A stretch of DNA of 64,000 bases from Myxococcus hansupus. GTDB lineage: Bacteria; Myxococcota; Myxococcia; Myxococcales; Myxococcaceae. Below are positions 1 to 64,000 of this stretch, piece after piece. Every line of letters starts with the position of its first letter. Within the stretch, counting starts at the first letter, position 1. Location of the stretch: positions 6,034,501 to 6,098,500 of the forward strand of contig NZ_CP012109.1 in NCBI RefSeq assembly GCF_000280925.3, given 5' to 3'. The notes beneath the pieces were generated by a model. The model worked only from the letters and a program-made list of their open reading frames with translations, made no database searches and was not told the origin of the DNA. A program made the translations under genes and the position numbers.

Positions 1-293
1 ACGCTCGACAGGTCCAGCTTCTGCTCCAGCTCGAACCCCAGTCGCCCGCCGATGGCGTCCGCCACCTCCGGGTTCGGCAGCAGCAGGCGCAAGGTCGCCA
101 CCGGCTCCCGGTCCGCGTAGACGACGAGGTGCACGGTGGTCTCCAGCGTGTCGAAGCAACTCACCTCGCGCCGCGACGGGGGCAGCCATCCCGTTATCAA
201 CCCCAGCTCCCCTCCGAAAACGGACCAACGGACACGGACCGCGTCGTCGAGTTCCCGCTGAGTGGTGGCAACACGACACTGGATGGACGTCAT
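1..293 (-). CDS. GNAT / N-acyl amino acid synthase-like protein (N-terminal part, cut by window edge)
   Basis: Only the first 97 residues are in the window. Translation on the minus strand from the ATG at 293 gives a GNAT-like start with the pattern of FeeM or autoinducer-synthase relatives: a conserved arginine/tryptophan/phenylalanine stretch (VRWSVF, about residue 21), then FDTLETTVHLVVY and VATLRLLLPNP, the beta strands that precede the acyl-CoA site. Such proteins join an acyl group to an amino-acid amine. The start is supported by an AGGAG motif about 8 bases upstream. The acyl-CoA binding loop lies outside the window, so the substrate cannot be read. Family call is inference from sequence pattern. 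Confidence 0.6.
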   Translation of the reverse strand, partial: MTSIQCRVATTQRELDDAVRVRWSVFGGELGLITGWLPPSRREVSCFDTLETTVHLVVYADREPVATLRLLLPNPEVADAIGGRLGFELEQKLDLSS

Positions 294-512
294 GGGTTTC
301 TCCTGGCGGCGAAGCAGGCCCGGCGTCGCGCCGTCCCTTGTCCCTTCTTTCGCCGCCGAAACCCCGAGTGCGCGCACGGGCGTGCCTTTTCGCTCCCGGC
401 GAATCCAGGGCCTCCGGGGTACGACAGGGAGCGTGCGTCCAACCCCCGTCCCGGGTGGGCGCCCTGAAGAAGCGGAGCCCCAACCTGGGAAATCTGGCGT
501 AAGAAGCCGCGC

Positions 513-1397
513 ATGACGCGGACCCTCGATGGAACGGAAATCAGCCGGGTGATGCGGGCGGAGATGGCCCAGGAAGTCGCGGCCCTCCAGGCGGCGGGCG
601 TGACACCGGGCCTCTCCGTGGTGCTGGTGGGCAACAACCCCGCGAGCCAGGCCTACGTCGCCAGCAAGACACGCGCGTGCGAGGCGCTGGGGATGCGCGG
701 CCAGACGCTGACACTGCCCGAGGACGTCTCGAAGGACGAGCTGTTCGCCGTCATCGACCGCCTGAACAACGACGCCTCCGTCCACGGCATCCTCGTGCAG
801 CTCCCGCTCCCCGCGCACCTGCCGTACAAGGCCGTGCTGGAGCACATCCATCCCGCCAAGGACGTGGATGGCTTCCATCCGGTGAACGCGGGCCTCGCCT
901 TCGTGGGAGACCCGCGGGCCTTCGTGCCCTGCACCCCCGCGGGCATCATGGAGATGCTCCGCCGGGAGGACATCCCCACCCGTGGCAAGCACGTGGTCAT
1001 CGTGGGACGCAGCCTCATCGTCAGCAAGCCGCTGGCCTCGCTGCTGATGGCCCCCGGCCCCGATGCCACCGTCACCCTCACCCACCGCCACACGCCGGAC
1101 CTGGCGTCCTTCACGCGACAGGCGGACATCCTCATCGTCGCGGTGGGGAAGCAGAACCTCATCACCGCGGACATGGTGAAGCCCGGGGTCGTCGTCATCG
1201 ACGTGGGGCAGAACCGCGTTCCCGACGCGGGCGCTCCGCGCGGCTACCGGATGGTGGGAGACGTCGACTACGACGCGCTCCTGCCCATCGCCAGCGCCAT
1301 CACCCCCGTCCCGGGAGGCGTGGGCCCGATGACCATCACCATGCTGCTGGCCAACACGATTCAGGCCGCGCGACAGGCTCGGGCCCAGCAGGACTGA
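513..1397 (+). CDS. folD: Bifunctional methylenetetrahydrofolate dehydrogenase / methenyltetrahydrofolate cyclohydrolase FolD
   Basis: FolD interconverts 5,10-methylene-, 5,10-methenyl- and 10-formyl-tetrahydrofolate in the cytoplasm and feeds one-carbon units to purine and formylmethionine synthesis. The 294-residue length is normal. Visible family signatures are the catalytic YVASK (about residue 47-51), VQLPLP, PCTPAGIMEML, the Rossmann segment GRSLIVSKPLA (a variant of the common GRSNIVGKP), VIDVGQNR, GDVDYD and the C-terminal TPVPGGVGPMTITMLLANT. The gene stands alone and is followed by a hairpin shared with the convergent lipoprotein gene. The ATG at 513 has no strong ribosome site but matches the family N-terminus (TRTLDGTEI). 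Confidence 0.95.
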   Translation: MTRTLDGTEISRVMRAEMAQEVAALQAAGVTPGLSVVLVGNNPASQAYVASKTRACEALGMRGQTLTLPEDVSKDELFAVIDRLNNDASVHGILVQLPLPAHLPYKAVLEHIHPAKDVDGFHPVNAGLAFVGDPRAFVPCTPAGIMEMLRREDIPTRGKHVVIVGRSLIVSKPLASLLMAPGPDATVTLTHRHTPDLASFTRQADILIVAVGKQNLITADMVKPGVVVIDVGQNRVPDAGAPRGYRMVGDVDYDALLPIASAITPVPGGVGPMTITMLLANTIQAARQARAQQD

Positions 1398-1408
1398 GCC
1401 CCGCCTCG

Positions 1409-1431
1409 GGACGGCTCACCGTGAGCCGTCC
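1409..1431. terminator. Bidirectional hairpin between folD and a convergent lipoprotein gene
   Basis: A perfect 10-bp inverted repeat (GGACGGCTCA / TGAGCCGTCC) with a 3-base loop lies 11 bases after folD and 15 bases from the stop of the convergent gene. No U tract is present, as is common in this GC range, so it is a terminator by position and stem strength. Confidence 0.6.
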
Positions 1432-1446
1432 TGGTGAGTCGTTCGC

Positions 1447-1749
1447 TCAGATGGGTTCGGGGACCAGGCAGCCACACCGCGTGCGGCACGTGGTTCCACC
1501 CGACACGACCATCCCTGTCGAGCTGTCGTAGCAGTAGAGCGTCTCCTCCTCGAAGCCCGACCTGCACGCGCTCGTCGTCCGGCCGGTGCAGACCCAGTGG
1601 TAGCCCATGGACGTGGTTCCGGCGGGGCACCCCGTGGGACACAAAGCCTGCTCATCGGTTTCGAAGGAGGCTTCCGCTTCCTCGATGACCGGACCACCAC
1701 AGGCCGTCACTCCCAGGGCAAGACACATCATCGCAAGCAGCTTCTTCAT
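1447..1749 (-). CDS. Small Cys-rich lipoprotein, unknown function
   Basis: A 100-residue protein with a lipoprotein signal peptide (MKKLLAMM..., lipobox VTAC, Cys17 lipidated) followed by an acidic stretch ending in DEQAL and a Cys-rich C-terminal half with about nine cysteines (CPTGC, CTG, ACR, YCY, CRTRCGC), suggesting disulfide bonds outside the inner membrane. The ATG at 1749 is chosen because GGAGG lies about 8 bases upstream and it starts the signal peptide exactly. I do not recognise the family; similar short Cys-rich lipoproteins occur at 17139 and 33118. Confidence 0.75.
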   Translation of the reverse strand: MKKLLAMMCLALGVTACGGPVIEEAEASFETDEQALCPTGCPAGTTSMGYHWVCTGRTTSACRSGFEEETLYCYDSSTGMVVSGGTTCRTRCGCLVPEPI

Positions 1750-2055
1750 CTGGAGACACCTCCGCGTGAGCAGTGGAGGCGCAAGCATTACGGAAGACCG
1801 CCCCCTGCACGAAATAAGGAGAACCCCTTACTCACGACGCGACAACGCCTGACACCGCGTGGCGACAACCTTCTTTCATTCGAAGAACGCGAGACATGTG
1901 TTCCCATCTCGCGAGGATTCCCCTGTCTCCGTATCGGAATTTTCACTTCCACCTGCAACCGCCCTCGCCCGCAATCCCTGCCACACCCTCTTCATTGACA
2001 CACAGACAGCCAGGTCACGATGGTGCCGCCGCCAAACACTTCTCCTGGAGGCAGC
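1750..2055. other. Divergent intergenic region
   Basis: About 306 bases separate the divergent starts of the small lipoprotein and the subtilisin-like protease. It is less GC-rich than its surroundings around 1800-2000, as expected for promoters. A TTGACA hexamer occurs at 1997, but no convincing -10 box follows it at normal spacing. No repeat or RNA gene seen. Confidence 0.4.
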
Positions 2056-4182
2056 ATGACCAAGGCTGTGCGAGCACCCCTGCTCTCGACGTTGGTGACA
2101 TCCGTGTTGTTGACCGCCTGCGGCGGTGAGCCCCAAGCGCCCATTCCCGCCGAGACAGACGCGTCCCTCACCGGCATCACGGCGCCACGCGGGGCAACGC
2201 AGCGCCGGTTCGTCCCGGGCCAGGCCATCGTGAAGCTGAAGCCCACGAACAAGGCGCGGTCGCCCGAGGCCGTGCCCTCCATCCAGGGCTACACGACGGC
2301 GCACCTCCAGGCGCTGCCCGGCGGCGCGTCCCTGGTGTCGCTGGCCTGGGAGCCATCGCTCGCGGCGTCCTCCGTGGCCCAGGAAGAGGCGCTCACACTG
2401 GCCGCCATCGACGCCCTGCGCCTCGACCCGGACGTGGAATACGCCCACGAGAACCTCTACTTCCAGCTCTTCGCCACGCCGTCCGACCCGCTGTATCCCC
2501 AGCAGTGGAACTACCCCGCCATGGGCCTGCCCCAGGCCTGGGACACCGTCACGGGCAATGTCACCATCGCGGTGCTCGACACGGGCCGGCTGGACCACCC
2601 GGACCTGATGGGCCGCTGGACGACGGGCTACGACTTCGGGGACGGGGACGCGAATCCCTATGACACGGGGACCTGGCATCACGGCCTGCACGTGGCGGGC
2701 ATCCTCGCGGCCCGCACGAACAATGGCGTGGGCGGAGCCGGTGTCTGCTGGGGCTGCCAGCTCATGCCGCTCAAGATTTCGACGAGCAGCGGCACCATCG
2801 ACATGGCCGCCGTGAATGCCGCCATCCGCTACGCGGCGGACAACGGGGCGCGTGTCATCAACATGAGCTTCGGCACGGGCTACAACCCCAATGCGCCCTC
2901 GCAGGTCTATCCCTGCTCCAGCTTCCCGGACACGCAGAACGCGGTGAACTACGCCTTGAGCAAGGGCGTGGTGCTCGTCGCGGCGGCGGGCAATGACGGA
3001 GCCGTGGGCCACCAGGCCGCGAACGTGACACCCGCTTCGTGCACCGGCGTCATCGCCGTGGGCGCCAGCACCCAGTCCGGCGGCATGGCCGCCTGGAGCA
3101 CACGCGGCAGCCGCGTGGACGTGATTGCGCCGGGAGGTCTCGCCAGCGCGAGTCTGTATGGCCAGGGCATTGGCTGCCCCGCCGACCCCACCTTGGACCC
3201 CTACGTCAGCGGCACCGACCAGATTCTCTCCGCCTGGGCCACTGGCAAGCCCAGCACGGTGCTCGTCCCGGGTGACTACTGTCACCGGTACCTGTCGGGC
3301 ACCTCGATGTCCTCGCCGCACGTCGCGGGCATCGCCGCGCTGATGCTGTCGCAGAAGCCGTCCATGACGCCGGCCCAGGTCGCGGCACGCATCACGAGCA
3401 CCGCGACCGCCGTCCCGAGCTGCGCCGGCAACTGCGGTACCGGCCGGGTCAACGCCGCGGCGGCCATCTACACGAACCTGCCGGCGCGCCCCACCCAGGG
3501 GCTCTGGTGGAACCCCGCGCGCTCCGGCAACGCCATCGACATCCAGCACGTCGCTTCCGACCAGCTCTACCTCACCTGGTTCACCTATACGTCGGCGGGT
3601 GTCCCCATCTGGTACATCAGCTCCCTCCAGGCCCAGCCCGGCGAGTGGCGGGGCGACCTGACGCGGACCACTTGGAGCGGTTCGGGCGCGACGACCTCCG
3701 TGGTGGGCACCACGCGAATCGTCCTCAGCGGCGGGCAGTACCGCTACCACTGGACGCTGGGTGGGCTCTCCGGCAATGAGCCCATCCAACCGTTCGTGTT
3801 CGGCAGCGGAGCGCCCGCGATGAACCTGACCGGCGCCTGGTACAACCCGCTGGAGTCCGGGTGGGGAGTCACCTTCGCCAGCCAGGGGACGCTGCACGTC
3901 GCCAACATCACCGTCTACCAGGGGAGCACGCCGACGTGGCTCCAAGGGGTGGTGAACAGCAGTGGCACGTCACTCTCCTTCCCCGTGAACTACATCACCG
4001 GGACCAACCTGTGCCCGGGATGCGCCGGAACGCCGTCGGTCGCCTCCTCGGCCGCGGGCACGTTCACCGTCAGCGGCTCGGGGGGCGCGCCGAGCGTCAT
4101 GCCGGCCTCCTCGTCCTTGAGCTTCCCTGGAGGGAGCTGGTACCGGCCGTCGCTTTCGCTCCAACGCCTCACCGGCCCTTGA
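2056..4182 (+). CDS. S8 family (subtilisin-like) serine protease, lipoprotein, with two C-terminal W-x-P-x-x-SG repeats
   Basis: A 708-residue secreted protease. The lipobox is LTAC (Cys22). A propeptide with an inhibitor-I9-like fold is likely at about 50-145. The catalytic domain shows all three triad motifs: Asp175 in VLDTG, His209 in HGLHVAG and Ser417 in GTSMSSPH, with AAAGNDG as the oxyanion region. Residues about 480-708 carry two copies of a module starting GLWWNPARSG and GAWYNPLESGWG, a beta-rich unit often appended to secreted bacterial proteins. The start at 2056 has GGAGG 6 bases upstream; an in-frame start 12 codons earlier lacks this and would spoil the signal peptide. A likely role is extracellular protein degradation during predation or scavenging (inference). 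Confidence 0.9.
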   Translation: MTKAVRAPLLSTLVTSVLLTACGGEPQAPIPAETDASLTGITAPRGATQRRFVPGQAIVKLKPTNKARSPEAVPSIQGYTTAHLQALPGGASLVSLAWEPSLAASSVAQEEALTLAAIDALRLDPDVEYAHENLYFQLFATPSDPLYPQQWNYPAMGLPQAWDTVTGNVTIAVLDTGRLDHPDLMGRWTTGYDFGDGDANPYDTGTWHHGLHVAGILAARTNNGVGGAGVCWGCQLMPLKISTSSGTIDMAAVNAAIRYAADNGARVINMSFGTGYNPNAPSQVYPCSSFPDTQNAVNYALSKGVVLVAAAGNDGAVGHQAANVTPASCTGVIAVGASTQSGGMAAWSTRGSRVDVIAPGGLASASLYGQGIGCPADPTLDPYVSGTDQILSAWATGKPSTVLVPGDYCHRYLSGTSMSSPHVAGIAALMLSQKPSMTPAQVAARITSTATAVPSCAGNCGTGRVNAAAAIYTNLPARPTQGLWWNPARSGNAIDIQHVASDQLYLTWFTYTSAGVPIWYISSLQAQPGEWRGDLTRTTWSGSGATTSVVGTTRIVLSGGQYRYHWTLGGLSGNEPIQPFVFGSGAPAMNLTGAWYNPLESGWGVTFASQGTLHVANITVYQGSTPTWLQGVVNSSGTSLSFPVNYITGTNLCPGCAGTPSVASSAAGTFTVSGSGGAPSVMPASSSLSFPGGSWYRPSLSLQRLTGP

Positions 4183-4192
4183 GCCGAGGCCA

Positions 4193-4224
4193 CGCACGGG
4201 CGCGGCGTTGACGTGCCCCGTGCG
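4193..4224 (+). terminator. Possible hairpin terminator after the S8 protease
   Basis: CGCACGGG at 4193-4200 pairs perfectly with CCCGTGCG at 4217-4224 (8 bp, 16-base loop), 10 bases after the protease stop codon. No U tract; support is position only. Confidence 0.3.
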
Positions 4225-4320
4225 ACGCTCCGGAGCCCTGGGGAGCCGCGGCCCGGCCGCTGTTGGCGACGCGACCGGTTCCCCAGGGCAGGAACGTCAC
4301 TCTTGCGATATCCCTCCGTC

Positions 4321-5577
4321 ATGAGGACACGCCTGCACGCCGCGCGCGGCCCGGCCGCCGTTGTGACCCGGGGAATCATGACCATCACCCTTGGAGTCGG
4401 CCTGTCGCTGAGCGCGTGCACGGGAACGCCTCGGCCCCCCGGTGGCCCCTCCGACAGCGGCGTTCCGCCTCCAGGAGGGGAGACGCTGTCGTGGGTGAGC
4501 GTCCCCGCCTCCGACGCGAAGGTGCAGTACATCGGGAGGACGTACCGCTCGGACACGGGCGTTGTCTTCTCCCACCCCGGCGTGACGATTCGAGCACGCT
4601 TCTGGGGTGACGCCGCGCGGATGCAGCTCCATGACGCGGGCACGGGCGGAGAGACAGGGACCACCTACTTCGACGTCGTCGTGGATGGCGGACCGCCCCG
4701 GCAGCTCGCCGTGCAGAACGGCCTGTTCACCTATCCGCTTGCCACGGGGCTGGCGGTGGGACTCCACACGGTGGAGCTGACCAAACGCACCGAGTCCCTG
4801 GTGGGCCACAATGAGCTCGTGGCCCTGGAAGTCCATGGCGAGCCGCGCGAGCCGCCCGCGCGTGCGGGGCTTCGACTGGAGTTCGTCGGGGACTCCATCA
4901 CCTGTGCCTATGGGACGGAGGTCTCTCTCATCCCGGAGTCCCCCTCCTGGGTCGCCCCCACGTTCACCTCGAAGAACCAGAATCCGAAGCGAAGCTATGG
5001 CTGGCTCACGGCCGCGCAGTTCGGCGCGGAGCCTCCGGTGCTCATCTGTTACTCGGGCCACGGGGTGTACCGGAACCTGGACATGTCCACGTCGGGGCTG
5101 GTGCCTGCGATTTACGAGCGCGCGGTGCCGGACCATTCCATCGGATGGGACTTCTCGCGTGAGTCTCCGGACGTGATTGTCGTCAATGCGGGGACCAACG
5201 ACACGTTCGCTGGCAGCGGCACCGACGCATACCTGCCCGACGAAGCGGCGTTCAAGTCCGCCTATCGGACGTTCCTCGCGCGGCTTCGGACCCTGCACCC
5301 GCAGGCACACATTGTCTGCACGCTGGGCAGCATGACGGATGGATACAAGCAGATTGAACACAACGGCACTGTGACGTCGGTCCATGTCGGCGACTGGCTC
5401 ACCGAGCTCGTGACGGAGCGACAGCAACAAGGCGATGCCCGCGTCTATCGCCATGTCATGGCCGTGCAGATTCCCGAGACGGACGGCGTCGGTGAGGACT
5501 GGCACCCCTCCGCCACCACACACCAGAAGATGGCCACGGCGCTCGGCCAGTTCATCCGGGATGTGGTCCGGCCATGA
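4321..5577 (+). CDS. SGNH/GDSL hydrolase, carbohydrate esterase family 2-like lipoprotein
   Basis: A 418-residue predicted lipoprotein (SLSAC, Cys33). After an N-terminal beta-sandwich of about 110 residues (RTYRSDTGVVFSHPGVTIRARFWG) comes an SGNH domain: block I GDSITCAYG with nucleophile Ser192, block III GTNDTF, and the C-terminal DWHPSATTHQKMA that supplies the Asp/His pair. This order of jelly-roll then SGNH domain is that of CE2 acetyl-xylan or endoglucanase-E-type esterases, which remove O-acetyl groups from plant or microbial polysaccharides. The start is uncertain: ATG 4321 gives a long n-region, and ATG 4378 (MTITLGVG) would give a more compact signal peptide. No clear ribosome site for either. 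Confidence 0.8.
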   Translation: MRTRLHAARGPAAVVTRGIMTITLGVGLSLSACTGTPRPPGGPSDSGVPPPGGETLSWVSVPASDAKVQYIGRTYRSDTGVVFSHPGVTIRARFWGDAARMQLHDAGTGGETGTTYFDVVVDGGPPRQLAVQNGLFTYPLATGLAVGLHTVELTKRTESLVGHNELVALEVHGEPREPPARAGLRLEFVGDSITCAYGTEVSLIPESPSWVAPTFTSKNQNPKRSYGWLTAAQFGAEPPVLICYSGHGVYRNLDMSTSGLVPAIYERAVPDHSIGWDFSRESPDVIVVNAGTNDTFAGSGTDAYLPDEAAFKSAYRTFLARLRTLHPQAHIVCTLGSMTDGYKQIEHNGTVTSVHVGDWLTELVTERQQQGDARVYRHVMAVQIPETDGVGEDWHPSATTHQKMATALGQFIRDVVRP

Positions 5578-5694
5578 CGCACCTGTCCGCGTGTATGTCC
5601 TATAGGGCTGCCATACGCATACACAGAGACCCAAACGCAATACATGGCGTGAATTCGAATGCGAGCACAGCGGTGCTCGCGTATCCTTCGTGGC

Positions 5695-6486
5695 ATGCCC
5701 TCGCCCACGTCACCCGCATCCGCTATCAGCGGCACGGAAACGTCCGTTCCCTTGCTGCCGTGTGTCTCAGCCGAGGCCACGCTGGAGTTCTATCAAGCGC
5801 TCGGCTTCGTCGTGACGTACCAGATGACCAAGCCGTATCTGTATCTGGCGCTGCGTTGGCGAAACGTGGACTTGCACTTCGGCAAGGCCTCGAAGGGCCT
5901 CGACCCCGCAGAGGAGAACTCGGGCGGGTGCCTGGTCATGGTCGACGCCGTGGAGCCCTACCACCGGGTCTTCACCGAGGCGCTGCGAGCGAAGTACGGC
6001 AAGGTCCTCGGCACCGGACGCCCGCGCATCACCCGCTTCCGCCCCGGACAGAGCCGTTTCTCGTTGGTTGACCCCAGCGGAAACAACATCCTCTTCATCC
6101 AGCGGGATGAACCCGAGGAACTCGAGTACGGCGGTTCGAAGAAGCTCACGGGGCTGGCCAAGGCCATCGACAACGCCCGCATCCTCCGAGAGTTCAAGAA
6201 CGACGACAAAGCCGCTGCGCGGGCGCTCGACATCGCGCTCGCCAAGTTCGGCGCGGAGGCCCCCGTGGTGGACCGGGCCCGGGCGATTGCCGCGCGTCTG
6301 GAGCTGGCCATTGCCATGGACGACGCCGCCTCGGGGAAGTCCCTCCGGCAACAGCTCCAGGCACTGCCGCTGGCCGCCCATGAACGAGACCTCCTCGCCG
6401 GTGAACTGGGGGCCGCCGAAGGCCTGGAGAAGTGGCTTGGGGACACAGCCACCACCACCGACAAGAAGAAGTCCCGGCGCGCCTGA
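5695..6486 (+). CDS. VOC (glyoxalase/bleomycin resistance) family protein with helical C-terminal extension
   Basis: A 263-residue protein. Residues about 15-130 form a vicinal-oxygen-chelate fold: the VPLLPCVSAEATLEFYQALGFVV opening, the DLHFG strand and the RFSLVDPSGNNILFIQRD closing strand typical of bleomycin-resistance-like dioxygenases. The rest (about 140-263) is an Ala/Leu/Arg-rich helical extension with a Lys-rich tail (TTDKKKSRRA), not part of the basic family. The ATG at 5695 is the last start before the VOC domain; an in-frame start at 5659 is possible. Substrate unknown; drug binding or a small-molecule dioxygenase role are both possible. Confidence 0.75.
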   Translation: MPSPTSPASAISGTETSVPLLPCVSAEATLEFYQALGFVVTYQMTKPYLYLALRWRNVDLHFGKASKGLDPAEENSGGCLVMVDAVEPYHRVFTEALRAKYGKVLGTGRPRITRFRPGQSRFSLVDPSGNNILFIQRDEPEELEYGGSKKLTGLAKAIDNARILREFKNDDKAAARALDIALAKFGAEAPVVDRARAIAARLELAIAMDDAASGKSLRQQLQALPLAAHERDLLAGELGAAEGLEKWLGDTATTTDKKKSRRA

Positions 6487-6530
6487 GCCAGCGAGGACCG
6501 CGTGCTCCATCTCACCTCTGAGCCCACGGC

Positions 6531-8003
6531 ATGCTCTACCCACTCATCGTCGCCAGTTGCGCGCTCCTGAGCGCAGCGCCAGCGACACCCTGCCCCTCCG
6601 GGGTCCTGGAGCCCAGACAGGCCCGCGAGGACCTGGAGCTGGCCATCTCCGCTGTGGAAGCCGCCATGCCGGACCTCTACTGGCGGCAGAGCCCCCGCGA
6701 CTGGGCCCGGCGCAAGGCAGAGGCCCGCGCGCTCGCGGCGAAAGCCACGACGGAAGAACGGCTGTTCCGCGCCTTGCGTCCACTGCTCTCCGGCATTGGC
6801 GAGGGCCACTTGTCCGTCTCACGCGGGCCGGGGATGAACTGCCGCTACCGCGAACACGCACGGCTCTTTCCCCTGGACCTCCTCTGGCGAGACGATGGGC
6901 TGTTCGTCACCGCGGGGTATGGGACGGCCTCGGACATTCCCCCAGGGACGCGCCTGCTCTCCATCAACGGAGAGAGGCGCGCTTCGCTCCTGGCCGAAAT
7001 GATGCGGGCCAGTCCACACGACGGCGCCATTCAAACCGGCGTGATGCGGGATCGCGGTGGCGCCGGCTATGCCCGGGTCCGCTGGTGGATGCGCGGTGGA
7101 GAAGCCCGCTACGACGTCCTTCTGCGCCTGCCGGATGGAAAAACCATCCGCCGCACTCTCACCCCCGTCACCGTCACGGCACGGCCGTCATCCCCGACGG
7201 AAGGCTCTCCGCTCGCGACGCTGAGCTGGGTGGATGACACCACGGCCTATCTCCACGTCCCGACCTTCAGCAACCGGAGATACCGGGAGGCCGGCGCGGC
7301 CTTCGAGCCCACGATTCGCGCGCACTTCGAAGCACTCGCGGCACGCGGCGCACGCAACCTGATTCTGGACCTGCGGGACAACGGCGGCGGTTCGGAGCCC
7401 AATGAGAGCATCCTCTTCGCCCATCTGGTCGCCGAGCCCCTCCAGAAATACGCGTCGGTCCGCACACGCCCCAATCACCTGCGCGTGAGCAGCACGACGG
7501 GCCGGGTGTTCGAGCACACCATCTATGACGACGAGGAGCTGGCCACGGTCCAAGCCCAAGCAGACGGCCACCTGCTGCGCATCAACGCGCCTCCCGAAGG
7601 CTTGATGACGCGCTGGACGCGCGCCCAAACCGTCTTCGACGGCAGGCTGGTCGTACTGGCGGGCGGCGCGACGTTTTCGGGCGGCGCGGAGCTGGCCTCG
7701 ATGCTCCGCGCCACGGAACGCGGCCTCTTCGTGGGCGAGGAGGTGGGTGGCACCCATGGCGGCAATACCAGCGGTTACAAGTGGGACCTTGTCCTGCCCC
7801 ATTCGGGAATGGAGCTGGGCATTCCCCTGCTCGCCTTCCGCTTCGTCTGGCCCGAACCGCAGCCTCACCGGGGCGCGATGCCCCACTGCACCGTGCAGCC
7901 CTCGGTGGGTGAGCAACGCGTGGAGAACGACGCGGCGTACCGCATCGCCGTCCAAGCGCTGCGAACCCCCTGGACCGAGCCCTCGCGCCGCGCGTGCCCG
8001 TGA
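6531..8003 (+). CDS. S41 family (C-terminal processing type) peptidase
   Basis: A 490-residue secreted protease with a signal peptide (MLYPLIVASCALLSAAPA). It shows the S41 core: the hydrophobic strand NLILDLRDNGGGSEPNES with its GGG turn, a nucleophile region ATFSGGAELASML with probable catalytic Ser383, and the following GEEVGGTHGGNTSG substrate loop. A PDZ-like region may lie at about 120-150 (PPGTRLLSINGE). S41 enzymes use a Ser/Lys dyad and cleave unfolded or peptide substrates in the periplasm or outside the cell. It follows the VOC gene by 44 bases and may be cotranscribed. Confidence 0.85.
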   Translation: MLYPLIVASCALLSAAPATPCPSGVLEPRQAREDLELAISAVEAAMPDLYWRQSPRDWARRKAEARALAAKATTEERLFRALRPLLSGIGEGHLSVSRGPGMNCRYREHARLFPLDLLWRDDGLFVTAGYGTASDIPPGTRLLSINGERRASLLAEMMRASPHDGAIQTGVMRDRGGAGYARVRWWMRGGEARYDVLLRLPDGKTIRRTLTPVTVTARPSSPTEGSPLATLSWVDDTTAYLHVPTFSNRRYREAGAAFEPTIRAHFEALAARGARNLILDLRDNGGGSEPNESILFAHLVAEPLQKYASVRTRPNHLRVSSTTGRVFEHTIYDDEELATVQAQADGHLLRINAPPEGLMTRWTRAQTVFDGRLVVLAGGATFSGGAELASMLRATERGLFVGEEVGGTHGGNTSGYKWDLVLPHSGMELGIPLLAFRFVWPEPQPHRGAMPHCTVQPSVGEQRVENDAAYRIAVQALRTPWTEPSRRACP

Positions 8004-8043
8004 CGCGATGCCGGCCCATCACGAAAGCCTCAGCGCTCCTGCG

Positions 8044-8331
8044 CTACTCTTCGTCGGAATGCACCGGCGCCGCCGGCGGAGGCGGCCCGGCATCAGGACT
8101 CCCCGAGCCACCGACGCCTTCCCTGAACCCCTGAGCGGCCTCCCGGGCCGCGCCATGGGCCTCCTTGGCGGCGTCGCGAGCACCTTCCTGGACATCCCGC
8201 GCCGCCTCGCCGACCTCTCGGCCGACCTGGCGTGAGTTCTCCCGCGCGGACTGCTGGTCGCAGCCCGTGAATGCCAGAACCGACGTCCCCAACCCCACCA
8301 GCGTGAGCCACTTCCAACCCGTGTTTTTCAT
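8044..8331 (-). CDS. Small lipoprotein with Ala/Arg/Glu-rich 11-residue helical repeats
   Basis: A 95-residue protein with lipobox FTGC (Cys24). The mature part contains consecutive LEA/apolipoprotein-like 11-mers (variants of ARDVQEGARDAAKEAH and GAAREAAQGFREG), predicting an amphipathic helix, followed by a Pro-rich tail (PPPPAAP). Such short LEA-like lipoproteins coat or stabilise membranes, but the specific role here is unknown. The start at 8331 has GGGGAGG 5 bases upstream. Convergent with the S41 peptidase gene. Confidence 0.7.
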   Translation of the reverse strand: MKNTGWKWLTLVGLGTSVLAFTGCDQQSARENSRQVGREVGEAARDVQEGARDAAKEAHGAAREAAQGFREGVGGSGSPDAGPPPPAAPVHSDEE

Positions 8332-8519
8332 CGCGCCTCCCCTTCCGCGCTCAAAGGTAGGCACGCATCCTCGTGAAGGCTGCCCAGGGGGCGAGGGCGC
8401 GCCAGGTGCCCCCAGGCAATGGCACGCATGCTGACGCGGTGCGCCGCCGTGTGAACGGAAGAACGTTCCCGCCATCTTCTGAGTGGAACCTGACAATCGA
8501 CGGTGGCTAGGCTTTGCCC

Positions 8520-10262
8520 ATGGACCTCATCGTCGAGAACGGACTCGTATTCGATGGTCTGGGCAACCCACCGCGCAAGCTGAACGTGGGCATCCGTGGC
8601 AACACGGTGGCCTCCCTCTCGGAAGGTCCGATTCCCCGTGCGCCCCATACGCGCGTCATCGACGCCGAGGGCCATTGGGTGACACCCGGCTTCATCGACT
8701 GCCACACGCACTACGACGCGGAGGTGGAGCTGGCCCCCTCCCTGTCCGAGTCCGTCCGCCACGGCGTCACCACGGTGCTGATGGGGAGCTGCTCACTCAG
8801 TCTCGCGCTGGGCACGCCCGAGGACCTGGCGGACATGTTCTGCCGCGTGGAGGCCATCCCGTACGACACCGTCCGCTCGCTCCTGGAGGAGCGCAAGACG
8901 TGGAACACCTTGGGCGGCTACCTGGAGCACCTGGAAGGCCTGCCCCTGGGCCCGAACGTCGCCTCCTTCCTGGGCCACTCGGCACTGCGCGCGCACACCA
9001 TGGGACTGCACCGCAGCCTGGAGCCCGGCGTGCGCCCCCGCGAGGACGAACTGCGCGGCATGGAGTCCCTGGTCCGAGAAGGACTCGACCTGGGCTACCT
9101 CGGCCTGTCGGTGATGACGCTCAAGTGGGACAAGATGGGCGGCACGCGCGACATCCGCAGCCGTCCCCTCCCTTCCACGTACGCGAGCTGGAGCGAGTAC
9201 CGCCGCCTCACGCGGCTCCTGCGGGAGCGGCGCCGCGTCTTCCAGGGCGTGCCCAACATCAGCACCAAGGTGAACGTGGTGCTGTTCTTCCTGGAGAGCA
9301 TCGGGCTGTTCCGCCCCAGCCTCAAGACGACCGTCATCTCGATGATGGACCCGCGCGCCAGCCGGGGCATCCACCGCCTCATCGGCGCCCTGTCGCAGGT
9401 GGCCAACCGGCTGCTGGGCGCGGACTTCCGGTGGCAGGCGCTGCCCGAAATCTTCGACCTCTGGGCGGACGGCATCGACCTGGTCGTCTTCGAGGAGTTC
9501 GGCGCGGGCGCCGCGGCGCTCCACCTCCAGGACGCCGCCGCGCGCGCGGGGCTGCTCCGAGAGCCCGCCTACCGCGACCGCTTCCGGCGCGAGTGGACGA
9601 ACCGCTTCCTCCCCCGCGCCTTCCACCGCGACTTCAACGAGTCCCGCATCCTCGAGTGCCCGGACCCTCGCGTGGTGGGCAAGTCCTTCGCCGAGGTGGC
9701 GCGTGAGCAGGGCCGCGACGCGGTGGACGTCTTCCTGGACCTCATCTCCACGCACGGAGACGCCCTGCGCTGGTACACGGTGATGGCCAACGACCGGCGG
9801 GAGGAATTGGAGCGCATCTGCCGGCACCCGGACATCCTGATGGGCTTCTCGGATGCCGGAGCGCACCTGCGCAACATGGCGCACTACAACTTCCCGCTGC
9901 GGCTGCTGCGGCTGGTCCGCGAGGCGGAGAAGCGCGGCGAGCCCTTCATGAGCGTGGAGCGGGCGGTCCACCGGCTCACCGCGGAGCTCGCCGAATGGTT
10001 CGGCCTGGACGCGGGCGTGCTCGCGGAGGGCCGCAGGGCGGACCTGGTGGTCATCCAGCCCGAGGGATTGGACGCGAAGCTCGACGAAGTGGCCGAAGCG
10101 CCCATGGAGAACTTCGGAGGCTTCGTCCGGCTGGTGCGCCGCAATGACGCCGCGGTGAAGTCGGTGCTCATCTCCGGACGGGAGGCCGTGACGGAGAGCG
10201 GCGTGTCACCCGCCCTGGGGCAGGAGCGAGGCTTCGGGAGCGTGCTCCGCGCCCGGGGATGA
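8520..10262 (+). CDS. Amidohydrolase family protein, D-aminoacylase / N-acyl-D-amino-acid deacylase type
   Basis: A 580-residue metal-dependent hydrolase. The N-terminal small beta-domain (LIVENGLVFDGLG) leads into the metal motif GFIDCHTHYDAEV (about residues 60-72); TTVLMGSCSLSLA and the late SDAGAHLRNMAHYNFPLRLLR match the D-aminoacylase branch, with a C-terminal GRRADLVVIQPEGL that closes the composite domain. Members hydrolyse N-acyl-D-amino acids or related amides. ATG 8520 is preferred; TTG 8514 is a possible start two codons earlier. Cytoplasmic, no signal peptide. Actual substrate cannot be read from sequence. Confidence 0.85.
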   Translation: MDLIVENGLVFDGLGNPPRKLNVGIRGNTVASLSEGPIPRAPHTRVIDAEGHWVTPGFIDCHTHYDAEVELAPSLSESVRHGVTTVLMGSCSLSLALGTPEDLADMFCRVEAIPYDTVRSLLEERKTWNTLGGYLEHLEGLPLGPNVASFLGHSALRAHTMGLHRSLEPGVRPREDELRGMESLVREGLDLGYLGLSVMTLKWDKMGGTRDIRSRPLPSTYASWSEYRRLTRLLRERRRVFQGVPNISTKVNVVLFFLESIGLFRPSLKTTVISMMDPRASRGIHRLIGALSQVANRLLGADFRWQALPEIFDLWADGIDLVVFEEFGAGAAALHLQDAAARAGLLREPAYRDRFRREWTNRFLPRAFHRDFNESRILECPDPRVVGKSFAEVAREQGRDAVDVFLDLISTHGDALRWYTVMANDRREELERICRHPDILMGFSDAGAHLRNMAHYNFPLRLLRLVREAEKRGEPFMSVERAVHRLTAELAEWFGLDAGVLAEGRRADLVVIQPEGLDAKLDEVAEAPMENFGGFVRLVRRNDAAVKSVLISGREAVTESGVSPALGQERGFGSVLRARG

Positions 10263-10272
10263 GCCCCCGGGC
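10251..10272 (+). terminator. Hairpin overlapping the amidohydrolase stop codon
   Basis: GCCCGGGG at 10251-10258 pairs with CCCCGGGC at 10265-10272 around a 6-base loop that contains the TGA. It lies between convergent genes, so it may end transcription from either side. Confidence 0.45.
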
Positions 10273-10288
10273 CGGCCGCCCCCGCTTG

Positions 10289-11812
10289 TTACGTCGCGTT
10301 CGTCCACAGCACCTCCGCGAGCAGGTAGGGCCGCTTGGGCTTGTCGTCGTTGTTGCCCGAGGGAACGTGGGTCAGCGTCCCCTCCTGTTCCGGCTTGTAG
10401 AAGTACGGGCACATGTAGCCGCGCACCGTGGCGTGCTCATAAGCGGCGGGCGCGATGAACTTGTGGCTCACCGTCGGTTCGAATCGCTGAGCGTGCGGCG
10501 CAAGATTTTCCGCGTTCGAATCCGGCTCGACGAAACCCGGAGCTTGCTTGAGCCCGTAAGGCCCGAGCCCGAAGGACGTTTCGTAGAGTCTCCACCCCGT
10601 CTCTTCCCGGACGCAGACCATCCAGTGATGCGGTGAGTCGGTGCGCTCCAGCTTGACGTTGCCCTGCGCGGGGGCAGTGGGTGGCACGAGGAACGTCTTG
10701 CCCAGCACATACTCCTCGTCGGCATATTCGAAGCGCGTGTTGGTGGAGGTCGCCGTCCCAATCGCGGGTGCGACCTTGACCTCCGCGCACTCGATTCCAT
10801 GCATGGCGATGCAGTTGATGAAGAGCTGTGCGAAGGCGCTGCAACTCGAGTTGACCTTGAAGTTTCCACTCGGGTCCTGCTTCAGCTTTTCTCGACGCTC
10901 CCGCATGCACCGGAAGAAGTCGTCCTCGGGCAAGGGGTTCACGGTGAGCCAGTACCCCATGTTCGAAGGGTGGGGGTCGGGCGTCCCGACGAAGCGACTC
11001 CAGATGGCCTTGATGACCTCGGCGGAGCCGGCTTTGCCCTCCGCCCAGGTGCACGCGAAGTACAACGCATCCAGGAGCGCGCCCCCCTTGTAGGCCTTGA
11101 TGTTGTAACGCCCGGCCGTGGGCTTGGCATCGACGATGAAGAACGTGTGCTTCGACTGCCGCTCCACCGCCGCGTACTCACAGCCGCTCTCCGCCACCTC
11201 CCAGGTGAACTCCACGCCGGAAAGCAGGGTCACCGTGCTGGGAATGCCGTCGAGCGGAAACTCCGCCGTGCAGTCTCCGTCGGCGTTGAACTCGACCTCG
11301 GTGTCACGCACCCACAGGCAGGTCCCCGGGCCTTGCGCGACCACCGCCCGCACCCAGCGGCGGCTCGAGCTCGGCAACTTGTCCGAGGACTTCTTGGGAC
11401 GGGCCTTGAGCGTCACGCTCAACATCGGAGGGGCCTGCGGCTCCAGTGCTCCCGACCGCACATACGCCACGGGCCAACTGACCGGAGGCCTGTTGAGGCT
11501 CTTGAGATAGGGGTTGATGACCGCGGGCTTCCAATGGGGGTCGTTCCCGTCTGGGAACGCATAGGGCGGAAGGTTCCGGTCAGGTTCCGAGGCGTTGCCG
11601 GGCAGGCAGTAGACGGGGTCCCCCTCTGTTGGGAAGAGGAGGTACTCGACGCGGATGTGATTCCGGAAGGTGATGGCCTCGAGAGAGACGACGAACTCCA
11701 CCACGGGCTCTTCACACGAGCGCACCGGGGGCGAGGCAATGCCAGGCGCCGTACGTGAGTGCTGCTGCTGAATGAACTGCGCATCCTGGACGACCGAGCT
11801 GGGATATTCCAT
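10289..11812 (-). CDS. Unrecognised 507-residue protein with a transglutaminase-like Cys-His pattern
   Basis: No signal peptide or membrane helix. Residues about 30-230 are beta-rich. The C-terminal half has a conserved-looking block NSSCSAFAQLFINCIAMHGI with Cys324, followed about 70 residues later by SPHHWMVC (His395/396) and GWRLYETSFG with an acidic residue about 14 further on. Cys-helix-GI, then H-x-W, then an acidic residue is the layout of transglutaminase/papain-fold enzymes, so a peptidase, amidase or cross-linking role is plausible (inference). Last gene of a minus-strand trio: the 130-residue gene ends 27 bases upstream and CTGGAG precedes the ATG. Confidence 0.6.
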   Translation of the reverse strand: MEYPSSVVQDAQFIQQQHSRTAPGIASPPVRSCEEPVVEFVVSLEAITFRNHIRVEYLLFPTEGDPVYCLPGNASEPDRNLPPYAFPDGNDPHWKPAVINPYLKSLNRPPVSWPVAYVRSGALEPQAPPMLSVTLKARPKKSSDKLPSSSRRWVRAVVAQGPGTCLWVRDTEVEFNADGDCTAEFPLDGIPSTVTLLSGVEFTWEVAESGCEYAAVERQSKHTFFIVDAKPTAGRYNIKAYKGGALLDALYFACTWAEGKAGSAEVIKAIWSRFVGTPDPHPSNMGYWLTVNPLPEDDFFRCMRERREKLKQDPSGNFKVNSSCSAFAQLFINCIAMHGIECAEVKVAPAIGTATSTNTRFEYADEEYVLGKTFLVPPTAPAQGNVKLERTDSPHHWMVCVREETGWRLYETSFGLGPYGLKQAPGFVEPDSNAENLAPHAQRFEPTVSHKFIAPAAYEHATVRGYMCPYFYKPEQEGTLTHVPSGNNDDKPKRPYLLAEVLWTNAT

Positions 11813-11839
11813 GTTGCGCTCCAGGGAGCTGGCGAGGCG

Positions 11840-12232
11840 TCACTGCGCTTCGTACGCGGTGTCCGCGGGCGGAGGCAGGGCCGCGGCCTCCCGCCAATCC
11901 ACGTCCGTGGCACCTCGAAACAAGAGAGTCATCTTTCCCCTCGCGGGCACCGCCGGGTCGGCCAGCAGCCGCTGAAACGGAGGATGCGCGTCGAACCGCT
12001 CCGAGACGACGACACTGAGCAGTCCAAAGGAGCGCAGGTCCCGGTCATCATGAAGGCCGTAGGCCCGGGCACGCTGAAGCGCCGCCGCGACGCGACGCCG
12101 CACCGCGCCCCGTTCCTGCCCCACGACATGGCCTGGATGTTCCACGTAGAGCTGCTCGACGATGGCGACGACGCGCTTGTCGTCGTTCACCGCGTCCAGG
12201 GCATGGAGCTGCGCCTCACGAATCCTGAGCAT
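11840..12232 (-). CDS. Unrecognised 130-residue protein in operon with GNAT and transglutaminase-like genes
   Basis: Begins MLRIREAQLHALDAV and is mostly helical (VVAIVEQLYVEHPGHV, VRRRVAAALQRARAYGL, LRSFGLLSVVVSERFDAHPPFQRLLAD), ending in an acidic tail. No signal peptide. The layout resembles small helical proteins found beside specialised secretion effectors in proteobacteria and myxobacteria, but I cannot name a family with certainty. The ATG overlaps the end of the upstream GNAT gene by 17 bases, so translation is likely coupled. It may be a chaperone or partner of the downstream 507-residue protein (inference from position). Confidence 0.6.
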   Translation of the reverse strand: MLRIREAQLHALDAVNDDKRVVAIVEQLYVEHPGHVVGQERGAVRRRVAAALQRARAYGLHDDRDLRSFGLLSVVVSERFDAHPPFQRLLADPAVPARGKMTLLFRGATDVDWREAAALPPPADTAYEAQ

Positions 12233-12776
12233 CGGGTCTCCGGGATGACAGGGGGACAGCCAGCCGCTCGAAGAACACGAGGGACGCGTCGAGCGGAAAC
12301 TTGGGATTGCGGTTCGGGGCGCGAAGGAGCGGCAGGAACCCCAGCTTCTCGAGCACGCGGAGGGACGCGATGTTGCCATCCAGGACGCAGGTCCGCACCC
12401 GTTCGAGCTTCAGCGCCTCGAAGGCGAAGCCGAGCACCCACCGGGTGGCGCGTGTCGCCAGGCCCCGTCCCCAATAGGGCCGGCCAATCCAATAGGACAC
12501 CTGCGCGGACCGCTCGCGCGGAGATACCGCCATCAGCGAACAGCACCCCACGAAACCTTCCTGGGGGAGCATCACCGCGAAGTGGAACGCCTCTCCCTTC
12601 GCGCGTGCCTCCGTCGCCGCGTGTATCCAAGCCTCCGCGTGGCCGGGTGGATACGGCGAGGGCAGGTGCGAGGTCGCACTGACCGCCGGGTCCGACGCAA
12701 GCGCCTGGAGCGCCGCTGTGTGCAGGCGCGTCACCGGCTCCATCAGGAGCGCGTCGCTCGAGTCCGCGGCGGGCAT
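12216..12776 (-). CDS. GNAT family N-acetyltransferase (RimJ/RimL type)
   Basis: A 186-residue acetyl-CoA-dependent acyltransferase. GNAT features in order: FAVMLPQEGFVGCCSL (beta strands 2-4, about 65-82), the acetyl-CoA pyrophosphate loop YWIGRPYWGRGLATRA (about 94-109) with Q/RxxGxG/A form, and VLDGNIASLRVLEKLGF, the asparagine/SLRVLEKLGF element typical of RimJ/RimL relatives that acetylate N-terminal or side-chain amines. First gene of a three-gene minus-strand operon. Confidence 0.85.
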   Translation of the reverse strand: MPAADSSDALLMEPVTRLHTAALQALASDPAVSATSHLPSPYPPGHAEAWIHAATEARAKGEAFHFAVMLPQEGFVGCCSLMAVSPRERSAQVSYWIGRPYWGRGLATRATRWVLGFAFEALKLERVRTCVLDGNIASLRVLEKLGFLPLLRAPNRNPKFPLDASLVFFERLAVPLSSRRPDAQDS

Positions 12777-12950
12777 CCAAACGAATATGGCACAGGAGCC
12801 GCCCGCCCCGAGGAGCGCTGATGTGTTTCTTCCAGGAGGCCGTGGGCGCCGCCGTTTCCCGGCCCGAAGCGAGCGCTCGTTCTGTGCGGCGTCGGCCCCC
12901 TGCGCTACACTCCCACGCCCCTCGGCGGTGTGCCAAGGGGCGCCGCGGCA

Positions 12951-13284
12951 TCAACGTGTCAGGGCTGGAGCGCTGTGTAGAGCGTGACGACAATGGAAGC
13001 CCAGCACCGCGACCACGGCGCCGAAGCGGAGGTTCTCCAGCCCCCATCGACGGCAGCTCTTCGACTTCCATCACCTTGGCGACAACGCCAAACAGGGCGT
13101 CGAGCGCCGCCAGGAAGTCGCGCGGGTTCGCCGCGGTCTTGATGGACGGGTGAGGGTCCGCTGCCGACTCCGGCAAGGGATGCCCATCGCGCCGTGCGAC
13201 CCACTCAGCGTTCAGCGCGTTCGTCTGGAGTTGGATGCTCAGGCGGCGTCCGTCCAGGAGCGCATACGCCAGGCCCTGCTTCAT
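12951..13284 (-). pseudogene. Frameshifted small gene of unknown function (frame change at a five-C run)
   Basis: The minus-strand frame starting at ATG 13284 (MKQGLAYALLDGRRLSIQL...) has strong G/C third-position bias for about 80 codons, up to EELPSM. At the C5 run 13041-13045 the bias moves to the +1 frame, which continues LENLRFGAVVAVLGFHCRHALHS and stops at 12951. Removing one base from the run joins both parts into one product of about 110 residues. Either a real one-base insertion has broken the gene or the sequence has a homopolymer error. The family is not recognised. It lies 174 bases upstream of the GNAT trio on the same strand. Confidence 0.55.
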
Positions 13285-13449
13285 CCTGGCGGTGCCAGCG
13301 TCCCGGCGTGTCATCCGCGGCCCACAGGCCCCATTCACCGGTCTGAGCGGCGGCTCACCGCCCGAGGCGACCGCTCGCGGAATATCGACCCGCGCGCACA
13401 AGCGAGGGCCCGAGATCCACACCCCACTCTCACGACGGAGCTCCGCCCC

Positions 13450-13884
13450 ATGTCCCCATTCGCCGCCACACTACTCGCCACCTGGCTGACCGCCGCGCCC
13501 ACGGACGACCTGGAAGCCATCCGCGCGCGGGTGGCGGACTACACCGAGGGCGTGAAGTCCGGCGACGCCGCGAGGCTCCAGCGGGCCTTCCACACCGAAG
13601 CGAAGCTCCTGCACGTGGAGCCGGACGGGAGGCTCGACATCAGGCCTTCCTCGGACTTCATCCAGAGCGCTGTGCAGGCCCCTGTCCCGGAGAGCGAAGC
13701 GTCGGTGCTCCAGGTGGACCTCCATGGCAGCGCGGCCATCGTCAAGGTGGCGATGCGCACACGACGATGGAGCTTCATTGACTACCTCACCCTGCTCAAG
13801 GTGGAGGGCCAGTGGACCATCGTGAACAAGGCGTATCACCGCGCACCTCGGACGAATGAGGACCAGCGCGGCGCCGGTCCATGA
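13450..13884 (+). CDS. NTF2-like (lumazine-binding-type) nuclear transport factor 2 family protein
   Basis: A 144-residue protein with a short signal peptide (MSPFAATLLATWLTAAP). The mature part matches the NTF2-like cone fold: an initial helix (LEAIRARVADYTEGVKSGDAARLQRAFHTEAKLLHV), then strands with SAAIVKVAMRTRRWSFIDYLTLLKVEGQWTIVNKAYH, as in Lumazine_bd_2 proteins that occur as secreted ligand-binding or enzyme-like modules. No catalytic residues can be assigned. The start at 13450 is chosen over upstream in-frame starts because it opens the signal peptide. Confidence 0.8.
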   Translation: MSPFAATLLATWLTAAPTDDLEAIRARVADYTEGVKSGDAARLQRAFHTEAKLLHVEPDGRLDIRPSSDFIQSAVQAPVPESEASVLQVDLHGSAAIVKVAMRTRRWSFIDYLTLLKVEGQWTIVNKAYHRAPRTNEDQRGAGP

Positions 13885-13933
13885 TGAATCCATGATTTGT
13901 GCCAGAGGAGCCCGCGCGACAGACTTCTCCCCC

Positions 13934-14878
13934 ATGAGATGCTTCCGGCACGTTCCAGGGCTCGCCATCATCGCCGTACTGACCGCGTGTGCGCCGCGCG
14001 TCGTGCGCCCCACGCCGGAGATGGGGCGGGTGGAGGACGTCCGGACGCAGGACGGCGACTACGACGGGTACTCCGTCGCGAAGCACCTCGCCCGCCAGCA
14101 GCCTGACCAGGGGGCCTACGGCCACGTCGTGGTGACAGGGCATGGGCAGCGGCCCATTGTCGTGAGACAGCGCACACGCCGCGTGGATGGAATGCCCTTG
14201 TCGGGCTCCGTAGGGCTGCGCATCGACCCCATCGTGATGCGACCGGATGACCCTCGTGGACCCGACTTCCTCGCGGGTCGCATCCTGGGCCTCGACTACG
14301 CATTCATGAAACAGCAGGGGTGGCTGTTCCCTTGCGAGCCCTCCGACACCACCTGGCTGTGCTACCGCACGAGCCCGGAGCTCATCACCCCGAGCCTCGC
14401 ATCCCTGGACCCGCTCATCGCGTACCTTGGCCGCTGGATGAAACACGGCGGCTACGGAGGAACCATCACCATCAGCGTGTGGCGGCCCCAAGGCAGCCCC
14501 GAGGAGATTCGCACCCCGTTCGGAAAGCATGACGGCTTCACGCTGTCCTGGGCCCAGGGGCCCGACGTCCGCGAACGGACTGCCGTCGCGCTCACCGGCC
14601 ACGGCACGCGCCTCTTCGCGCCAAGGGAGGAAGGACAGCCCGAGGCCTACGAGCAACGGGGCAACACCGCCGTGTTGATTGGGGGGCCAGAAGCTCCGGG
14701 CACGGCCCTGCTCAGTCGGTCCAAGTCCTATCCTCCCTACGCCGTGTTCGTTCACGTCGTCTCCTATGCGGACGTCGACGCGGCCATCGAGCAGTGGGGC
14801 CGGCACCTTCGCGAAGGTGAGCACCAGGGGACCCTCGTGATTGCCGTAAGCGGCCCCTGGTATTTCCAGACGCTCTGA
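13934..14878 (+). CDS. Lipoprotein of unknown function
   Basis: A 314-residue protein with signal peptide and lipobox LTAC (Cys19). The mature chain is soluble, with a recurring pattern of short beta strands and VVVTGHGQRPIVVRQ, GGTITISVWRP, AVLIGGPEAPG and GTLVIAVSGPWYF, and no recognisable catalytic motif. The start ATG 13934 was chosen because it opens the signal peptide; an in-frame start 14 codons earlier is also possible. Possibly cotranscribed with the NTF2-like gene 49 bases upstream. Function unknown. Confidence 0.7.
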   Translation: MRCFRHVPGLAIIAVLTACAPRVVRPTPEMGRVEDVRTQDGDYDGYSVAKHLARQQPDQGAYGHVVVTGHGQRPIVVRQRTRRVDGMPLSGSVGLRIDPIVMRPDDPRGPDFLAGRILGLDYAFMKQQGWLFPCEPSDTTWLCYRTSPELITPSLASLDPLIAYLGRWMKHGGYGGTITISVWRPQGSPEEIRTPFGKHDGFTLSWAQGPDVRERTAVALTGHGTRLFAPREEGQPEAYEQRGNTAVLIGGPEAPGTALLSRSKSYPPYAVFVHVVSYADVDAAIEQWGRHLREGEHQGTLVIAVSGPWYFQTL

Positions 14879-15019
14879 TACGCGGCGCCCCTCCCCCAAC
14901 GGAGCCACGTGCCATGCGCGGGAGGCCCCAGGCTCGCGCGGCGTTGCGCCTCGTGGCGCAAGCGTGTACCCCGTCGACGCGCCGTGACTTCACGGTGCTC
15001 GAGTCCGGAGGAGAGCCGT

Positions 15020-15616
15020 CTGACACCCGTCACCGTTGCCCGCCCCAAGCCCCGCGTGTTGGCAGACGTCGTCTCTCGCACCCCGGGCCACGACGTGGCG
15101 CTCATCGTGGGCGGAGCGTTGCTCACCGCCCTGCTCGCGCAGGTCTCCCTTTCGGTGCCGGGCTCTCCAGTCCCCATCACGGGGCAGTCTCTAGGCGTCA
15201 TCGTCACGGCCGCGGCGCTAGGGCCCCTGCGTGGCGCGGCCGCGATGGGCCTCTATCTTCTGCTGGGGGCGGTGGGCCTGCCCGTCTACGCGGAGGGCTC
15301 CAGCGGCCTCTCGCGCCTCATGGGCGCCACCGGCGGCTTCCTGGTGGGCTTCCTCCCGGCGGCCTTCCTGGTGGGTCTCGCCGCACGGCACGGGATGGAT
15401 CGCCGGCCCTGGAGCGCGCTGGTGGTCTTCATCGGCGGGCAGTTGCTCATCTTCGCCGTCGGCGTGCCATGGCTCGTCGTGGCAGCCCGGCTCGGTCTGG
15501 CCAAGGCCATCGACGTGGGCTTCCTCCCCTTCGTGCCCGGGGGACTCATCAAGGCCGCCATCGCCGCGATGCTGGTGCCCCTGGCCTGGCGGTTCGTGGA
15601 CCGGCGAGACTCCTGA
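15020..15616 (+). CDS. bioY: Biotin transporter BioY (S component of ECF transporter)
   Basis: An integral membrane protein with six helices and BioY hallmarks: VSLSVPGSPVPITGQSLGVIV near the N-terminus, the GAALGPLRGAAAMGLYLLLGAVGLPVYA segment, SGLSRLMGATGGFLVGF and the closing FVPGGLIKAAIAAML. BioY binds biotin and works alone or with EcfAT. The start is uncertain: a perfect GGAGGAG at 15007-15013 is followed 7 bases later by an in-frame CTG (15020); the next conventional candidate, GTG 15057, lacks a ribosome site, and an upstream start at 14909 would add an unlikely Arg-rich leader. No EcfA or EcfT gene is nearby. Confidence 0.85.
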   Translation: MTPVTVARPKPRVLADVVSRTPGHDVALIVGGALLTALLAQVSLSVPGSPVPITGQSLGVIVTAAALGPLRGAAAMGLYLLLGAVGLPVYAEGSSGLSRLMGATGGFLVGFLPAAFLVGLAARHGMDRRPWSALVVFIGGQLLIFAVGVPWLVVAARLGLAKAIDVGFLPFVPGGLIKAAIAAMLVPLAWRFVDRRDS

Positions 15617-15670
15617 GGCCGTGTCCCCACTTTGGAAACAGTGCCACACGTTCGACGCTCCGGAGCACGC

Positions 15671-16747
15671 ATGAAACGGCTAACGGCCAGTCTGTCCCTC
15701 CTCATCGCGTGCGCCACGCCAGCGCCCTCCGTGGCGCCCGAATCAGGCCCGGCCCTCGCCGCCCGCTCGACGCCCGCGCCACCGAGCACCGTTTTCACGC
15801 TCCTGAGCGTGGAGGTGTTCGGCTCCCGCAAGGTCCCCAAGGAGCAATTGCTCGAGGCCATCGGGTTGCCCGCCGCAGGCAGCCAACTCGACAAGGCTCG
15901 GATGGACTTCGGCGGCGTCCTCCAGGAGAGCAAGAAGCGGGTGACCGAGAGGTGGCCCTTCGCCCTCTGCGCCTATTCAGTCGCCGAGTACCCCGGAAAC
16001 CTGATGCGGGTGACGGTGAATCTCGTGGACCAGGGCGACGAGTGGCGCATGACGTTCCTGCCCCCTCCACAGGGTTCCCCACCCGATCCCTCGGGGTTGG
16101 TCGATGCCTGGGTCAGCTATCTGAAGAAACTCCAGGAGCTGCGACAAGCAGGAGCCTTCCCCACCTTCGGAGTCGGAACGTGCCAGGCAATTGTCTGTCA
16201 CGGCGGCTTCGAACACCCGGAACTGGCGCACCGGGAGCAGGCCTTCGTCGTTGGCGTGCCCAGTCACTTCGACGCGCTGGTGCGGGTGCTTCGCGAGGAC
16301 CGTGACGACATCCGCCGCATGAGCGCGGCGATGCTGCTGTCGTACCACGGCGCGCGTGAAGAACTCGCGGAGGCCATCAGCCTGTCCGTGAAGGACTCCT
16401 CCGCGGGCGTTCGCAACGAAATCCTGCGCTTGCTGGGCGCCGTCCAGAAGGACCAGAAGCAAGTCATCAGCCCGCTCGAACCCATCCTGGATGCGCTGTG
16501 GTTCCCGCTCAGCACCGACCGAAACAAGGCCGGCTGGGCGCTCGTGCAAATCGTTGAATCCGAAGGAACTGTCCGCCGCAAGCAAATCCTCGACACTTCT
16601 GGGGAGATGCTCATGCAGATGGCGGGCATGGAACAACCCATCGACCATGAGCCGGCGCGCAAGGTCCTCACGATTCTTGCCGGACGCGACCTGGGCGCGG
16701 ACGAAGCCGCGTGGCGCCGCTGGATGACGGAGACCTCCGCGCAATGA
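15671..16747 (+). CDS. Lipoprotein with POTRA-like segment and HEAT-type helical repeats
   Basis: A 358-residue lipoprotein (lipobox LIAC, Cys14). Residues about 40-75 (VFTLLSVEVFGSRKVPKEQLLEAIGL) read like a POTRA repeat. Residues about 195-350 form HEAT-like antiparallel helix pairs (FDALVRVLREDRDDIRRMSAAMLLSYHG; ISLSVKDSSAGVRNEILRLLGAVQ). Such proteins serve as protein-binding scaffolds on the outer membrane; the partner is unknown. A strong hairpin follows the stop codon. Confidence 0.7.
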   Translation: MKRLTASLSLLIACATPAPSVAPESGPALAARSTPAPPSTVFTLLSVEVFGSRKVPKEQLLEAIGLPAAGSQLDKARMDFGGVLQESKKRVTERWPFALCAYSVAEYPGNLMRVTVNLVDQGDEWRMTFLPPPQGSPPDPSGLVDAWVSYLKKLQELRQAGAFPTFGVGTCQAIVCHGGFEHPELAHREQAFVVGVPSHFDALVRVLREDRDDIRRMSAAMLLSYHGAREELAEAISLSVKDSSAGVRNEILRLLGAVQKDQKQVISPLEPILDALWFPLSTDRNKAGWALVQIVESEGTVRRKQILDTSGEMLMQMAGMEQPIDHEPARKVLTILAGRDLGADEAAWRRWMTETSAQ

Positions 16748-16751
16748 CACA

Positions 16752-16783
16752 AAGCCCAGCACCCTGTTGAGGCTGCTGGGCTT
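16752..16783 (+). terminator. Hairpin terminator after the HEAT-repeat lipoprotein gene
   Basis: AAGCCCAGCA (16752-16761) pairs perfectly over 10 bp with TGCTGGGCTT (16774-16783), with partial pairing continuing inside the loop. It starts 5 bases after the stop codon. Confidence 0.65.
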
Positions 16784-17138
16784 CCAGACCCGCCCCGGGG
16801 AGCACGACGTAACGGGCAGCAGACGTCCCCGTGGCCACCGTGCCCGTCTGCGACGTCCAGGTGTTCGTGGTCTTGACCGTCAACCAAGCCATCCAGAGAC
16901 CAACGCGTCTCATGGAACACCGCGAGCGTTGATGGACGACGCGTCCACTGTAGCAGGCGGACTGGCTTTACATCGGAGATTCACCTGCAACCAAGAAATA
17001 CACTCACACGAATTCACACATCCGCGTCCGCGACGGCGAACCCCATTGCCGGAATGAGGCCGACGACTGTCTTTCACTTGTCGTTTCTGATAGGTTCACG
17101 GACGTTGCGATTGGCGTCCTGACACAAGGAGAAGTGCA
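16784..17138. other. Intergenic region with no supported gene
   Basis: About 355 bases. The first 130 bases have good third-position G/C bias on the minus strand but no start with a ribosome site and no recognisable protein, so at most a gene relic. From 16930 on the sequence is richer in A/T, as expected for the promoter of the downstream lipoprotein. AAGGAG precedes that gene's ATG. Confidence 0.4.
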
Positions 17139-17441
17139 ATGTCCCTGCATCTCGCCGTGCGTCGTTCCCTGTCGGTGTTGTGCGCGAGCCTCATGCTTTC
17201 CGCCTGCGGCGGCGAGCTCGAAGAGCCCATCGCGGAGACACACGGTGAGCAATCATCACCGGGCGAAGCGGCCATGAAGCCTGGCGCCCCGGGTTCGGAT
17301 GAATCGCTCGTCGATTGCTTCATCTACACCTGCCCCAGGACTGGCAGGACCTACAGCGGTCCGACCGATTACGCCGCGCGGCACCGCTGTGAGCTGAACT
17401 GCGGCAATTTCTGCACCTACACCTCGAACGTTTGCGTGTAA
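17139..17441 (+). CDS. Small Cys-rich lipoprotein
   Basis: A 100-residue protein with lipobox LSAC (Cys23), then a Glu/Pro-rich spacer, then a compact C-terminal Cys-rich domain (DCFIYTCPRTGRTY, HRCELNCGNFCTY, VCV) with seven cysteines. Start confirmed by AAGGAG 8 bases before the ATG. Unrecognised family; same overall design as the lipoproteins at 1447 and 33118. Confidence 0.75.
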   Translation: MSLHLAVRRSLSVLCASLMLSACGGELEEPIAETHGEQSSPGEAAMKPGAPGSDESLVDCFIYTCPRTGRTYSGPTDYAARHRCELNCGNFCTYTSNVCV

Positions 17442-17540
17442 GGCCCCACGCCAGGGGAATGGGTCCGTGCGCGCCTGGACTCGGGCTCGCGCGGCCCTGC
17501 CCCAGGTGACAGTGAATTCAAGACAGGAGGAAGCCCGGCG

Positions 17541-18314
17541 ATGGTCAAGAGACGAGCGGTCCTGATGGCGAGCTGTGGCGTGCTGCTGGCAGCGTGCGGC
17601 GGTGATTCACCAACCGAGAACGACGAGATTGTCGCCAACCTGCGCGAGGCGGGGTTGCCCGCGGCCGACATCTCCATCGTCGATGGCTCCGTCTATCTGG
17701 GCCACGACGCACACGTGTCTCTCGAAGCCTCCCGGGAGATGCTTCAGCCTGGCGACGGAAGTCAGGAGCATTATCGGACGACCAACATCGTCGGGTCTCA
17801 AGTGACGCGCATCTGCGTCGTCCCCACCGCCGCCTTCCAGAGCATCAGCCGGCTCAGCCAGGGGCTTGACCATGCGCTCGCCAACTACAATGCCCTGGGC
17901 CTCAGGATCACCTTCACGCGAATCTCCTCCGGCAGTTGCCCGGTGACCATCACCGCGACGACCATGGCGGGAGTGGGCCACAGCGCGGGCTTTCCCGCGA
18001 ACGGCTTGCCCTATCGGCAAATCGCCATCGGGACTGGCCTGGCGACAGCCAGCCTGGATGTGGTGGAGCATGTCATTACCCATGCCCTTGGCCACACGCT
18101 CGGCCTCCGTCACACCGACTACTTCAACCCCAGCATCAGTTGCGGCAGCGGAGCCCCTCCGTCCCAGGAGCCCGTGGGCGTGGGTGCCATCCACATCCCC
18201 GGAACGCCCAGCGTCCCCTCCCCGGGCGGCTCCATCATGAACACCTGCTATCCGCCGGATACGGATGGGGAGTTCACGCCCTACGACATCATGGCGCTGA
18301 ACTTCCTCTTTTGA
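17541..18314 (+). CDS. M57 (HEIGH-type) metalloprotease homologue with destroyed active site (HALGH)
   Basis: A 257-residue lipoprotein (lipobox LAAC, Cys19) that is clearly paralogous along its whole length to the protease domain of the gene at 30038: ENDEIVANLREAGLPAADISIVDGSVYLG, RTTNIVGSQVTRICV, and HTDYFNPSISC. The zinc motif, which is HELGH in the paralogue, reads His181-Ala182-Leu183-Gly184-His185. Loss of the general-base glutamate should abolish peptidase activity while leaving zinc binding possible. The two C-terminal LCCL domains of the paralogue are absent. GGAGG lies about 12 bases before the ATG. It may act as a binding protein, decoy or propeptide-like partner (inference). Confidence 0.85.
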   Translation: MVKRRAVLMASCGVLLAACGGDSPTENDEIVANLREAGLPAADISIVDGSVYLGHDAHVSLEASREMLQPGDGSQEHYRTTNIVGSQVTRICVVPTAAFQSISRLSQGLDHALANYNALGLRITFTRISSGSCPVTITATTMAGVGHSAGFPANGLPYRQIAIGTGLATASLDVVEHVITHALGHTLGLRHTDYFNPSISCGSGAPPSQEPVGVGAIHIPGTPSVPSPGGSIMNTCYPPDTDGEFTPYDIMALNFLF

Positions 18315-18335
18315 GCAGCGGCCAACACTGACACA

Positions 18336-18370
18336 GCCCGACGTCGTCTGGAGGCCACGGGCCGTCGGGC
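18336..18370 (+). terminator. Possible hairpin terminator after the HALGH protein gene
   Basis: GCCCGACG (18336-18343) pairs with CGTCGGGC (18363-18370), 8 bp with a 19-base loop that can fold further, followed by CTTGT. Confidence 0.45.
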
Positions 18371-18421
18371 CTTGTCCGATTGCTTCAAGACCCGTGGCCG
18401 CCGTTCAGCGATGCTCGGCCC

Positions 18422-18829
18422 ATGGCACTCGAAACCACGCACGTCAGCATCTCCATCGCGCGTCCCGCCGCGGACGTGTACGCCTATGCGAGCGACCCGC
18501 GAAACCTCCCCCACTGGGCGGCGGGGCTCAGCAGCGACATTCGGGAAGTGGATGGCCGCTGGGTCGCGGCCTCCCCCATGGGGCAGGTCTTCGTCGAGTT
18601 CACGCCCACCAACGAGCTGGGCGTACTCGACCACCACGTCACCCTGCCGAATGGGGAGACGGTCTACAACCCGGTCCGCGTCATTCCGGATGGAGCGCAC
18701 AGCGAGGTCGTGTTCACCCTGCGCCGGCGAGAGGGCATGTTGAAGGAGGAATTCCGAAAGGATGCGGAGAGCGTCGCGGCGGACCTGGCCCAGTTGAAGC
18801 AACTGCTGGAAAAGGTGGCACTCACCTGA
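18422..18829 (+). CDS. SRPBCC (START/polyketide cyclase-like) family protein
   Basis: A 135-residue single-domain protein with the helix-grip fold pattern: VSISIARPAADVYAYASDPRNLPHWAAGL at the N-terminus, central strands (GQVFVEFTPTNELGVLDHHVTLP) and a long C-terminal helix (EEFRKDAESVAADLAQLKQLLEKV) that caps a hydrophobic cavity. Members bind lipids or aromatic ligands. No catalytic assignment possible. Its last bases meet a degraded alpha/beta-hydrolase gene on the other strand. Confidence 0.8.
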   Translation: MALETTHVSISIARPAADVYAYASDPRNLPHWAAGLSSDIREVDGRWVAASPMGQVFVEFTPTNELGVLDHHVTLPNGETVYNPVRVIPDGAHSEVVFTLRRREGMLKEEFRKDAESVAADLAQLKQLLEKVALT

Positions 18830-19020
18830 AGGAAGCGGCGCATGCGAAACGCGATTTCGTCCAGGTGCGTCTCCAGTGCCCAGTGTCCCGCGTCCAGGAA
18901 GTGCAGCTCCGCGTCGGGCACGAATCGGAGGACCCGACCTCCGCCAATGCGCGCCGGCACCCACGGTCCCGCCTCATTCCGAAGCGGGCCGAGGTGCCGA
19001 ACGCGTCCTTCACTGGAAAG
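18830..19020 (-). pseudogene. Remnant of an alpha/beta hydrolase (C-terminal fragment)
   Basis: The minus-strand frame from about 19020 to the SRPBCC stop encodes a run ending FVPDAELHFLDAGHWALET followed by HLDEIAFRMRRFL. This is the classic end of an alpha/beta hydrolase, with the catalytic His in DAGHWALE. Upstream in frame there is a TAG at 19021-19023 and none of the nucleophile elbow or oxyanion motif. Downstream the frame runs into the SRPBCC gene without its own stop. So only about 60 C-terminal codons survive, cut at both ends. Confidence 0.6.
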
Positions 19021-19106
19021 CTAGTCACCCACGGCGCGAGGCATGCCCGTCACCCTCTGCCTGACTGCCCCTGGGACACCCAGGCAGGAAGGGGCATCTC
19101 CCTGCG

Positions 19107-19538
19107 TCACTGTATCGACAACGCCCAGGTGTAGTTGCCGTTCGTCCCAATCGACGTCAGCGTCGCCCTGCAGGTCGCGGACGTGCTCCCCCGGGAGGTG
19201 GCCGTCCCATTCGGAGTCCAGTAGGCGGAGGTGCCCAGAATCGGGTTGGGTGGCGTGTAGATGCTGCTCAGGCTGAAGCGGCAGGTCTTGCTTCCATTCG
19301 TGTAGTCGAAGTGGACAGCGGACGTGGTGCCGCAATCCGTCTGATGGGTGAGCGACGTCGAGTTGGCGGGAATCGAAGCCAGCCCAGGGATGATGGGCGC
19401 GCACGCATTCAGATAGGAATTGGTGATCGCGCTGGTGGTAATCCTGTTCTGCACGGTGAAGGTCAGCGTGGCCGCCTGAGCGGCCCCCAGTCCCAGCGTG
19501 GCCACCGACAGCGCCGCGCCCCACATGATGCCTTTCAT
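19107..19538 (-). CDS. Secreted protein of unknown function
   Basis: A 143-residue protein with a cleavable signal peptide (MKGIMWGAALSVATLGLGAAQA). The mature chain is Thr/Ser/Asn-rich and beta-like (LTFTVQNRITTSAITNSYLNAC) with four cysteines, suggesting two disulfide bonds, and ends NYTWALSIQ. No catalytic motif. The start at 19538 has a G-rich stretch upstream; an in-frame ATG two codons earlier is equally possible. Family not recognised. Confidence 0.65.
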   Translation of the reverse strand: MKGIMWGAALSVATLGLGAAQAATLTFTVQNRITTSAITNSYLNACAPIIPGLASIPANSTSLTHQTDCGTTSAVHFDYTNGSKTCRFSLSSIYTPPNPILGTSAYWTPNGTATSRGSTSATCRATLTSIGTNGNYTWALSIQ

Positions 19539-19688
19539 GAACACCCCCGAGAATGGGAAGCCTGTCTTCCCAACCCGACAAACTAGACGTCAGCCATCCG
19601 CGTTGTCCAGGGAGCCATTCACAGTCCAAACGAACCTGCCTTCGGCCACGAAGGCGCCCAACCCCGCACCGTGAATCCCCACCCAGGA

Positions 19689-22345
19689 CTACGGCGAGTA
19701 GCCCTTGGGCCAGCGCGTCGTCGCGTCGTGCTGGGAGTCCTTCGCGTCGCCAGGCATCCGCGCGCCACGCAGGTCCGCGCCCCGGAAGTCCACGCCATGC
19801 ATCTGACTGCCCGCAAAGTCCACGTCCCGCAGGTCCGCGCCGTCAAACCGGGTTCCCCCCAACCTCGCCCCAGCGAAGCAGGCGCCACGAAGCTTCGCGC
19901 CGGAGAAGACGGTCCGTCCGCAGGAGGCATTGGTGAAGTTCGACGCGTGCAGGTCCGCGCCACGGAAGACGGTGTCGAAGAGGTCCGCCTTCGTGAAGTC
20001 CACTCCCGAGAGGCGGGCCTCGGTGAAGTCCAGCACCAGGAGCATGTACGCGCCCAGCCGGAGTCCCGGCAGCGCCCCCCCTGCAAGGGAACAGGGAACC
20101 GCTCACCATGGGCATCCATGTACCGCTTGCGCCACGAATTCCAACGCGCCTCGCCGCCCTTCACCTCATTCCGGAGCATCGCCAGGGCTTCAGCCGTGGT
20201 CGGAAGGAGCAGCTCCATGAACTGCTGTTCGGAGAGCACCTCGAACGTCGCGCCCTTGTCCTTCAACCCCGAGACGACGCTGGCCGCGGCACCCTCGCCC
20301 ATCACCAGATGAGTGACTGTCGCGTCGGGCCTGGCGGCGACGGCCCCTCCCAGCTCCTTCAACAAGCCCTCACGAAACGCGGGCTTCGCCTCGCGGAAGC
20401 GGCCACCGAACAGGAATCGGGCGCCTTCGAGGCGCTTCTCGAACAAACCGGCGGGAGGGCTGGCCACGGCGCGCTTCGCCCGCGTCTTCTTGCCGCCCGT
20501 GGACGCAGGAGCCGCGGCCAGGAGGAAGGGAGTCCCCGCGTCGAGCGGCCCGTCCTTCAATGTCTCCACCACCACGCCACCGTCCGGTCCGACATAGGCC
20601 ACCGTGTCGCCGCGGCGCGCGATGGGTCGCACGTCCTTCACCAAGGAGCTGGGCTGGGCGTCCTCCGGGTCGGGCTCCAGCCACCGCGCCTTCGCCGGGT
20701 CCGTGGCCTCCACCTGGAGCAGCCGCCCCAGTGAATCGGCCACGACGACGTGCGCGTCTCCCGCGTAGAACACCTGCCCGAGGACGGCGTCATGCCGCTC
20801 GAGCCGGCGCATCGTCCCACCGCTGCGCGGGTCCACGAGCAACAGCCAGCTTCCGGCATCGTCGCGGTCGCCGTCCGCCACGCTCACCGCGATCCAACCG
20901 CGAGGAGAGACGGCCAGTCCCTGCACATACACGTACTCGCCCAACTCGAAGGACCAGACTGCTTCCGGGGACGCGCCCAGCCGCCACAGGTGCAAGGCAT
21001 TGTCCGCGGTGACGAGCCACGCATCATCAGGGCCGAAGGCACAGGCGCGAACCCGCTCCTTGTGCACCAGCTCGGACTGGAGCCGCGACCGCTTCAATTC
21101 CCAGAGTTGGACACGCTCCTGTGCGGGCGCCGCGAGCCGCGTCTCATCCCGGGAGATGGCCAACGGCCCCGACGTGTAGCTGGCCAACTCGAAGGCCTCG
21201 CGTGACGTCGCGCTGAGCGACGCTTCGACGAAGATGGAATCATGGTCGAGCCGCACCAGCATTCCCGAAGACAGGCCCTTCACATCCGAGGGGGAGAACC
21301 TGCCTTCAAGCTCCGTCCGCGCGCCAGAGTCGCGGTCCCACGAAACATAGGCGGAGTTCGAGGCGGCCACGACGGCGCCCGCCGTGAGCGCCAGCCCCTG
21401 GATGGGTGACGGCGCGGCATCACCCGTGCGCGGCGCGCCATCCGCTGTTGACCAGACGCTGAGCGCTCCCGAAGTGGAGCCACTGGCCAGCCAGCGCCCA
21501 TCTGGGGAGAGGGCCATCACGGCGCCCTGCAGGTGACGAGCAGGCACCTCGATGACCGGTCCCCGGCCTCCGTTCGGAACGCCCCAGGTGCGAACGCGGC
21601 CCTCGTTGCCCAGCGAATACGCGCGCGTGCCGTCAGCGGAGAAGCCCACCCATCGGCAGCCCGCGTCGCCGCCCGCGTCGAACGTGTGACGGCCCACGAA
21701 GCGCTTCACCGGCTTCAGGGTCGGCACCTCCCACAACTCCACCTTGCCGTTGCCGTGGCCCACGAGGAGGTGCTCACCCGACGGCGAGAAGGCCAGGGCC
21801 AGGACCTTCGTGCTCTTGCGCTTCGCCTGCGCTTCTCCCGTCCGAGCGTTGAACAGACGGACCACGCCCTTCGACGACCCGGTCGCCAACAACGCCCCGT
21901 CCCCGCTGAAGGCGATGCCATGGAGGTCTCCGTCCGTCTCATCCAGCGTGTAGAGGACGGTGTTGCGCTTCACGCCGCGGACCTGGGCCGTCGTGTCCTC
22001 CACCGTGACGAAGAGCGAACGGTCCGCGCTCGCGCCCACCAGGCGGAGGGACTGCTCGCCCTTCAACGTCCAGACCGCCTTGCCCTTCGCGGAGATGCGG
22101 CGGACGACGCCCCACCCACCGACCAGGACCTCATCCCCGTCCAGGGCAATCACACACCGAATGCCATCATCGACCGCCCGCTGTTCGACGGCCTTCCCGC
22201 TCGCCACGTCGAAGGACACCACGTGGGTCTTAGTCCCCGTGGAGAGCACGGCCCACAGGTGTCGCGAGTCCGGGGAGAAGTCGATGCCGATGAACTCGCC
22301 AGGAACGTTGAAGGGGGCGGCGCCAAAAACGCGTTGAGCGGTCAT
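19689..22345 (-). CDS. WD40 beta-propeller / BRCT / pentapeptide-repeat protein, needing a -1 frame change at a G7 run
   Basis: Residues about 15-620 contain many WD40 blades (IDFSPDSRHLWAVL, IAFSGDGALLATGSSKGVVRLFNA, LAFSPSGEHLLVGHGNGKVELWE, ALSPDGRWLASGSTSGALSVWS). A BRCT domain follows at about 628-705 (FEKRLEGARFLFGGRF, VTHLVMGEG). The zero frame then reads the G7 run at 20075-20081 and becomes low-complexity Arg/Thr/Ser sequence. The -1 frame instead encodes a clean pentapeptide-repeat domain (DFTEARLSGVDFTKADLFDT, GADLRDVDFAG) and stops at 19689. The heptamer is in register as G GGG GGG. With the shift the product is about 885 residues. A WD40-BRCT-pentapeptide order suggests a scaffold protein; function unknown. 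Confidence 0.75.
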
Positions 22346-22401
22346 GAAGCAACTGCATACTCAACCCGCGCGCTCCCGCGAAGCTTGGCCCTCCGCGGAG
22401 C

Positions 22402-23337
22402 TCAGGTCGCCCCTGGCTTCAACGCGGGCGTGGTGCGCAGCAGCCCGGAGCCGCTCACGATCAGAATCCCGGTGAGGACCAGCACCGCGCCCAGGGCGAA
22501 GGACAGGTCCGCCTCCTCCTTCAGCACGAAGATGCCCGCGCTGACGCCGAACAGGGGCGTCATGAACGAGAAGACCGACAGGTTGGAGGCGAGGTAGCGG
22601 CGCAGCAACCAGAACCAGGTGAGGTAGCTCGCGAAGCAGACGATGACGCCTTGAAAGAGCAGGCTCGCCCAGGCCACGGGAGCCATGCTGATGGGGCCGG
22701 CCTGCCCCGTGAGCAGCGCCACGGGCAGCAGCAGCGCGACACCTCCCACCAGTTGATACAGCAGGGTCTGCGTGGGCGGCGCGTCGGACAGCGACGACAC
22801 ACGAATCACCACGGTGGTCGCGCCCCAGGCCAGGCCCGCGAGCAGTCCCAGCGCATCCCCCCAGAGCACGCCCGGGCTGATGCCGCCTCGGAGCCAGCCG
22901 CCGCCAAACGCCAACGCGATGCCCGAGAAGGCCACGGCGATGCCCAGCCACTGCGTGCGCCGCAGCCGCTCGGAGGGAACGAGCCAGTGCAGGCCCAGCG
23001 CCGCGAAGACGGGCGCGGTGTAGAGGAAGACGCCCATGTGCGAGGCGTGCGTGTGGCGCAGCCCTTCTCCGACGAAGAGGAACTCCGAGGCGAAGAGCAC
23101 CCCCACGAGCAGGCCGGGGCGCCAGGGCCCATGGCGCAGCAACCCTCGCTCGCCACGCGCCCAGCACAGCAAGCCCACGAGCAGTGCGCCCAGGCCCGAA
23201 CGCACCGCCATCTGCATCATGGTGGGGATGTGGGGAGCGGCCAGTTTGACGGCCACCTGCTGCATGCCCCAGATGGCGCACAACACGACCATGGTCGCGA
23301 GCGCGAAGCCGTCCGCGGGTTTCCGGTGAGAACTCAT
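22402..23337 (-). CDS. EamA family (drug/metabolite transporter superfamily) exporter
   Basis: A 311-residue membrane protein with ten predicted helices in two EamA repeats (ALATMVVLCAIWGMQQVAVKLAA near the N-terminus; LLAGLAWGATTVVIRV starting the second). The conserved pre-TM motif of the family is seen near helices 4 and 9 (APVFAALGLHWLVPSERL; TPLFGVSAGIFVLKEE). Likely exports a small metabolite, possibly an amino acid. Divergent from an AraC gene with a 70-base shared promoter region, so it is probably that regulator's target (inference). Confidence 0.85.
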   Translation of the reverse strand: MSSHRKPADGFALATMVVLCAIWGMQQVAVKLAAPHIPTMMQMAVRSGLGALLVGLLCWARGERGLLRHGPWRPGLLVGVLFASEFLFVGEGLRHTHASHMGVFLYTAPVFAALGLHWLVPSERLRRTQWLGIAVAFSGIALAFGGGWLRGGISPGVLWGDALGLLAGLAWGATTVVIRVSSLSDAPPTQTLLYQLVGGVALLLPVALLTGQAGPISMAPVAWASLLFQGVIVCFASYLTWFWLLRRYLASNLSVFSFMTPLFGVSAGIFVLKEEADLSFALGAVLVLTGILIVSGSGLLRTTPALKPGAT

Positions 23338-23407
23338 GCCCCCATACTGCGGCTGGCGAGGCTGATTGATATAGCGAGATTCCGACAACCCATCCCGAGA
23401 AGGCGCC

Positions 23408-24193
23408 ATGGCGAAGCAGCTCCAGGTTCCTTTCACCACAAAGCTTCCACACCCCGTGTATTTCCGGGCGGCGAGCCTGCCCGCGGCGACGACCTACCCC
23501 CAGCATCGTCACCCCTGGGGTGAGTTCGTCTACGCCTTCAGCGGCGTGATGGAGCTCAAGCTGGCGGGCAGCCACTACCTCGCGCCACCGCAGTACGGCA
23601 TCTGGCTGCCGCCCGACGTCGAGCACCGGGGCATGAACCGCTTCGAGGCGAGCCACTGCTCGCTCTATCTGGCGCCCGAGTGGTGCCGGAGCCTGCCCAA
23701 GGCGGCGTGCGCGATGGCGGTGAGCCCCCTGATGAAGTCCCTGCTGGAGCACCTGCGCGGCCATGAGCTGGCGCAGCCACGCACCAGCGCGGAGCGCCGG
23801 CTGTTCCGGGTGCTCATCGACCAACTCACGCTGGCGCCCGCCCATGGGAGCTATCTGCCCATGTCCGATGACCCGCTCCTGGAGCCGGTGCTCACGGCGC
23901 TCGAACAACACCCGGAGGATGAACGCTCCCTGGCCGAATGGGCCCAGGCGCTGCACACCACCGAGCGCACGCTGGAGCGACGCTGCCAGCAGCACCTGGG
24001 GCTGTCGTTCAGCGAGTGGCGACAGCGGCTGCGCGTGGTCAAGGCGCTCGCGATGCTGGAGCAGGGACACGCGGTGGAGGCCATCGCGCTCGACCTGGGC
24101 TACAGCAGCGCCTCCGCCTTCATCGCGATGTTCCGGAGAATGACGGGCACCACGCCGGACAAGGTCCGCGGCCATGGCTTCGTGGCGTCATAA
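23408..24193 (+). CDS. AraC family transcriptional regulator
   Basis: A 261-residue regulator. The N-terminal cupin-like sensor has YPQHRHPWGEFVYAFSGVMEL and WLPPDVEHRG (about 30-80), and the C-terminal double helix-turn-helix covers about 165-255: RSLAEWAQALHTTERTLERRCQQHLGLSFSEWRQRLR then AVEAIALDLGYSSASAFIAMFRRMTGTTP. The layout is that of NimR/YdeO-like regulators which sit beside and control a divergent exporter. Ends next to a strong bidirectional hairpin. Confidence 0.9.
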   Translation: MAKQLQVPFTTKLPHPVYFRAASLPAATTYPQHRHPWGEFVYAFSGVMELKLAGSHYLAPPQYGIWLPPDVEHRGMNRFEASHCSLYLAPEWCRSLPKAACAMAVSPLMKSLLEHLRGHELAQPRTSAERRLFRVLIDQLTLAPAHGSYLPMSDDPLLEPVLTALEQHPEDERSLAEWAQALHTTERTLERRCQQHLGLSFSEWRQRLRVVKALAMLEQGHAVEAIALDLGYSSASAFIAMFRRMTGTTPDKVRGHGFVAS

Positions 24194-24194
24194 A

Positions 24195-24236
24195 ACGAGG
24201 GCCGCGCCCCCCTTGGAATGGGCGCGGCCCTCTCGT
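24195..24236. terminator. Strong bidirectional terminator hairpin
   Basis: ACGAGGGCCGCGCCC pairs with GGGCGCGGCCCTCTCGT, about 15 bp with a short loop (CTTGGAAT), between the convergent AraC and large lipoprotein genes. Confidence 0.75.
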
Positions 24237-24259
24237 GCCACATCAACGCGCTTGGAGCA

Positions 24260-25708
24260 CTACTCGCAGTTGCCCTCGCTCAGGTACGCCAGCAGCGACG
24301 CCGCCTCCCCCGAGGCAGGCGTCGCGCTGACGAGGCACTGGCCTTGGGAGACCACCACCTGCGTGTCGTTCGCGGCGAGCAGCAGCTCGCCCGTCACCAA
24401 CTGCAACCCGCCCTTGAAGCCCGTGGAGGCGTTGGCGGGCACCGCGCGCAGGCTCGGAGCCCCGTTGCCACCGCTCAGCCGCAGCCGGTAGGACGCATCC
24501 TCATACGCCGAGGGAATCTCCAACGAGGGGTCCGCCTTGAGCGGCGCCAGGTAGAAGCGCGTCACCAGGTCGAACTCCGGCTGCACCTTCAGCAGCGGCG
24601 CGCCGTCCGCCCCGCTCGACAGCGTCGCGGAGAAGTGCCGGCCGGACTGCGCATTGAGGTCCAGCGTGAAGAGCGTGTCGTCTCCCAGGCGCAGGTGGCT
24701 CTGAGCGTCTCCCAGCCCCACGCGCTCCAGCGCGAAGTCCGTCTGGCCCTCCGTCGCGGTGAACGCGTACGAAAGGCCCGCCAGCGACAGCGTCCAGTCC
24801 TTGCCACGCAGCCCGGGCGCGGTGCCCATGTAAGGCAGGCGCAGCTCCGTGGCGTTCAGGTCCAGCGAGATACGCGCGCGGTTCGCGGCGCCGTCCGCTT
24901 CGAACTCCACCAGCGGCTCGGCCCGCGCGGACGAGAACGCGAAGGTGCCGTCGGGCAGCGCCATCTCCAGGCGCAGCGCATCGAGGATGGAGGTGCTGAA
25001 GACCCAGTGCTGCGCACCCGCCTCCGTCACCTTGAACTCCACCTGCCCCACCATCACCGCCGGAAGGAACGCCTCCATGCCGGAAGCGAGTTGCGCCACC
25101 GCGCCCTTCAGTCCGCCCAGGTCCACCACGAACGAGGCGACCTGCGGCAGGAAGCGCAGCGACATCGGCTCGACGCGGTTCGGGCCGATGAGCAGCTCCA
25201 GCTCCAGGGAGTCGTTGCCCAGGCTCGTGGCCCGAATGCGCAGCTCGGCCGCGTCAACGGCCTGCACACAGCCCTCGTCCGGGCGAGAGGCGCCATCGGT
25301 GCAGACCTCGCTGCCCTTCAAGCGGAAGAGGAGCGTCTTGCCATCCGACGACTCGACGTTGGCCTCGGTGAAGATGCGCTCACGCAGGAACCGCGCCAGT
25401 TGATCCGCCTGCGCGTCCGTGGTCTCCGGAGCGAAGAGCGACGTGCCCTCCGCGCCCACGGGAAACTCCGGGACAGGCACGCCTTCGAAACCCGCGCCGA
25501 GCGAAGACAGCGCGCCGCCCAGGCCATTGAGCGACGACAGGTTGCTCGTCGTCCGCATGCTGGCGCTGACACCCTTCAACATCTGCGCGGAGCGCGTGGC
25601 CGCGACGTCAGCGACCTTCCTCGCGTCGACGGACTCCTCGTTGTCACAGCCGGTGGAGACGAATGCGAAGGCGGCGACGGCGGCAAGCCAGGGCCTTGAG
25701 TTCCACAT
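24260..25708 (-). CDS. Large lipoprotein of unknown function
   Basis: A 482-residue lipoprotein (lipobox STGC, Cys21). The mature chain is beta-rich with no membrane helix. A disulfide-forming pair is likely at SEVCTDGASRPDEGC (about 133-147), and the last residues again contain Cys pairs (QGQCLVS, EGNCE). Repeated hydrophobic/Asp-Gly strands such as LLFRLKG, RARISLDLNATELRLP and DDTLFTLDLNAQSG suggest a beta-sandwich or beta-helix architecture. Start confirmed by AAGGAG 9 bases before the ATG. Not recognised. Confidence 0.75.
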   Translation of the reverse strand: MWNSRPWLAAVAAFAFVSTGCDNEESVDARKVADVAATRSAQMLKGVSASMRTTSNLSSLNGLGGALSSLGAGFEGVPVPEFPVGAEGTSLFAPETTDAQADQLARFLRERIFTEANVESSDGKTLLFRLKGSEVCTDGASRPDEGCVQAVDAAELRIRATSLGNDSLELELLIGPNRVEPMSLRFLPQVASFVVDLGGLKGAVAQLASGMEAFLPAVMVGQVEFKVTEAGAQHWVFSTSILDALRLEMALPDGTFAFSSARAEPLVEFEADGAANRARISLDLNATELRLPYMGTAPGLRGKDWTLSLAGLSYAFTATEGQTDFALERVGLGDAQSHLRLGDDTLFTLDLNAQSGRHFSATLSSGADGAPLLKVQPEFDLVTRFYLAPLKADPSLEIPSAYEDASYRLRLSGGNGAPSLRAVPANASTGFKGGLQLVTGELLLAANDTQVVVSQGQCLVSATPASGEAASLLAYLSEGNCE

Positions 25709-25884
25709 GGTGCTCTGCTCCTTGGACAGCGAGTCGACAGGCGTCCGGGCTTAGCAACGCTCACGCCAACTCAGAGCCCTTGTGATTCCAAGGATTTCGA
25801 ACACCCCTATGGCCCCGAAGTCGGGCCCACCCTGACATGGATGTCATGAGCAGGCCCGGCCGGGGATTCCACGGCGGAGCGGAG

Positions 25885-26352
25885 CTACTCGGCGCGGACC
25901 CAGTACTGCGTGCGGCCCAGCAGGGACATGCCGACGTAGCCGCGGACCTTCAGCTTCTTGCCCCCGTCCTCGACGGCGAGCTTGCACTTGTAGGTCTTCC
26001 CGTTGGCCGGGTCGAGGATGTTGCCGCCGGACCACTCGTCATCATCCTTCTTCAGGTCGCGCAGGATGGTCATCCCGATGATGGGCTGGTCCTTCAACGA
26101 CCCCTGGCACTTGTCGCAGAGCGGGTTCTGCTCTTCATTGGGCTCGCGGAACAGCTTCTCGATCTTCCCGAACAGCTTCCCGTTCTCCTCGTAGATGGCG
26201 ATGACGGACTTGGGCTTCTTCGTCTCGTCATCAATCGTCGTCCACCGACCCACGGCGGCATTCGCGGCAGCGGGGGCCTTGTCCTCTGCCAGGGCGCTCG
26301 ACGCCAACAGCAGGGACAGGGAAGCGAGTCCAAACCAGCGGGATGCATTCAT
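25885..26352 (-). CDS. DUF2147 domain-containing secreted protein
   Basis: A 155-residue exported protein (signal peptide MNASRWFGLASLSLLLASSALA). The mature part matches DUF2147: GRWTTIDDETKKPKSVIAIYEENGKLFGKIEKLFR, a CDKC pair (about 95-98) and NGKTYKCKLAVEDGGKKLKVRGYVGMSLLGRTQYWVR. DUF2147 proteins are small periplasmic or outer-membrane beta-barrel-like binding proteins of unknown ligand. Single gene. Confidence 0.85.
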   Translation of the reverse strand: MNASRWFGLASLSLLLASSALAEDKAPAAANAAVGRWTTIDDETKKPKSVIAIYEENGKLFGKIEKLFREPNEEQNPLCDKCQGSLKDQPIIGMTILRDLKKDDDEWSGGNILDPANGKTYKCKLAVEDGGKKLKVRGYVGMSLLGRTQYWVRAE

Positions 26353-26558
26353 GTTTCGAAGTCCTTCTGCACGGGGCTCACGTTGGATGAAGCCTGGATT
26401 CGAGCCGCCTCATCACGTCGTTTCTACTCCAGCCCCTGCCCGGCACACACCCGTTCATGGCGCACTGTGCCGGACATGACCGTGCCGCTTCGCGTCATGG
26501 CCAGACAAAGCCAGCTCACGATGTCCAAAGTCAGTCCTCGCGGCAGCCCCTGTTCGAA

Positions 26559-28811
26559 TCAGCGACGGACGCGGAGAACCTGGAATCCCACGCCCGCGCT
26601 CCCGAAGCCGTTGGCGTCCTCCACGCGCACCACCAGCTCTCCTGAAGGCAGCGCCCCCCAGACGTCCGCACGTGCCAGGTCAGCCCCCGGCATCCGCTCG
26701 TACCGGCGGACCTCCTGCCAGGACACCCCGTCCGCGCTGAGGAAGAGTCGCGCGGACACGTCGCCAGCCGCGTGGACGTCTCCCTCACCGGACCAGGCGG
26801 TGCCCATCACCCACCCGCCTCCAGGCACCGGCGCGAGCGAAGACGCGGGGCCCGGCAGTGACATCAACGTGCTCAGCGCTCCCGCCGGAGACAGGGTCTG
26901 CAGCTTGGGCTGCTCCGGCATGAACAGCGTCGACTGGCCGAACAGAAACGCTCCGCTCGAATGAACCACGCCTGCGACTGCGTTCGCCCCGTAGCCACGC
27001 AGCAGCGACGTCCAGGTCGCACCACCATCCACGGAGCGCAGCACCGCCGCCTGCGCCGCATTGCTCCCCAGGCTCGCCCACAGCGCGCCCGTCCCCGGCT
27101 CCACCGCCACTGCGTAGCCCTGACGGTGCTCCGTGAGCGTGGAGCGCACGGACCAGGTCGCCCCACCATCCGTGCTGGCCCAGAGCCGGAGCGGCACGGC
27201 GGACGAGGTGGCCGTCTGGGTCTCGAGGAAGAACCACGTGCCTCCCCATCGAGCGAAGCTTCGCGGACCGTGCGCGCGGAAGCTTCCCAGGCGCACCTTG
27301 TTTCCCCACGTCATCCCGCCATCCGTGGAGCGCTGGAGGAAGTACACCCCGCTGTCACTGGCCACCGCCAGGAGCACCCCCGGCTCCATCGCCACCAGCG
27401 TCCACAGATTGCCGCCCCCCTGCCCTCGCGCGGAGAAGGTGACGCCACCGTCCGTGCTCGCCATCAGCCGCGACCGCGGGCCTCCCGCGAGAAGGGCGTA
27501 CACAGTCCCTGCGCCATCCACCGCGAGCAGCTCATGCGTGGCATTGGAACGCACGAGGTCCAGCCCCATCGTCCCAGGCTCCGGCTCGGGTTCCGGCTCT
27601 GGCTCCGGCCCTGGGGGCGGCTCGTTGGAGAGGACGAGCGACACGCGCGACACGGTGCCTCGTGAATTCGCGTCCACCGCGTCACCGTAGAGACACGGCA
27701 CCTCACTGCTCCCCGCTGGCAGGACATCCACCGCGTTGAGGTAACCCTTGAACGTCGCGTCACCATCGAGCGTCACGGCGTCCCCCAGGTCGCCATTCTC
27801 GCCCACCGTGCGCATGCGCAATTCGTAGTTCGTGTTGAGCGTGCGCACGCGGTTGTAGAAGACATACAGCGTGTCACCCATGCGGGTGATGGCCGGCTGG
27901 GTCGCCCAGTCCGAGCTGCTCTCCACCAGCACGCGCGAGCCGAACCCGCTGCCGTCGAACCGCCGGTAGTAGAGCTTCTCCGCCTCGTCCTTGTAGACCA
28001 GGTGCATGCCGCCACGCCCGTCCGCCACCGCGCTCAGCGCCGCGCCGTGATAGACGCCGTCGGAGAACGCCTGACGCACGGCGCCCCAGGCGCCCACCGG
28101 GTCCGCGTCCGAGCGAATGCGCATGCGCGCCGGTTCCCATCCATCATGCATGCCATACAGGAAGACGAGCTGCGTCCCCACGCTGAGCAGCCGTCCCCCA
28201 CCCCGCCGACGAACCGTGTCCAGGACCTGCTCCGAACCGAAGCGCAGCCCTCCATCCACGGACACGGACACCACCGCAGTTGACCCGCCGTCGCGCTCCA
28301 GCCGGAAGGCCTGCACCCACAACCGCCCATTCGAGTCCCGCGCCAGCAAGGCCCGCGAATAGCCCGTGCTGGCAGCCGCGTCGAACACCCGCACCGCGGG
28401 CTCTGGCGCCCAGGTATTCGCTCCGGGCTGATACCGCCACCATTGAAAGTAGACGTCATGCTGGCTCGAAGCCGCCAACTGGGGGCCTTCGTAGGAATAG
28501 ACAAGCGCCACGTCCTGGCCCACGGCCAAGAGCTCCGCCCGGTCCGCGTGCGCGGCATTCGGCTGGATGTCTCCCACCCGCCGCACCGTGCGCAGCGCGT
28601 CCTCGGAGCGATAAAGCACCAACCCCCTTCCCTCCACACCTCCATGCTGAATGGCCACCAGCCACGTCGGAGGTCGATTGTCCCCGGTCTCGATGCGAAC
28701 GATGTGTCGCTGCGCTGGGAGCGTCAGGGCATTGCCCCCGCTCACCGGTACCAACTCCGAGCCGCTCGCCGCCACGACCACGGCCAACACGAACCCCACC
28801 AGCCCCGTCAT
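26559..28811 (-). CDS. Secreted BNR/Asp-box repeat protein (sialidase-like propeller) with Pro-Glu linker
   Basis: A 750-residue protein with a signal peptide (MTGLVGFVLAVVVAASG). It has two halves. The first (about 20-385) is a beta-propeller-like region with repeated Asp-Gly turns (SVDGGLRFGSE). A linker of alternating Pro-Glu (about 390-405) separates it from a second propeller holding four or five Asp boxes of the S-x-D-G-G-x-T-x-x form (STDGGVTF, STDGGMTW, STDGGATW, SVDGGATW). Asp boxes fold like sialidases and photosystem-assembly proteins, but the arginine triad and Tyr/Glu of true sialidases is not evident, so enzyme activity is not claimed. The start has GGGAGG before it. Confidence 0.75.
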   Translation of the reverse strand: MTGLVGFVLAVVVAASGSELVPVSGGNALTLPAQRHIVRIETGDNRPPTWLVAIQHGGVEGRGLVLYRSEDALRTVRRVGDIQPNAAHADRAELLAVGQDVALVYSYEGPQLAASSQHDVYFQWWRYQPGANTWAPEPAVRVFDAAASTGYSRALLARDSNGRLWVQAFRLERDGGSTAVVSVSVDGGLRFGSEQVLDTVRRRGGGRLLSVGTQLVFLYGMHDGWEPARMRIRSDADPVGAWGAVRQAFSDGVYHGAALSAVADGRGGMHLVYKDEAEKLYYRRFDGSGFGSRVLVESSSDWATQPAITRMGDTLYVFYNRVRTLNTNYELRMRTVGENGDLGDAVTLDGDATFKGYLNAVDVLPAGSSEVPCLYGDAVDANSRGTVSRVSLVLSNEPPPGPEPEPEPEPEPGTMGLDLVRSNATHELLAVDGAGTVYALLAGGPRSRLMASTDGGVTFSARGQGGGNLWTLVAMEPGVLLAVASDSGVYFLQRSTDGGMTWGNKVRLGSFRAHGPRSFARWGGTWFFLETQTATSSAVPLRLWASTDGGATWSVRSTLTEHRQGYAVAVEPGTGALWASLGSNAAQAAVLRSVDGGATWTSLLRGYGANAVAGVVHSSGAFLFGQSTLFMPEQPKLQTLSPAGALSTLMSLPGPASSLAPVPGGGWVMGTAWSGEGDVHAAGDVSARLFLSADGVSWQEVRRYERMPGADLARADVWGALPSGELVVRVEDANGFGSAGVGFQVLRVRR

Positions 28812-29022
28812 CAACAACCTCCCTGGACATCCCACGCCGAAGCTGAGCGTGGGAGCGCACGAAGGGAAGAAGGCCCTTGCCCTGCGAACGACTCCACCCA
28901 CGGAAGTGAACGGGAGACCTGCCCCACCGAGCACGCGTTCTTCGCGATTCTCCGTGCGGGTCGACGACTTGCTCTAATAGCGTGGAAGGTCAACTGCTCG
29001 AATCACCGAGGGGGAACATCAC

Positions 29023-29847
29023 GTGACTGAAACAAACCATTCCGCGCAGGCGCAGCTCGCCGCGCTGCAAGCCTCCGCACGCGAGACACGGCTCACGTTC
29101 TACCGCACGCTGGGAGAGGTCTCCGAACCCAACGCCTTTCCAGACGACGAGGAGCGATGGTCCGTGGGGGTCCCCTGGCGGACCATCACCCTGGGGGACT
29201 TCACCTGGTTCGTCACCGATGGCCTGTCCGATCCACGCGGCGTGGAGCCCCTCCAGCCCTCCGCGTCGCACGCGACGGAGCTCTTCATCGAAATGCCGAC
29301 CCACCTCACCCTCGCCCCCCTGATGGGCACCCGCTGGGCCGTTGAAGCCCTGATGAAGGCAGCCCGGTTCGTGTCCCTCCGCCCGCTCCCGCGCGGCGCG
29401 ACCTGCGCCGTCAGCCTGGAGCCCCAACGACTGCCGGACGACTGCACGGATTTCACGGCGGGAGCCATTGCATTGGTAGGACTCACGTTCCACGAAGCCT
29501 CCACGGATTTCGAACTCGCCGCGGGTCCTGCGTGCCTCCGCCCCGTCACGCTTCTCTCAGCGGGTGAGACGGTGCTCGTACGAGAAAGTTCGAACCAGGA
29601 GGCCTGGGCGCATGACCTCATCCAGCGGTTTCATGCGCAGCTCGACCGCGACGTGAGGGGGACTCCTGCCTGGCGCAAACGGGTGTGGGACCGCACGGGC
29701 GGCGACGCGCTGCCCGCACGCGTGCCCTTCACTCCCACGGAAGAATTCGAGGAGCCCCCCTTCGAAAACCAGATCCACGACTGGCTCAACAAGGAGCGTG
29801 CCGTTGCGAAGTCGAGGGTCACCGAATCCTTGAAAGGACGTTCGTAG
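29023..29847 (+). CDS. Cytoplasmic protein, possibly suppressor-of-fused (SUFU) domain-like
   Basis: A 274-residue protein without signal peptide or membrane helix. WRTITLGDFTWFVTDGLSDPRG followed by ATELFIEMP (about 50-90) resembles bacterial SUFU-domain proteins, which have a TxGLS-then-ELxxxxP order; the match is by eye only. The C-terminal third is more polar (VWDRTGGDALPARVPFTPTEEFEE). GTG start at 29023 with AGGGGG upstream. SUFU-like bacterial proteins are often immunity or antitoxin-like; no partner toxin is adjacent. Confidence 0.5.
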   Translation: MTETNHSAQAQLAALQASARETRLTFYRTLGEVSEPNAFPDDEERWSVGVPWRTITLGDFTWFVTDGLSDPRGVEPLQPSASHATELFIEMPTHLTLAPLMGTRWAVEALMKAARFVSLRPLPRGATCAVSLEPQRLPDDCTDFTAGAIALVGLTFHEASTDFELAAGPACLRPVTLLSAGETVLVRESSNQEAWAHDLIQRFHAQLDRDVRGTPAWRKRVWDRTGGDALPARVPFTPTEEFEEPPFENQIHDWLNKERAVAKSRVTESLKGRS

Positions 29848-30037
29848 CGCACGATTCCGCCGCGAGTCGCTGTGTTGGCCGCTGCGCTGCGGCACGGGGG
29901 GAGCGGCATTGCAAAGGCATACGCCGCATGCTTCGCTGCCAGCGCCTGGGATTGCTCATGGGGAGGGCGCGCAGTCGCGGCTGGCGTTCCCAGGCGGCAA
30001 CGTCCACCACCTGTCGTCCTTTGAAAGGGAAGTCCCG

Positions 30038-31405
30038 ATGCGGAAGCTATCCATGGCGTTGATCGCCGGTGTCGCCCTCGCGGGCTGCGGTGTCGATCCG
30101 GAGGCCGAAAACCAGGAGATTGTCTCCAACCTCATCCAGGCCGGGTTTCCGGCCAACGACATCATGATTGTCGATGGTGCCGTCTATGTGGGCCGTGACG
30201 CTCACGTAACGCTCGATGCGTCGCGCGAGATGATCCAAACCCCCGAAGAGAGCACCGAGCAGTACCACACGACGAACCTCGTCGGCACGAGCGTGACGAA
30301 GATCTGCGTCAACCCCACCGCCGCGTTCAACGCCTACCCTCGACTGAGCGAAGGGCTCGACCTGGCCATCGCCAATTACAATGAGCAGGGACTGCGGCTC
30401 ACCTTCTCGCGGGGTCCCTCCACGGACTGCACCGCGAACATCATCGCGCAGACCACGACGGGCACCGGCGGCTCCGCGGGGTTCCCCTCGAACGGGCAGC
30501 CCTATGGAATCATCAACATTGGCACGGGCCTGGACAGCTACAGCGCGGACGTGAATGAACACGTCATCACCCACGAGCTGGGCCACGCCATCGGGTTCCG
30601 CCACTCCGACTACTACAACCGCAGCATCAGTTGTAACATCGGCGGCGATGAGGGTGAGGCGGGCGTGGGCGCCATCCACATCCCGGGGACGCCGACCACG
30701 GCCACCGTTGGCGGTTCCGTCATGAACTCCTGCTTCCGCTCCACGGAGACGGGCGAATGGACGGCCACCGACATCACCGCGCTGAACTTCCTCTACGGCG
30801 GTGGCGGCGGAGTCCAGAGCTGTTCGAGCTACAGCTTCACGTCCTACCGGGGGCAGAACGGGAGGCAGATCACGTGCAGTTGCACGACCCTCGGAGGCGG
30901 GGCCGTGTGGGGGACTGACCTCTACACGGATGACTCGGCTGTTTGCACCGCGGCGGTGCACGCGGGAGCCATCCCCGCTTCGGGCGGTACGGTGACGGTC
31001 ACCATCCAGCCGGGACAGAACAGCTACACGGGCTCGACGCGGAACGGCGTCACCACCAGCTCCTACGGCGCCTGGTCGGGCAGCATCTCCTTCGTGGGGC
31101 AGACGCCGCCTCCGCCCAGTTGCTCGACCTACAGCTTCACGTCGTACCGCGGGCAGAACGGGACGAAGATTCCATGCACCTGCGGGGCGGTGAGCAGCGG
31201 GGCCGTGTGGGGCACGGACATCTACACCGATGACTCCAACGCGTGCGTCGCCGCGGTGCACGCGGGAGTGATTCCCTCCTCGGGAGGCCGGGTGGTCGTC
31301 ACCATCGCGCCGGGCCAGAGCAGCTACACCGCGTCGACGCGGAACGGCATCACGACGTACAGCTATGGGGCCTGGTCTGGGAGCATCACGCTCGGACTGA
31401 GGTAG
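30038..31405 (+). CDS. M57 (HEIGH-type) metalloprotease lipoprotein with two C-terminal LCCL domains
   Basis: A 455-residue lipoprotein (lipobox LAGC, Cys17). The protease domain (about 20-250) has the intact zinc site His179-Glu180-Leu181-Gly182-His183, followed by AIGFRHSDYYNRSISC, and GAIHIPGTP and GGSVMNSCF as in M57 enzymes. Residues about 260-355 and 360-455 are tandem LCCL modules with two copies of SYSFTSYRGQNG, GAVWGTDLYTDDSAVC/GAVWGTDIYTDDSNAC, AVHAGAI and YGAWSGS. LCCL modules bind glycans or lipopolysaccharide in other proteins. A strong terminator follows. Paralogue of the HALGH protein at 17541. Confidence 0.9.
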   Translation: MRKLSMALIAGVALAGCGVDPEAENQEIVSNLIQAGFPANDIMIVDGAVYVGRDAHVTLDASREMIQTPEESTEQYHTTNLVGTSVTKICVNPTAAFNAYPRLSEGLDLAIANYNEQGLRLTFSRGPSTDCTANIIAQTTTGTGGSAGFPSNGQPYGIINIGTGLDSYSADVNEHVITHELGHAIGFRHSDYYNRSISCNIGGDEGEAGVGAIHIPGTPTTATVGGSVMNSCFRSTETGEWTATDITALNFLYGGGGGVQSCSSYSFTSYRGQNGRQITCSCTTLGGGAVWGTDLYTDDSAVCTAAVHAGAIPASGGTVTVTIQPGQNSYTGSTRNGVTTSSYGAWSGSISFVGQTPPPPSCSTYSFTSYRGQNGTKIPCTCGAVSSGAVWGTDIYTDDSNACVAAVHAGVIPSSGGRVVVTIAPGQSSYTASTRNGITTYSYGAWSGSITLGLR

Positions 31406-31420
31406 CCGCGCCGCGAACAC

Positions 31421-31450
31421 GTCCCTCCGGGCTGTCACGCCCGGAGGGAC
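31421..31450. terminator. Strong bidirectional terminator
   Basis: Perfect 12-bp stem GTCCCTCCGGGC / GCCCGGAGGGAC with a 6-base loop, between the convergent M57 protease and a small secreted protein. Confidence 0.8.
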
Positions 31451-31470
31451 ACGCGACGCGCCGCGGACGC

Positions 31471-31824
31471 CTACTTACGGACGAGCAGGTAGTTCGCCCC
31501 ACCCGAGTACCAGATGCCATCGCGACCATTCGAATGGCGAGACTTGTACCGGGCGACGATTCGCCACGTGTACTGATTCACCGGGACCGCGTAGCACTCC
31601 ATCTTGATGAAGGCATTGTCTCCCTCGGAGCCGTGCTCCTCGAACCCCATGTCGCTGGGCGACACGTGGAGGGCCCAGTCGTTGACGGTGCCGTTGGGGA
31701 CGGTGACATAAGCATCGTGCCGGACCGCTCCGCCTTGTGCATTCTGCGCGAGGCTTTCCTTCGCATAGAGACAAGACACCAGCGCGAACACAGCCAGGAA
31801 CGAGAGACGGGACGTGTGGGGCAT
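31471..31824 (-). CDS. Small secreted protein of unknown function
   Basis: A 117-residue exported protein (signal peptide MPHTSRLSFLAVFALVSCLYAKESLA). The mature part is beta-rich and ends with a well-formed pattern (TWRIVARYKSRHSNGRDGIWYSGGANYLLVRK). Two cysteines. GGAGG precedes the ATG by 6 bases. Not recognised. Confidence 0.65.
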   Translation of the reverse strand: MPHTSRLSFLAVFALVSCLYAKESLAQNAQGGAVRHDAYVTVPNGTVNDWALHVSPSDMGFEEHGSEGDNAFIKMECYAVPVNQYTWRIVARYKSRHSNGRDGIWYSGGANYLLVRK

Positions 31825-32023
31825 AGGACCTCCGGGGGCATGGGACGGGAGCGAAACGCGCCCGCCCCACGAAAACCCTCACACACTCCCAATGCCGCCC
31901 CAATGACCCGGGAAGCGGAGACAACCTTTCAATCCCTCATCATCAGGATGAAGCCATCCCATCTGCTTAGAACAAGATTCACAGACAGTGAGGCAGCGCG
32001 GCCTCCGACACGCCCTGCTGGAA

Positions 32024-32224
32024 TCAAAACCGCGAAGCGTCCCCTCTTCGCTCGAGCCAGCCAACCGCCTCCGTGTAACTCTGGCCCTCGACGACATGGA
32101 TGGCCTTGACGACGCCGATGAGCCCGAACTTCGAGTCCCGCATCTCGGTCAGCGCCTCATCCAAGGACAATCCGCGAGCCCGCAACTCCCGCAAGACCTC
32201 GATGGCCTTCTCTGAAGGTTTCAT
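32024..32224 (-). CDS. Small 66-residue helical protein, ribosomal protein L7/L12-like fold pattern
   Basis: Begins MKPSEKAIEVLRELRARGLSL and ends EAVGWLERRGDASRF. The whole chain alternates helices and a central SKFGLIGVVKAIHVVEGQSYTEAV that resembles the helix-turn of the L7/L12 C-terminal domain, seen in short proteins of unknown role. Start supported by GGAGAGG 6 bases before the ATG. Confidence 0.65.
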   Translation of the reverse strand: MKPSEKAIEVLRELRARGLSLDEALTEMRDSKFGLIGVVKAIHVVEGQSYTEAVGWLERRGDASRF

Positions 32225-32466
32225 GCACCTCTCCCGTGAGTCACCCGCGGGCGCCCCAGATGCCCTCCGGCCGATGAGGCGCTCGGCAACGGGGGCGCAG
32301 CCACGCCCCGTCCCCCGCACGCAGACGTAGGCAGCGGCCTGACATTGCCCCACCTTCAAGCGGCAGCCAGGCAGGCCCAGGGCGTCCCGCGCTCTTTTTT
32401 CGGACCGACCGATGATTTTCGCCGGCCAGGGCGGTCTCACCCTCAAAACCGCTTGAAGGAGCCCCC

Positions 32467-32925
32467 ATGACCGCGACGACCCAGACCGAACTCCAGCAGT
32501 CCCTCCCCGCCACCCGCCTCCAGTCCGGCTCGGGGTCCACCTCCAAGAAGGCCCTGTGGACGGGGCGAGTCCTGAGCGGCATCGCCGTCCTCTTCCTGCT
32601 GTTCGATGCCACGGGGAAGCTGCTCCAGATTCCGGAGGCACAGCAGGGGACCGTGGAGCTCGGCTACCCGGTCAGCGTGCTCTTTGGCCTGGGCGTTGTT
32701 CAGATGGTGTGCCTGGGCCTGTACCTCCTTCCGCGAACCGCCGTGCTGGGGGCCATCCTGTGGACGGGCTATCTCGGCGGTGCTGTCGCCACCCATGTCC
32801 GGGTCGACAACCCGCTCTTCACCCACCTGCTCTTCCCCGTCTATGTCGCGACCCTGCTCTGGCTGGGGCTCTGGCTGCGCGATGAGCGGCTCCGCACCCT
32901 CCTTCCGCTGCGCAACGCGAAGTAA
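32467..32925 (+). CDS. DoxX family membrane protein
   Basis: A 152-residue protein with four predicted helices. The start has a Thr/Ser-rich tail, then LWTGRVLSGIAVLFLLFDATGKLLQ, the conserved DoxX pattern with an acidic residue in helix 1, and VELGYPVSVLFGLGVVQMVCLGLYLL then GAVATHVR. DoxX-type proteins act in respiratory or redox processes; the specific partner is unknown. AAGGAG precedes the ATG by 7 bases. Confidence 0.8.
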   Translation: MTATTQTELQQSLPATRLQSGSGSTSKKALWTGRVLSGIAVLFLLFDATGKLLQIPEAQQGTVELGYPVSVLFGLGVVQMVCLGLYLLPRTAVLGAILWTGYLGGAVATHVRVDNPLFTHLLFPVYVATLLWLGLWLRDERLRTLLPLRNAK

Positions 32926-32928
32926 CGC

Positions 32929-32957
32929 GCGCCAGGCATGAGCCACGCCCCTGGCGC
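32929..32957 (+). terminator. Possible hairpin after the DoxX gene
   Basis: GCGCCAGG (32929-32936) pairs with CCTGGCGC (32950-32957), 8 bp with a 13-base loop, starting 4 bases after the stop codon. Confidence 0.45.
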
Positions 32958-33117
32958 CACACCGACGCGCCCGGGCGTCCCGGTTGGCGCGAAGCGGCGC
33001 GGCCTCCAAGCCGGGAACGGACAGCGAAGTCAGCGTGTGGACGACGAGCACGGCGCCTGGCTATCCGCCATTCTGGATTTGAGGCTACGTTCGCGCCCTC
33101 ATGACAGGGAGTTCCAC

Positions 33118-33354
33118 ATGCATCGCTTTGCCGTGGTGGTAGCGCTCCTGGGGCTGTCCGCGTGTGGTGGTACGGATGCCGTGGTGCAACGAGACGCCCC
33201 GCTGAACGAGGTGGAGCAGGAGTCGCTCTGTAGCGGGCACGCCTGGGAGTGCTTCTGTGCCAAACAGAAGACCGAGGCCACGTGCAACCAGGCCACCACC
33301 GGCAACTGGCACTGCGTCTGGACGACGAACCGCTGCCTGCCCACCTACGAGTAG
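33118..33354 (+). CDS. Small Cys-rich lipoprotein
   Basis: A 78-residue lipoprotein (lipobox LSAC, Cys16) whose mature C-terminal part is cysteine-dense (LCSGHAWECFCAKQKTEATC, NWHCVW, NRCLP), consistent with a disulfide-stabilised mini-domain. GGGAG lies 7 bases before the ATG. Family not recognised. Confidence 0.7.
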   Translation: MHRFAVVVALLGLSACGGTDAVVQRDAPLNEVEQESLCSGHAWECFCAKQKTEATCNQATTGNWHCVWTTNRCLPTYE

Positions 33355-33541
33355 CGCCGCGCGCCGGAGGGAAGACCCGGGCCCGCGAAGAAAGTGTGTC
33401 CGTAGGCCAAGGAACCCCGCGTTGGGCCCGACGCGCACTCGCACTCCGGGTTGAAGCTGGGCCGCCAGGCGAGCAGGCCCATCATTCCGCCCCGTCCCTG
33501 CCGTTATCGCCTACGCTGCCCGCCGTTTTCGAAAGGCCGGT

Positions 33542-35266
33542 GTGCGTCGCATGGGTGGTCGTGTCCTCTCGCCAGTTCTCCTCGTCGGTGCCGGAACGGG
33601 GGAGGCCACGTGCGGCATCCTGTACCTGGCGGGCTACCTCCGGCGCGGCGGCATCGAGGCGTTCGTTCGCCTGTACGACGGGGATGAGACCGAAGCGGAG
33701 GTGACGCGCACCTTCGAGAGCCTCCTGCGCCGCGTGCGCCCGAAGCTCGTGGGCATCAGCCTCAAGTGGTTCCACCACGTGGACCGCGCGCTGCTCATCG
33801 CGCGGACGATTCGGCGGCTGGACCCCACCATCCGCGTCGTCGTGGGAGGCAACTCCGCGTCGTACTGGTGGAAGGAGCTGAGCGGGTACGACAGCATCGA
33901 CCACGTCGTGCTGGGCGACGGCGAGGTGCCCCTGCTGGCGCTCTGCAATGGCGAGGAGGCGCCGCCCAACGTCGTGACGCGAACTCCCGACGGCCGTCCG
34001 CGCCGGCTGCCGCTGGCGTACGTGCAGCGCGCCACCAACTCGGACGACATCTACTACTCGCACTTCAACGACATCTTCCTCAGCCAGATGGACCTGCACT
34101 CGTTCTCTGGCTGGGTCGCGCCCGGCAAGGGCTGCGGGGAGAACTGCCTGTATTGCGGTGGGGCACGCGGCAACCAGAAGGCGGACTTCGGGCGCGCGAA
34201 GCCCTTCCTGCGGGCCGAAGAGTACGTCCGCCGCGACCACCAGGAGATCGCCAGCAGCACGTGGCAGATGCGCTACGACTTCGCGGGCAGCACCGCCGGA
34301 TTCCTGAGCGGCACCTGGGCGGGCGTGGACCTCTCCCACCACTGCTGCACGTACTTCCTGTGGGGCGTGCCCAAGGTGGAGCTGGTGGCGGCCCTGGCCG
34401 CGACGTTCCAGCGCGTCTACATGGTCATCGACATCGGCTGCTTCTCCGAACAGCAGCGGCTGGAGCAGATGGGCCGGGGCCTGCTCAAGCCCTGCGCGAA
34501 GGACCGCGAGCTGCTGGAGGTCATCGACGCGAGCCGCAAGTACCCCAACCTGGACATCGAAATCTCCGGCATTGGAGGTCTGCCCTTCGCGAGCAAGGCC
34601 ACCCTGGCGGAGGAGCTGCGGCTCGTGGAGCGCATCATCGGACTGGACTGCGTGGTGGGCTACCAGCGGCTGGAGGCACAGCCCGGGGCGCTGGTGACGG
34701 AGCACCCCGCGCGCTTCGACATGGAGACCGAGGCGAAGACGTTCGCGGAGTTCCTCGACTACTTCGAGCGCCGCGAGCCCGGTGACGTGTCCGTGCCAAT
34801 GATTCGCTTCCGCGACGCGGGCCTGGAAGCGGCGGTCCAACAGACCTCCGACCAGGTGGACGCGATGGCCTGGAAGCACCGCGACGAACGAAAGAGCGTC
34901 GCCGTCCACGGCAAGACGCGGCTGCGCAACACCGCCCCCTGGACTCAGCGTTTCACCTTGGGCGACTGGCTCGGCAGTCACCGCGCCCCCGCGAAGTTCG
35001 CGGGCGAGGCAGTGACGGTCCTGCGCTCGGTGGATGGCATCACCATGAGCTGCGCCCCCTCCGTCAGCCCGAATCGGTTCTCCGACCCCACGCTCATGCA
35101 GGGCGAGGACGGCGCCATCCTGCTGGCCGCCCTGGCCGCCTTCGAGCACCCGACGACGGTCTCCAGCGCGGTGTCGAAGCTCGGTGCGAAGGCCCGGCTC
35201 GACCCGCATTCGGCGCGGGAGGTCATCGACCATCTGGTGGACGGGCGCTTCCTCCAACCGGCGTAG
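33542..35266 (+). CDS. B12-binding domain radical SAM protein
   Basis: A 574-residue enzyme. The N-terminal cobalamin-binding-like Rossmann domain (about 8-140) has PKLVGISLKWFHHVDRALLI, RVVVGGNSASYWW and DHVVLGDGEVPLL, the pattern of B12-dependent radical SAM enzymes. The radical SAM domain follows with the [4Fe-4S] motif Cys198-x3-Cys202-x2-Cys205 in GKGCGENCLYCGG. The C-terminal about 80 residues end in a winged-helix-like segment (AVSKLGAKARLDPHSAREVIDHLVDGRFLQ). Substrate unknown; such enzymes methylate or rearrange unactivated carbons in lipids, RiPPs and antibiotics. The GTG start at 33542 has an in-frame ATG three codons on. A siderophore-interacting flavoprotein gene follows 86 bases later. 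Confidence 0.85.
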   Translation: MRRMGGRVLSPVLLVGAGTGEATCGILYLAGYLRRGGIEAFVRLYDGDETEAEVTRTFESLLRRVRPKLVGISLKWFHHVDRALLIARTIRRLDPTIRVVVGGNSASYWWKELSGYDSIDHVVLGDGEVPLLALCNGEEAPPNVVTRTPDGRPRRLPLAYVQRATNSDDIYYSHFNDIFLSQMDLHSFSGWVAPGKGCGENCLYCGGARGNQKADFGRAKPFLRAEEYVRRDHQEIASSTWQMRYDFAGSTAGFLSGTWAGVDLSHHCCTYFLWGVPKVELVAALAATFQRVYMVIDIGCFSEQQRLEQMGRGLLKPCAKDRELLEVIDASRKYPNLDIEISGIGGLPFASKATLAEELRLVERIIGLDCVVGYQRLEAQPGALVTEHPARFDMETEAKTFAEFLDYFERREPGDVSVPMIRFRDAGLEAAVQQTSDQVDAMAWKHRDERKSVAVHGKTRLRNTAPWTQRFTLGDWLGSHRAPAKFAGEAVTVLRSVDGITMSCAPSVSPNRFSDPTLMQGEDGAILLAALAAFEHPTTVSSAVSKLGAKARLDPHSAREVIDHLVDGRFLQPA

Positions 35267-35352
35267 TCCTCCGCACCGCACCGGGCGGCTTCACGCAACT
35301 TCACGAGCCCCCCGCGGAGCGGGCGCTTATGGAAGCCGGAAGGGAGGTGCCC

Positions 35353-36063
35353 ATGGCATCCGCGAAGGCCGTGCTGGGAAGCGTCTTGGGTCGGTTCCTC
35401 TTCACCGACAGCCGTGTCACCCAGGTTCACGAACGCTCGCGCGCCTTCCGCCAGCTTGACTGTGCGGGCCCCGCGCTCAAGGGCCAGGCCTGGACCCCGG
35501 GCGACAAGGTGCAGGTCTACCTGCCAGGGCTGGGCATGCGCACGTACACCCCTTTGTCCTGGGACGAGGAACGCGGCGCCACCTCCTTCCTCGTGTACCT
35601 GCATGGCGACAGCCCGGGCGCGAAGTGGGGCCGCGAGGTGAAGGCGGGCGACGCCGTCTCCTTCTTCGGGCCCCGGCGCTCGCTGGCCCTGGAGACCGGA
35701 GACGCGCCGGTGGTGCTGTTCGGTGACGAGACGTCCTTCGCGGTGGCCTACGCCTTCCGGACCGCGGCGCGGCGGGACGTCACCTCCGTCTTCGAGGTGA
35801 CAGAGCCCGGCGCCTGCGCCCCCGTCCTCCGCGAACTGGGTATCGAAGGTCAGGTCGTGACGCGCGAGCCTGGAGACGCCCACCTGGCCCACCTGTACGA
35901 CCGTCTTCGGGATGCGCTGCGAGCGAAGCCCGGGGCCGTGCTGGTGATGACGGGCCGGGCCCAATCCATCCAGGCCTTGCGTGCTCGCCTGCGCGGCGAT
36001 GGCGACCGTGCCACCCCGAAGGTGAAGGCCTACTGGTCGGTGGGCAAGACGGGGCTGGACTGA
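35353..36063 (+). CDS. Siderophore-interacting (SIP) family FAD/ferric-reductase-like protein
   Basis: A 236-residue cytosolic flavoprotein of the SIP family, with RTYTPLSWDEE (FAD-binding RxYTx[SR] motif, about residues 64-74), FLVYLHGDSPGAKWGREVKAGDAVSFFGPRRSL (pyrophosphate/isoalloxazine region) and VVLFGDETSFAVAYAF (NAD(P)H-binding start). Such proteins reduce ferric siderophores or supply electrons. GGGAGGTG precedes the ATG. Its nearness to the radical SAM gene could mean an electron donor role (inference); the usual siderophore uptake genes are absent. Confidence 0.8.
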   Translation: MASAKAVLGSVLGRFLFTDSRVTQVHERSRAFRQLDCAGPALKGQAWTPGDKVQVYLPGLGMRTYTPLSWDEERGATSFLVYLHGDSPGAKWGREVKAGDAVSFFGPRRSLALETGDAPVVLFGDETSFAVAYAFRTAARRDVTSVFEVTEPGACAPVLRELGIEGQVVTREPGDAHLAHLYDRLRDALRAKPGAVLVMTGRAQSIQALRARLRGDGDRATPKVKAYWSVGKTGLD

Positions 36064-36110
36064 GTCCTCGCTCGGCGGGCAGCGGCGAAAAAATCGGCCG
36101 GAAAAGGCCA

Positions 36111-36138
36111 TGTCACACGCGGCCCGGGCTGCGTCGTC
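36111..36138 (+). promoter_or_regulatory. Putative ECF41-type promoter
   Basis: TGTCACA at 36111-36117 is followed by CGTC at 36135-36138, with a 17-base spacer (another CGTC overlaps at 36132). TGTCACA/CGTC is the known -35/-10 signature of ECF41 sigma factor targets. It lies 52 bases before the carboxymuconolactone decarboxylase gene that pairs with the ECF41 gene downstream. Confidence 0.8.
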
Positions 36139-36189
36139 CTGAGATTGAACGCAGGCACTTCCGCCCTGCACGACGCACAGGAGCCGCCC

Positions 36190-36654
36190 ATGAAGCCCCG
36201 GATGAACCCGTTCGCTGTCGCCCCCGATGCGATGAAGTTGACCCTCGACTACAGCCAGAAGGTCCTGGAGCTGGGCCTGGAGAAGAGCCTCCAGGAGTTG
36301 GTGAAGATCCGCGCCTCCCAGATGAACGGCTGCGCGTTCTGCATCCACATGCACACCCGGGATGCCCGCGCGCATGGAGAGACCGAGGAGCGCATCTACC
36401 TGCTGGACGGCTGGCGCGAGTCGCCCCTGTACACCGAGCGCGAACGGGCGGCCCTCGCCTGGACGGAGGCCCTGACGCACGTTTCCCAGACGCATGCGCC
36501 CGATGAGGACTACGCTGCCCTGACGCCGCATTTCTCGGAGCAGGAGATTGCGCACCTCACCCTGCTCATCGGCGTGATCAACATCTGGAACCGCATCTCC
36601 GTGGGGTACCGCAGCATCCACCCTGTCACGGCTCCCCGCACCGAGGCCGCCTGA
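36190..36654 (+). CDS. Carboxymuconolactone decarboxylase (AhpD-like) family protein
   Basis: A 154-residue AhpD-like protein. The active motif MNGCAFCIHMHT (CxxC plus His, about 49-57) is intact, and the rest has the helical CMD pattern (VKIRASQ before it; EERIYLLDGWRESPLYTERERAALAWTEALT after). CMD proteins with a CxxC act as peroxidase or disulfide relay proteins; those linked to ECF41 sigma factors are presumed to be regulated by them. AGGAG lies 7 bases before the ATG; the gene stops two bases before the TTG start of the sigma gene. Confidence 0.9.
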   Translation: MKPRMNPFAVAPDAMKLTLDYSQKVLELGLEKSLQELVKIRASQMNGCAFCIHMHTRDARAHGETEERIYLLDGWRESPLYTERERAALAWTEALTHVSQTHAPDEDYAALTPHFSEQEIAHLTLLIGVINIWNRISVGYRSIHPVTAPRTEAA

Positions 36655-36655
36655 G

Positions 36656-37522
36656 TTGAATCCCGCTGACGCCTTTGACCCGCTGCGCCCCCGGCTGCTC
36701 CGCATCGCCTACCGGATGCTGGGCATCGTCGCCGAGGCCGAAGACGTGGTGCAGGAGGCGTATTTGCGCTGGCACCAGACCGACCGCGCCGCCGTGCGCG
36801 ACGCCGAGGCCGTGCTCGTCCGCACGGTGACGCGGTTGAGCCTGGATGTCCTGAAGTCCGCCCGCGTGCGCCGCGAGGAGTACGTGGGCACGTGGCTTCC
36901 GGAGCCCATCGTCGACGCGGTGGAGGGGGATGATTTGACGCTGACCCTGATGATGGCCCTGGAGCGGCTGTCTCCCCTGGAGCGGGCTGCCTTCCTGCTG
37001 CACGACGTGTTCGGCATGGACTTCGAGGAGGTGGCCAAGGCCATCGACCGGGACCCCGCCGCGTGTCGCCAGCTCGCCAGCCGCGCCCGGGCCCATGTGC
37101 GCGAGGCCCGGCCCCGCTTCCCCGTGTCGGAAGCCCAAGGACGGGAGCTGGCTTCCGCCTTCTACGCGGCGTCCCGAGGCGGAGACCTGCGGGCGCTTCA
37201 GGGGCTCCTCGCCCAGGACGTCGTCGTGTATTCGGATGGCGGCGGGAAGACCAAAGCCGCCCTCAATCCCATCTACGGCCGGGAGAAGACGCTGCGCCTG
37301 TTCGAGGGCCTGCTGCGCATGCTGGAGGAGAACTACTCGCAGTTGGTACACGAGGGCTTCGTCGACGGTCTGCCCGCGTTCGTCACGCTGGAGAAGGACG
37401 GCACGCTGCAGACCACCGCCCTGGGCATCGAGGATGGACAGGTCGTCGCCATCTACGTCACCCGCAACCCCGACAAGCTCCATGCGGTCCGCGGGCTGGT
37501 GAAGGACAAGCTGCCAACGTGA
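36656..37522 (+). CDS. ECF41-type RNA polymerase sigma factor (SigJ-like) with SnoaL-like C-terminal domain
   Basis: A 288-residue ECF sigma factor: sigma2 (about 5-75: RPRLLRIAYRMLGIVAEAEDVVQEAYLRWH) and sigma4 (about 105-155: ALERLSPLERAAFLLHDVFGMDFEEVAKAIDRDPAACRQLASRARAHVR), then a SnoaL/NTF2-like extension with the ECF41 hallmark DGGGK at about 193-197. That extension acts as an in-cis inhibitor/activator, replacing an anti-sigma factor. Starts TTG, directly after the CMD gene, so translation is coupled. The promoter at 36111 fits its own target sequence, so autoregulation is likely. Confidence 0.9.
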   Translation: MNPADAFDPLRPRLLRIAYRMLGIVAEAEDVVQEAYLRWHQTDRAAVRDAEAVLVRTVTRLSLDVLKSARVRREEYVGTWLPEPIVDAVEGDDLTLTLMMALERLSPLERAAFLLHDVFGMDFEEVAKAIDRDPAACRQLASRARAHVREARPRFPVSEAQGRELASAFYAASRGGDLRALQGLLAQDVVVYSDGGGKTKAALNPIYGREKTLRLFEGLLRMLEENYSQLVHEGFVDGLPAFVTLEKDGTLQTTALGIEDGQVVAIYVTRNPDKLHAVRGLVKDKLPT

Positions 37523-37561
37523 TTGGCGGCCCGGAGGCCGGCAACGGTCCGCCTCGAAGCG

Positions 37562-38182
37562 TCAGAACCGGTGAACGGCCGTCAGGCGGACGACGGGATG
37601 GAGCGACTCCGACCTCTGAACGGTGCGCTCGGGCTCCGAAAGCAGACACCAGGCGAAGAGCGTACAGGCCGCGGAGCGCGGCATCACCGTCTCCTGCCGG
37701 AGGTGGCTGTAACCCGCGCCGCCGGACAGTGCGATGTGCCATTGGCGCCCCACCTGCTGCGAATAGCCAATCAGCCCGCTGACGGAAGCACGGCGCATGG
37801 ACACATCGTCACCTCCGTCGATGAGCGTGCCATCACCTTGGAGCGCCAGGAACGGTCCCTGGAAGGGCCTCCCCGTCAGATAGAGACGGCCACCCGCTTG
37901 AAGCCCCGTCGCTCTCAGGTTCATTCCCACGTGGCCGCCCGCGAACACGGAGAGGAAACGCGACAGCGGTTGCTCGATGTCCACGATGAAGGCCATCGAT
38001 TCGGATGAGACGGAATCCAGCGAGAGCGAGTGAACGCCCAGCGCCGCGGCACTGCTCAATCGCTGGGTGCTGGCAGGGGCAGCGGGCCGGGACGTCACAG
38101 GCCTCTCTTCGTGAGCATGCACGAGCAGCGGCGCGAACAAGAGTCCCGCCAATGCACAGATGCGAAGGTCGCCGTGGTTCAT
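37562..38182 (-). CDS. Probable outer-membrane beta-barrel protein
   Basis: A 206-residue exported protein with signal peptide (MNHGDLRICALAGLLFAPLLVHA). The mature chain shows alternating hydrophobic strands and Gly-rich turns (SVFAGGHVGMNLRATGLQAGGRLYL, GPFLALQGDG, RRASVSGLIGYSQQVG, HIALSGGAGYSHL) and ends in Phe, the usual outer-membrane barrel terminus. Function unknown. Confidence 0.6.
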   Translation of the reverse strand: MNHGDLRICALAGLLFAPLLVHAHEERPVTSRPAAPASTQRLSSAAALGVHSLSLDSVSSESMAFIVDIEQPLSRFLSVFAGGHVGMNLRATGLQAGGRLYLTGRPFQGPFLALQGDGTLIDGGDDVSMRRASVSGLIGYSQQVGRQWHIALSGGAGYSHLRQETVMPRSAACTLFAWCLLSEPERTVQRSESLHPVVRLTAVHRF

Positions 38183-38196
38183 GCGTCATCCCTCAA

Positions 38197-39417
38197 TCAA
38201 CGGGCATGCCAGGGCGAAGCCCCTGAAAAGACGGCGGCCCGAATCCACGGCTGTGCACCCACCTGCACACCTGCGAACGCCCCTACGCGCATCCCTGCCC
38301 CGCCGACAGGCCAACCCGTCGAGGGGAGCCCCACGCTCTCCATGTCTCCAGCCTCGGACGTCAAGCGACACACCCCGTGCTCGGCGACCAGCAACTCCTG
38401 CTCCCGGAGCGCCTGGGTCAGCTCCTCGCAGAAGAAGGGATGCCCCTCGGATTTGCGGAGGATGAATGCCGCCAATGCGTCTTGGACACGCTCCACGCCC
38501 AGCCGGGCACAGACGAGCTCGCGGACCTCCTCTCCTGACAGCAGCGCAAGAGAGAGCCACTGGGTGGAGGCCATTTCACGGAGGCGTTCGAGCGCGAGCG
38601 GAGGCTGCTCCGGAATGGGACGCAGCGTCAGCACCAGTGAGCCCGCCGGAGCGTCACTGACGAGGCGACGCACCAGCTCCCATGACGCGGAGTCCATCCA
38701 ATGACAGTCCTCCAGGACGATGATGGAAGCCCCCTCCTCGCGCAGCAGCCGCGGCAGCGAACGTGGCCGTGGCGCGGCCACCGCCGTCACCTTCGCCATG
38801 CCAGAAGGGCCGACGTGGCCCTGCGCCTCGGAGCCGAGCAACTGCCAGGAAGGTGAAGACACCCACACTTCACCCGGCGCGGCGGCTTTCTCCAGGCCCC
38901 CCAACTGCGTGAAGGGCTCGCCGCGAACGAGCACCTGCCCCCGCCCCTGGTGTCCTCCCACCAGCAGCACCTGAACGTCCCCGTGGCCCACCACCACGCG
39001 AAGCGACAGCGCTGCCGCCTGGAAGAAGGCCTCCTTCGCCAGTGACTGAAGTGCCAGACCACAGGCCACCGCGCGCTTCACCGAAGCAGCCAGCCCCCCT
39101 TCGGCCTCGTCGGCTTCGGGCCAGAGCGCCAGCAGCGCGTCGCCTGGGAAGTGCAAGGTGTCGCCCCCATGCGTGGAGACGAGCTGCACCATGGGAGAAA
39201 AGAGCCGTTCGAGCAGGCGGGACAACTCCTCGGCGCCGACCGAACCTTTCTGAGCCAACCGCTCTGTCAGCGCTGTAAACCCAGACACATCCGCGAACAG
39301 CACGGCGCCGCGAAAGCATTCGGACGCCTCCGCCGTGAGCGCATGAGCGAAACGCTGTGCTCGGCGCGCCAGGAAGTCCGGCACGCATCGCGGAAACAGG
39401 GCAGCGGTTTCTTCCAT
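38197..39417 (-). CDS. Class III cyclase / P-loop ATPase protein with internal and C-terminal deletion
   Basis: A 406-residue protein that looks shortened. Residues about 36-205 form a class III adenylate/guanylate cyclase domain with both metal aspartates visible: Asp43 in LFADVSGFTALTERL and Asp93 in FPGDALLALWP. From about 220 it continues with the second half of an STAND/AAA ATPase: Walker B IIVLEDCHWMDSASW, then LVLTLRPIPEQPPLALERLREM and FILRKSEGHPFFCEELTQAL. The Walker A part that should come before is absent, and the protein ends in non-homologous sequence right after VGLPST, where relatives carry long TPR domains. Intact members are over 1,000 residues. Probably a deletion derivative. 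Confidence 0.7.
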   Translation of the reverse strand: MEETAALFPRCVPDFLARRAQRFAHALTAEASECFRGAVLFADVSGFTALTERLAQKGSVGAEELSRLLERLFSPMVQLVSTHGGDTLHFPGDALLALWPEADEAEGGLAASVKRAVACGLALQSLAKEAFFQAAALSLRVVVGHGDVQVLLVGGHQGRGQVLVRGEPFTQLGGLEKAAAPGEVWVSSPSWQLLGSEAQGHVGPSGMAKVTAVAAPRPRSLPRLLREEGASIIVLEDCHWMDSASWELVRRLVSDAPAGSLVLTLRPIPEQPPLALERLREMASTQWLSLALLSGEEVRELVCARLGVERVQDALAAFILRKSEGHPFFCEELTQALREQELLVAEHGVCRLTSEAGDMESVGLPSTGWPVGGAGMRVGAFAGVQVGAQPWIRAAVFSGASPWHAR

Positions 39418-39668
39418 GCCACCTAGCGTGGAAACCAGGTGCCTCCACTATAGGACGTCCGCCAGGTCGGGCGGTGGAGTGAAAGGAAAAGCCCAATCCC
39501 TGGCATGGCCCCAGGCGAATGAGGCCCTCGTGACCCATGCGGCGTTGGAAGCAGATGCGTCCCTCCCGATGCTAGGCTCCCCTGTGAGGGGGCGTCCTTC
39601 ACATCCATGAACTTGTTACTCGCCGAGCTCGAGGGCCCTCCTTCCACCTTGACGTAGCTCTGAGCGCC

Positions 39669-40964
39669 ATGAACGAACAATTGATGGAGAAGAAGGCAGA
39701 GACCGAGCAGCGCATTGACGACGCATTGACGCGACTGGGGGAGGTCGCTGGGAAGGGGCAACCGTTTTCACTGCTGTTGGCACCGAGCGACGAAGAACTC
39801 GATGCAGCGGTGACGGCCGAGCATGCGTGGGCACACGGCCAGCTCTATTCGACGGTGATGCAGTACCTCGAGCAGTTGGTCGCGAATCTTTCGAAGATGC
39901 CCAAAGCAGTGGGCCGGGCCGTCTCCGAAGCCGCGCCCCAACGCGTGGTGCGGTTCTCCATCGACAGCTTCGATGGTGGCATCTCGACGGGACAGGTCTA
40001 CTTCAACGGGGGCCGCCTCGACCTCGTGTTCCGCGTCGACGCACTGAAGACGAATCAGGCCGGATGGAGTGACGTCGGTCTCGACGTGCGCGATGCCCTG
40101 GCGCGTATCGGCAAGTCTCCATCGGACGACGAGCCCGAGCCGGAGAGCGCGCCCGCTGAGCCGGAGAGCGCGCTCGCTGAGCCGGAGAGCGCGCCCGCTG
40201 AGTCGGAGAGCGCGCCCGTTGAGCCGGAAGCCGCGCGGGAGGAGGCCGTCTCAGCCCCCGAAGCCGCGCCCGCGCCGTCGGACGGGCCCACCGAAGCAAT
40301 CGACAAGCACCTTGCCGCGCTCGGGGAGTTCATTGGCGACGGCGTGAAGTGGCGTTATGCGTGGGCCACCGACGCGGCGACGATGGACGCGGAAGTCACG
40401 AGCCACTCGAGCGACCTGAAGGGCACGCTGCTCAATACGCTCGAGGCGTTTCTCGGACACATCGTCGACAACGTGCGGTCGCATTCGACGCCGGAAGACC
40501 TCGCGTTCGCGGCGCCCTCTCGCACGCTCGTTTTCGAGTTCGTCGACATTGACGACTGCCCCCGCCAGTACCTCGGTGTGTTCCAGGCCGTCATCAAAGG
40601 CGAACAGCTCTATTTCGTGGGCCCGGCGATGGACTTCAACACCTGGGGCTCGCGCGGTCGATTGGGCCGAGACCTCGAGAAGGCCGTCCAGGCGGCACGG
40701 GGCGAAAGCGGCCCCACCGAGAGTGAACGCAGGCTCGCGGAATCCCTCGCGGCCATCGCGGGCAGCAGTTCAGGAGGCGGCAGCAACGACGACGGGGCAG
40801 CAGCGGCGTCATCACACACCGGCAAGCCGTGCCGCGCATGTGACGGTACGGGCCTTGGCACCTGCAACGGGTGTCACGGCAAGGGCGGTCGCTGCAACTA
40901 CTGTCAAGGCAGCGGTCGCAGCAAGGCCAAGTGTCCGAGCTGCCGCGGCGCAAGCCCCCGGTAA
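39669..40964 (+). CDS. Duplicated-domain protein with Glu-Pro-Ser-Ala repeat linker and four-CxxC DnaJ-type zinc finger
   Basis: A 431-residue cytoplasmic protein. Two copies of one alpha/beta domain are present, at about 12-150 and about 215-350; compare the paired elements EELDAAVTAEHAWAHGQLYS with ATMDAEVTSHSSDLKGTLLN. Between them is an acidic linker made of EPESAPA heptads. The C-terminal 45 residues hold four CxxC pairs with GxG spacing (CRAC, CNGC, CNYC, CPSC; Cys388 to about 425), the pattern of the DnaJ cysteine-rich zinc-binding domain. No J domain is present. Fold of the duplicated domain and function unknown; the zinc finger suggests binding of unfolded protein or nucleic acid. 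Confidence 0.75.
   Translation: MNEQLMEKKAETEQRIDDALTRLGEVAGKGQPFSLLLAPSDEELDAAVTAEHAWAHGQLYSTVMQYLEQLVANLSKMPKAVGRAVSEAAPQRVVRFSIDSFDGGISTGQVYFNGGRLDLVFRVDALKTNQAGWSDVGLDVRDALARIGKSPSDDEPEPESAPAEPESALAEPESAPAESESAPVEPEAAREEAVSAPEAAPAPSDGPTEAIDKHLAALGEFIGDGVKWRYAWATDAATMDAEVTSHSSDLKGTLLNTLEAFLGHIVDNVRSHSTPEDLAFAAPSRTLVFEFVDIDDCPRQYLGVFQAVIKGEQLYFVGPAMDFNTWGSRGRLGRDLEKAVQAARGESGPTESERRLAESLAAIAGSSSGGGSNDDGAAAASSHTGKPCRACDGTGLGTCNGCHGKGGRCNYCQGSGRSKAKCPSCRGASPR
40137..40235 (+). repeat. Tandem 21-bp coding repeats (EPESAPA)
   Basis: Four near-identical 21-base units (GAGCCGGAGAGCGCGCCCGCT with single changes) at 40137-40220, plus a partial fifth unit, encode the linker between the two duplicated domains. 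Confidence 0.8.
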
Positions 40965-41081
40965 CGCCGGAGTGAAGACGGGCCTCGCGAAGCTCTTGCC
41001 CGAGCATGCGGGCCCGCGCTCCGCGAGGCGCCCTCGGCGGTCCCCGAGGCGTGATATGCGGGTGCGTCGCCCGCTCACGCC

Positions 41082-42827
41082 ATGCCCCAGTTTCTCGTCC
41101 TCCCCGACGGCCGCCGTATCTCCTTGGACAAGCCCGTCGTCTCCGTGGGCTCCGACGCCACGTGTGACGCCGTGCTCATTGCTCCCGGCGTGAAGCCGAG
41201 CCACGCGCTGTTGTTTCGCGACGCGCGTGGCTGGAGCGTGTCCCCCGCGGGCAAGGGCTGTGACATCAAGGTGAGAGGTCGGCGCGTGGACCTGGCGCCG
41301 TTGGAATCCGGCGACCGGTTCCGCGTGGGCACGGTGGAGGTGGAGTTCAGCGAGGCGGAATCGCCCGTCTTGGGAGCAGAGGTGGCGGTGCCTCCCAGGA
41401 ACAGCGACGGCCGGCTGGTGGCGGTGCTGGGGGAGCTCTCCGCGCGGCTGCTGGTGCAGCGGCCCCCGATGGAGCTGCTGGAGGTGGCGATGCGCGGACT
41501 CGCCGACGTCGTGGGCGCGGACGTGGGGTTCCTCGTCGCCGCGGACTCCCGGGAGGGAGCTCGGCGCGTCCTGTGCGCCACCGGCGCGAAGCCCGACACG
41601 GCGGTGGTGGACAGCCTCGTGGACCGGGTGCTGACGTCGGGGGCTCCGGTGCGCGTGGGGAACGTGGAGGCGGACGCGGCGCTGGCCAGGGCCCCCAGCA
41701 TGGAAGCCCTGCGGCTGGGCTCCGCGCTGGTGGTGCCATTGCGCGTGGAGCAGGTGCCGCTGTCCGTGGTGTACCTGGGGCGGAGGCTGGGCGCTCCGGC
41801 CTTCTCCTCGGTGGCGCTGGAAGAAGCCATGGCGCTCTGCGCGCTGACGACGCTGCTCCTGTCGACCCGGCGCGAATTGACGGAGCTGCGCGCCCAGGTG
41901 GAGGGCCTCACCCGCCGCATCGAAGCGGCGACGTTCGAAGGGCTCATCGGCGAGTCCCCTTCCATGAGAGCCCTGTACCGGCAAGTGGAGCGGCTGGGGC
42001 CCACGCCGCTCAACGTCCTCATTCAAGGCGAGACGGGGACGGGCAAGGAGCTGGTGGCGAGAGCGCTCCACCGGCGCAGCGGGCGTCGTGGCCGGCTGGT
42101 GGCCATCAATTGCGCGGCCCTGCCGGAGAACCTCATCGAGCGCGAGCTGTTTGGCCATGCACGGGGCGCGTTCACCGGCGCGGGCGCGGAGCGGGCGGGC
42201 CTGGTGGAAGCCGCCGACGGGGGCACCCTCTTCCTGGATGAGATTGGAGACATGCCCCTGTCGCTCCAGACGCGGCTGCTGCGCGTGGTCCAGGAGCGCG
42301 AGGTCACCCGGCTGGGCGAACACCAGCCGCGCAAGGTGGACGTCCGCGTGGTGTCCGCGACCCACGTGGCCCTGGAAGCGGCGGTCGCGCGGGGCACCTT
42401 CCGCTCCGACCTGCGCTTCCGACTGGAAGAAGTGCGCGTGGAGGTGCCGCCCCTGCGAGAACGGGATGAGGACGTGCTGCTCATCGCCCACCATGTGCTG
42501 ACGCAGGAGGCGCGCAAGGCGCGAGGCTTCACGCAGAAGGCGACTGAAGCCCTGCGCGGACACCCCTTCCCCGGCAACGTGCGGGAGCTGGTGTCGCGCG
42601 TGCGCCGCGCGGCGGTGCTGGCAACGGATGAGCTGTTGCGCCCCGAGGACCTGGAGCTGGGCGGCGACACCGCCCCCATGATTCCCCTGGAGGAGGCGCG
42701 GGAAGCGTTTGTCCAGCGCTACGTGCGGGAGGCGATTGCCCGCTGCGGCGGCAGCAAGAAGGACGCGGCGGCGGCGCTGGGCATCGGTCTCCGCTCCCTG
42801 TTTCGATACCTCGGCGAGGGGGACTGA
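41082..42827 (+). CDS. Sigma-54-dependent activator with FHA, GAF, AAA+ and Fis-type HTH domains
   Basis: A 581-residue enhancer-binding protein. The FHA domain is at about 1-90 (ISLDKPVVSVGSDATCDAVL, PSHALLF, GDRFRVGTVEVEF). A GAF-like sensor follows at about 105-265. The AAA+ domain (about 285-515) has Walker A GETGTGKE, GAFTGA (about 361) that contacts sigma-54, and LFLDEIGDMPLSLQTRLLRVVQE. The C-terminal Fis-like helix-turn-helix is SKKDAAAALGIGLRSLFRYLGE. FHA reads phosphothreonine, so a Ser/Thr kinase such as that at 45292 is a natural input. The nearby sigma-54 promoter and palindrome at 42857-42974 make the Cys-rich lipoprotein genes likely targets. Confidence 0.95.
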   Translation: MPQFLVLPDGRRISLDKPVVSVGSDATCDAVLIAPGVKPSHALLFRDARGWSVSPAGKGCDIKVRGRRVDLAPLESGDRFRVGTVEVEFSEAESPVLGAEVAVPPRNSDGRLVAVLGELSARLLVQRPPMELLEVAMRGLADVVGADVGFLVAADSREGARRVLCATGAKPDTAVVDSLVDRVLTSGAPVRVGNVEADAALARAPSMEALRLGSALVVPLRVEQVPLSVVYLGRRLGAPAFSSVALEEAMALCALTTLLLSTRRELTELRAQVEGLTRRIEAATFEGLIGESPSMRALYRQVERLGPTPLNVLIQGETGTGKELVARALHRRSGRRGRLVAINCAALPENLIERELFGHARGAFTGAGAERAGLVEAADGGTLFLDEIGDMPLSLQTRLLRVVQEREVTRLGEHQPRKVDVRVVSATHVALEAAVARGTFRSDLRFRLEEVRVEVPPLRERDEDVLLIAHHVLTQEARKARGFTQKATEALRGHPFPGNVRELVSRVRRAAVLATDELLRPEDLELGGDTAPMIPLEEAREAFVQRYVREAIARCGGSKKDAAAALGIGLRSLFRYLGEGD

Positions 42828-42856
42828 CACGCCGCCTCCTCTGGGGCGCCCGTCCG

Positions 42857-42874
42857 CGTGCCAGTCCTGGCACG
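42857..42874 (+). promoter_or_regulatory. Palindrome, candidate enhancer site for the sigma-54 activator or hairpin end of its gene
   Basis: CGTGCCA-GTCC-TGGCACG, a perfect 7-bp dyad, lies 30 bases after the activator's stop codon and about 85 bases before the -24 element. Enhancer-binding proteins usually sit 80-150 bases upstream of the promoter. A TTT run follows, so it might also act as a terminator. Confidence 0.5.
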
Positions 42875-42958
42875 TTTCCCCCCGCGGTCCCCGCTCGGAG
42901 GGCCCGGGGCGGAATGCAACCCCGTGAAATCGGGGCGATTCGATGTCTCGCGAGGCTT

Positions 42959-42974
42959 GGGCACGCACGTTGCT
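42959..42974 (+). promoter_or_regulatory. Sigma-54 (-24/-12) promoter
   Basis: GGGCACGcacgTTGCT matches the TGGCACG-N4-TTGCT consensus at every position except the first base. GG at 42960-42961 and GC at 42972-42973 are 10 bases apart, the strict RpoN spacing. Transcription would start near 42985, about 55 bases before the Cys-rich lipoprotein gene. Confidence 0.85.
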
Positions 42975-43040
42975 CATGTGTCGCCCGTCGCACGCTGGCG
43001 GAGAGCCGTCACGGTGCGGATGAACCTCATGGAGACGACA

Positions 43041-43775
43041 ATGAAGCATCTGGTGATGGGTTTGTTCCTGGCGCTCACGGCCATCGGTTGCGGCAGCACG
43101 ACGGACAACGACGATGAGGGGCCCGACAGGAATCCCAGCGAGCAGGAGGCGGGGCTGTGCAGCACGAGCAAGCCGTGTCCCTCCGGGCAGTTCTGCTTCA
43201 ACGGCTTGTGTGCCCTCGGCTGTCAGTCGAACGCGAACTGCGCGGAGGACCAGTACTGCGACACCGAGGACACGGCCACGCTCGTCTCCTACTGCAAGAA
43301 CAAGCAGGTGGCGACCTGCACCTCCAACAGCCAGTGCTTGAGCAACCAGATTTGCATCGAGGGCCTGTGCAGCCTGGCGCCTCCGGCCAACCCGCCCTCC
43401 TGCGACCCGAACACCAGCGACTTCAAGGATGGTTGCGACACTTATTCGGTGTGCCTGGACCCGGATGACGACGGCGCGCAGCGGCCGTACTGCGCCAGCT
43501 TCGCGCCGTGCCCCGAGGACGGCGTGTGCCCCACGGGCCTGGGCGGCGCGGTGTGCAACAACGGCCTGCTGCCCAACAAGGGCCGCTTCTGCATGCAGGG
43601 CCTCTGCACGGAGAACTCGAACTGCCCCTCCTCGTGGAGCTGCGTGAAGCCCTTCACCGGCTCGGTCCTCGGGTTCTGCAGCCCGGGTGCGCTCGGATTC
43701 CCGTGCACGGAGAACGCTCACTGCCAGAGCGGCCAGTGCTTCTCCATGCCGGGCACCATGGGCGCCTGCATGTAG
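43041..43775 (+). CDS. Cys-rich lipoprotein of the sigma-54 module
   Basis: A 244-residue lipoprotein (lipobox AIGC, Cys17). The mature part is built from repeated short disulfide knots of the form CxxxxxCxxGQxCxxGLCxLGC (CSTSKPCPSGQFCFNGLC; TCTSNSQCLSNQICIEGLC), about 24 cysteines in all, with an Asn/Asp/Ser-rich spacer. The modules resemble EB/dickkopf-like repeats of myxobacterial cell-surface proteins. The start at 43041 has GGAG 9 bases upstream; ATG 43020 is in frame. A strong terminator follows. Confidence 0.8.
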   Translation: MKHLVMGLFLALTAIGCGSTTDNDDEGPDRNPSEQEAGLCSTSKPCPSGQFCFNGLCALGCQSNANCAEDQYCDTEDTATLVSYCKNKQVATCTSNSQCLSNQICIEGLCSLAPPANPPSCDPNTSDFKDGCDTYSVCLDPDDDGAQRPYCASFAPCPEDGVCPTGLGGAVCNNGLLPNKGRFCMQGLCTENSNCPSSWSCVKPFTGSVLGFCSPGALGFPCTENAHCQSGQCFSMPGTMGACM

Positions 43776-43786
43776 CGGCTGAAGGC

Positions 43787-43819
43787 GGCCCCGTGCGCCC
43801 TTTCTGGGGGCACGGGGCC
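43787..43819 (+). terminator. Hairpin terminator between the two Cys-rich genes
   Basis: GGCCCCGTGC (43787-43796) pairs perfectly over 10 bp with GCACGGGGCC (43810-43819). It suggests the next gene has its own promoter or is reached only by read-through. Confidence 0.7.
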
Positions 43820-43882
43820 TCCCTCGTTGTTGGGGGGTGCTCTTGAAGCGCCCCTCCGCCTAGAGTCGCCCGGGCCTTGGTG

Positions 43883-45238
43883 ATGCGCCGATTCTTCCTG
43901 CTCTCGTTGTTGCCCGCGCTGGTGCTGCTCGTCGCGCCGGGCTGTCCGCTCGACATCCGAGTTCGCTGTGACGAGCCCGGGGACTGCCCCCAGGACTTCG
44001 TCTGCGTACGCGGGGACTGCGAGCCCGCGACCCCTGAGCGGATCGGCGCGGCCTGTGACACGGCGGCCCACTGCGGTCCGGGGCTCACGTGCGGCACGGG
44101 GTTTCCGGGCGGGTATTGCCTGCTGGCGTGCTCCGAGGCGACGCCCTGCCCCCAGGGAAGCGTGTGCGCGACGGAGCTGGGACAGTGCCTTCGGACGTGT
44201 GGCGAGACATGTACCCGGCCGGGGTACGGCTGTGGGCCGGTGCCCAATGCGTCCGGCCCCCTGAGGGCCTGTGTCCCAGTGACAACGCCGCCGGATGGCG
44301 GCTGCACGGATGCGGGGTGCGAGATACCGGATGGCGGCTGCACCGGCGCTGGCTGCGAGGGGCCCGATGGCGGCTGCACCGGCGCGGAATGCGAAGGGCC
44401 CGATGGCGGCTGCACCGGCGCGGAATGCGAAGGGCCCGATGGCGGCTGCACGGGCCAGGGATGCGAAACGCCGGATGGAGGGTGCTCCGGCGAAGGATGC
44501 GAGGCGCCGGACGCTGGCTGCTCGGGGTCCGGCTGCGAAACACCGGACGGAGGATGTTCGGGCCTGGAATGCGAATCGCCGGATGCAGGCTGCTCAGGCC
44601 CGAGCTGCGAACCACCGGACGCGGGCTGCTCAGGCCCGGGCTGCGAGTCGCCGGACGCGGGCTGCTCAGGCCCGGGCTGCGAGTCGCCGGACGCGGGATG
44701 CACGGGCACGGGTTGTGGGCAGCCGGACGCGGGATGCGCGAGCACGGTGCCGGTGGGAGGCGCGTGCACGCGGCCCTGCGAGTGCGCAGACGCCGCGGCG
44801 GCCTGTGTCAGTGGGACCTGCACGCTGACCTGCTCGACGGACTTCACGTGCCGCGACGGGCGGCGGTGCACAGATGGTCAGTGTGTCGTCGGGGCCCGAA
44901 TCGGAGAGCCGTGTCGAGACACCTTCGATTGCCCCGACTTCGCCTCCTGCCCCAGGGAGCGGATGCGGTGCGAGGAACGGTGCAACCCAGGTTCGGGCCT
45001 CTGCGAAGCGGGGTACCAATGCGCTCCAGACTCGGTGTGCGTGCAGGCGTGCTCGGGGTCCCCGGCCTCGGTGGGAGATGACTGCGAGAACTCGCTGGAT
45101 TGCTCGCCCTGTAGCGTCTGCCTGACGTCAGGGGCGGCACTGCGGTGCCGGCAGCCCTGCCGGCTGGACCGGGACTGCCCTGGAGGGGCGGCAGGCTCCT
45201 GCGAACAGGTGGGCAGCACGAGGGCCTGTCGGCTGTAG
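43883..45238 (+). CDS. Repeat-rich Cys lipoprotein (12-residue PDGGCTGxGCEx repeats)
   Basis: A 451-residue lipoprotein (lipobox APGC, Cys21). After an N-terminal Cys-knot region (CDEPGDCPQDFVCVRGDC, CPQGSVCATELGQC) come twelve tandem copies of a 12-residue unit PDGGC[TS]GxxCEx plus a partial thirteenth (about 137-285), then another set of Cys knots (CSTDFTCRDGRRCTDGQC, CPDFASCPRERMRCEERC). Each unit places two cysteines five residues apart, predicting a stiff disulfide-stitched rod. ATG 43883 was chosen; TTG 43877 and GTG 43880 lie just before it. The next gene, a kinase, starts 54 bases later. Confidence 0.8.
   Translation: MRRFFLLSLLPALVLLVAPGCPLDIRVRCDEPGDCPQDFVCVRGDCEPATPERIGAACDTAAHCGPGLTCGTGFPGGYCLLACSEATPCPQGSVCATELGQCLRTCGETCTRPGYGCGPVPNASGPLRACVPVTTPPDGGCTDAGCEIPDGGCTGAGCEGPDGGCTGAECEGPDGGCTGAECEGPDGGCTGQGCETPDGGCSGEGCEAPDAGCSGSGCETPDGGCSGLECESPDAGCSGPSCEPPDAGCSGPGCESPDAGCSGPGCESPDAGCTGTGCGQPDAGCASTVPVGGACTRPCECADAAAACVSGTCTLTCSTDFTCRDGRRCTDGQCVVGARIGEPCRDTFDCPDFASCPRERMRCEERCNPGSGLCEAGYQCAPDSVCVQACSGSPASVGDDCENSLDCSPCSVCLTSGAALRCRQPCRLDRDCPGGAAGSCEQVGSTRACRL
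44291..44737 (+). repeat. Tandem 36-bp coding repeats in the Cys-rich rod protein
   Basis: Twelve consecutive 36-base units starting CCGGATGGCGGCTGC (later units CCGGACGCGGGCTGC) plus the beginning of a thirteenth. The last two full units are nearly identical, a sign of recent expansion or homogenisation. Confidence 0.85.
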
Positions 45239-45291
45239 CTGGAATCTGCCGAGTTGCTCACCGGACCGCGCTCCCGGAGAATGCCCGGGTG

Positions 45292-47235
45292 ATGACGGGT
45301 GAAGTGCTTGCGGGCCGCTACCGACTCGAACGGGAGTTGGGGCGTGGGGGAATGGCGACGGTCTTCCTGGCAATGGACCTGCGGCTGTCTCGCCCGGTGG
45401 CACTGAAGCGGATGCATCCAGGAGGCGGCTCGGGACGCGCGGAGCGCTTCCGGCGTGAAGCCGAACTGGCCGCCTCGCTCCATCATCCCAATGTCCTGGA
45501 GGTCCACGACTACGGCGAGGACGAGGCGCATGGCCCATTCCTCGTCTGCGAGTGGGTGCGCGGCGAGGACCTCCGCGCGCTGGCGGGGAAGCTCTCCCCC
45601 GTGCCGCCCGAAGCGGTGCTGGTGCTGGGCTGGGAGCTGGCCCGGGCGCTGTCCGCGGCGCACGCCCGAGGCATCGTCCACCGCGACGTGAAGCCCGACA
45701 ACGTGTTGGTGGCGGAGGGCGGCCCGCTGAAGCTGGCGGACTTTGGCCTCGCCGCGCTGGAGGACCAGGAGCGACTCACGAGCACCGGCGCGGTAACGGG
45801 CTCCCTGGCGTACATGGCGCCCGAGCGCATCGACACGGGCGCGTACTCGCCCGCCTCGGATGTGTACGCGGTGGGAGTCATCCTGTACGAGCTGTGCTCG
45901 GGCACCACGCCGCACGCGGGCAAGGGCGCGGCGCACCTGGTCGCGGCGGTGATGACCAAGGACGCGCCGCCGCTGACGGAGGTGGCACCGGGGACGCCCG
46001 AGCCGCTGTCGACACTGGTTGCCAGGTGCCTCGCGAGGGATGCGCGGGACAGACCGCGCGACGGGGCCGAGCTGGCAGCGGCGCTGGAGGCGCTGCTTCA
46101 GCGGGAGGCCGGCCCACCGGCGGACGTGACACGGGAGTTCCTGAGGGCCCCGGTGGCCCGTGCAGCCCACTGGCGTCGCGCACGCTTCGAGCGGCTGCTG
46201 GAGGAAGGACGCGGACTGCTGGCGCGCGGCGAGGGGGCTCGGGCCGCCAAGGTGCTCAACGCCGCGCTGGCACTGGAGCCCACGTCCTCCGAGGTGGTCG
46301 CGCTGTTGCGTGAACGGCCGAGGCGTTCTGGCTGGAAGGCTGGCGCTGTGGGTGCGGGGCTCGCGCTCTGCGCGGCGACGGCCTGGGCATGGTGGAGCAC
46401 AAGCGCCGAAGACGCAGGGACGCCGCGTGGCACGGAGTTCCCGACAGGGATGACGGCCTCCGTTGACGGCGCATCTCCTGGCGAACGGCCGACAACGCCC
46501 TCGGCACCGGAGCCATCTGCCCCCGCCACGAGCCCTGGCCTGATGGAGGATGCAGGGGCACCGGCGACTTCCGAGGGAAGTGAGACACCCAAGTCAGCCG
46601 CGACGTTGCCGCCGGCAGAACAAACGACAACCCGTGACACGGAGAAGCCAGCCCGGCCATCCGCGTCGAGTGGGCGTTCAGGAGTCCTGGACCCCACGAA
46701 GCGGGCAGCAGCCTCCGCCCCACCCCGGCGGTCCGAGGGAAACGAGCCTCCAGGGGCATCGGGGCCTACGGCATCGGCGCCCGGGCCAGACGCGGCGCCT
46801 ACTGTGGCCGCGCGTCCCGCCCTGATGAAGGTGACAGCGCGTCCGTGGGCGGAGGTGTTCGTGAACGGCACGAGCCACGGCTACACGCCTCGCGTTCGTG
46901 AAATCTCGCTGCCAGCGGGGACGCACCGGCTGCGCTTCGTCAATCCCTTGTGTGACGAGGTCGAGCAAGTGGTGACGCTGACCGCAGGAGAGACGGCGAC
47001 GCGCGACGTGGTGCTGTCGCCACGCAAAGCGGAGGTACTCATCCGCGCGCCCGCGGGTGCACGGCTCTTCGTGGATGGCCGAGAGGTGGGCGTCGCGCCC
47101 CTCTCCGGTCCGGTGGTGGTCGAGCATGGGAGACACACGGTGACGGCACGCCGCGCGGGCGCGCCTCCCTTGCAACGAGAGGTGGATGTGGTCGCGGGTC
47201 GTCGGCTCGAAGTGGCGCTGGACGTGACGCCATGA
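45292..47235 (+). CDS. Membrane Ser/Thr protein kinase with two extracytoplasmic PEGA domains
   Basis: A 647-residue Pkn2-type kinase. Kinase domain about 9-290: Gly-loop GRGGMATVF (17-25), Lys39, catalytic HRDVKPDN (Asp132, Asn137), Asp150 in DFGLA, APE at 176-178. A transmembrane helix lies at about 350-368 (AGAVGAGLALCAATAWAWW), then a Pro/Ser/Thr-rich spacer, then two PEGA domains at about 509-577 and 578-647 (PWAEVFVNGTSHGYTP; GARLFVDGREVGVAPL). PEGA domains bind surface structures outside the membrane. The stop overlaps the next ATG (ATGA), so the two are coupled. A natural phospho-input for the FHA activator at 41082 (inference). Confidence 0.95.
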   Translation: MTGEVLAGRYRLERELGRGGMATVFLAMDLRLSRPVALKRMHPGGGSGRAERFRREAELAASLHHPNVLEVHDYGEDEAHGPFLVCEWVRGEDLRALAGKLSPVPPEAVLVLGWELARALSAAHARGIVHRDVKPDNVLVAEGGPLKLADFGLAALEDQERLTSTGAVTGSLAYMAPERIDTGAYSPASDVYAVGVILYELCSGTTPHAGKGAAHLVAAVMTKDAPPLTEVAPGTPEPLSTLVARCLARDARDRPRDGAELAAALEALLQREAGPPADVTREFLRAPVARAAHWRRARFERLLEEGRGLLARGEGARAAKVLNAALALEPTSSEVVALLRERPRRSGWKAGAVGAGLALCAATAWAWWSTSAEDAGTPRGTEFPTGMTASVDGASPGERPTTPSAPEPSAPATSPGLMEDAGAPATSEGSETPKSAATLPPAEQTTTRDTEKPARPSASSGRSGVLDPTKRAAASAPPRRSEGNEPPGASGPTASAPGPDAAPTVAARPALMKVTARPWAEVFVNGTSHGYTPRVREISLPAGTHRLRFVNPLCDEVEQVVTLTAGETATRDVVLSPRKAEVLIRAPAGARLFVDGREVGVAPLSGPVVVEHGRHTVTARRAGAPPLQREVDVVAGRRLEVALDVTP

Positions 47236-47990
47236 TGGGCGCTGCGTTGATGATGTGGATGCTCGCGGCGTCCCCGCTCGACGGGGCGCGCAGCGCCTAC
47301 CAATCCGGCGAGTTGCCCAAGGCTCGCGCCGAATTGGAGTCCCTGCTCTACCCGCTGCGGCTCGACGGCGACGTGTTGGAAGCGGAGGCGCACCTGTTGC
47401 TCGCGGCCACCTACCACGCCCAGGAAGAGCTGGCCCGCGCGGAAGATGAGGTGGTGCGAGGACTCGCCGTTCACGGCGGCACAGTGCTGGACCCGCTGCT
47501 CTATCCGCCGGACTTCCTCGCGTTCGTCGAGAGAGCGCGCGCCCAGCACCCGGCACGCATCGAGGAACTGCGCGCCGAGCGGCGGCCTCGGCTGTTCCCG
47601 CCGCCCACCCCGCTCCGCGCGGAAGCGGCCCCCAACGCCCCGGTAATGACCCGTGCCTGGTACCTGGTGCCTCTGGGTGTGGGGCACTTCAAGCACGGGC
47701 GCTCGGGGATGGGCACCGTGATGGCGGTGACGCAGGGGCTGGGCCTCGCGACGGCGGGCATCTCCCTGGGAACGGCTCTTTCGATGCGCGGGCCAGACGG
47801 CCGCTATAGCGCGCGCGACGAGGGCAAGGCGCGCACGCTCAACGTGACGTACCTGGTAGGGGCCTATGCCTTCGCGGTGGCCTATGCGTATGGCGTCCTG
47901 GATGGCACGGTGTTGACGTCTGCCCAGCCGGTCATCCCGCGAATTGAACAGCGGGGGGCATTTCGTTCGTGCCTTCGGGCAAGCGCGTGA
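47232..47990 (+). CDS. Membrane protein coupled to the PEGA kinase
   Basis: A 252-residue protein that overlaps the kinase by four bases. Signal-like N-terminus, then TPR-like helices (LDGARSAYQSGELPKARAELESLLY; VLEAEAHLLLAATYHAQEELARAEDEVVRGLAVH) at about 15-90. Two or three membrane helices follow (about 145-235: GMGTVMAVTQGLGLATAGISLG and YLVGAYAFAVAYAYGV). This fits the partner proteins found next to PEGA kinases in myxobacteria. Function unknown. Confidence 0.75.
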   Translation: MMGAALMMWMLAASPLDGARSAYQSGELPKARAELESLLYPLRLDGDVLEAEAHLLLAATYHAQEELARAEDEVVRGLAVHGGTVLDPLLYPPDFLAFVERARAQHPARIEELRAERRPRLFPPPTPLRAEAAPNAPVMTRAWYLVPLGVGHFKHGRSGMGTVMAVTQGLGLATAGISLGTALSMRGPDGRYSARDEGKARTLNVTYLVGAYAFAVAYAYGVLDGTVLTSAQPVIPRIEQRGAFRSCLRASA

Positions 47991-48020
47991 CCTCTCCCGG
48001 CCCACCCACGGAGCCTGGCC

Positions 48021-50875
48021 CTATGGAGCAGCCATCCGCTCCAGGACGCGCGCGGCGATGTCGTCCGGTGAGTGCAGCGAAGTGTCCACCACGAGGTCAT
48101 ACCCTCCCGGGTCGAGCAGCGCAGCGGCCGCATCGGGGCCCGCGATTTTCGCCAGGTTGGCCAGGTCGGTCACATCGCGCGCCGCGAGCTGCTCGCGCAC
48201 TTCGTCCCCTGTTCCCGGTGCGTCGCCCTCGGCGTGCCGTGTAAGTACCCGCCGAGCACGCTCCTCCAATGGGCATTCGAGCAGCACCCGCAGGACGCGG
48301 CCACCTCGTCGCTTCAGCTCCGGCTCCCATCGAGACACCACCCAAGGTCCGAAGAAGCTGTGGGTGAGTGCGCCCCCGCGAGAATGCGTTCCGCTTGAAG
48401 ACCGTCGAGGAATGCATCCAGCTCCCGCGCGGCACTGGCACTGAGTGACGTACCGTAGCGCTGCACGCTGTCGAAGCCCCGGACCGCCGACATCCGTCGC
48501 TTGAGGTCCCCAACATTGTACGCGCGCAAACCCACCGCGATGGCCAGCCGCTCCGCCAGCGTGTTCTTCCCCGCGCCGTGCCGCCCTCCAATCACGACAG
48601 TCCAAGGGGCCTGCACCACCGCGCCGCCCGCACGCGTCTCCACCTTGCCCGGAAGCCTGCCCTGATAGACGCGAAGCAGCTCCTCCGCCGACTCGCGTGA
48701 CTGCGCCTCCAAGAAGCGAGCGCTGGCGACCTGGAAGGCCCTGCGCCGGGGTGCGTCGTCCGGTGAGATGCCGTGGCTGGCGAGCACGTTGCCCATCCCC
48801 GGCGCCTGCCGCTCCTTCGGCGACTCGAGCACGTCCACCGCCTCCTCCACCGAACGCAGCGGGTCCACCATGTCGAGCACCTCCGCCCCCCTCGACACGT
48901 TCGCCCCGGAGATGCGCACCGCCTTGAGCCTCACGAACAGCCCCGGAAGCAGCGCGCCGTTCATCTCCCGCTGCACGTCGTCCAGAAACGCCAGCACCTC
49001 CTCGGCGGACGCGGGACAGGCGAGCCACACCTGAACCTTGTCTGGCGGTGCCCTCGCGATGCGCACCCGTTCGCGCCACCCCGGACGCAGGTGGCGGAGC
49101 ACCGCGGCCGCCACCAGTTGGATGGCCTCCGAGCCCGCGTCGAAGCCATAGAACTCATTCACCGCCATGATGCGCGCGCCCATCCGCACGCCCCGATGCA
49201 CGGGTCCCCACTTGATGGGACGGTGCTCCTGCTCCTCGAAGCGCTCCGAGGTGTACGCGCTGTCCGTGAGCTGGAGGAACGTGTCCTCCGGTCCCAGCCC
49301 CACCCCGAGCAGCTCGCCCTCCAGCGCCTCCTGACACAAGAGCCCCGTCACCGGGTCCCGCAGTTCCCTCGCCACGGCCAGAGCGCCATCCGCGTGGAGC
49401 CAGCGCAGCAGGGAGCTCGCCTCGGGCTTCAGGATGGCCGAGTCGGACTCCCCTGCCTTCACGTCCTCCGGTGGATGCTCCACCAGGACGATGCAGTCGC
49501 GGCGCATCTTGGCCCGCTTGCACAACGACGTGGCCAGCGCCATGGCCTCGGCGAAACACTCCTGCGCGGGGCCACGTGACTTCGGCACGGGCGTCGCCCC
49601 AATGGACAGCGTCGGCGCCCAGAGGGCACCGTCCTGGAACGAATGGACCTGCACGTCCACGCCCTCCCCATGGCGTGCCCGAAGCCGCTGCTCCCAGAGG
49701 TGCCGTGTCGCCGCGGCGTCCAACTCCGGGCGCTTCCAGACCAACAGCTTCAGCCCACCCTCCGGCTCGGAGAACCAGGCGGCCACCGAGGCCAGTCCCC
49801 CCACGTCCTGCTCCCCCCCATCCACGCCCGTCACGCGCAGGACGGCCAGTTCGTCCGTCAGGTTCCGCGCGGACTCACGCATGGACGCCAGCGTGCGACC
49901 AAACTCGGCGGCCGTGGCGCCCGGGCGAGAAATGACGCCGAACTCGTCTCCCGAGAGGTAGCGGAAGAAGCTCGCACCATCACGCTGGGCCACCAGGTCC
50001 AGCCGCTCGAAGAGCCGCCGAATCATCCCGTGACTCTCATCGCCCACGAGACGGCGGCCGTAGAGACGGTTGAGGCACTGAAGCTTGTCGATGTCGCCCA
50101 TGGCCACCCACAGGCCCCCTGCCCCCGCGCGCCCACGCTCGGTGAAGACGCGCTGACCGTCCAGGCGTTGCGCCGTGGCCGCGCCCCGGAGCGCGTGGCG
50201 GTAGAGCGGCTCCAAGGCCTCCTCCGACACGCGGGTGTGCACCGCCAGCGCCACACCCGTCTCCTCGTTCCAAGCGAGGAGTTCGTGAGGCACGTTCTCC
50301 ACCAGCAGGTGCTCGAGGATGTCCCACGCCAGCTCCCCGACTGCGTCCGCCGTGTCACCCTTCACCACCACCGCGCCATGCCGCCAGCCCCGCACCAATC
50401 CGGCCGAGGCGTGCCCACGTTGCACCGGCAACGCCAGAGGCGTCCGCGTCGTGCTGACGAAGACGCGCAGCGGCTCCACCCCCTGCCCCAACCGGACTTG
50501 AAAGTGAGCGGACTCGCGGCCCTCGGGTGACAGACGTGCCGTCCATGCCGTGCCCTGCCGCGCCTCCACGTAGCCCAGCACCTGGGCGAGCCGGGCCCGC
50601 GTGAGGTGGTGTCCCCAGGGGGCCCTCGGAAAGAGGACGTGCTGCGGTCCTCCTCGGTCAGCCCCGTGCGGAACCACCCCGAAGACGTCCGAGCCCAAGC
50701 GGACCTCCTCGATGCCCGGGCCCATGGCACACCAGGAACAGCCCTCCACGGGCCCGTGAGGCAGCAGGGCTTCGCCAGGGAGCGGCGCGGGCTCGCGCTC
50801 CGGTGTGGCGTGCGGGGTCAGGTGCGGTGGGAGTGAAGGAGGAACGGAGGCGGCGGAGACCGAGGGCTCGCTCAT
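48021..50875 (-). CDS. GGDEF-domain protein fused to a cytidylate-kinase-like P-loop domain (frame change at a five-C run)
   Basis: The reading frame from ATG 50875 gives: an unknown N-terminal region (about 1-240); a GGDEF domain with active-site Ser308-Gly-Asp310-Glu-Phe in RYLSGDEFGV, a functional-looking variant of GGDEF; a degenerate second GGDEF-like copy (about 545-660, VRMGARIMAVNEFYGFDAG); and a P-loop kinase (about 755-835, VVIGGRHGAGKNTLAE, Lys770). At the C5 run 48373-48377 coding bias moves to the +1 frame, which continues the kinase (THSFFGPWVVSRWEPELKR, VLLECPLEERARRVL) to the stop at 48021. Intact product about 950 residues. The start overlaps the MFS stop by four bases. Confidence 0.75.
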
Positions 50876-52113
50876 GAGGTGGGGGCTCCGGGTTCAACGT
50901 TGACGGCGGGCGGTGCGGGCACGGCAGACGGGCGGTGCAATGCGAGCAGCGCCAGCGGGATGAGGCCCGCCACGACGACGAAGAGGCCCTCCGCGCCAAA
51001 AGCCGCTGCCAGGGAGTGGCGATCCGCCAGCACACCGAACAGCGGTGAGAGCGCCATCAGCACCAGACTCTGAAAGAAGCCCGCGAAGGACATCACCGTG
51101 GCGCGGTGCGAGGAGGGTGTGTCCCGGTGGATGGCGTCGTTGACCAGCGGCCGAACCAGTCCACTGGTGACCTGACTGATGAGGATGATGGCCACGCCCA
51201 CGAGGCTCGTCGTCCACGCGAGGAAGAAGTAGTGCGCCGCCAGCAGCACGGGGATGGTCAGCAGGGCCAGCGACTCCCCCAGCCACTTCGCCAACCGGTG
51301 CGCGTTGCGCGCCGCCACCGCGCTGGACACCATCCACACGAAGTAGATGGCCCCGAAGAACTTCAGGTCCACCCCCGCGTCGTGCATGTACGGCTGCGAG
51401 AACTTGAAGCCCGTCAACATGGCCGCGCCCATGAAGCCGGAGAAGAGGACGAGGTAGCGGATGGAGCCGCTGTTCCACACCACGCCCGCCGCGTGACGCA
51501 TGTGCGCCACCGAGGGCTTGTCTCGTGTGGAGCGATGGTGCGGTGGCTCGCGGAACGTCAGTGCCACGGCGAGCGCCGCCACGGAGCCCAGCAACGTGAG
51601 CAGCACGGGCAGCCGCAGCGACACCTCCGCCGCCGCCCCGCCGATGAGCGAGCCCACGCCCATGCTCCCCAACCGGTAGGACCACGCCTTCCCTTCGTGC
51701 TGACGGTACTCGGCCTCGCGCCCCAGCGACTTGAGCGTGTCGTAGAGGAAGGCGGAGTCCGACCCCGACTCGAAGGCCAGGTGGATGCCCAACACGGCCG
51801 ACGCGAGGATGAAGACGCCCACGCCGTCTCCGAGGAGGAACAGGGCGAGGAAGACCACCTTGCTCACCGCCGCGATGAGCAGCGCGTACTTGCGGCCCCA
51901 GCGGTCCGCGACCACGCCGCTGGGCACCTCCAGCGCGAACTGAAAGACGGACTGCACCACCACGAGCAGCATGATCTCGCCGTAGGTCAGCCCGCACGCC
52001 TGGTAGTACAGGATGGCGACCGGGAACCAGAAGCTGAGCGTGGACAGCAAGGAGTACGCGTAGAAGCGTGGCACGTTGGGCGCCAGCAGCGGCGCCGGGC
52101 TGATTGAGGACAC
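50872..52113 (-). CDS. Major facilitator superfamily transporter
   Basis: A 413-residue protein with twelve predicted helices. FAYSLLSTLSFWFPVAILYYQACGL opens helix 1; the MFS signature between helices 2 and 3 is VPSGVVADRWGRKYALL (about 60-76, DRxGRK). A second-half motif appears in GVLADRHSLAAAFGAEG. Substrate unknown; by position it would move the product or substrate of the desulfurase/HIT/kinase genes. GTG start at 52113; stop overlaps the next gene (ATGA). Confidence 0.85.
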   Translation of the reverse strand: MSSISPAPLLAPNVPRFYAYSLLSTLSFWFPVAILYYQACGLTYGEIMLLVVVQSVFQFALEVPSGVVADRWGRKYALLIAAVSKVVFLALFLLGDGVGVFILASAVLGIHLAFESGSDSAFLYDTLKSLGREAEYRQHEGKAWSYRLGSMGVGSLIGGAAAEVSLRLPVLLTLLGSVAALAVALTFREPPHHRSTRDKPSVAHMRHAAGVVWNSGSIRYLVLFSGFMGAAMLTGFKFSQPYMHDAGVDLKFFGAIYFVWMVSSAVAARNAHRLAKWLGESLALLTIPVLLAAHYFFLAWTTSLVGVAIILISQVTSGLVRPLVNDAIHRDTPSSHRATVMSFAGFFQSLVLMALSPLFGVLADRHSLAAAFGAEGLFVVVAGLIPLALLALHRPSAVPAPPAVNVEPGAPTS

Positions 52114-52144
52114 GGAAGCTCCCGGGGGCGGTCGAAGGACGGTT

Positions 52145-53311
52145 TCAGCCAGCGGCGATGAGGGACTCGGGCGAGGTCGCGGCGAGACGCAGCTCCCACG
52201 CCTGGACGACGCAAGCGGCGACCTGCACGGGCGTCAGCCCCGCGGTGTCCACGTGCCGCTCCTGCCATGAACTTCCGGCGGGCCGTGCGGCGCCCTCCGA
52301 CAACCGGACCACCAGCCCCGCGCCGGGCACCCTTGGCGCGACCGCGGGCCGCGTGTCCGCGAGCACACTGGGACTGGCGCGGAGAACGGCTTGGAGCAGA
52401 CCGTCCAGTTGCGCCCAGACACCAGGGTCCCTCGCGAGTTGCTCCTCTCGGGCCAGCAGCTCGGGCGAGGCGGACTCCGCCGCGGAGTCGTCGAGCCCGG
52501 GCCTCACCGCCCCCCGCTCCACGGCGCGGGAGAGCGCCGCGACCACCGAAGGCAGCAATTGACCGGGCGAAAGGGTTTCGTGGTGAGCCACGCGCCTCAA
52601 CAATGCCTGGGGCCGCACCAACGCCCAGCCCAGGCGCTGGGCGACCTCCCGGGCGGCCGCTTCGACGAGACCCGGCTCGCGCCCCGTCACGACGCAGGAA
52701 CGTGCCGGCGTCGCGGGAACGCCCAGCAGCCGGATGGACTCCTCGTTCGTCTCGCGGTGCTCGGAGGGCGGCGCATCCAGCGGCACCCACCGCGTGTTGC
52801 GCTCCTCCAAGACGCGGTGCAGCTCCGAGCGCACGAAGTGCCTGCGCACGTGGCCTCCGCCAAAGCCCCAGGTGGCGCCGGGCAGGGGCCCCGACTCCTG
52901 GTACACATAGCGGTCCGTCTCCACGAGCTGCTCCGCGGCCGGTCGGGTGCCGAGCCTCGAGATGAAGCCCGTGCGCTCCACGAGGTCGCACGAGATAGGG
53001 ACCACGTGCGCGTGGGCATGGGTGTCACCCCGGTCCGCGCAGTGGAAGCGGCAGATGGCGGAGCGGCCGTGCTCGTAGACGCCCACCTCGCCGAACACCG
53101 CGTGGACACGCGCGGCGGCCTCCTGCTGGGCCAGGCGCAGGCGCAGGTACTCCAGGCCGTCGAGGTCCTCGGCGGAGGGGACATGCGACTCGGACACCAC
53201 CAGGACGTGGCCGACGAGCGCCGGCCGCGCGTCACACAGCACGCGCGCGCCGGGCAGGGTGAACAGCACCCGCTCATGACCGGCGATGCGACAGAAGGGA
53301 CACTCACTCAC
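52145..53311 (-). CDS. HIT-domain protein fused to a degenerate cytidylate-kinase-like domain
   Basis: A 388-residue fusion. Residues 1-165 are a HIT domain: a zinc-type CPFC (4-7), VLCDARPALVGHVLVVSESHV and the catalytic triad-like His98-x-His100-x-His102 in THAHAHVVP, then GFGGGHVRRHFV. HIT enzymes hydrolyse or transfer nucleoside phosphates such as AMP. Residues about 205-388 follow the cytidylate-kinase-like pattern (SCVVTGREPGLVEAAAREVAQRLG, ending HVDTAGLTPVQVAACVVQAWELR), but the P-loop is GREPGLVE and lacks the GKS/T, so it is probably inactive. GTG start overlaps the desulfurase stop as GTGA. Confidence 0.85.
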   Translation of the reverse strand: MSECPFCRIAGHERVLFTLPGARVLCDARPALVGHVLVVSESHVPSAEDLDGLEYLRLRLAQQEAAARVHAVFGEVGVYEHGRSAICRFHCADRGDTHAHAHVVPISCDLVERTGFISRLGTRPAAEQLVETDRYVYQESGPLPGATWGFGGGHVRRHFVRSELHRVLEERNTRWVPLDAPPSEHRETNEESIRLLGVPATPARSCVVTGREPGLVEAAAREVAQRLGWALVRPQALLRRVAHHETLSPGQLLPSVVAALSRAVERGAVRPGLDDSAAESASPELLAREEQLARDPGVWAQLDGLLQAVLRASPSVLADTRPAVAPRVPGAGLVVRLSEGAARPAGSSWQERHVDTAGLTPVQVAACVVQAWELRLAATSPESLIAAG

Positions 53312-54573
53312 GGCCGGACTCCTTCACGGGCGCGAGTGGGCGCCGCGTTACCTCGTGTGGAAGGCAGGCGGGCCTCCTCGACGGCCCGGACGATGTGCTC
53401 AGCGGTGGCGTCCACCTCCTCCTGCGTGGTGAAGCGGCCCAGCCCCAGGCGCAGGCTGGCGTTGGCCAGGTCCTCCGACACGCCCAGCGCGAGCAGCACG
53501 TGGCTGGGGCGCAGGCTGGTGGACATGCAGGCCGAGCCCGTGGAGAAGGCCACGTGGTGCTGAAGCCGCTCGATGAGCAACTCCCCGTCCACATCCTCGA
53601 AGCTGATGTTGAGATTGCCGGACAGCCGGTGGTCCAGGTCGCCGTTGACGTGGAGCCCCTGGAGCCGCTCACGCAAGGTGTCGAGCAGGCGCGTGCGCAA
53701 TCGCAGCAGGCGGACGCCCTCCTCTTGCATCTCCGCCATGGCGAACTCGCAGGCGGAGCCGAGCGCGACCAATTGATGCACGGGCAGCGTCCCCGCGCGC
53801 ATGCCACCCTCCTGCCCGCCTCCGAGCAGCAGCGGGGCCAACCGCCCCCGCGAGGCACGGGGCCCCACGTACAGCGCGCCAATCCCCTTGGGCGCGTAGA
53901 GCTTGTGGCCCGACAGCGACAGCAAGTCCACGTGGAGGGCGCGCACGTCCAACGGCATCTTTCCGCACGTCTGGGCCGCGTCCGTATGAAAGAGCGCCCC
54001 CTGCTCGCGGCACAGCCGGCCAATGGCCGCCACGTCGTTGAGGACGCCCGTCTCGTTGTTGGCGTGCATCACACTGACCAGGAGCGTGTGGGGCCGCAGC
54101 ACGGCCCGGACGTGCTCCTCGCGCACGCGCCCATCACGAGGCACGCGCAGCACCGTCACCTCACACCCCTGCCGCTCCAACCAACGTACCGGCTCCAGCA
54201 CCGACTTGTGCTCGATGGCCGTGGTCACCACGTGACGGCGGGCCTGCCGGCTCGCCTGGAAGACGCCCAGCAACGCCAGGTTGTTGCTCTCCGTGGCGCC
54301 GCTGGTGAAGACCACCTCATCGCGCTCCGCGCACAGGAGTTCCGCGACCCGCGCGCGTGCGATGTCCACCGCCCCCTCGGCTTCCCAGCCATAGGCATGC
54401 AGCCGGCTGCCGGAGTTGCCGAAACGCTCGACCAGATACGGCAGCATCGCCTCCGCCACGCGTGGATCGCAGGGCGTTGTCGCATGGTGATCCAGATAGA
54501 TGGGGCCACGGACTCGCGCTGGCGCGCGCGCGTCGGTGGCCGAAAGCTGGGTTGAGGCCCTGCCTGGCTCCAT
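53308..54573 (-). CDS. Cysteine desulfurase (IscS/NifS/DndA-like)
   Basis: A 421-residue PLP enzyme that takes sulfur from cysteine. Signatures: IYLDHHATTPCDPRV, GATESNNLALLG, MHANNETG, FHTDAAQTCGK, PLP lysine Lys224 in SLSGHKLYAPKG, and the sulfur-carrying Cys349 in FSTGSACMS. The short spacing around the catalytic Cys places it in group I with IscS, NifS and DndA. No iscU, iscA or dnd genes lie nearby, so a dedicated rather than housekeeping role is likely. The ATG at 54573 has GGGGGAG upstream. First gene of a four-gene operon. Confidence 0.9.
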   Translation of the reverse strand: MEPGRASTQLSATDARAPARVRGPIYLDHHATTPCDPRVAEAMLPYLVERFGNSGSRLHAYGWEAEGAVDIARARVAELLCAERDEVVFTSGATESNNLALLGVFQASRQARRHVVTTAIEHKSVLEPVRWLERQGCEVTVLRVPRDGRVREEHVRAVLRPHTLLVSVMHANNETGVLNDVAAIGRLCREQGALFHTDAAQTCGKMPLDVRALHVDLLSLSGHKLYAPKGIGALYVGPRASRGRLAPLLLGGGQEGGMRAGTLPVHQLVALGSACEFAMAEMQEEGVRLLRLRTRLLDTLRERLQGLHVNGDLDHRLSGNLNISFEDVDGELLIERLQHHVAFSTGSACMSTSLRPSHVLLALGVSEDLANASLRLGLGRFTTQEEVDATAEHIVRAVEEARLPSTRGNAAPTRAREGVRP

Positions 54574-54907
54574 GATGCTCCCCCCCGGGACGCAAATCGC
54601 AATGAATGTGTCTGACCCGTGCCTGCCCGCAAAGAGATACAGCAAAGACTTTGAAAACTCCAAATCCCTGACTGACCACCCGCGTCAGTCTTTTGAGACG
54701 CAATGCGGTAGTTTGGCAATGCCTCTCGGTGATGCACTGGAATTTTCAAAACCCACTGGGCGGCTCGACGCAGAGGGCCATCCGCCCCACCCTCAAAACA
54801 TCAGACACGGACAGCCCGTAACGCCGTGCCAGCCCTGCCTGGATGTCGAAACACCGGCTAGGATGTGGCGGCGGTAGAGGCGCCCATGAGGTGAGGAGTC
54901 GAACGAC
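54574..54907. other. Divergent intergenic region with inverted repeats
   Basis: 334 bases, much more A/T-rich than its surroundings, between the desulfurase operon (minus) and a membrane protein gene (plus). It contains a perfect dyad GACTGAC-7-GTCAGTC (54670-54690) followed by TTTT on the plus strand, and a near-inverted pair CTTTGAAAACTCC (about 54648) and GGAATTTTCAAAAC (about 54740). These could be operators of the desulfurase operon. Consensus promoters not convincing. Confidence 0.4.
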
Positions 54908-55459
54908 GTGAACGGTCCGGACAGTGGAATGGCCCTGGGGGTAGGGCTCGGCATGTTGCTGTTGTTGGTGGTGGGAGGCGCCGTCGGATTCGGCGCCGCC
55001 CTGCTCATCAAGAAGCTCTTCAACCTCTCGATGCTCGCGGCGGTCGGCGTCGGCGTCCTGCTGGTGGTGGTGGGCGGAGTCGGACTGTTCGCCGTGGTGT
55101 TCGACGACCTGACCTCCACGTGGTGGGCCGCTCGAACCGCGAAGCCGGTGCACTTCACCGTGCCCAAGGGCTTCCACGGCCAGTTCCACCTCGTCTTCGA
55201 TCCGAACGGACCCGCCGTCAACGAGGTGAAGGGCAAGCTCGAGGTGCCGGTCGGTGAGGCGCGGGTGCAGAAGGTGAAGGCGGGTGTGGGGCTCGACAAC
55301 GACTACGCCCAGTTCGAAGCCCACGACACCGAGGGTACGCCCGTTGACGTGTTCCTCGACTCGAGCGGCAGCCAGAATGGCCTCGCGTACCGCGGGTTCT
55401 GGTTCGGCGACCAGACGGGGCGGACCTACGGCGAGTCGCCCATCCTGCCGCCAGAGTGA
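54908..55459 (+). CDS. Membrane protein of unknown function with exposed C-terminal domain
   Basis: A 183-residue protein. Two adjacent membrane helices lie at about 8-35 (LGVGLGMLLLLVVGGAVGFGAALLI) and 42-66 (MLAAVGVGVLLVVVGGVGLFAVVF), followed by a soluble beta-rich domain of about 110 residues (HFTVPKGFHGQFHLVFD; EARVQKVKAGVGLDNDY). The GTG start at 54908 has a GAGG region upstream. No family recognised. Confidence 0.65.
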   Translation: MNGPDSGMALGVGLGMLLLLVVGGAVGFGAALLIKKLFNLSMLAAVGVGVLLVVVGGVGLFAVVFDDLTSTWWAARTAKPVHFTVPKGFHGQFHLVFDPNGPAVNEVKGKLEVPVGEARVQKVKAGVGLDNDYAQFEAHDTEGTPVDVFLDSSGSQNGLAYRGFWFGDQTGRTYGESPILPPE

Positions 55460-55476
55460 AGGGAGCGGATGGGCGG

Positions 55477-55493
55477 GCGGTGGCCACCACCGC
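55477..55493 (+). terminator. Possible hairpin after the membrane protein gene
   Basis: GCGGTGG / CCACCGC, 7 bp with a 3-base loop, 18 bases after the stop codon and upstream of the convergent helicase gene end. Confidence 0.4.
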
Positions 55494-55579
55494 GCAGCGC
55501 GCATGATGCCGGTGGGCTTCAGGGCCAGGTCACGACCCTGAAGCGAGCTGCGTGGTGAGCGCCCTGCCCGCTCGGCACG

Positions 55580-58249
55580 TCAACGCCGCCGTCCGCCGCG
55601 CCCTGGCCGTCTTCCATTCCGGGGTGCCTTGCCTTGATGGCCCCGGTTTCCGCCAGGCCTGGGCGCGCCACGCTCCCGGTCCTGCCGAGGGAGCGGACGC
55701 TCACGGGTGGCCTCGGCAATCTCGTCCGGCATCCAGGGCCGGTCGAGCAACTCCTGAAGCTCAAGGAGCGAGCGAGCCTCGACCACGCCCCGCCGGCCCC
55801 GAGCCACGCTGAAGCGCGGAGGCCGGTCGAACGCCGGCAACTCCTCCTCCACCAAGGTGCGCGCGAGCTTCTCTGGGAGCTGCAGCCGCACCACGCCTCG
55901 CGGGGCTCCGTCCTGCAGCACCTCCACGTCGTACTCGAGTGGAACCGCCTGCTCCCGCACCAATACAGCGTCCGGGAGTGCCAGGAGCGCCTGACGTGTC
56001 GCGGGCGGCACGAGCGCGTCCAAGTCGAGCCGCAGCGGGCGCGCCTTGAAATCATCGAGCGTGTCCACCCCGTCCAGTTGCGCCTCGTAGAGCGCGGTCA
56101 GCTCCGGGAGTCCCAGCGGCGCGGTGGCCCCGCCCGAGCGTCGCCACAACTCGCGCACCTGGGCGATGGCGACGCGGTGACGGTCCACGGCGGGATGGGG
56201 TGCCTCGCCCTGCGCCAGCGCCTCGGCGAGCGCATGCCGGACCGCCTGGGCGAGCTCCGGCCCCCAAGCGCGCAGCACCTCGAACTCTCGTTCGAGCTCG
56301 AAGCCGAAGAAGTCCACCCGCGTCTCGAGCACGATGGAACGAAAGCGCGCGTCGTAAGCGGGCGCCGCCGAGTGGCGCCCGGCGTAGCGACGCAGCAGGG
56401 ATTGCGGCAGGTGGGTGCCTTCGATACCCGCTTGCGAGTCACCATTGCGGTCAGCGAAGTAGCGCAGGGTGCCCGCCACCGCGCCCAGGTTGCCGCACAC
56501 GCTCGTCTTCGACACGCGCGCGACCTCGCCCCAGGCGGTGCGTTCGTCGAGGACCAGGTCGAAGGGCATGTAGCGCGCGAGCAGGTCGCAGAACCGCCGA
56601 TGGACCCGTGAGTCCGCGTAGGGCATGCGCGCGGGCAGCGCCAGCCCCACGCTCCGGTACACGCTCGCCATCGCGAGCGCCGCGTCCTCCAGGGCCTTCA
56701 CCAGCACCCCACGGACCTCCGCCCAGGCCACGAGCTTCTCCGCGTCAAAGACGTGGCGCGGCAACCCCTGCACCTCCCCCACCGAGCCCGCTTCACGGAA
56801 GGCATCGGCGTAGAGGTTGTACGCGGTCAGGTGGTCGCTGCCCGTGACGAGCAGCCCCTCCAGGTTCCGCTCCTCGCGCGTCATCCGGTGCAGGGAATCC
56901 ACCGAGCTGCACACCGCGAGCACCGGCAGCAAGGCGTCCTCCCCGTTGACGATGAGCTCCGCCCACGGACGCTCCACGGGCAGGGACTCCACCGCGCGGC
57001 CGTAGTCGGACAGCCGCCCTTCCGCGTCCACGATGTTGCGCGCCTGCAGCTTCGCGAGCGCCCGGCGATAGGCATTGCGGTCCAGCGGCACGGGCAGGTC
57101 CAGCTCGTCCGCCCGCACGCCCAGGGCCGCGGCGGTGAGCGCCACCCGCTCCGGCTCGCCCGCGAGTTGGAACTCGGGCTCGGTGGGCCGAAGCGAAGCG
57201 AAGTGCAGCGGGCGGTCGCTCAGGATGAAGACACGCCCGCCCTCCACCCGCCCGTGCACGCGCCCCGCCATCTGCAAGAGCTCGTTGTTGCCCAGGTGGA
57301 CGCGGGTGAGGACGTTTCGGCCGCGCTCCACCAGGTTCGTGAAGCGCATGTCATCGATGACGACCGTGTCCAGTCCCGGCACGTTGAGCGCGCTCTGCCC
57401 CGCCGCCGTCATCGCGAGCACGAAGGGCCGAGGCGCCGTGCCCTCCAGGAAGGGGCGGATGGCGCGCAGCGGTTCGCCGCCGTGGTAGTGCGCCGCGTGG
57501 ACCTCCGGCGCGGACGCGCGGACGTGGGCCGCCGCCTCCTCCACACCCGCGCGCGTGGCCAGGAACACGCCCACGCCGCGTCCCTGCTGCTGCACGTCCT
57601 CCAGGAAGTCATCGTCGAGGAAGGACAACGGCTGACGGCGCGCCACCTCCACCTGGGCCGCCTTCCTCGGGTCGAAGGAGGTCACCTGGAGCACGTCCGC
57701 GCTGTCCAGGTAGCGCGCGTAGAAAGCCGGGTCCACGGTGGCGGACAGCCAGATGAAGCGGCAGCCCACGCGCTTGCCCAGGGCCAGACACAGCTCCAGC
57801 TCGGCGGAGGTCTGGTGAATCTCATCGACGATGAGCGTGTCCTCGCGCTGAATGGCGCCCACCTGGAACCAGCGCCGCGCGATCCCCGTGGTGACGATGA
57901 CGACGTCCGCCAGCGGCGTCTCCGCGGTGGCCTCCCGCTCGCGGTTGACCACCGCCACCCGCAGGGGCCGCCGGCCCACGATTTCCTCCGCGATGGGCCG
58001 GATGGCGAGCGTCTTGCCAGTGCCCGTGCCCGCGACGATGCCGAACCCCTGCCCGCTCCGGGCCAGCTCGCGGAGGCGCTCGCCGTGGTGTTCTTCCAGG
58101 TAGGTGCGCAGCTCCAGCCCCACCGCCAGCTCGATGGTTTCACACGCGGCGCGCGTGGGCGCGATGACCACCACCCGCCCCCGAGGAGGCGTGACGGAGG
58201 AGGAATCGCCGGGGCGCGGCGGCAGGTATCGGTCGGTGGGCGTACGCAC
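55580..58249 (-). CDS. HrpB-like DEAH-box RNA helicase
   Basis: An 889-residue superfamily 2 helicase. Motifs seen: I GTGTGKT (Lys79), II DEIH (142-145), III SAT (169-171), and VI QMAGRVHGR at about 326, which has one more residue than the usual QxxGRxGR. The remainder resembles HrpB, with a winged-helix and OB-like C-terminal half. The last 35 residues are an Arg/Gly-rich basic tail, likely RNA-binding. Used in RNA remodelling. The GTG at 58249 is a guess at the start; there is no strong ribosome site and the frame is open upstream. Confidence 0.85.
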   Translation of the reverse strand: MRTPTDRYLPPRPGDSSSVTPPRGRVVVIAPTRAACETIELAVGLELRTYLEEHHGERLRELARSGQGFGIVAGTGTGKTLAIRPIAEEIVGRRPLRVAVVNREREATAETPLADVVIVTTGIARRWFQVGAIQREDTLIVDEIHQTSAELELCLALGKRVGCRFIWLSATVDPAFYARYLDSADVLQVTSFDPRKAAQVEVARRQPLSFLDDDFLEDVQQQGRGVGVFLATRAGVEEAAAHVRASAPEVHAAHYHGGEPLRAIRPFLEGTAPRPFVLAMTAAGQSALNVPGLDTVVIDDMRFTNLVERGRNVLTRVHLGNNELLQMAGRVHGRVEGGRVFILSDRPLHFASLRPTEPEFQLAGEPERVALTAAALGVRADELDLPVPLDRNAYRRALAKLQARNIVDAEGRLSDYGRAVESLPVERPWAELIVNGEDALLPVLAVCSSVDSLHRMTREERNLEGLLVTGSDHLTAYNLYADAFREAGSVGEVQGLPRHVFDAEKLVAWAEVRGVLVKALEDAALAMASVYRSVGLALPARMPYADSRVHRRFCDLLARYMPFDLVLDERTAWGEVARVSKTSVCGNLGAVAGTLRYFADRNGDSQAGIEGTHLPQSLLRRYAGRHSAAPAYDARFRSIVLETRVDFFGFELEREFEVLRAWGPELAQAVRHALAEALAQGEAPHPAVDRHRVAIAQVRELWRRSGGATAPLGLPELTALYEAQLDGVDTLDDFKARPLRLDLDALVPPATRQALLALPDAVLVREQAVPLEYDVEVLQDGAPRGVVRLQLPEKLARTLVEEELPAFDRPPRFSVARGRRGVVEARSLLELQELLDRPWMPDEIAEATRERPLPRQDRERGAPRPGGNRGHQGKAPRNGRRPGRGGRRR

Positions 58250-58407
58250 GGAGGCCAGTGATACGCACGGACGGTGTCCAGGGGAAGCGATTCGCCCGCG
58301 CGAGCCCCGCCGTGGGGAGCCAGGCCTCCGTACGAGGCCTGGCCCGGGAGGTGGCTTCCGGTTGAACCGCTGTCCTGCCCCCTGCGCGCCGTGGCGCACG
58401 GTCCATG

Positions 58408-59637
58408 TCATTCCCGGAGGTTGAGCACCCCCGCGCCCCTGACTTCGCGCAGGTCCACCCGAGCCACCTCGCCGGTGTCGACGTTGTATGCCAGGAACAA
58501 CTGGCCGGCGCGCACGAGGAGCGTGCCCCCATCCTCGCTGATGTCGAGCACATCGCTGACGGCTTCGATCTCGAGTTCGCGAACCTCGTCGCTGTCGAGT
58601 GAGTACTCGTACATGCGAGCGGTGCCGGCGACGGTGTTTCCCTCGATGAAATACAGCGTGCGTCGCTTCGAGTTCAACCCCTCGAACTCGCCCGTGCTGC
58701 ACCAGGTGTCATGCGTCCGCCAGACGCGCTCCTCACCGGTGCGGAGATTGAGGCGACGATACGTTCCGGGCTTCGACTCATCGCACGCGCGGTTCTCGTC
58801 GAAGAAGCCCTCACGGTAGTAGTACACCGTGTCGCCGACCAGGAACGGCACCAGCATGCCCTTGCGCGGCACGTTCTTCAGCGGTGGGCCAATCTTCCAA
58901 GGCTTGGTGCCCGTGGGCTCCAGCGTGGCGATGCGCACGCTCCCGTTCTTCTGACGCAGCACCGCGCGTGATTCCCCCTTCACCGGAAAGACGCCCGCGG
59001 AGTCCTGGAGGTTGCGGTCGAGCACGCGGATGCCTTGGGACCGCGGGCCGAAGCTCCAGCTCCACCATTCGAGATAGCTGTGGTCACCGGTATGGACGAG
59101 CACGCGAGCGCCGTCCTGGGTGAACTGCTGGGGGCTCTGGGTGCGGAAGATGCCGTTGTCGGTCCACGCTTCCGGCCTTCCCGTGGTGACGCCGATGATG
59201 CCGTCGAGGTCCCCCATGATGATGAAGTCGCCGCTCTTGTTCACCCCTCCCGGCGTGATTCTGGGTGTGGGAATGTCCCGGCCCGACAACCTCACGTGGG
59301 TCATCTTGTTCCCGAACTGACTGCTACTGATGTGAGCCGTCATCGCCCAACGCCCCGTGGAGGGATGAACCACGAGGTTCCACAGCGTACAGGGCTTGGC
59401 CTCCCGCTTGAGGACGCCCTTCTCGGGGCCACCGAGCATGCGGAACTCGCGGAACTGCTCGCACTCCACGATGGCGCGAGCACCTTCCGGGTCGACGTAC
59501 ATGAGCTTCCCCTCGGACAGCGCCAAGAGGGGGACAGGGGAAACAACGGGGTCGGTTGACGGAACGGGGTCGGCCCACGCCGTCGCGGACGCGGCCAGCA
59601 GCGCGGTCAGCGCCGCGCGCCTCAAGGTGTCGTGCAT
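58408..59637 (-). CDS. Secreted beta-propeller-like protein of unknown function
   Basis: A 409-residue exported protein (signal peptide MHDTLRRAALTALLAASATAWA). The mature chain has repeated short hydrophobic strands with Gly/Asp turns (KLMYVDPEGARAIVE; GDFIIMGDLDGIIGV; RTLYFIEGNTVAGTARMYEYSLD; GTLLVRAGQLFLAYNVDTGE), as in TolB/WD-type propellers. No catalytic motif. Confidence 0.7.
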   Translation of the reverse strand: MHDTLRRAALTALLAASATAWADPVPSTDPVVSPVPLLALSEGKLMYVDPEGARAIVECEQFREFRMLGGPEKGVLKREAKPCTLWNLVVHPSTGRWAMTAHISSSQFGNKMTHVRLSGRDIPTPRITPGGVNKSGDFIIMGDLDGIIGVTTGRPEAWTDNGIFRTQSPQQFTQDGARVLVHTGDHSYLEWWSWSFGPRSQGIRVLDRNLQDSAGVFPVKGESRAVLRQKNGSVRIATLEPTGTKPWKIGPPLKNVPRKGMLVPFLVGDTVYYYREGFFDENRACDESKPGTYRRLNLRTGEERVWRTHDTWCSTGEFEGLNSKRRTLYFIEGNTVAGTARMYEYSLDSDEVRELEIEAVSDVLDISEDGGTLLVRAGQLFLAYNVDTGEVARVDLREVRGAGVLNLRE

Positions 59638-59668
59638 GCACGTGAAGACGGAGACCTGGTTTTTGTAT

Positions 59669-60154
59669 TCACACTCCGTGCGTCCGGGTGAACTCCATCA
59701 CCCAATTCGTCTCCCAGGTCTCGCCATCCAGAGAAAAGGCCTGCTCCCACCGTGCGCGGTCCGTCCCTTGCCGCGTCCACCGGAACTGGACCTGAACCGG
59801 GCGGCCGTCGTCGGTGTCCTCCCCGTAGAAGACGCCCTGGTCTCCCGTGAAGCCTCCGTGTACGGGAGGCTGCAAGGTGGCCCCGCGACTGTCGACCCAG
59901 TAGATGGACCAGCGGCGCTGCTGCAAGTCGAACAGCCGCAGCGCCACGCCGGAGAAGCCGCGCTCGAACTCAGCTTCTTCGACATTGGCCACGCCGCCCA
60001 GAAGCCGCCGGCAATTCGCCTTCGAGGAAAAGCGGTCCCACTCGTCACTGCCAGCCAGGCGCTTCTTGAGACGTCGGTTGTGGCAGGTCCATTCGCCCAG
60101 GAAGAAGTCGAAGTCGTGCACATCGCCAGTGGGCGCCGGAGGAAGAGGCTTCAT
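59669..60154 (-). CDS. DUF1579-like protein
   Basis: A 161-residue cytosolic protein resembling DUF1579: HDFDFFLGEWTCHNRRL at the N-terminus, FSGVALRLFDLQQRRWSIYWVDSRG, GVFYGEDTDDGRPVQVQFRWTR and FSLDGETWETNWVMEFTR. The GEWxxxN entry and repeated beta strands form a small barrel. The start at 60154 has an AGGA motif 9 bases upstream. It follows the NIPSNAP gene by 26 bases, so they are cotranscribed and together are the probable MocR targets. Confidence 0.75.
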   Translation of the reverse strand: MKPLPPAPTGDVHDFDFFLGEWTCHNRRLKKRLAGSDEWDRFSSKANCRRLLGGVANVEEAEFERGFSGVALRLFDLQQRRWSIYWVDSRGATLQPPVHGGFTGDQGVFYGEDTDDGRPVQVQFRWTRQGTDRARWEQAFSLDGETWETNWVMEFTRTHGV

Positions 60155-60180
60155 GGGGAAGAGTCCTTTCAGGTGATGGC

Positions 60181-60924
60181 TCAGCGGAGCTGCGAGCGGA
60201 GGGTGGGAACCAGCGTCAAATGTTCGAGCGGAGCGCACAACGCGGGGGCGAGCCCGGGCAGCACTTGCTCCGTCCAGGCGGTCGACCGGGCCCGTTGCTC
60301 GCGGTGCGACTGGTGGCGTTCCGCGGAGGGGAACACGGTGAGCCACGCCAGGACGTGCTCCCCCGTTCGCACGGGCAGGGCCGGGAAGGTGTTCTCCGCG
60401 GGCTCGGTCTGGAACAGACCTTGAGGCGCTGCGCCCAGGTCCCTGAGGACAGGCCGCAGACGCTGTTCAAAGAACCCGTGGAGACGAGCATCGGCGGGGG
60501 CCTTCAGGAAAGCGAGCGTCACCTCCACCCGTGAGGTGGGAAGGATGGCCGCGTCTCCATGTGGCCTGGGCGAGCCCGGATGTTCGAGCCCTGTGTCCGC
60601 ACGCACCGGGCGCAACAGCAGGACATTGTCGGAGTCCTGCATCGTCGCGTTCGCCGCCTCACGGTGCGCCTTCCACACGGGCCCTCCGTAAAAGGCGCCC
60701 AGCGCCGCACGCCGGGATGACATGTCCGGGAACCCGCGCAGCCACACGAACCTGTCTGTCCGGTCCTCATCGCGGAACTGCCCGACGATGTGCATCCCCG
60801 CCGCTTCCTGAGACTCCACGAAGTGCTGGTCGAAGAGCGCGATGAGGGCGTCTCGCTGGCCAGGCCGCAGGGTGTACTGGCGAAGCTCGAGGACCGAACA
60901 ACATGGGGTCGGCACGGATGACAT
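60181..60924 (-). CDS. NIPSNAP family protein
   Basis: A 247-residue protein made of two NIPSNAP/ferredoxin-like modules. The first opens LELRQYTLRPGQRDALIALFDQHFVESQEAAGM (about 12-45) and FVWLRGFPDMSSRRAALGAFYGGPVWKAHR; the second begins VEVTLAFLKAPADARLHGFFEQRLRPVL. NIPSNAP proteins act as small dimeric enzymes or adaptors; the substrate is unknown. First gene of a two-gene operon facing the MocR gene. Confidence 0.85.
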   Translation of the reverse strand: MSSVPTPCCSVLELRQYTLRPGQRDALIALFDQHFVESQEAAGMHIVGQFRDEDRTDRFVWLRGFPDMSSRRAALGAFYGGPVWKAHREAANATMQDSDNVLLLRPVRADTGLEHPGSPRPHGDAAILPTSRVEVTLAFLKAPADARLHGFFEQRLRPVLRDLGAAPQGLFQTEPAENTFPALPVRTGEHVLAWLTVFPSAERHQSHREQRARSTAWTEQVLPGLAPALCAPLEHLTLVPTLRSQLR

Positions 60925-60967
60925 GGGGGGCTTCCGGGGTTCGGGGCGGAAGCCATCCTTGCCAGCA

Positions 60968-61017
60968 AACTGGTAGGGTCATGAAGACCACTTCGGTTCG
61001 AATGGGCCCTACCAGTT
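60968..61017. promoter_or_regulatory. Inverted repeat, probable MocR operator
   Basis: AACTGGTAGGG (60968-60978) and CCCTACCAGTT (61007-61017) form a perfect 11-bp inverted repeat with centres 39 bp apart, about four helical turns. The right half overlaps the TTG start of the MocR gene. It lies in the shared divergent promoter, so binding would both repress the regulator and control the NIPSNAP operon. Confidence 0.7.
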
Positions 61018-62536
61018 GAAGACTTCTTCCGGCGTCGTCACCTCGCTGCTGCTCCGGCTGGACCCGCGAATCTCCACGCCGCTCCACGAGCAGATTTTCG
61101 AGGGCGTCCGCCTGCGCATCCTCCGCGGAGAGCTGGCGCCCGGATGGCGACTCCCCTCGTCTCGCCAGCTCGCCACGGAGCTGGATGTGGCCCGAAGCAC
61201 CGTCCTCCAGGCGCTGGATGCGCTCGCCGCCGAGGGCTACATCGTGACCCGAGCCGGCGCCTCGACCCGCGTCGCGCCCGAGCTGCCCATCGCGCCCGAG
61301 GACCGGCCTCGGAGTCACGCTGCACACAAGTCCCGAGGCCCCCGGCTTGCCCGTTCGGCTCGGGCCCGGAAGGCCGCGCCAGTGGGTGCGCCCCGGTTGG
61401 GCGCGGCGCCCCGTGCCTTTCGCCCGGGCGTCCCCGCGCTCGATTTGTTTCCGGCCGCGTTGTGGGGTCGCACGGTGATGCGCGTCCACACGCGCGCGAG
61501 TACCGGGCTGCTGGATGGGGGCGACCCACTGGGACATGCGCCCTTGCGCGAAGCCATCGCCAACCACGTGTCCGCGTCGCGTGGGGTCCGGTGTACCGCC
61601 GAGCAGGTCTTCGTGACCTCGGGGACGCAGCAGGCGTTCGACGAAATCCTCGGGCTCTCGCTCGACCCGGGAGACGCGGTCTGGGTGGAAGACCCGGGCT
61701 ACCCCGGGGTCCGTCGCGCGGTGCTTGCCGCGGGGGGCCTTCCGGTGCCCGTGCCCGTGGATGCGGACGGGCTCGACGTGGGCGCGGGCGTCGCTCGGGC
61801 ACCCCGTGCACGCGGAGCGGTGGTCGCACCCTCGCATCAGTATCCGCTGGGTGCCACGTTGAGCCTGGCCCGGCGAATGGCGCTGCTGAAGTGGGCGGAG
61901 CGCACGCGGTCGGTCATCATTGAAGACGACTACGACAGCGAGTTCCGTCACCGGGGTCGTCCCCTCACCGCGTTGCAGGGGCTGGATGAAACGGGCTGCG
62001 TCGTCTACGTCGGCACGTTCAGCAAGTCGATGTTCCCTGGCCTGCGGCTGGGCTTCTTCGTCGCGCCTCCGCCCCTGGTGGATGCCTTCGCCGCGGCCCG
62101 AGCGGCCTTTCCCGCACCTGCCTCCGCCCTGGAGCAGGCGGCATTGGCGGTGTTCATCGAGGAGGGCCACTTCGCGCGGCACTTGCGCAGGATGCGGGTG
62201 GCCTACAGGGAGCGCGGCGAAGCCTTGCTCGAAGCCCTTCGAGCGGATTGCGCTGGAGCGCTGACGCCCCGCGCCTGTGACACCGGCATGCAGCTCACCG
62301 CGTCACTCGCAGCGCCCCTGTCCGACCAGCGGGTCCGCGACGAAGCAGCCCGCCGAGGGGTCGAGGTGGCCGCGCTGTCCGACTACGCCTCCGGCCGACA
62401 CCGTGAGGGAGGCCTTGTCTTTGGATTCGGGTGCGTGCGGCCAGAGGCGCTCCGTGAAGGGACGCGGACACTGGCCCGCGCGCTGGAGGCGGCACGAGAA
62501 TTCGGCACGATACGCCCCATGGCAAGACGCCCTTAA
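61016..62536 (+). CDS. MocR/PdxR-type regulator (GntR HTH fused to aminotransferase-like domain)
   Basis: A 506-residue protein. The GntR-type winged helix covers about 18-95 (PLHEQIFEGVRLRILRGELAPGWRLPSSRQLATELDVARSTVLQALDALAAEGYI), then a variable linker, then a fold-type I aminotransferase domain from about 140 (AALWGRTVMRVHTR, VTSGTQQAFDEILGLSLDPGD, WVEDPGYPGVRRAVL, EDDYDSEFRH) with the PLP lysine in GTFSKSMFPGLRLGFF. MocR proteins sense PLP or an amino acid. TTG start inside the operator's right arm. Divergent from NIPSNAP/DUF1579 genes. Confidence 0.9.
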   Translation: MKTSSGVVTSLLLRLDPRISTPLHEQIFEGVRLRILRGELAPGWRLPSSRQLATELDVARSTVLQALDALAAEGYIVTRAGASTRVAPELPIAPEDRPRSHAAHKSRGPRLARSARARKAAPVGAPRLGAAPRAFRPGVPALDLFPAALWGRTVMRVHTRASTGLLDGGDPLGHAPLREAIANHVSASRGVRCTAEQVFVTSGTQQAFDEILGLSLDPGDAVWVEDPGYPGVRRAVLAAGGLPVPVPVDADGLDVGAGVARAPRARGAVVAPSHQYPLGATLSLARRMALLKWAERTRSVIIEDDYDSEFRHRGRPLTALQGLDETGCVVYVGTFSKSMFPGLRLGFFVAPPPLVDAFAAARAAFPAPASALEQAALAVFIEEGHFARHLRRMRVAYRERGEALLEALRADCAGALTPRACDTGMQLTASLAAPLSDQRVRDEAARRGVEVAALSDYASGRHREGGLVFGFGCVRPEALREGTRTLARALEAAREFGTIRPMARRP

Positions 62537-62809
62537 GCCTAACGCGGTCCACGCTGTTTTCTGGTGTTCCGTCCCCCAACACGCTTCGGTGCACCTCCCT
62601 CCGTGAAACGGCGCCCCAGTGGTCTCGTGCGTCAGAAGACCCGCACGCCATGCACTGGTGGTCGTGCCTGGACGTCGCCCACCTTGCACGCTGCCTGTCT
62701 CGCCGCGTTTGCATCCATGCCGCAGCGGCCGGGTTCTGGAGAAGGACCGGAGCGGTCCTTTGCCTCGCACACGCGGCCGACAGTCGCGACGGACACAGAG
62801 GGGGACGCC

Positions 62810-62992
62810 ATGAGTCATCATGACGATGGCGAAGGGAGAAGCACCGAAGCGCTCAACCAAGCTTCCCTGGAAGGCGATGAGGAAGATGAGCGCGCCTGGG
62901 ACGCAATCTGGGCGCTGCGTCGCCGGGGGACTCGCGACGTGCTGAACGCCGCAATCCATCTGCTTGGTAGTTCGTCCGCGAAGGAGCGATGA
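62810..62992 (+). CDS. Short protein, apparent N-terminal fragment of a HEAT-repeat protein
   Basis: A 60-residue protein starting MSHHDDGEGRSTEAL with an acidic N-terminus, then DEEDERAWDAIWALRRRGTRDVLNAAIHLLGSSSAKER and a stop. The segment from AWDAI on is the start of one HEAT-like helix pair; relatives continue with ERALGADILGQLG-type helices for over 200 residues. GAGGGGG lies 6 bases before the ATG, so the start looks real. I find no continuing frame after the stop, so it is either a short protein or a truncated gene. Confidence 0.5.
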   Translation: MSHHDDGEGRSTEALNQASLEGDEEDERAWDAIWALRRRGTRDVLNAAIHLLGSSSAKER

Positions 62993-63299
62993 GTGAATTC
63001 TGAGACCGGTGGGCGGCCCAAGCCGATTCACGGAGAAGCTGTCCGTCGCGCACGCGGCGGCGAAATCAGGGCGATAGCAATAACCCCACGAAGGACGCGC
63101 TGACACCCGTTGTCACACTGCCCCCACGTTCATTCGTCGTGCCCCTGCGTGCCCCGTTTTCATCTCCCTGCGAGTCGGCCAGGCGCCCGCCGTGGTGTTT
63201 CACGGCGAATTCGCAGCCACCGTCTGAATTCATACACGCCGCACGGCCGTGGACTCCCGACGCAACAACAAGTGTGCGATACACTGGAAAGGAGTCCCG
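62993..63299. other. Intergenic region
   Basis: About 307 bases with no supported gene. It includes a small dyad TGACA-CCCGT-TGTCA (63100-63114). AAAGGAGT at the end is the ribosome site of the glycosyltransferase. Confidence 0.35.
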
Positions 63300-64000
63300 A
63301 TGTCGACGGTCGGAATCTACATGCTGCCCGAATACGGCGGCCTCAACGCGACCTTCTCTCTGGCGGGGGCGATGGTGCGCCGGGGCCATCGTGTCCGCTA
63401 CTTCGTGCCGGAGTCCTTCGCGGAACATGTGTCGCGGCAGGGCTTCGAGTTCAGCCGATACACGCAATCCCTCCGTGTCACCGCGAGCTGGGCAACTCGC
63501 GTGCCGGGTGTTCGTTTCCTGCACCTGCGCGCGCGATACCACGAGCACCTCGCGGCGGCATTCAACGCCTGGGTGGACACGGATGGGATCGATGGCGTCC
63601 TCGTCGATCCCGTGGTGTGGGACATCGCCGCGGGAGCGCACGAGCGCGGGCTGCCATACCTCAGCCTCAACCCAACCTACGCGGCCCCATTCTCGCTTGA
63701 TTATCCCTCCGTCCACTCGTCGGCCATCCCCAGTTCCAGTGGCCCACTCGCCCGCGCACGCAACCTCGTGACGTGGTCGCTCCATGCGAAAATCCCCGTG
63801 CGCCGGGGACTGTACGACCACGGAATCCGTTGGGCGGGGCACTCCGCGTTCCGAAGCATGCGGCGCGCAGGACGCCGTGTGCGATGGGGAGACTTCGGTT
63901 ATCGGCCCGACGTGGAGGAGCTGGTGATTGGCCCCAGCGCGCTGGACTTCGAGCCGCTGCGAGCACTTCCCGGCAGGCACTACCTGGGCACCTGTGTGGA
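63300..64000 (+). CDS. UGT/MGT-like glycosyltransferase (N-terminal part, cut by window edge)
   Basis: A partial protein of 233 residues with the GT-B N-terminal domain of UDP-glycosyltransferases and macrolide glycosyltransferases: GIYMLPEYGGLNATFSLAGAMVRRGHRVRYFVP (about 5-37), DGIDGVLVDPVVWDIAAGAHERGLPYLSLNP (about 99-129). These enzymes attach sugars to lipids, polyketides or glycans. AAAGGAG lies 6 bases before the ATG. The nucleotide-sugar signature lies beyond the window. Confidence 0.85.
   Translation, partial: MSTVGIYMLPEYGGLNATFSLAGAMVRRGHRVRYFVPESFAEHVSRQGFEFSRYTQSLRVTASWATRVPGVRFLHLRARYHEHLAAAFNAWVDTDGIDGVLVDPVVWDIAAGAHERGLPYLSLNPTYAAPFSLDYPSVHSSAIPSSSGPLARARNLVTWSLHAKIPVRRGLYDHGIRWAGHSAFRSMRRAGRRVRWGDFGYRPDVEELVIGPSALDFEPLRALPGRHYLGTCV

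Follow-up and report, generated by a model that had tools for sequence, protein, structure and literature searches.

Organization of the four-gene operon

What function could bring a cysteine desulfurase, a histidine triad (HIT) protein, a transporter of the major facilitator superfamily (MFS) and a GGDEF/kinase protein together in one transcription unit? The question is raised by a locus of Myxococcus hansupus located in a 64,000-nucleotide stretch of DNA (contig NZ_CP012109.1, positions 6,034,501 to 6,098,500), hereafter the window. The locus consists of four minus-strand genes that occupy window positions 48021–54573 and are closely packed from stop to start (Table 1). The desulfurase and HIT genes overlap by GTGA, the HIT and MFS genes are separated by 31 bases, and the MFS and GGDEF genes overlap by ATGA. 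The overlaps and a gap of 30–31 bases are also present in a second Myxococcus genome (G107).

This layout agrees with the first-pass annotation of the window. The gene families named there are likewise recovered: the desulfurase matches PF00266 with 267 bits, the transporter matches MFS_1 (PF07690) with 83.7 bits, the HIT protein has a full triad, and the last gene gives a weak GGDEF and a weak P-loop kinase match. No RNA element was found for the operon, and no convincing sigma-70 promoter candidate precedes it. Elsewhere in the window, a predicted lipoprotein-like gene on the plus strand (43877–45238) contains about a dozen 36-base tandem repeats that encode Cys-rich PDGGC-type units.

Table 1. 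Features of the operon in window coordinates.
Feature	Position	Strand	Remarks
Group I (IscS/NFS1-type) cysteine desulfurase	53308..54573	-	421 aa, ATG at 54573
Predicted catalytic Cys349 codon, in STGSACMS	53527..53529	-	predicted from sequence; invariant among relatives
HIT protein, 388 aa	52145..53311	-	HIT domain ~1-110; predicted diverged CMP-kinase-type domain ~200-388
Histidine triad HAHAH of the HIT domain	53006..53020	-	H98, H100 and H102 invariant (4 orthologues)
MFS transporter, 413 aa, drug-efflux (DHA1)-like	50872..52113	-	PF07690, 83.7 bits
GGDEF-GGDEF-kinase gene, open part, 853 codons	48314..50875	-	cut off early by a frameshift
SGDEF signature of the first GGDEF-type domain	49940..49954	-	invariant (5 sequences)
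Walker A GGRHGAGKNT of the CMP-kinase-type domain	48560..48589	-	predicted from sequence; PF13189 above cut-off in intact orthologues
Frameshift site, run of five G	48373..48377	-	window one base shorter than relatives
Remainder of the kinase domain, other frame	48021..48372	-	aligns to profile positions 828-945

The cysteine desulfurase and the transporter

The desulfurase belongs to the aminotransferase class V proteins and, within these, to the group I cysteine desulfurases. The SGHK(L/F)YAPKG motif, which contains the PLP lysine, and the catalytic cysteine loop STGSACMS are both invariant, as expected of group I. A longer frame starting from a TTG codon extends to position 54663.

A complete iscS-iscU-iscA-hscB-hscA-fdx operon is located elsewhere in the genome (G000:2216000–2228000). 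The operon desulfurase aligns with the housekeeping IscS of the genome at 53% identity and lacks the C-terminal tail DMSPLYEMAKEGIDLKSIEWTAH that is present in IscS. The tail is missing in all three operon desulfurases compared. The C-terminal tail of IscS binds IscU. Given the separate standard isc operon and the missing IscU-binding tail, the operon enzyme is, judged from its sequence, not the housekeeping IscS, and the possibility that it serves as the only IscS of the genome, considered in the first-pass annotation, does not apply. M. xanthus has a comparable isc operon (PMC9973013). No Fe-S genes are found beside the operon desulfurase, and the reading frames around the operon bear out the annotation that neighboring dnd genes are also absent.

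The MFS transporter is 77–96% identical among the relatives. Its best NCBIfam matches are the Tet and HP1165 efflux families, below cut-off, and the nearest solved structure is that of NorA (E 1e-3). The protein thus looks like a drug exporter, and export is the predicted direction of transport. MFS relatives at the 30% level in other genera were considered as kin of the operon and rejected, their gene contexts being unrelated.

The HIT protein and its kinase-like domain

The HIT domain scores 19.9–21.3 bits in Pfam, just under the cut-off of 21.5, but its histidine triad is complete and profile comparison with the HIT family gives 94.7%. The C-terminal domain contains no P-loop or Walker A motif and is detected by profiles only. 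Comparison with (d)CMP kinases in hhalign gives 19% over 163 columns, against less than 3% for controls. In HMM searches against (d)CMP kinases, three of the four orthologues score at a level reached by only 0–1 of 500 shuffled sequences. These profile matches mark the domain as a diverged member of the CMP-kinase type that lacks a P-loop. A match of the same region in another genome (G044) was rejected as chance; the locus there contains no kinase gene.

The first-pass annotation held that the same kinase-like domain occurs in two proteins of the operon. The claim stands in that both domains score as (d)CMP-kinase-like. However, the copy in the HIT protein lacks Walker A and emerges from profiles only. 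Direct profile comparison of the two domains gives 1.9%, which is too weak to be informative, and only known CMP kinases serve as a useful reference.

The tandem GGDEF/CMP-kinase protein

The product of the last gene contains, in order, an N-terminal domain of ~200 residues, two GGDEF-type domains, and a CMP-kinase-type domain. The first GGDEF-type domain is below the Pfam cut-off and weakly related to known diguanylate cyclases, with a value of 78.6% in comparison with the GGDEF profile. It keeps SGDEF, D257, N265, and D275, but the usual lysine of DxDxFK is missing. Cyclic-dinucleotide-like control, as suggested in the first-pass annotation, is on the evidence of this domain hypothetical. 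The second GGDEF-type domain is degenerate. Its profile value is 29.6%, and 0–1 of 500 shuffles score as high in the five sequences. The first-pass annotation named a GGDEF and a P-loop kinase domain and overlooked the second, degenerate GGDEF domain.

The kinase domain matches PF13189 (Cytidylate_kin2) above cut-off in the intact orthologues, and its Walker A motif is invariant; in the window its frame is broken. Matches of this domain in other families are mostly ordinary adenylate and (d)CMP kinases. A 351-residue P-loop protein in a distant genome of the phylum (G192; locus L057, 1231–2286, minus strand) weakly resembles it. The GGDEF and kinase assignments are tentative, as they rest on weak profile matches.

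The N-terminal domain has no match in Pfam, in profile comparison, or in HMM searches judged against shuffles. Two candidate identities were rejected. A GalT/DUF4922 (VTC2-like) domain, suggested by eye from CxWC, HVLFPR, and AHFQ, gives 0.8% in profile comparison. A degenerate HIT domain gives 0.3% and is ordinary relative to shuffles. AlphaFold models of the HIT and GGDEF proteins have a mean pLDDT of 39 and 38, respectively, too poor for a fold search; the alignments contained three to four close sequences. The papers searched contain no description of a tandem GGDEF-type and CMP-kinase-type combination.

Distribution and conservation

Orthologues of the HIT protein occur in 4 of 145 genomes of the order, namely M. 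hansupus (G000), G107, G056, and G065. GGDEF orthologues are found in six, the additional ones being G067 and G055, the latter a remnant; within Myxococcus, 2 of 27 genomes carry the gene. All four genes are complete and in the same order in G107 and in G056, a member of the Citreicoccus group. Two Corallococcus contigs are partial: that of G065 stops just ahead of the desulfurase, and that of G067 starts inside the GGDEF gene. G055 shares the insertion site of G056 but retains only the end of the GGDEF gene, truncated and with internal stops. Neighborhood comparison therefore supports the expectation of the first-pass annotation that the four genes stay together in other genomes.

When 195 genomes of the phylum were searched with profiles, no further true relative emerged, and plasmids, phages, and viral contigs contain none except one 47-residue HIT fragment. 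A scan of ~85,000 species with two short peptide patterns, which distant relatives can escape, returned the operon loci and none beyond. The records carry the names Corallococcus sicarius, Corallococcus sp. CA053C, ‘Comamonas’ sp. KCTC 72670, and Citreicoccus inhibens. The record titled Comamonas sp. KCTC 72670 (BNCN01000011.1, locus L067), which belongs to G107, is a myxobacterial sequence assigned to the genus of the window, and its title looks wrong. The four-gene set is uncharacterized and so far known from a few myxobacteria only.

Gene order and content are constant across three genera, while the flanks are unrelated. No fifth conserved gene was seen alongside the four. The dN/dS ratios are 0.12–0.23 across all four genes, which on these substitution patterns are under purifying selection. 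The conserved order and content with different flanks, together with this selection, indicate that the operon is more than a chance assembly. The HIT triad, SGDEF, Walker A, and the desulfurase cysteine are invariant among the relatives. Invariant columns make up 79% of the HIT domain, 88% of the core of the first GGDEF-type domain, and 78% of the P-loop half of the kinase, compared with 40% of the pseudokinase. The predicted catalytic domains are thus far more constrained than the degenerate ones, and conservation tracks predicted catalysis.

In Myxococcus, the operon occupies a variable site (window 47232–55580) that is flanked by a TPR gene and a DEAD-type helicase gene. Two other genomes, G106 and G118, contain other genes at this site, including one for a serine-hydrolase-like repeat protein. 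From this distribution, the four-gene set is an accessory operon that has been gained or lost more than once. A small membrane protein gene (window 54908–55459, plus strand) adjoins the operon. It is missing in most Myxococcus genomes and stands alone at other sites in a few.

A proposed pathway and its alternatives

The first-pass annotation proposed a dedicated pathway. The proposal remains reasonable, since the genes are co-conserved, another IscS is encoded in a separate isc operon, and the tail that binds IscU is missing from the operon enzyme. We tentatively suggest, with less than even confidence, that the operon serves to produce a small molecule that contains sulfur and derives from a nucleotide, and to export it. 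The desulfurase would draw sulfur from cysteine and carry it as a Cys349 persulfide, and the CMP-kinase-type domain with the P-loop would phosphorylate a substrate resembling a nucleotide. Together with its degenerate partner in one chain, the first GGDEF-type domain may bind and condense or activate a nucleoside triphosphate. The HIT enzyme could cleave or transfer an intermediate of the nucleotidyl type (NMP-X), for which its kinase-like C-terminal domain would provide docking or binding, and the MFS protein would export the product. HIT enzymes are known to act on nucleotides that bear sulfur (PMC8775712), in keeping with this scheme. The chemistry is inferred, and so is the sequence of steps with its sulfur acceptor and product. 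The main gap in the proposed pathway is that the operon encodes no sulfur transferase of the ThiI, TtuA, MnmA, or ThiF type, which leaves the sulfur without an evident acceptor. A literature search found no paper joining a cysteine desulfurase, a histidine triad protein, and GGDEF.

In a bolder version, the 947-residue protein would be a new nucleotide-condensing enzyme, composed of an active GGDEF palm, a degenerate one, and a nucleotide kinase. Its sulfur-bearing product, trimmed by the HIT protein and exported by the MFS protein, would act as a secreted signal or antibiotic. We regard this version as very doubtful.

The main alternative is a signaling or defense system, as SGDEF proteins can be active cyclases. 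A nucleotide signal, cyclic or linear, would come from the tandem GGDEF protein and be degraded or edited by the HIT protein, and the desulfurase and transporter would form the output, for example against phages. The patchy distribution, the variable insertion site in Myxococcus, and the loss by deletion in one relative are in keeping with such a role. The key GGDEF residues are retained, and an SGDEF or AGDEF signature is compatible with cyclase activity (PMC3974145). In addition, nucleotide-signal defense systems built on GGDEF-related polymerases are reported to exist (PMC12657218). On the other hand, for a defense role, including one of the CBASS or Panoptes type, PADLOC gives only generic DndA and SspA matches of the desulfurase, the operon contains no toxin-like or membrane-killing effector, and plasmids, phages, and viral contigs hold no relative beyond the HIT fragment. 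An efflux-type MFS protein would also be unusual for a defense system. On balance, we consider this role unlikely.

Salvage or detoxification is a further alternative. The MFS protein would handle a foreign, sulfur-bearing, nucleotide-like compound, the HIT protein would hydrolyze it, the kinase would feed the nucleotide back into the pool, and the desulfurase would manage the sulfur. The accessory nature of the operon fits this role, and kinases with the CMP-kinase-type fold take part in nucleotide salvage. HIT enzymes remove sulfur from nucleoside phosphorothioates, as in human HINT1, which yields the nucleotide and H2S from nucleoside 5'-O-phosphorothioates (PMC8775712). However, a desulfurase takes its sulfur out of cysteine, as would be expected for supply more than for disposal, and the GGDEF-type domains are left without a role. 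A salvage function therefore appears rather improbable.

Should the proposed synthesis and export hold, this conserved and selected gene set would tie sulfur from cysteine to the chemistry of nucleotides in a bacterial group that is known for its natural products.

The frameshift in the last gene

The first-pass annotation treated 48021–50875 as one open frame. In M. hansupus this is not the case, owing to the frameshift at 48373–48377. The frame ends after 853 codons, at 48314, and what remains of the kinase domain is read in another frame down to 48021. Codon comparison with the window shows that G107, G056, G065, and G067 each have one continuous frame across the site. The intact orthologues in loci L032 and L033 are single frames of 947–953 residues. 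Past the frameshift, identity to G107 is 82% and dN/dS, with this part translated in its own frame, is 0.185, similar to 0.224 for the part ahead of the frameshift. The frameshift is therefore, on these ratios, either a recent event or an assembly error.

A decaying relic, with once-useful genes now under drift and a pseudogene operon in the window, would account for the frameshift and for the truncated remnant with internal stops in G055, but is quite unlikely given that the other copies are intact and that all four genes, including the kinase part past the frameshift, show purifying selection. For the proposed synthesis and export of a sulfur-containing molecule, the loss of the kinase frame means that the pathway is probably off in this M. 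hansupus strain, unless the frameshift is an assembly error.

Comparison with known systems

The operon shares single components with several known systems. The isc operon has a desulfurase of the same group I fold and catalytic loop (53% identity), but also has scaffold, carrier, and chaperone genes that the four-gene set lacks along with the IscU-binding tail. With the Dnd and Ssp systems it shares desulfurase matches to the PADLOC models of DndA (515 bits) and SspA (513 bits). However, the enzyme is under the NCBIfam cut-off for DndA (435 versus 480) and resembles IscS/NFS1 structures more than those of DndA or SspA. The reading frames in the window and at L032 and L033 include no dndBCDE or sspBCD partners.

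The HIT protein has the CxxC and the full HxHxH triad of HIT/HINT hydrolases, and differs from them by the fused, P-loop-less CMP-kinase-like domain and by its score below the Pfam cut-off. The first GGDEF-type domain has the DxD, Asn, GD, and S-GDEF residues of diguanylate cyclases. The operon protein departs from these enzymes in the missing DxDxFK lysine, the degenerate second copy in tandem, and the CMP-kinase-type fusion.

The closest parallel in logic is provided by the tgs/ycf 6-thioguanine operons of Staphylococcus chromogenes and Erwinia amylovora, which are analogous rather than homologous. The tgs operon, for which the logic is proven, combines a cysteine desulfurase with nucleotide enzymes and an efflux protein (PMC7994395). 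Its desulfurase is of the SufS type, its sulfur transferase is TtuA-like, and it further includes NUDIX hydrolases and an EmrE-type pump, none of which is found in the four-gene set; nucleotide alpha-hydrolase sulfur transferases and NUDIX proteins are missing from it altogether. In the place of the tgs enzymes stand the predicted HIT, GGDEF, and CMP-kinase-type domains.
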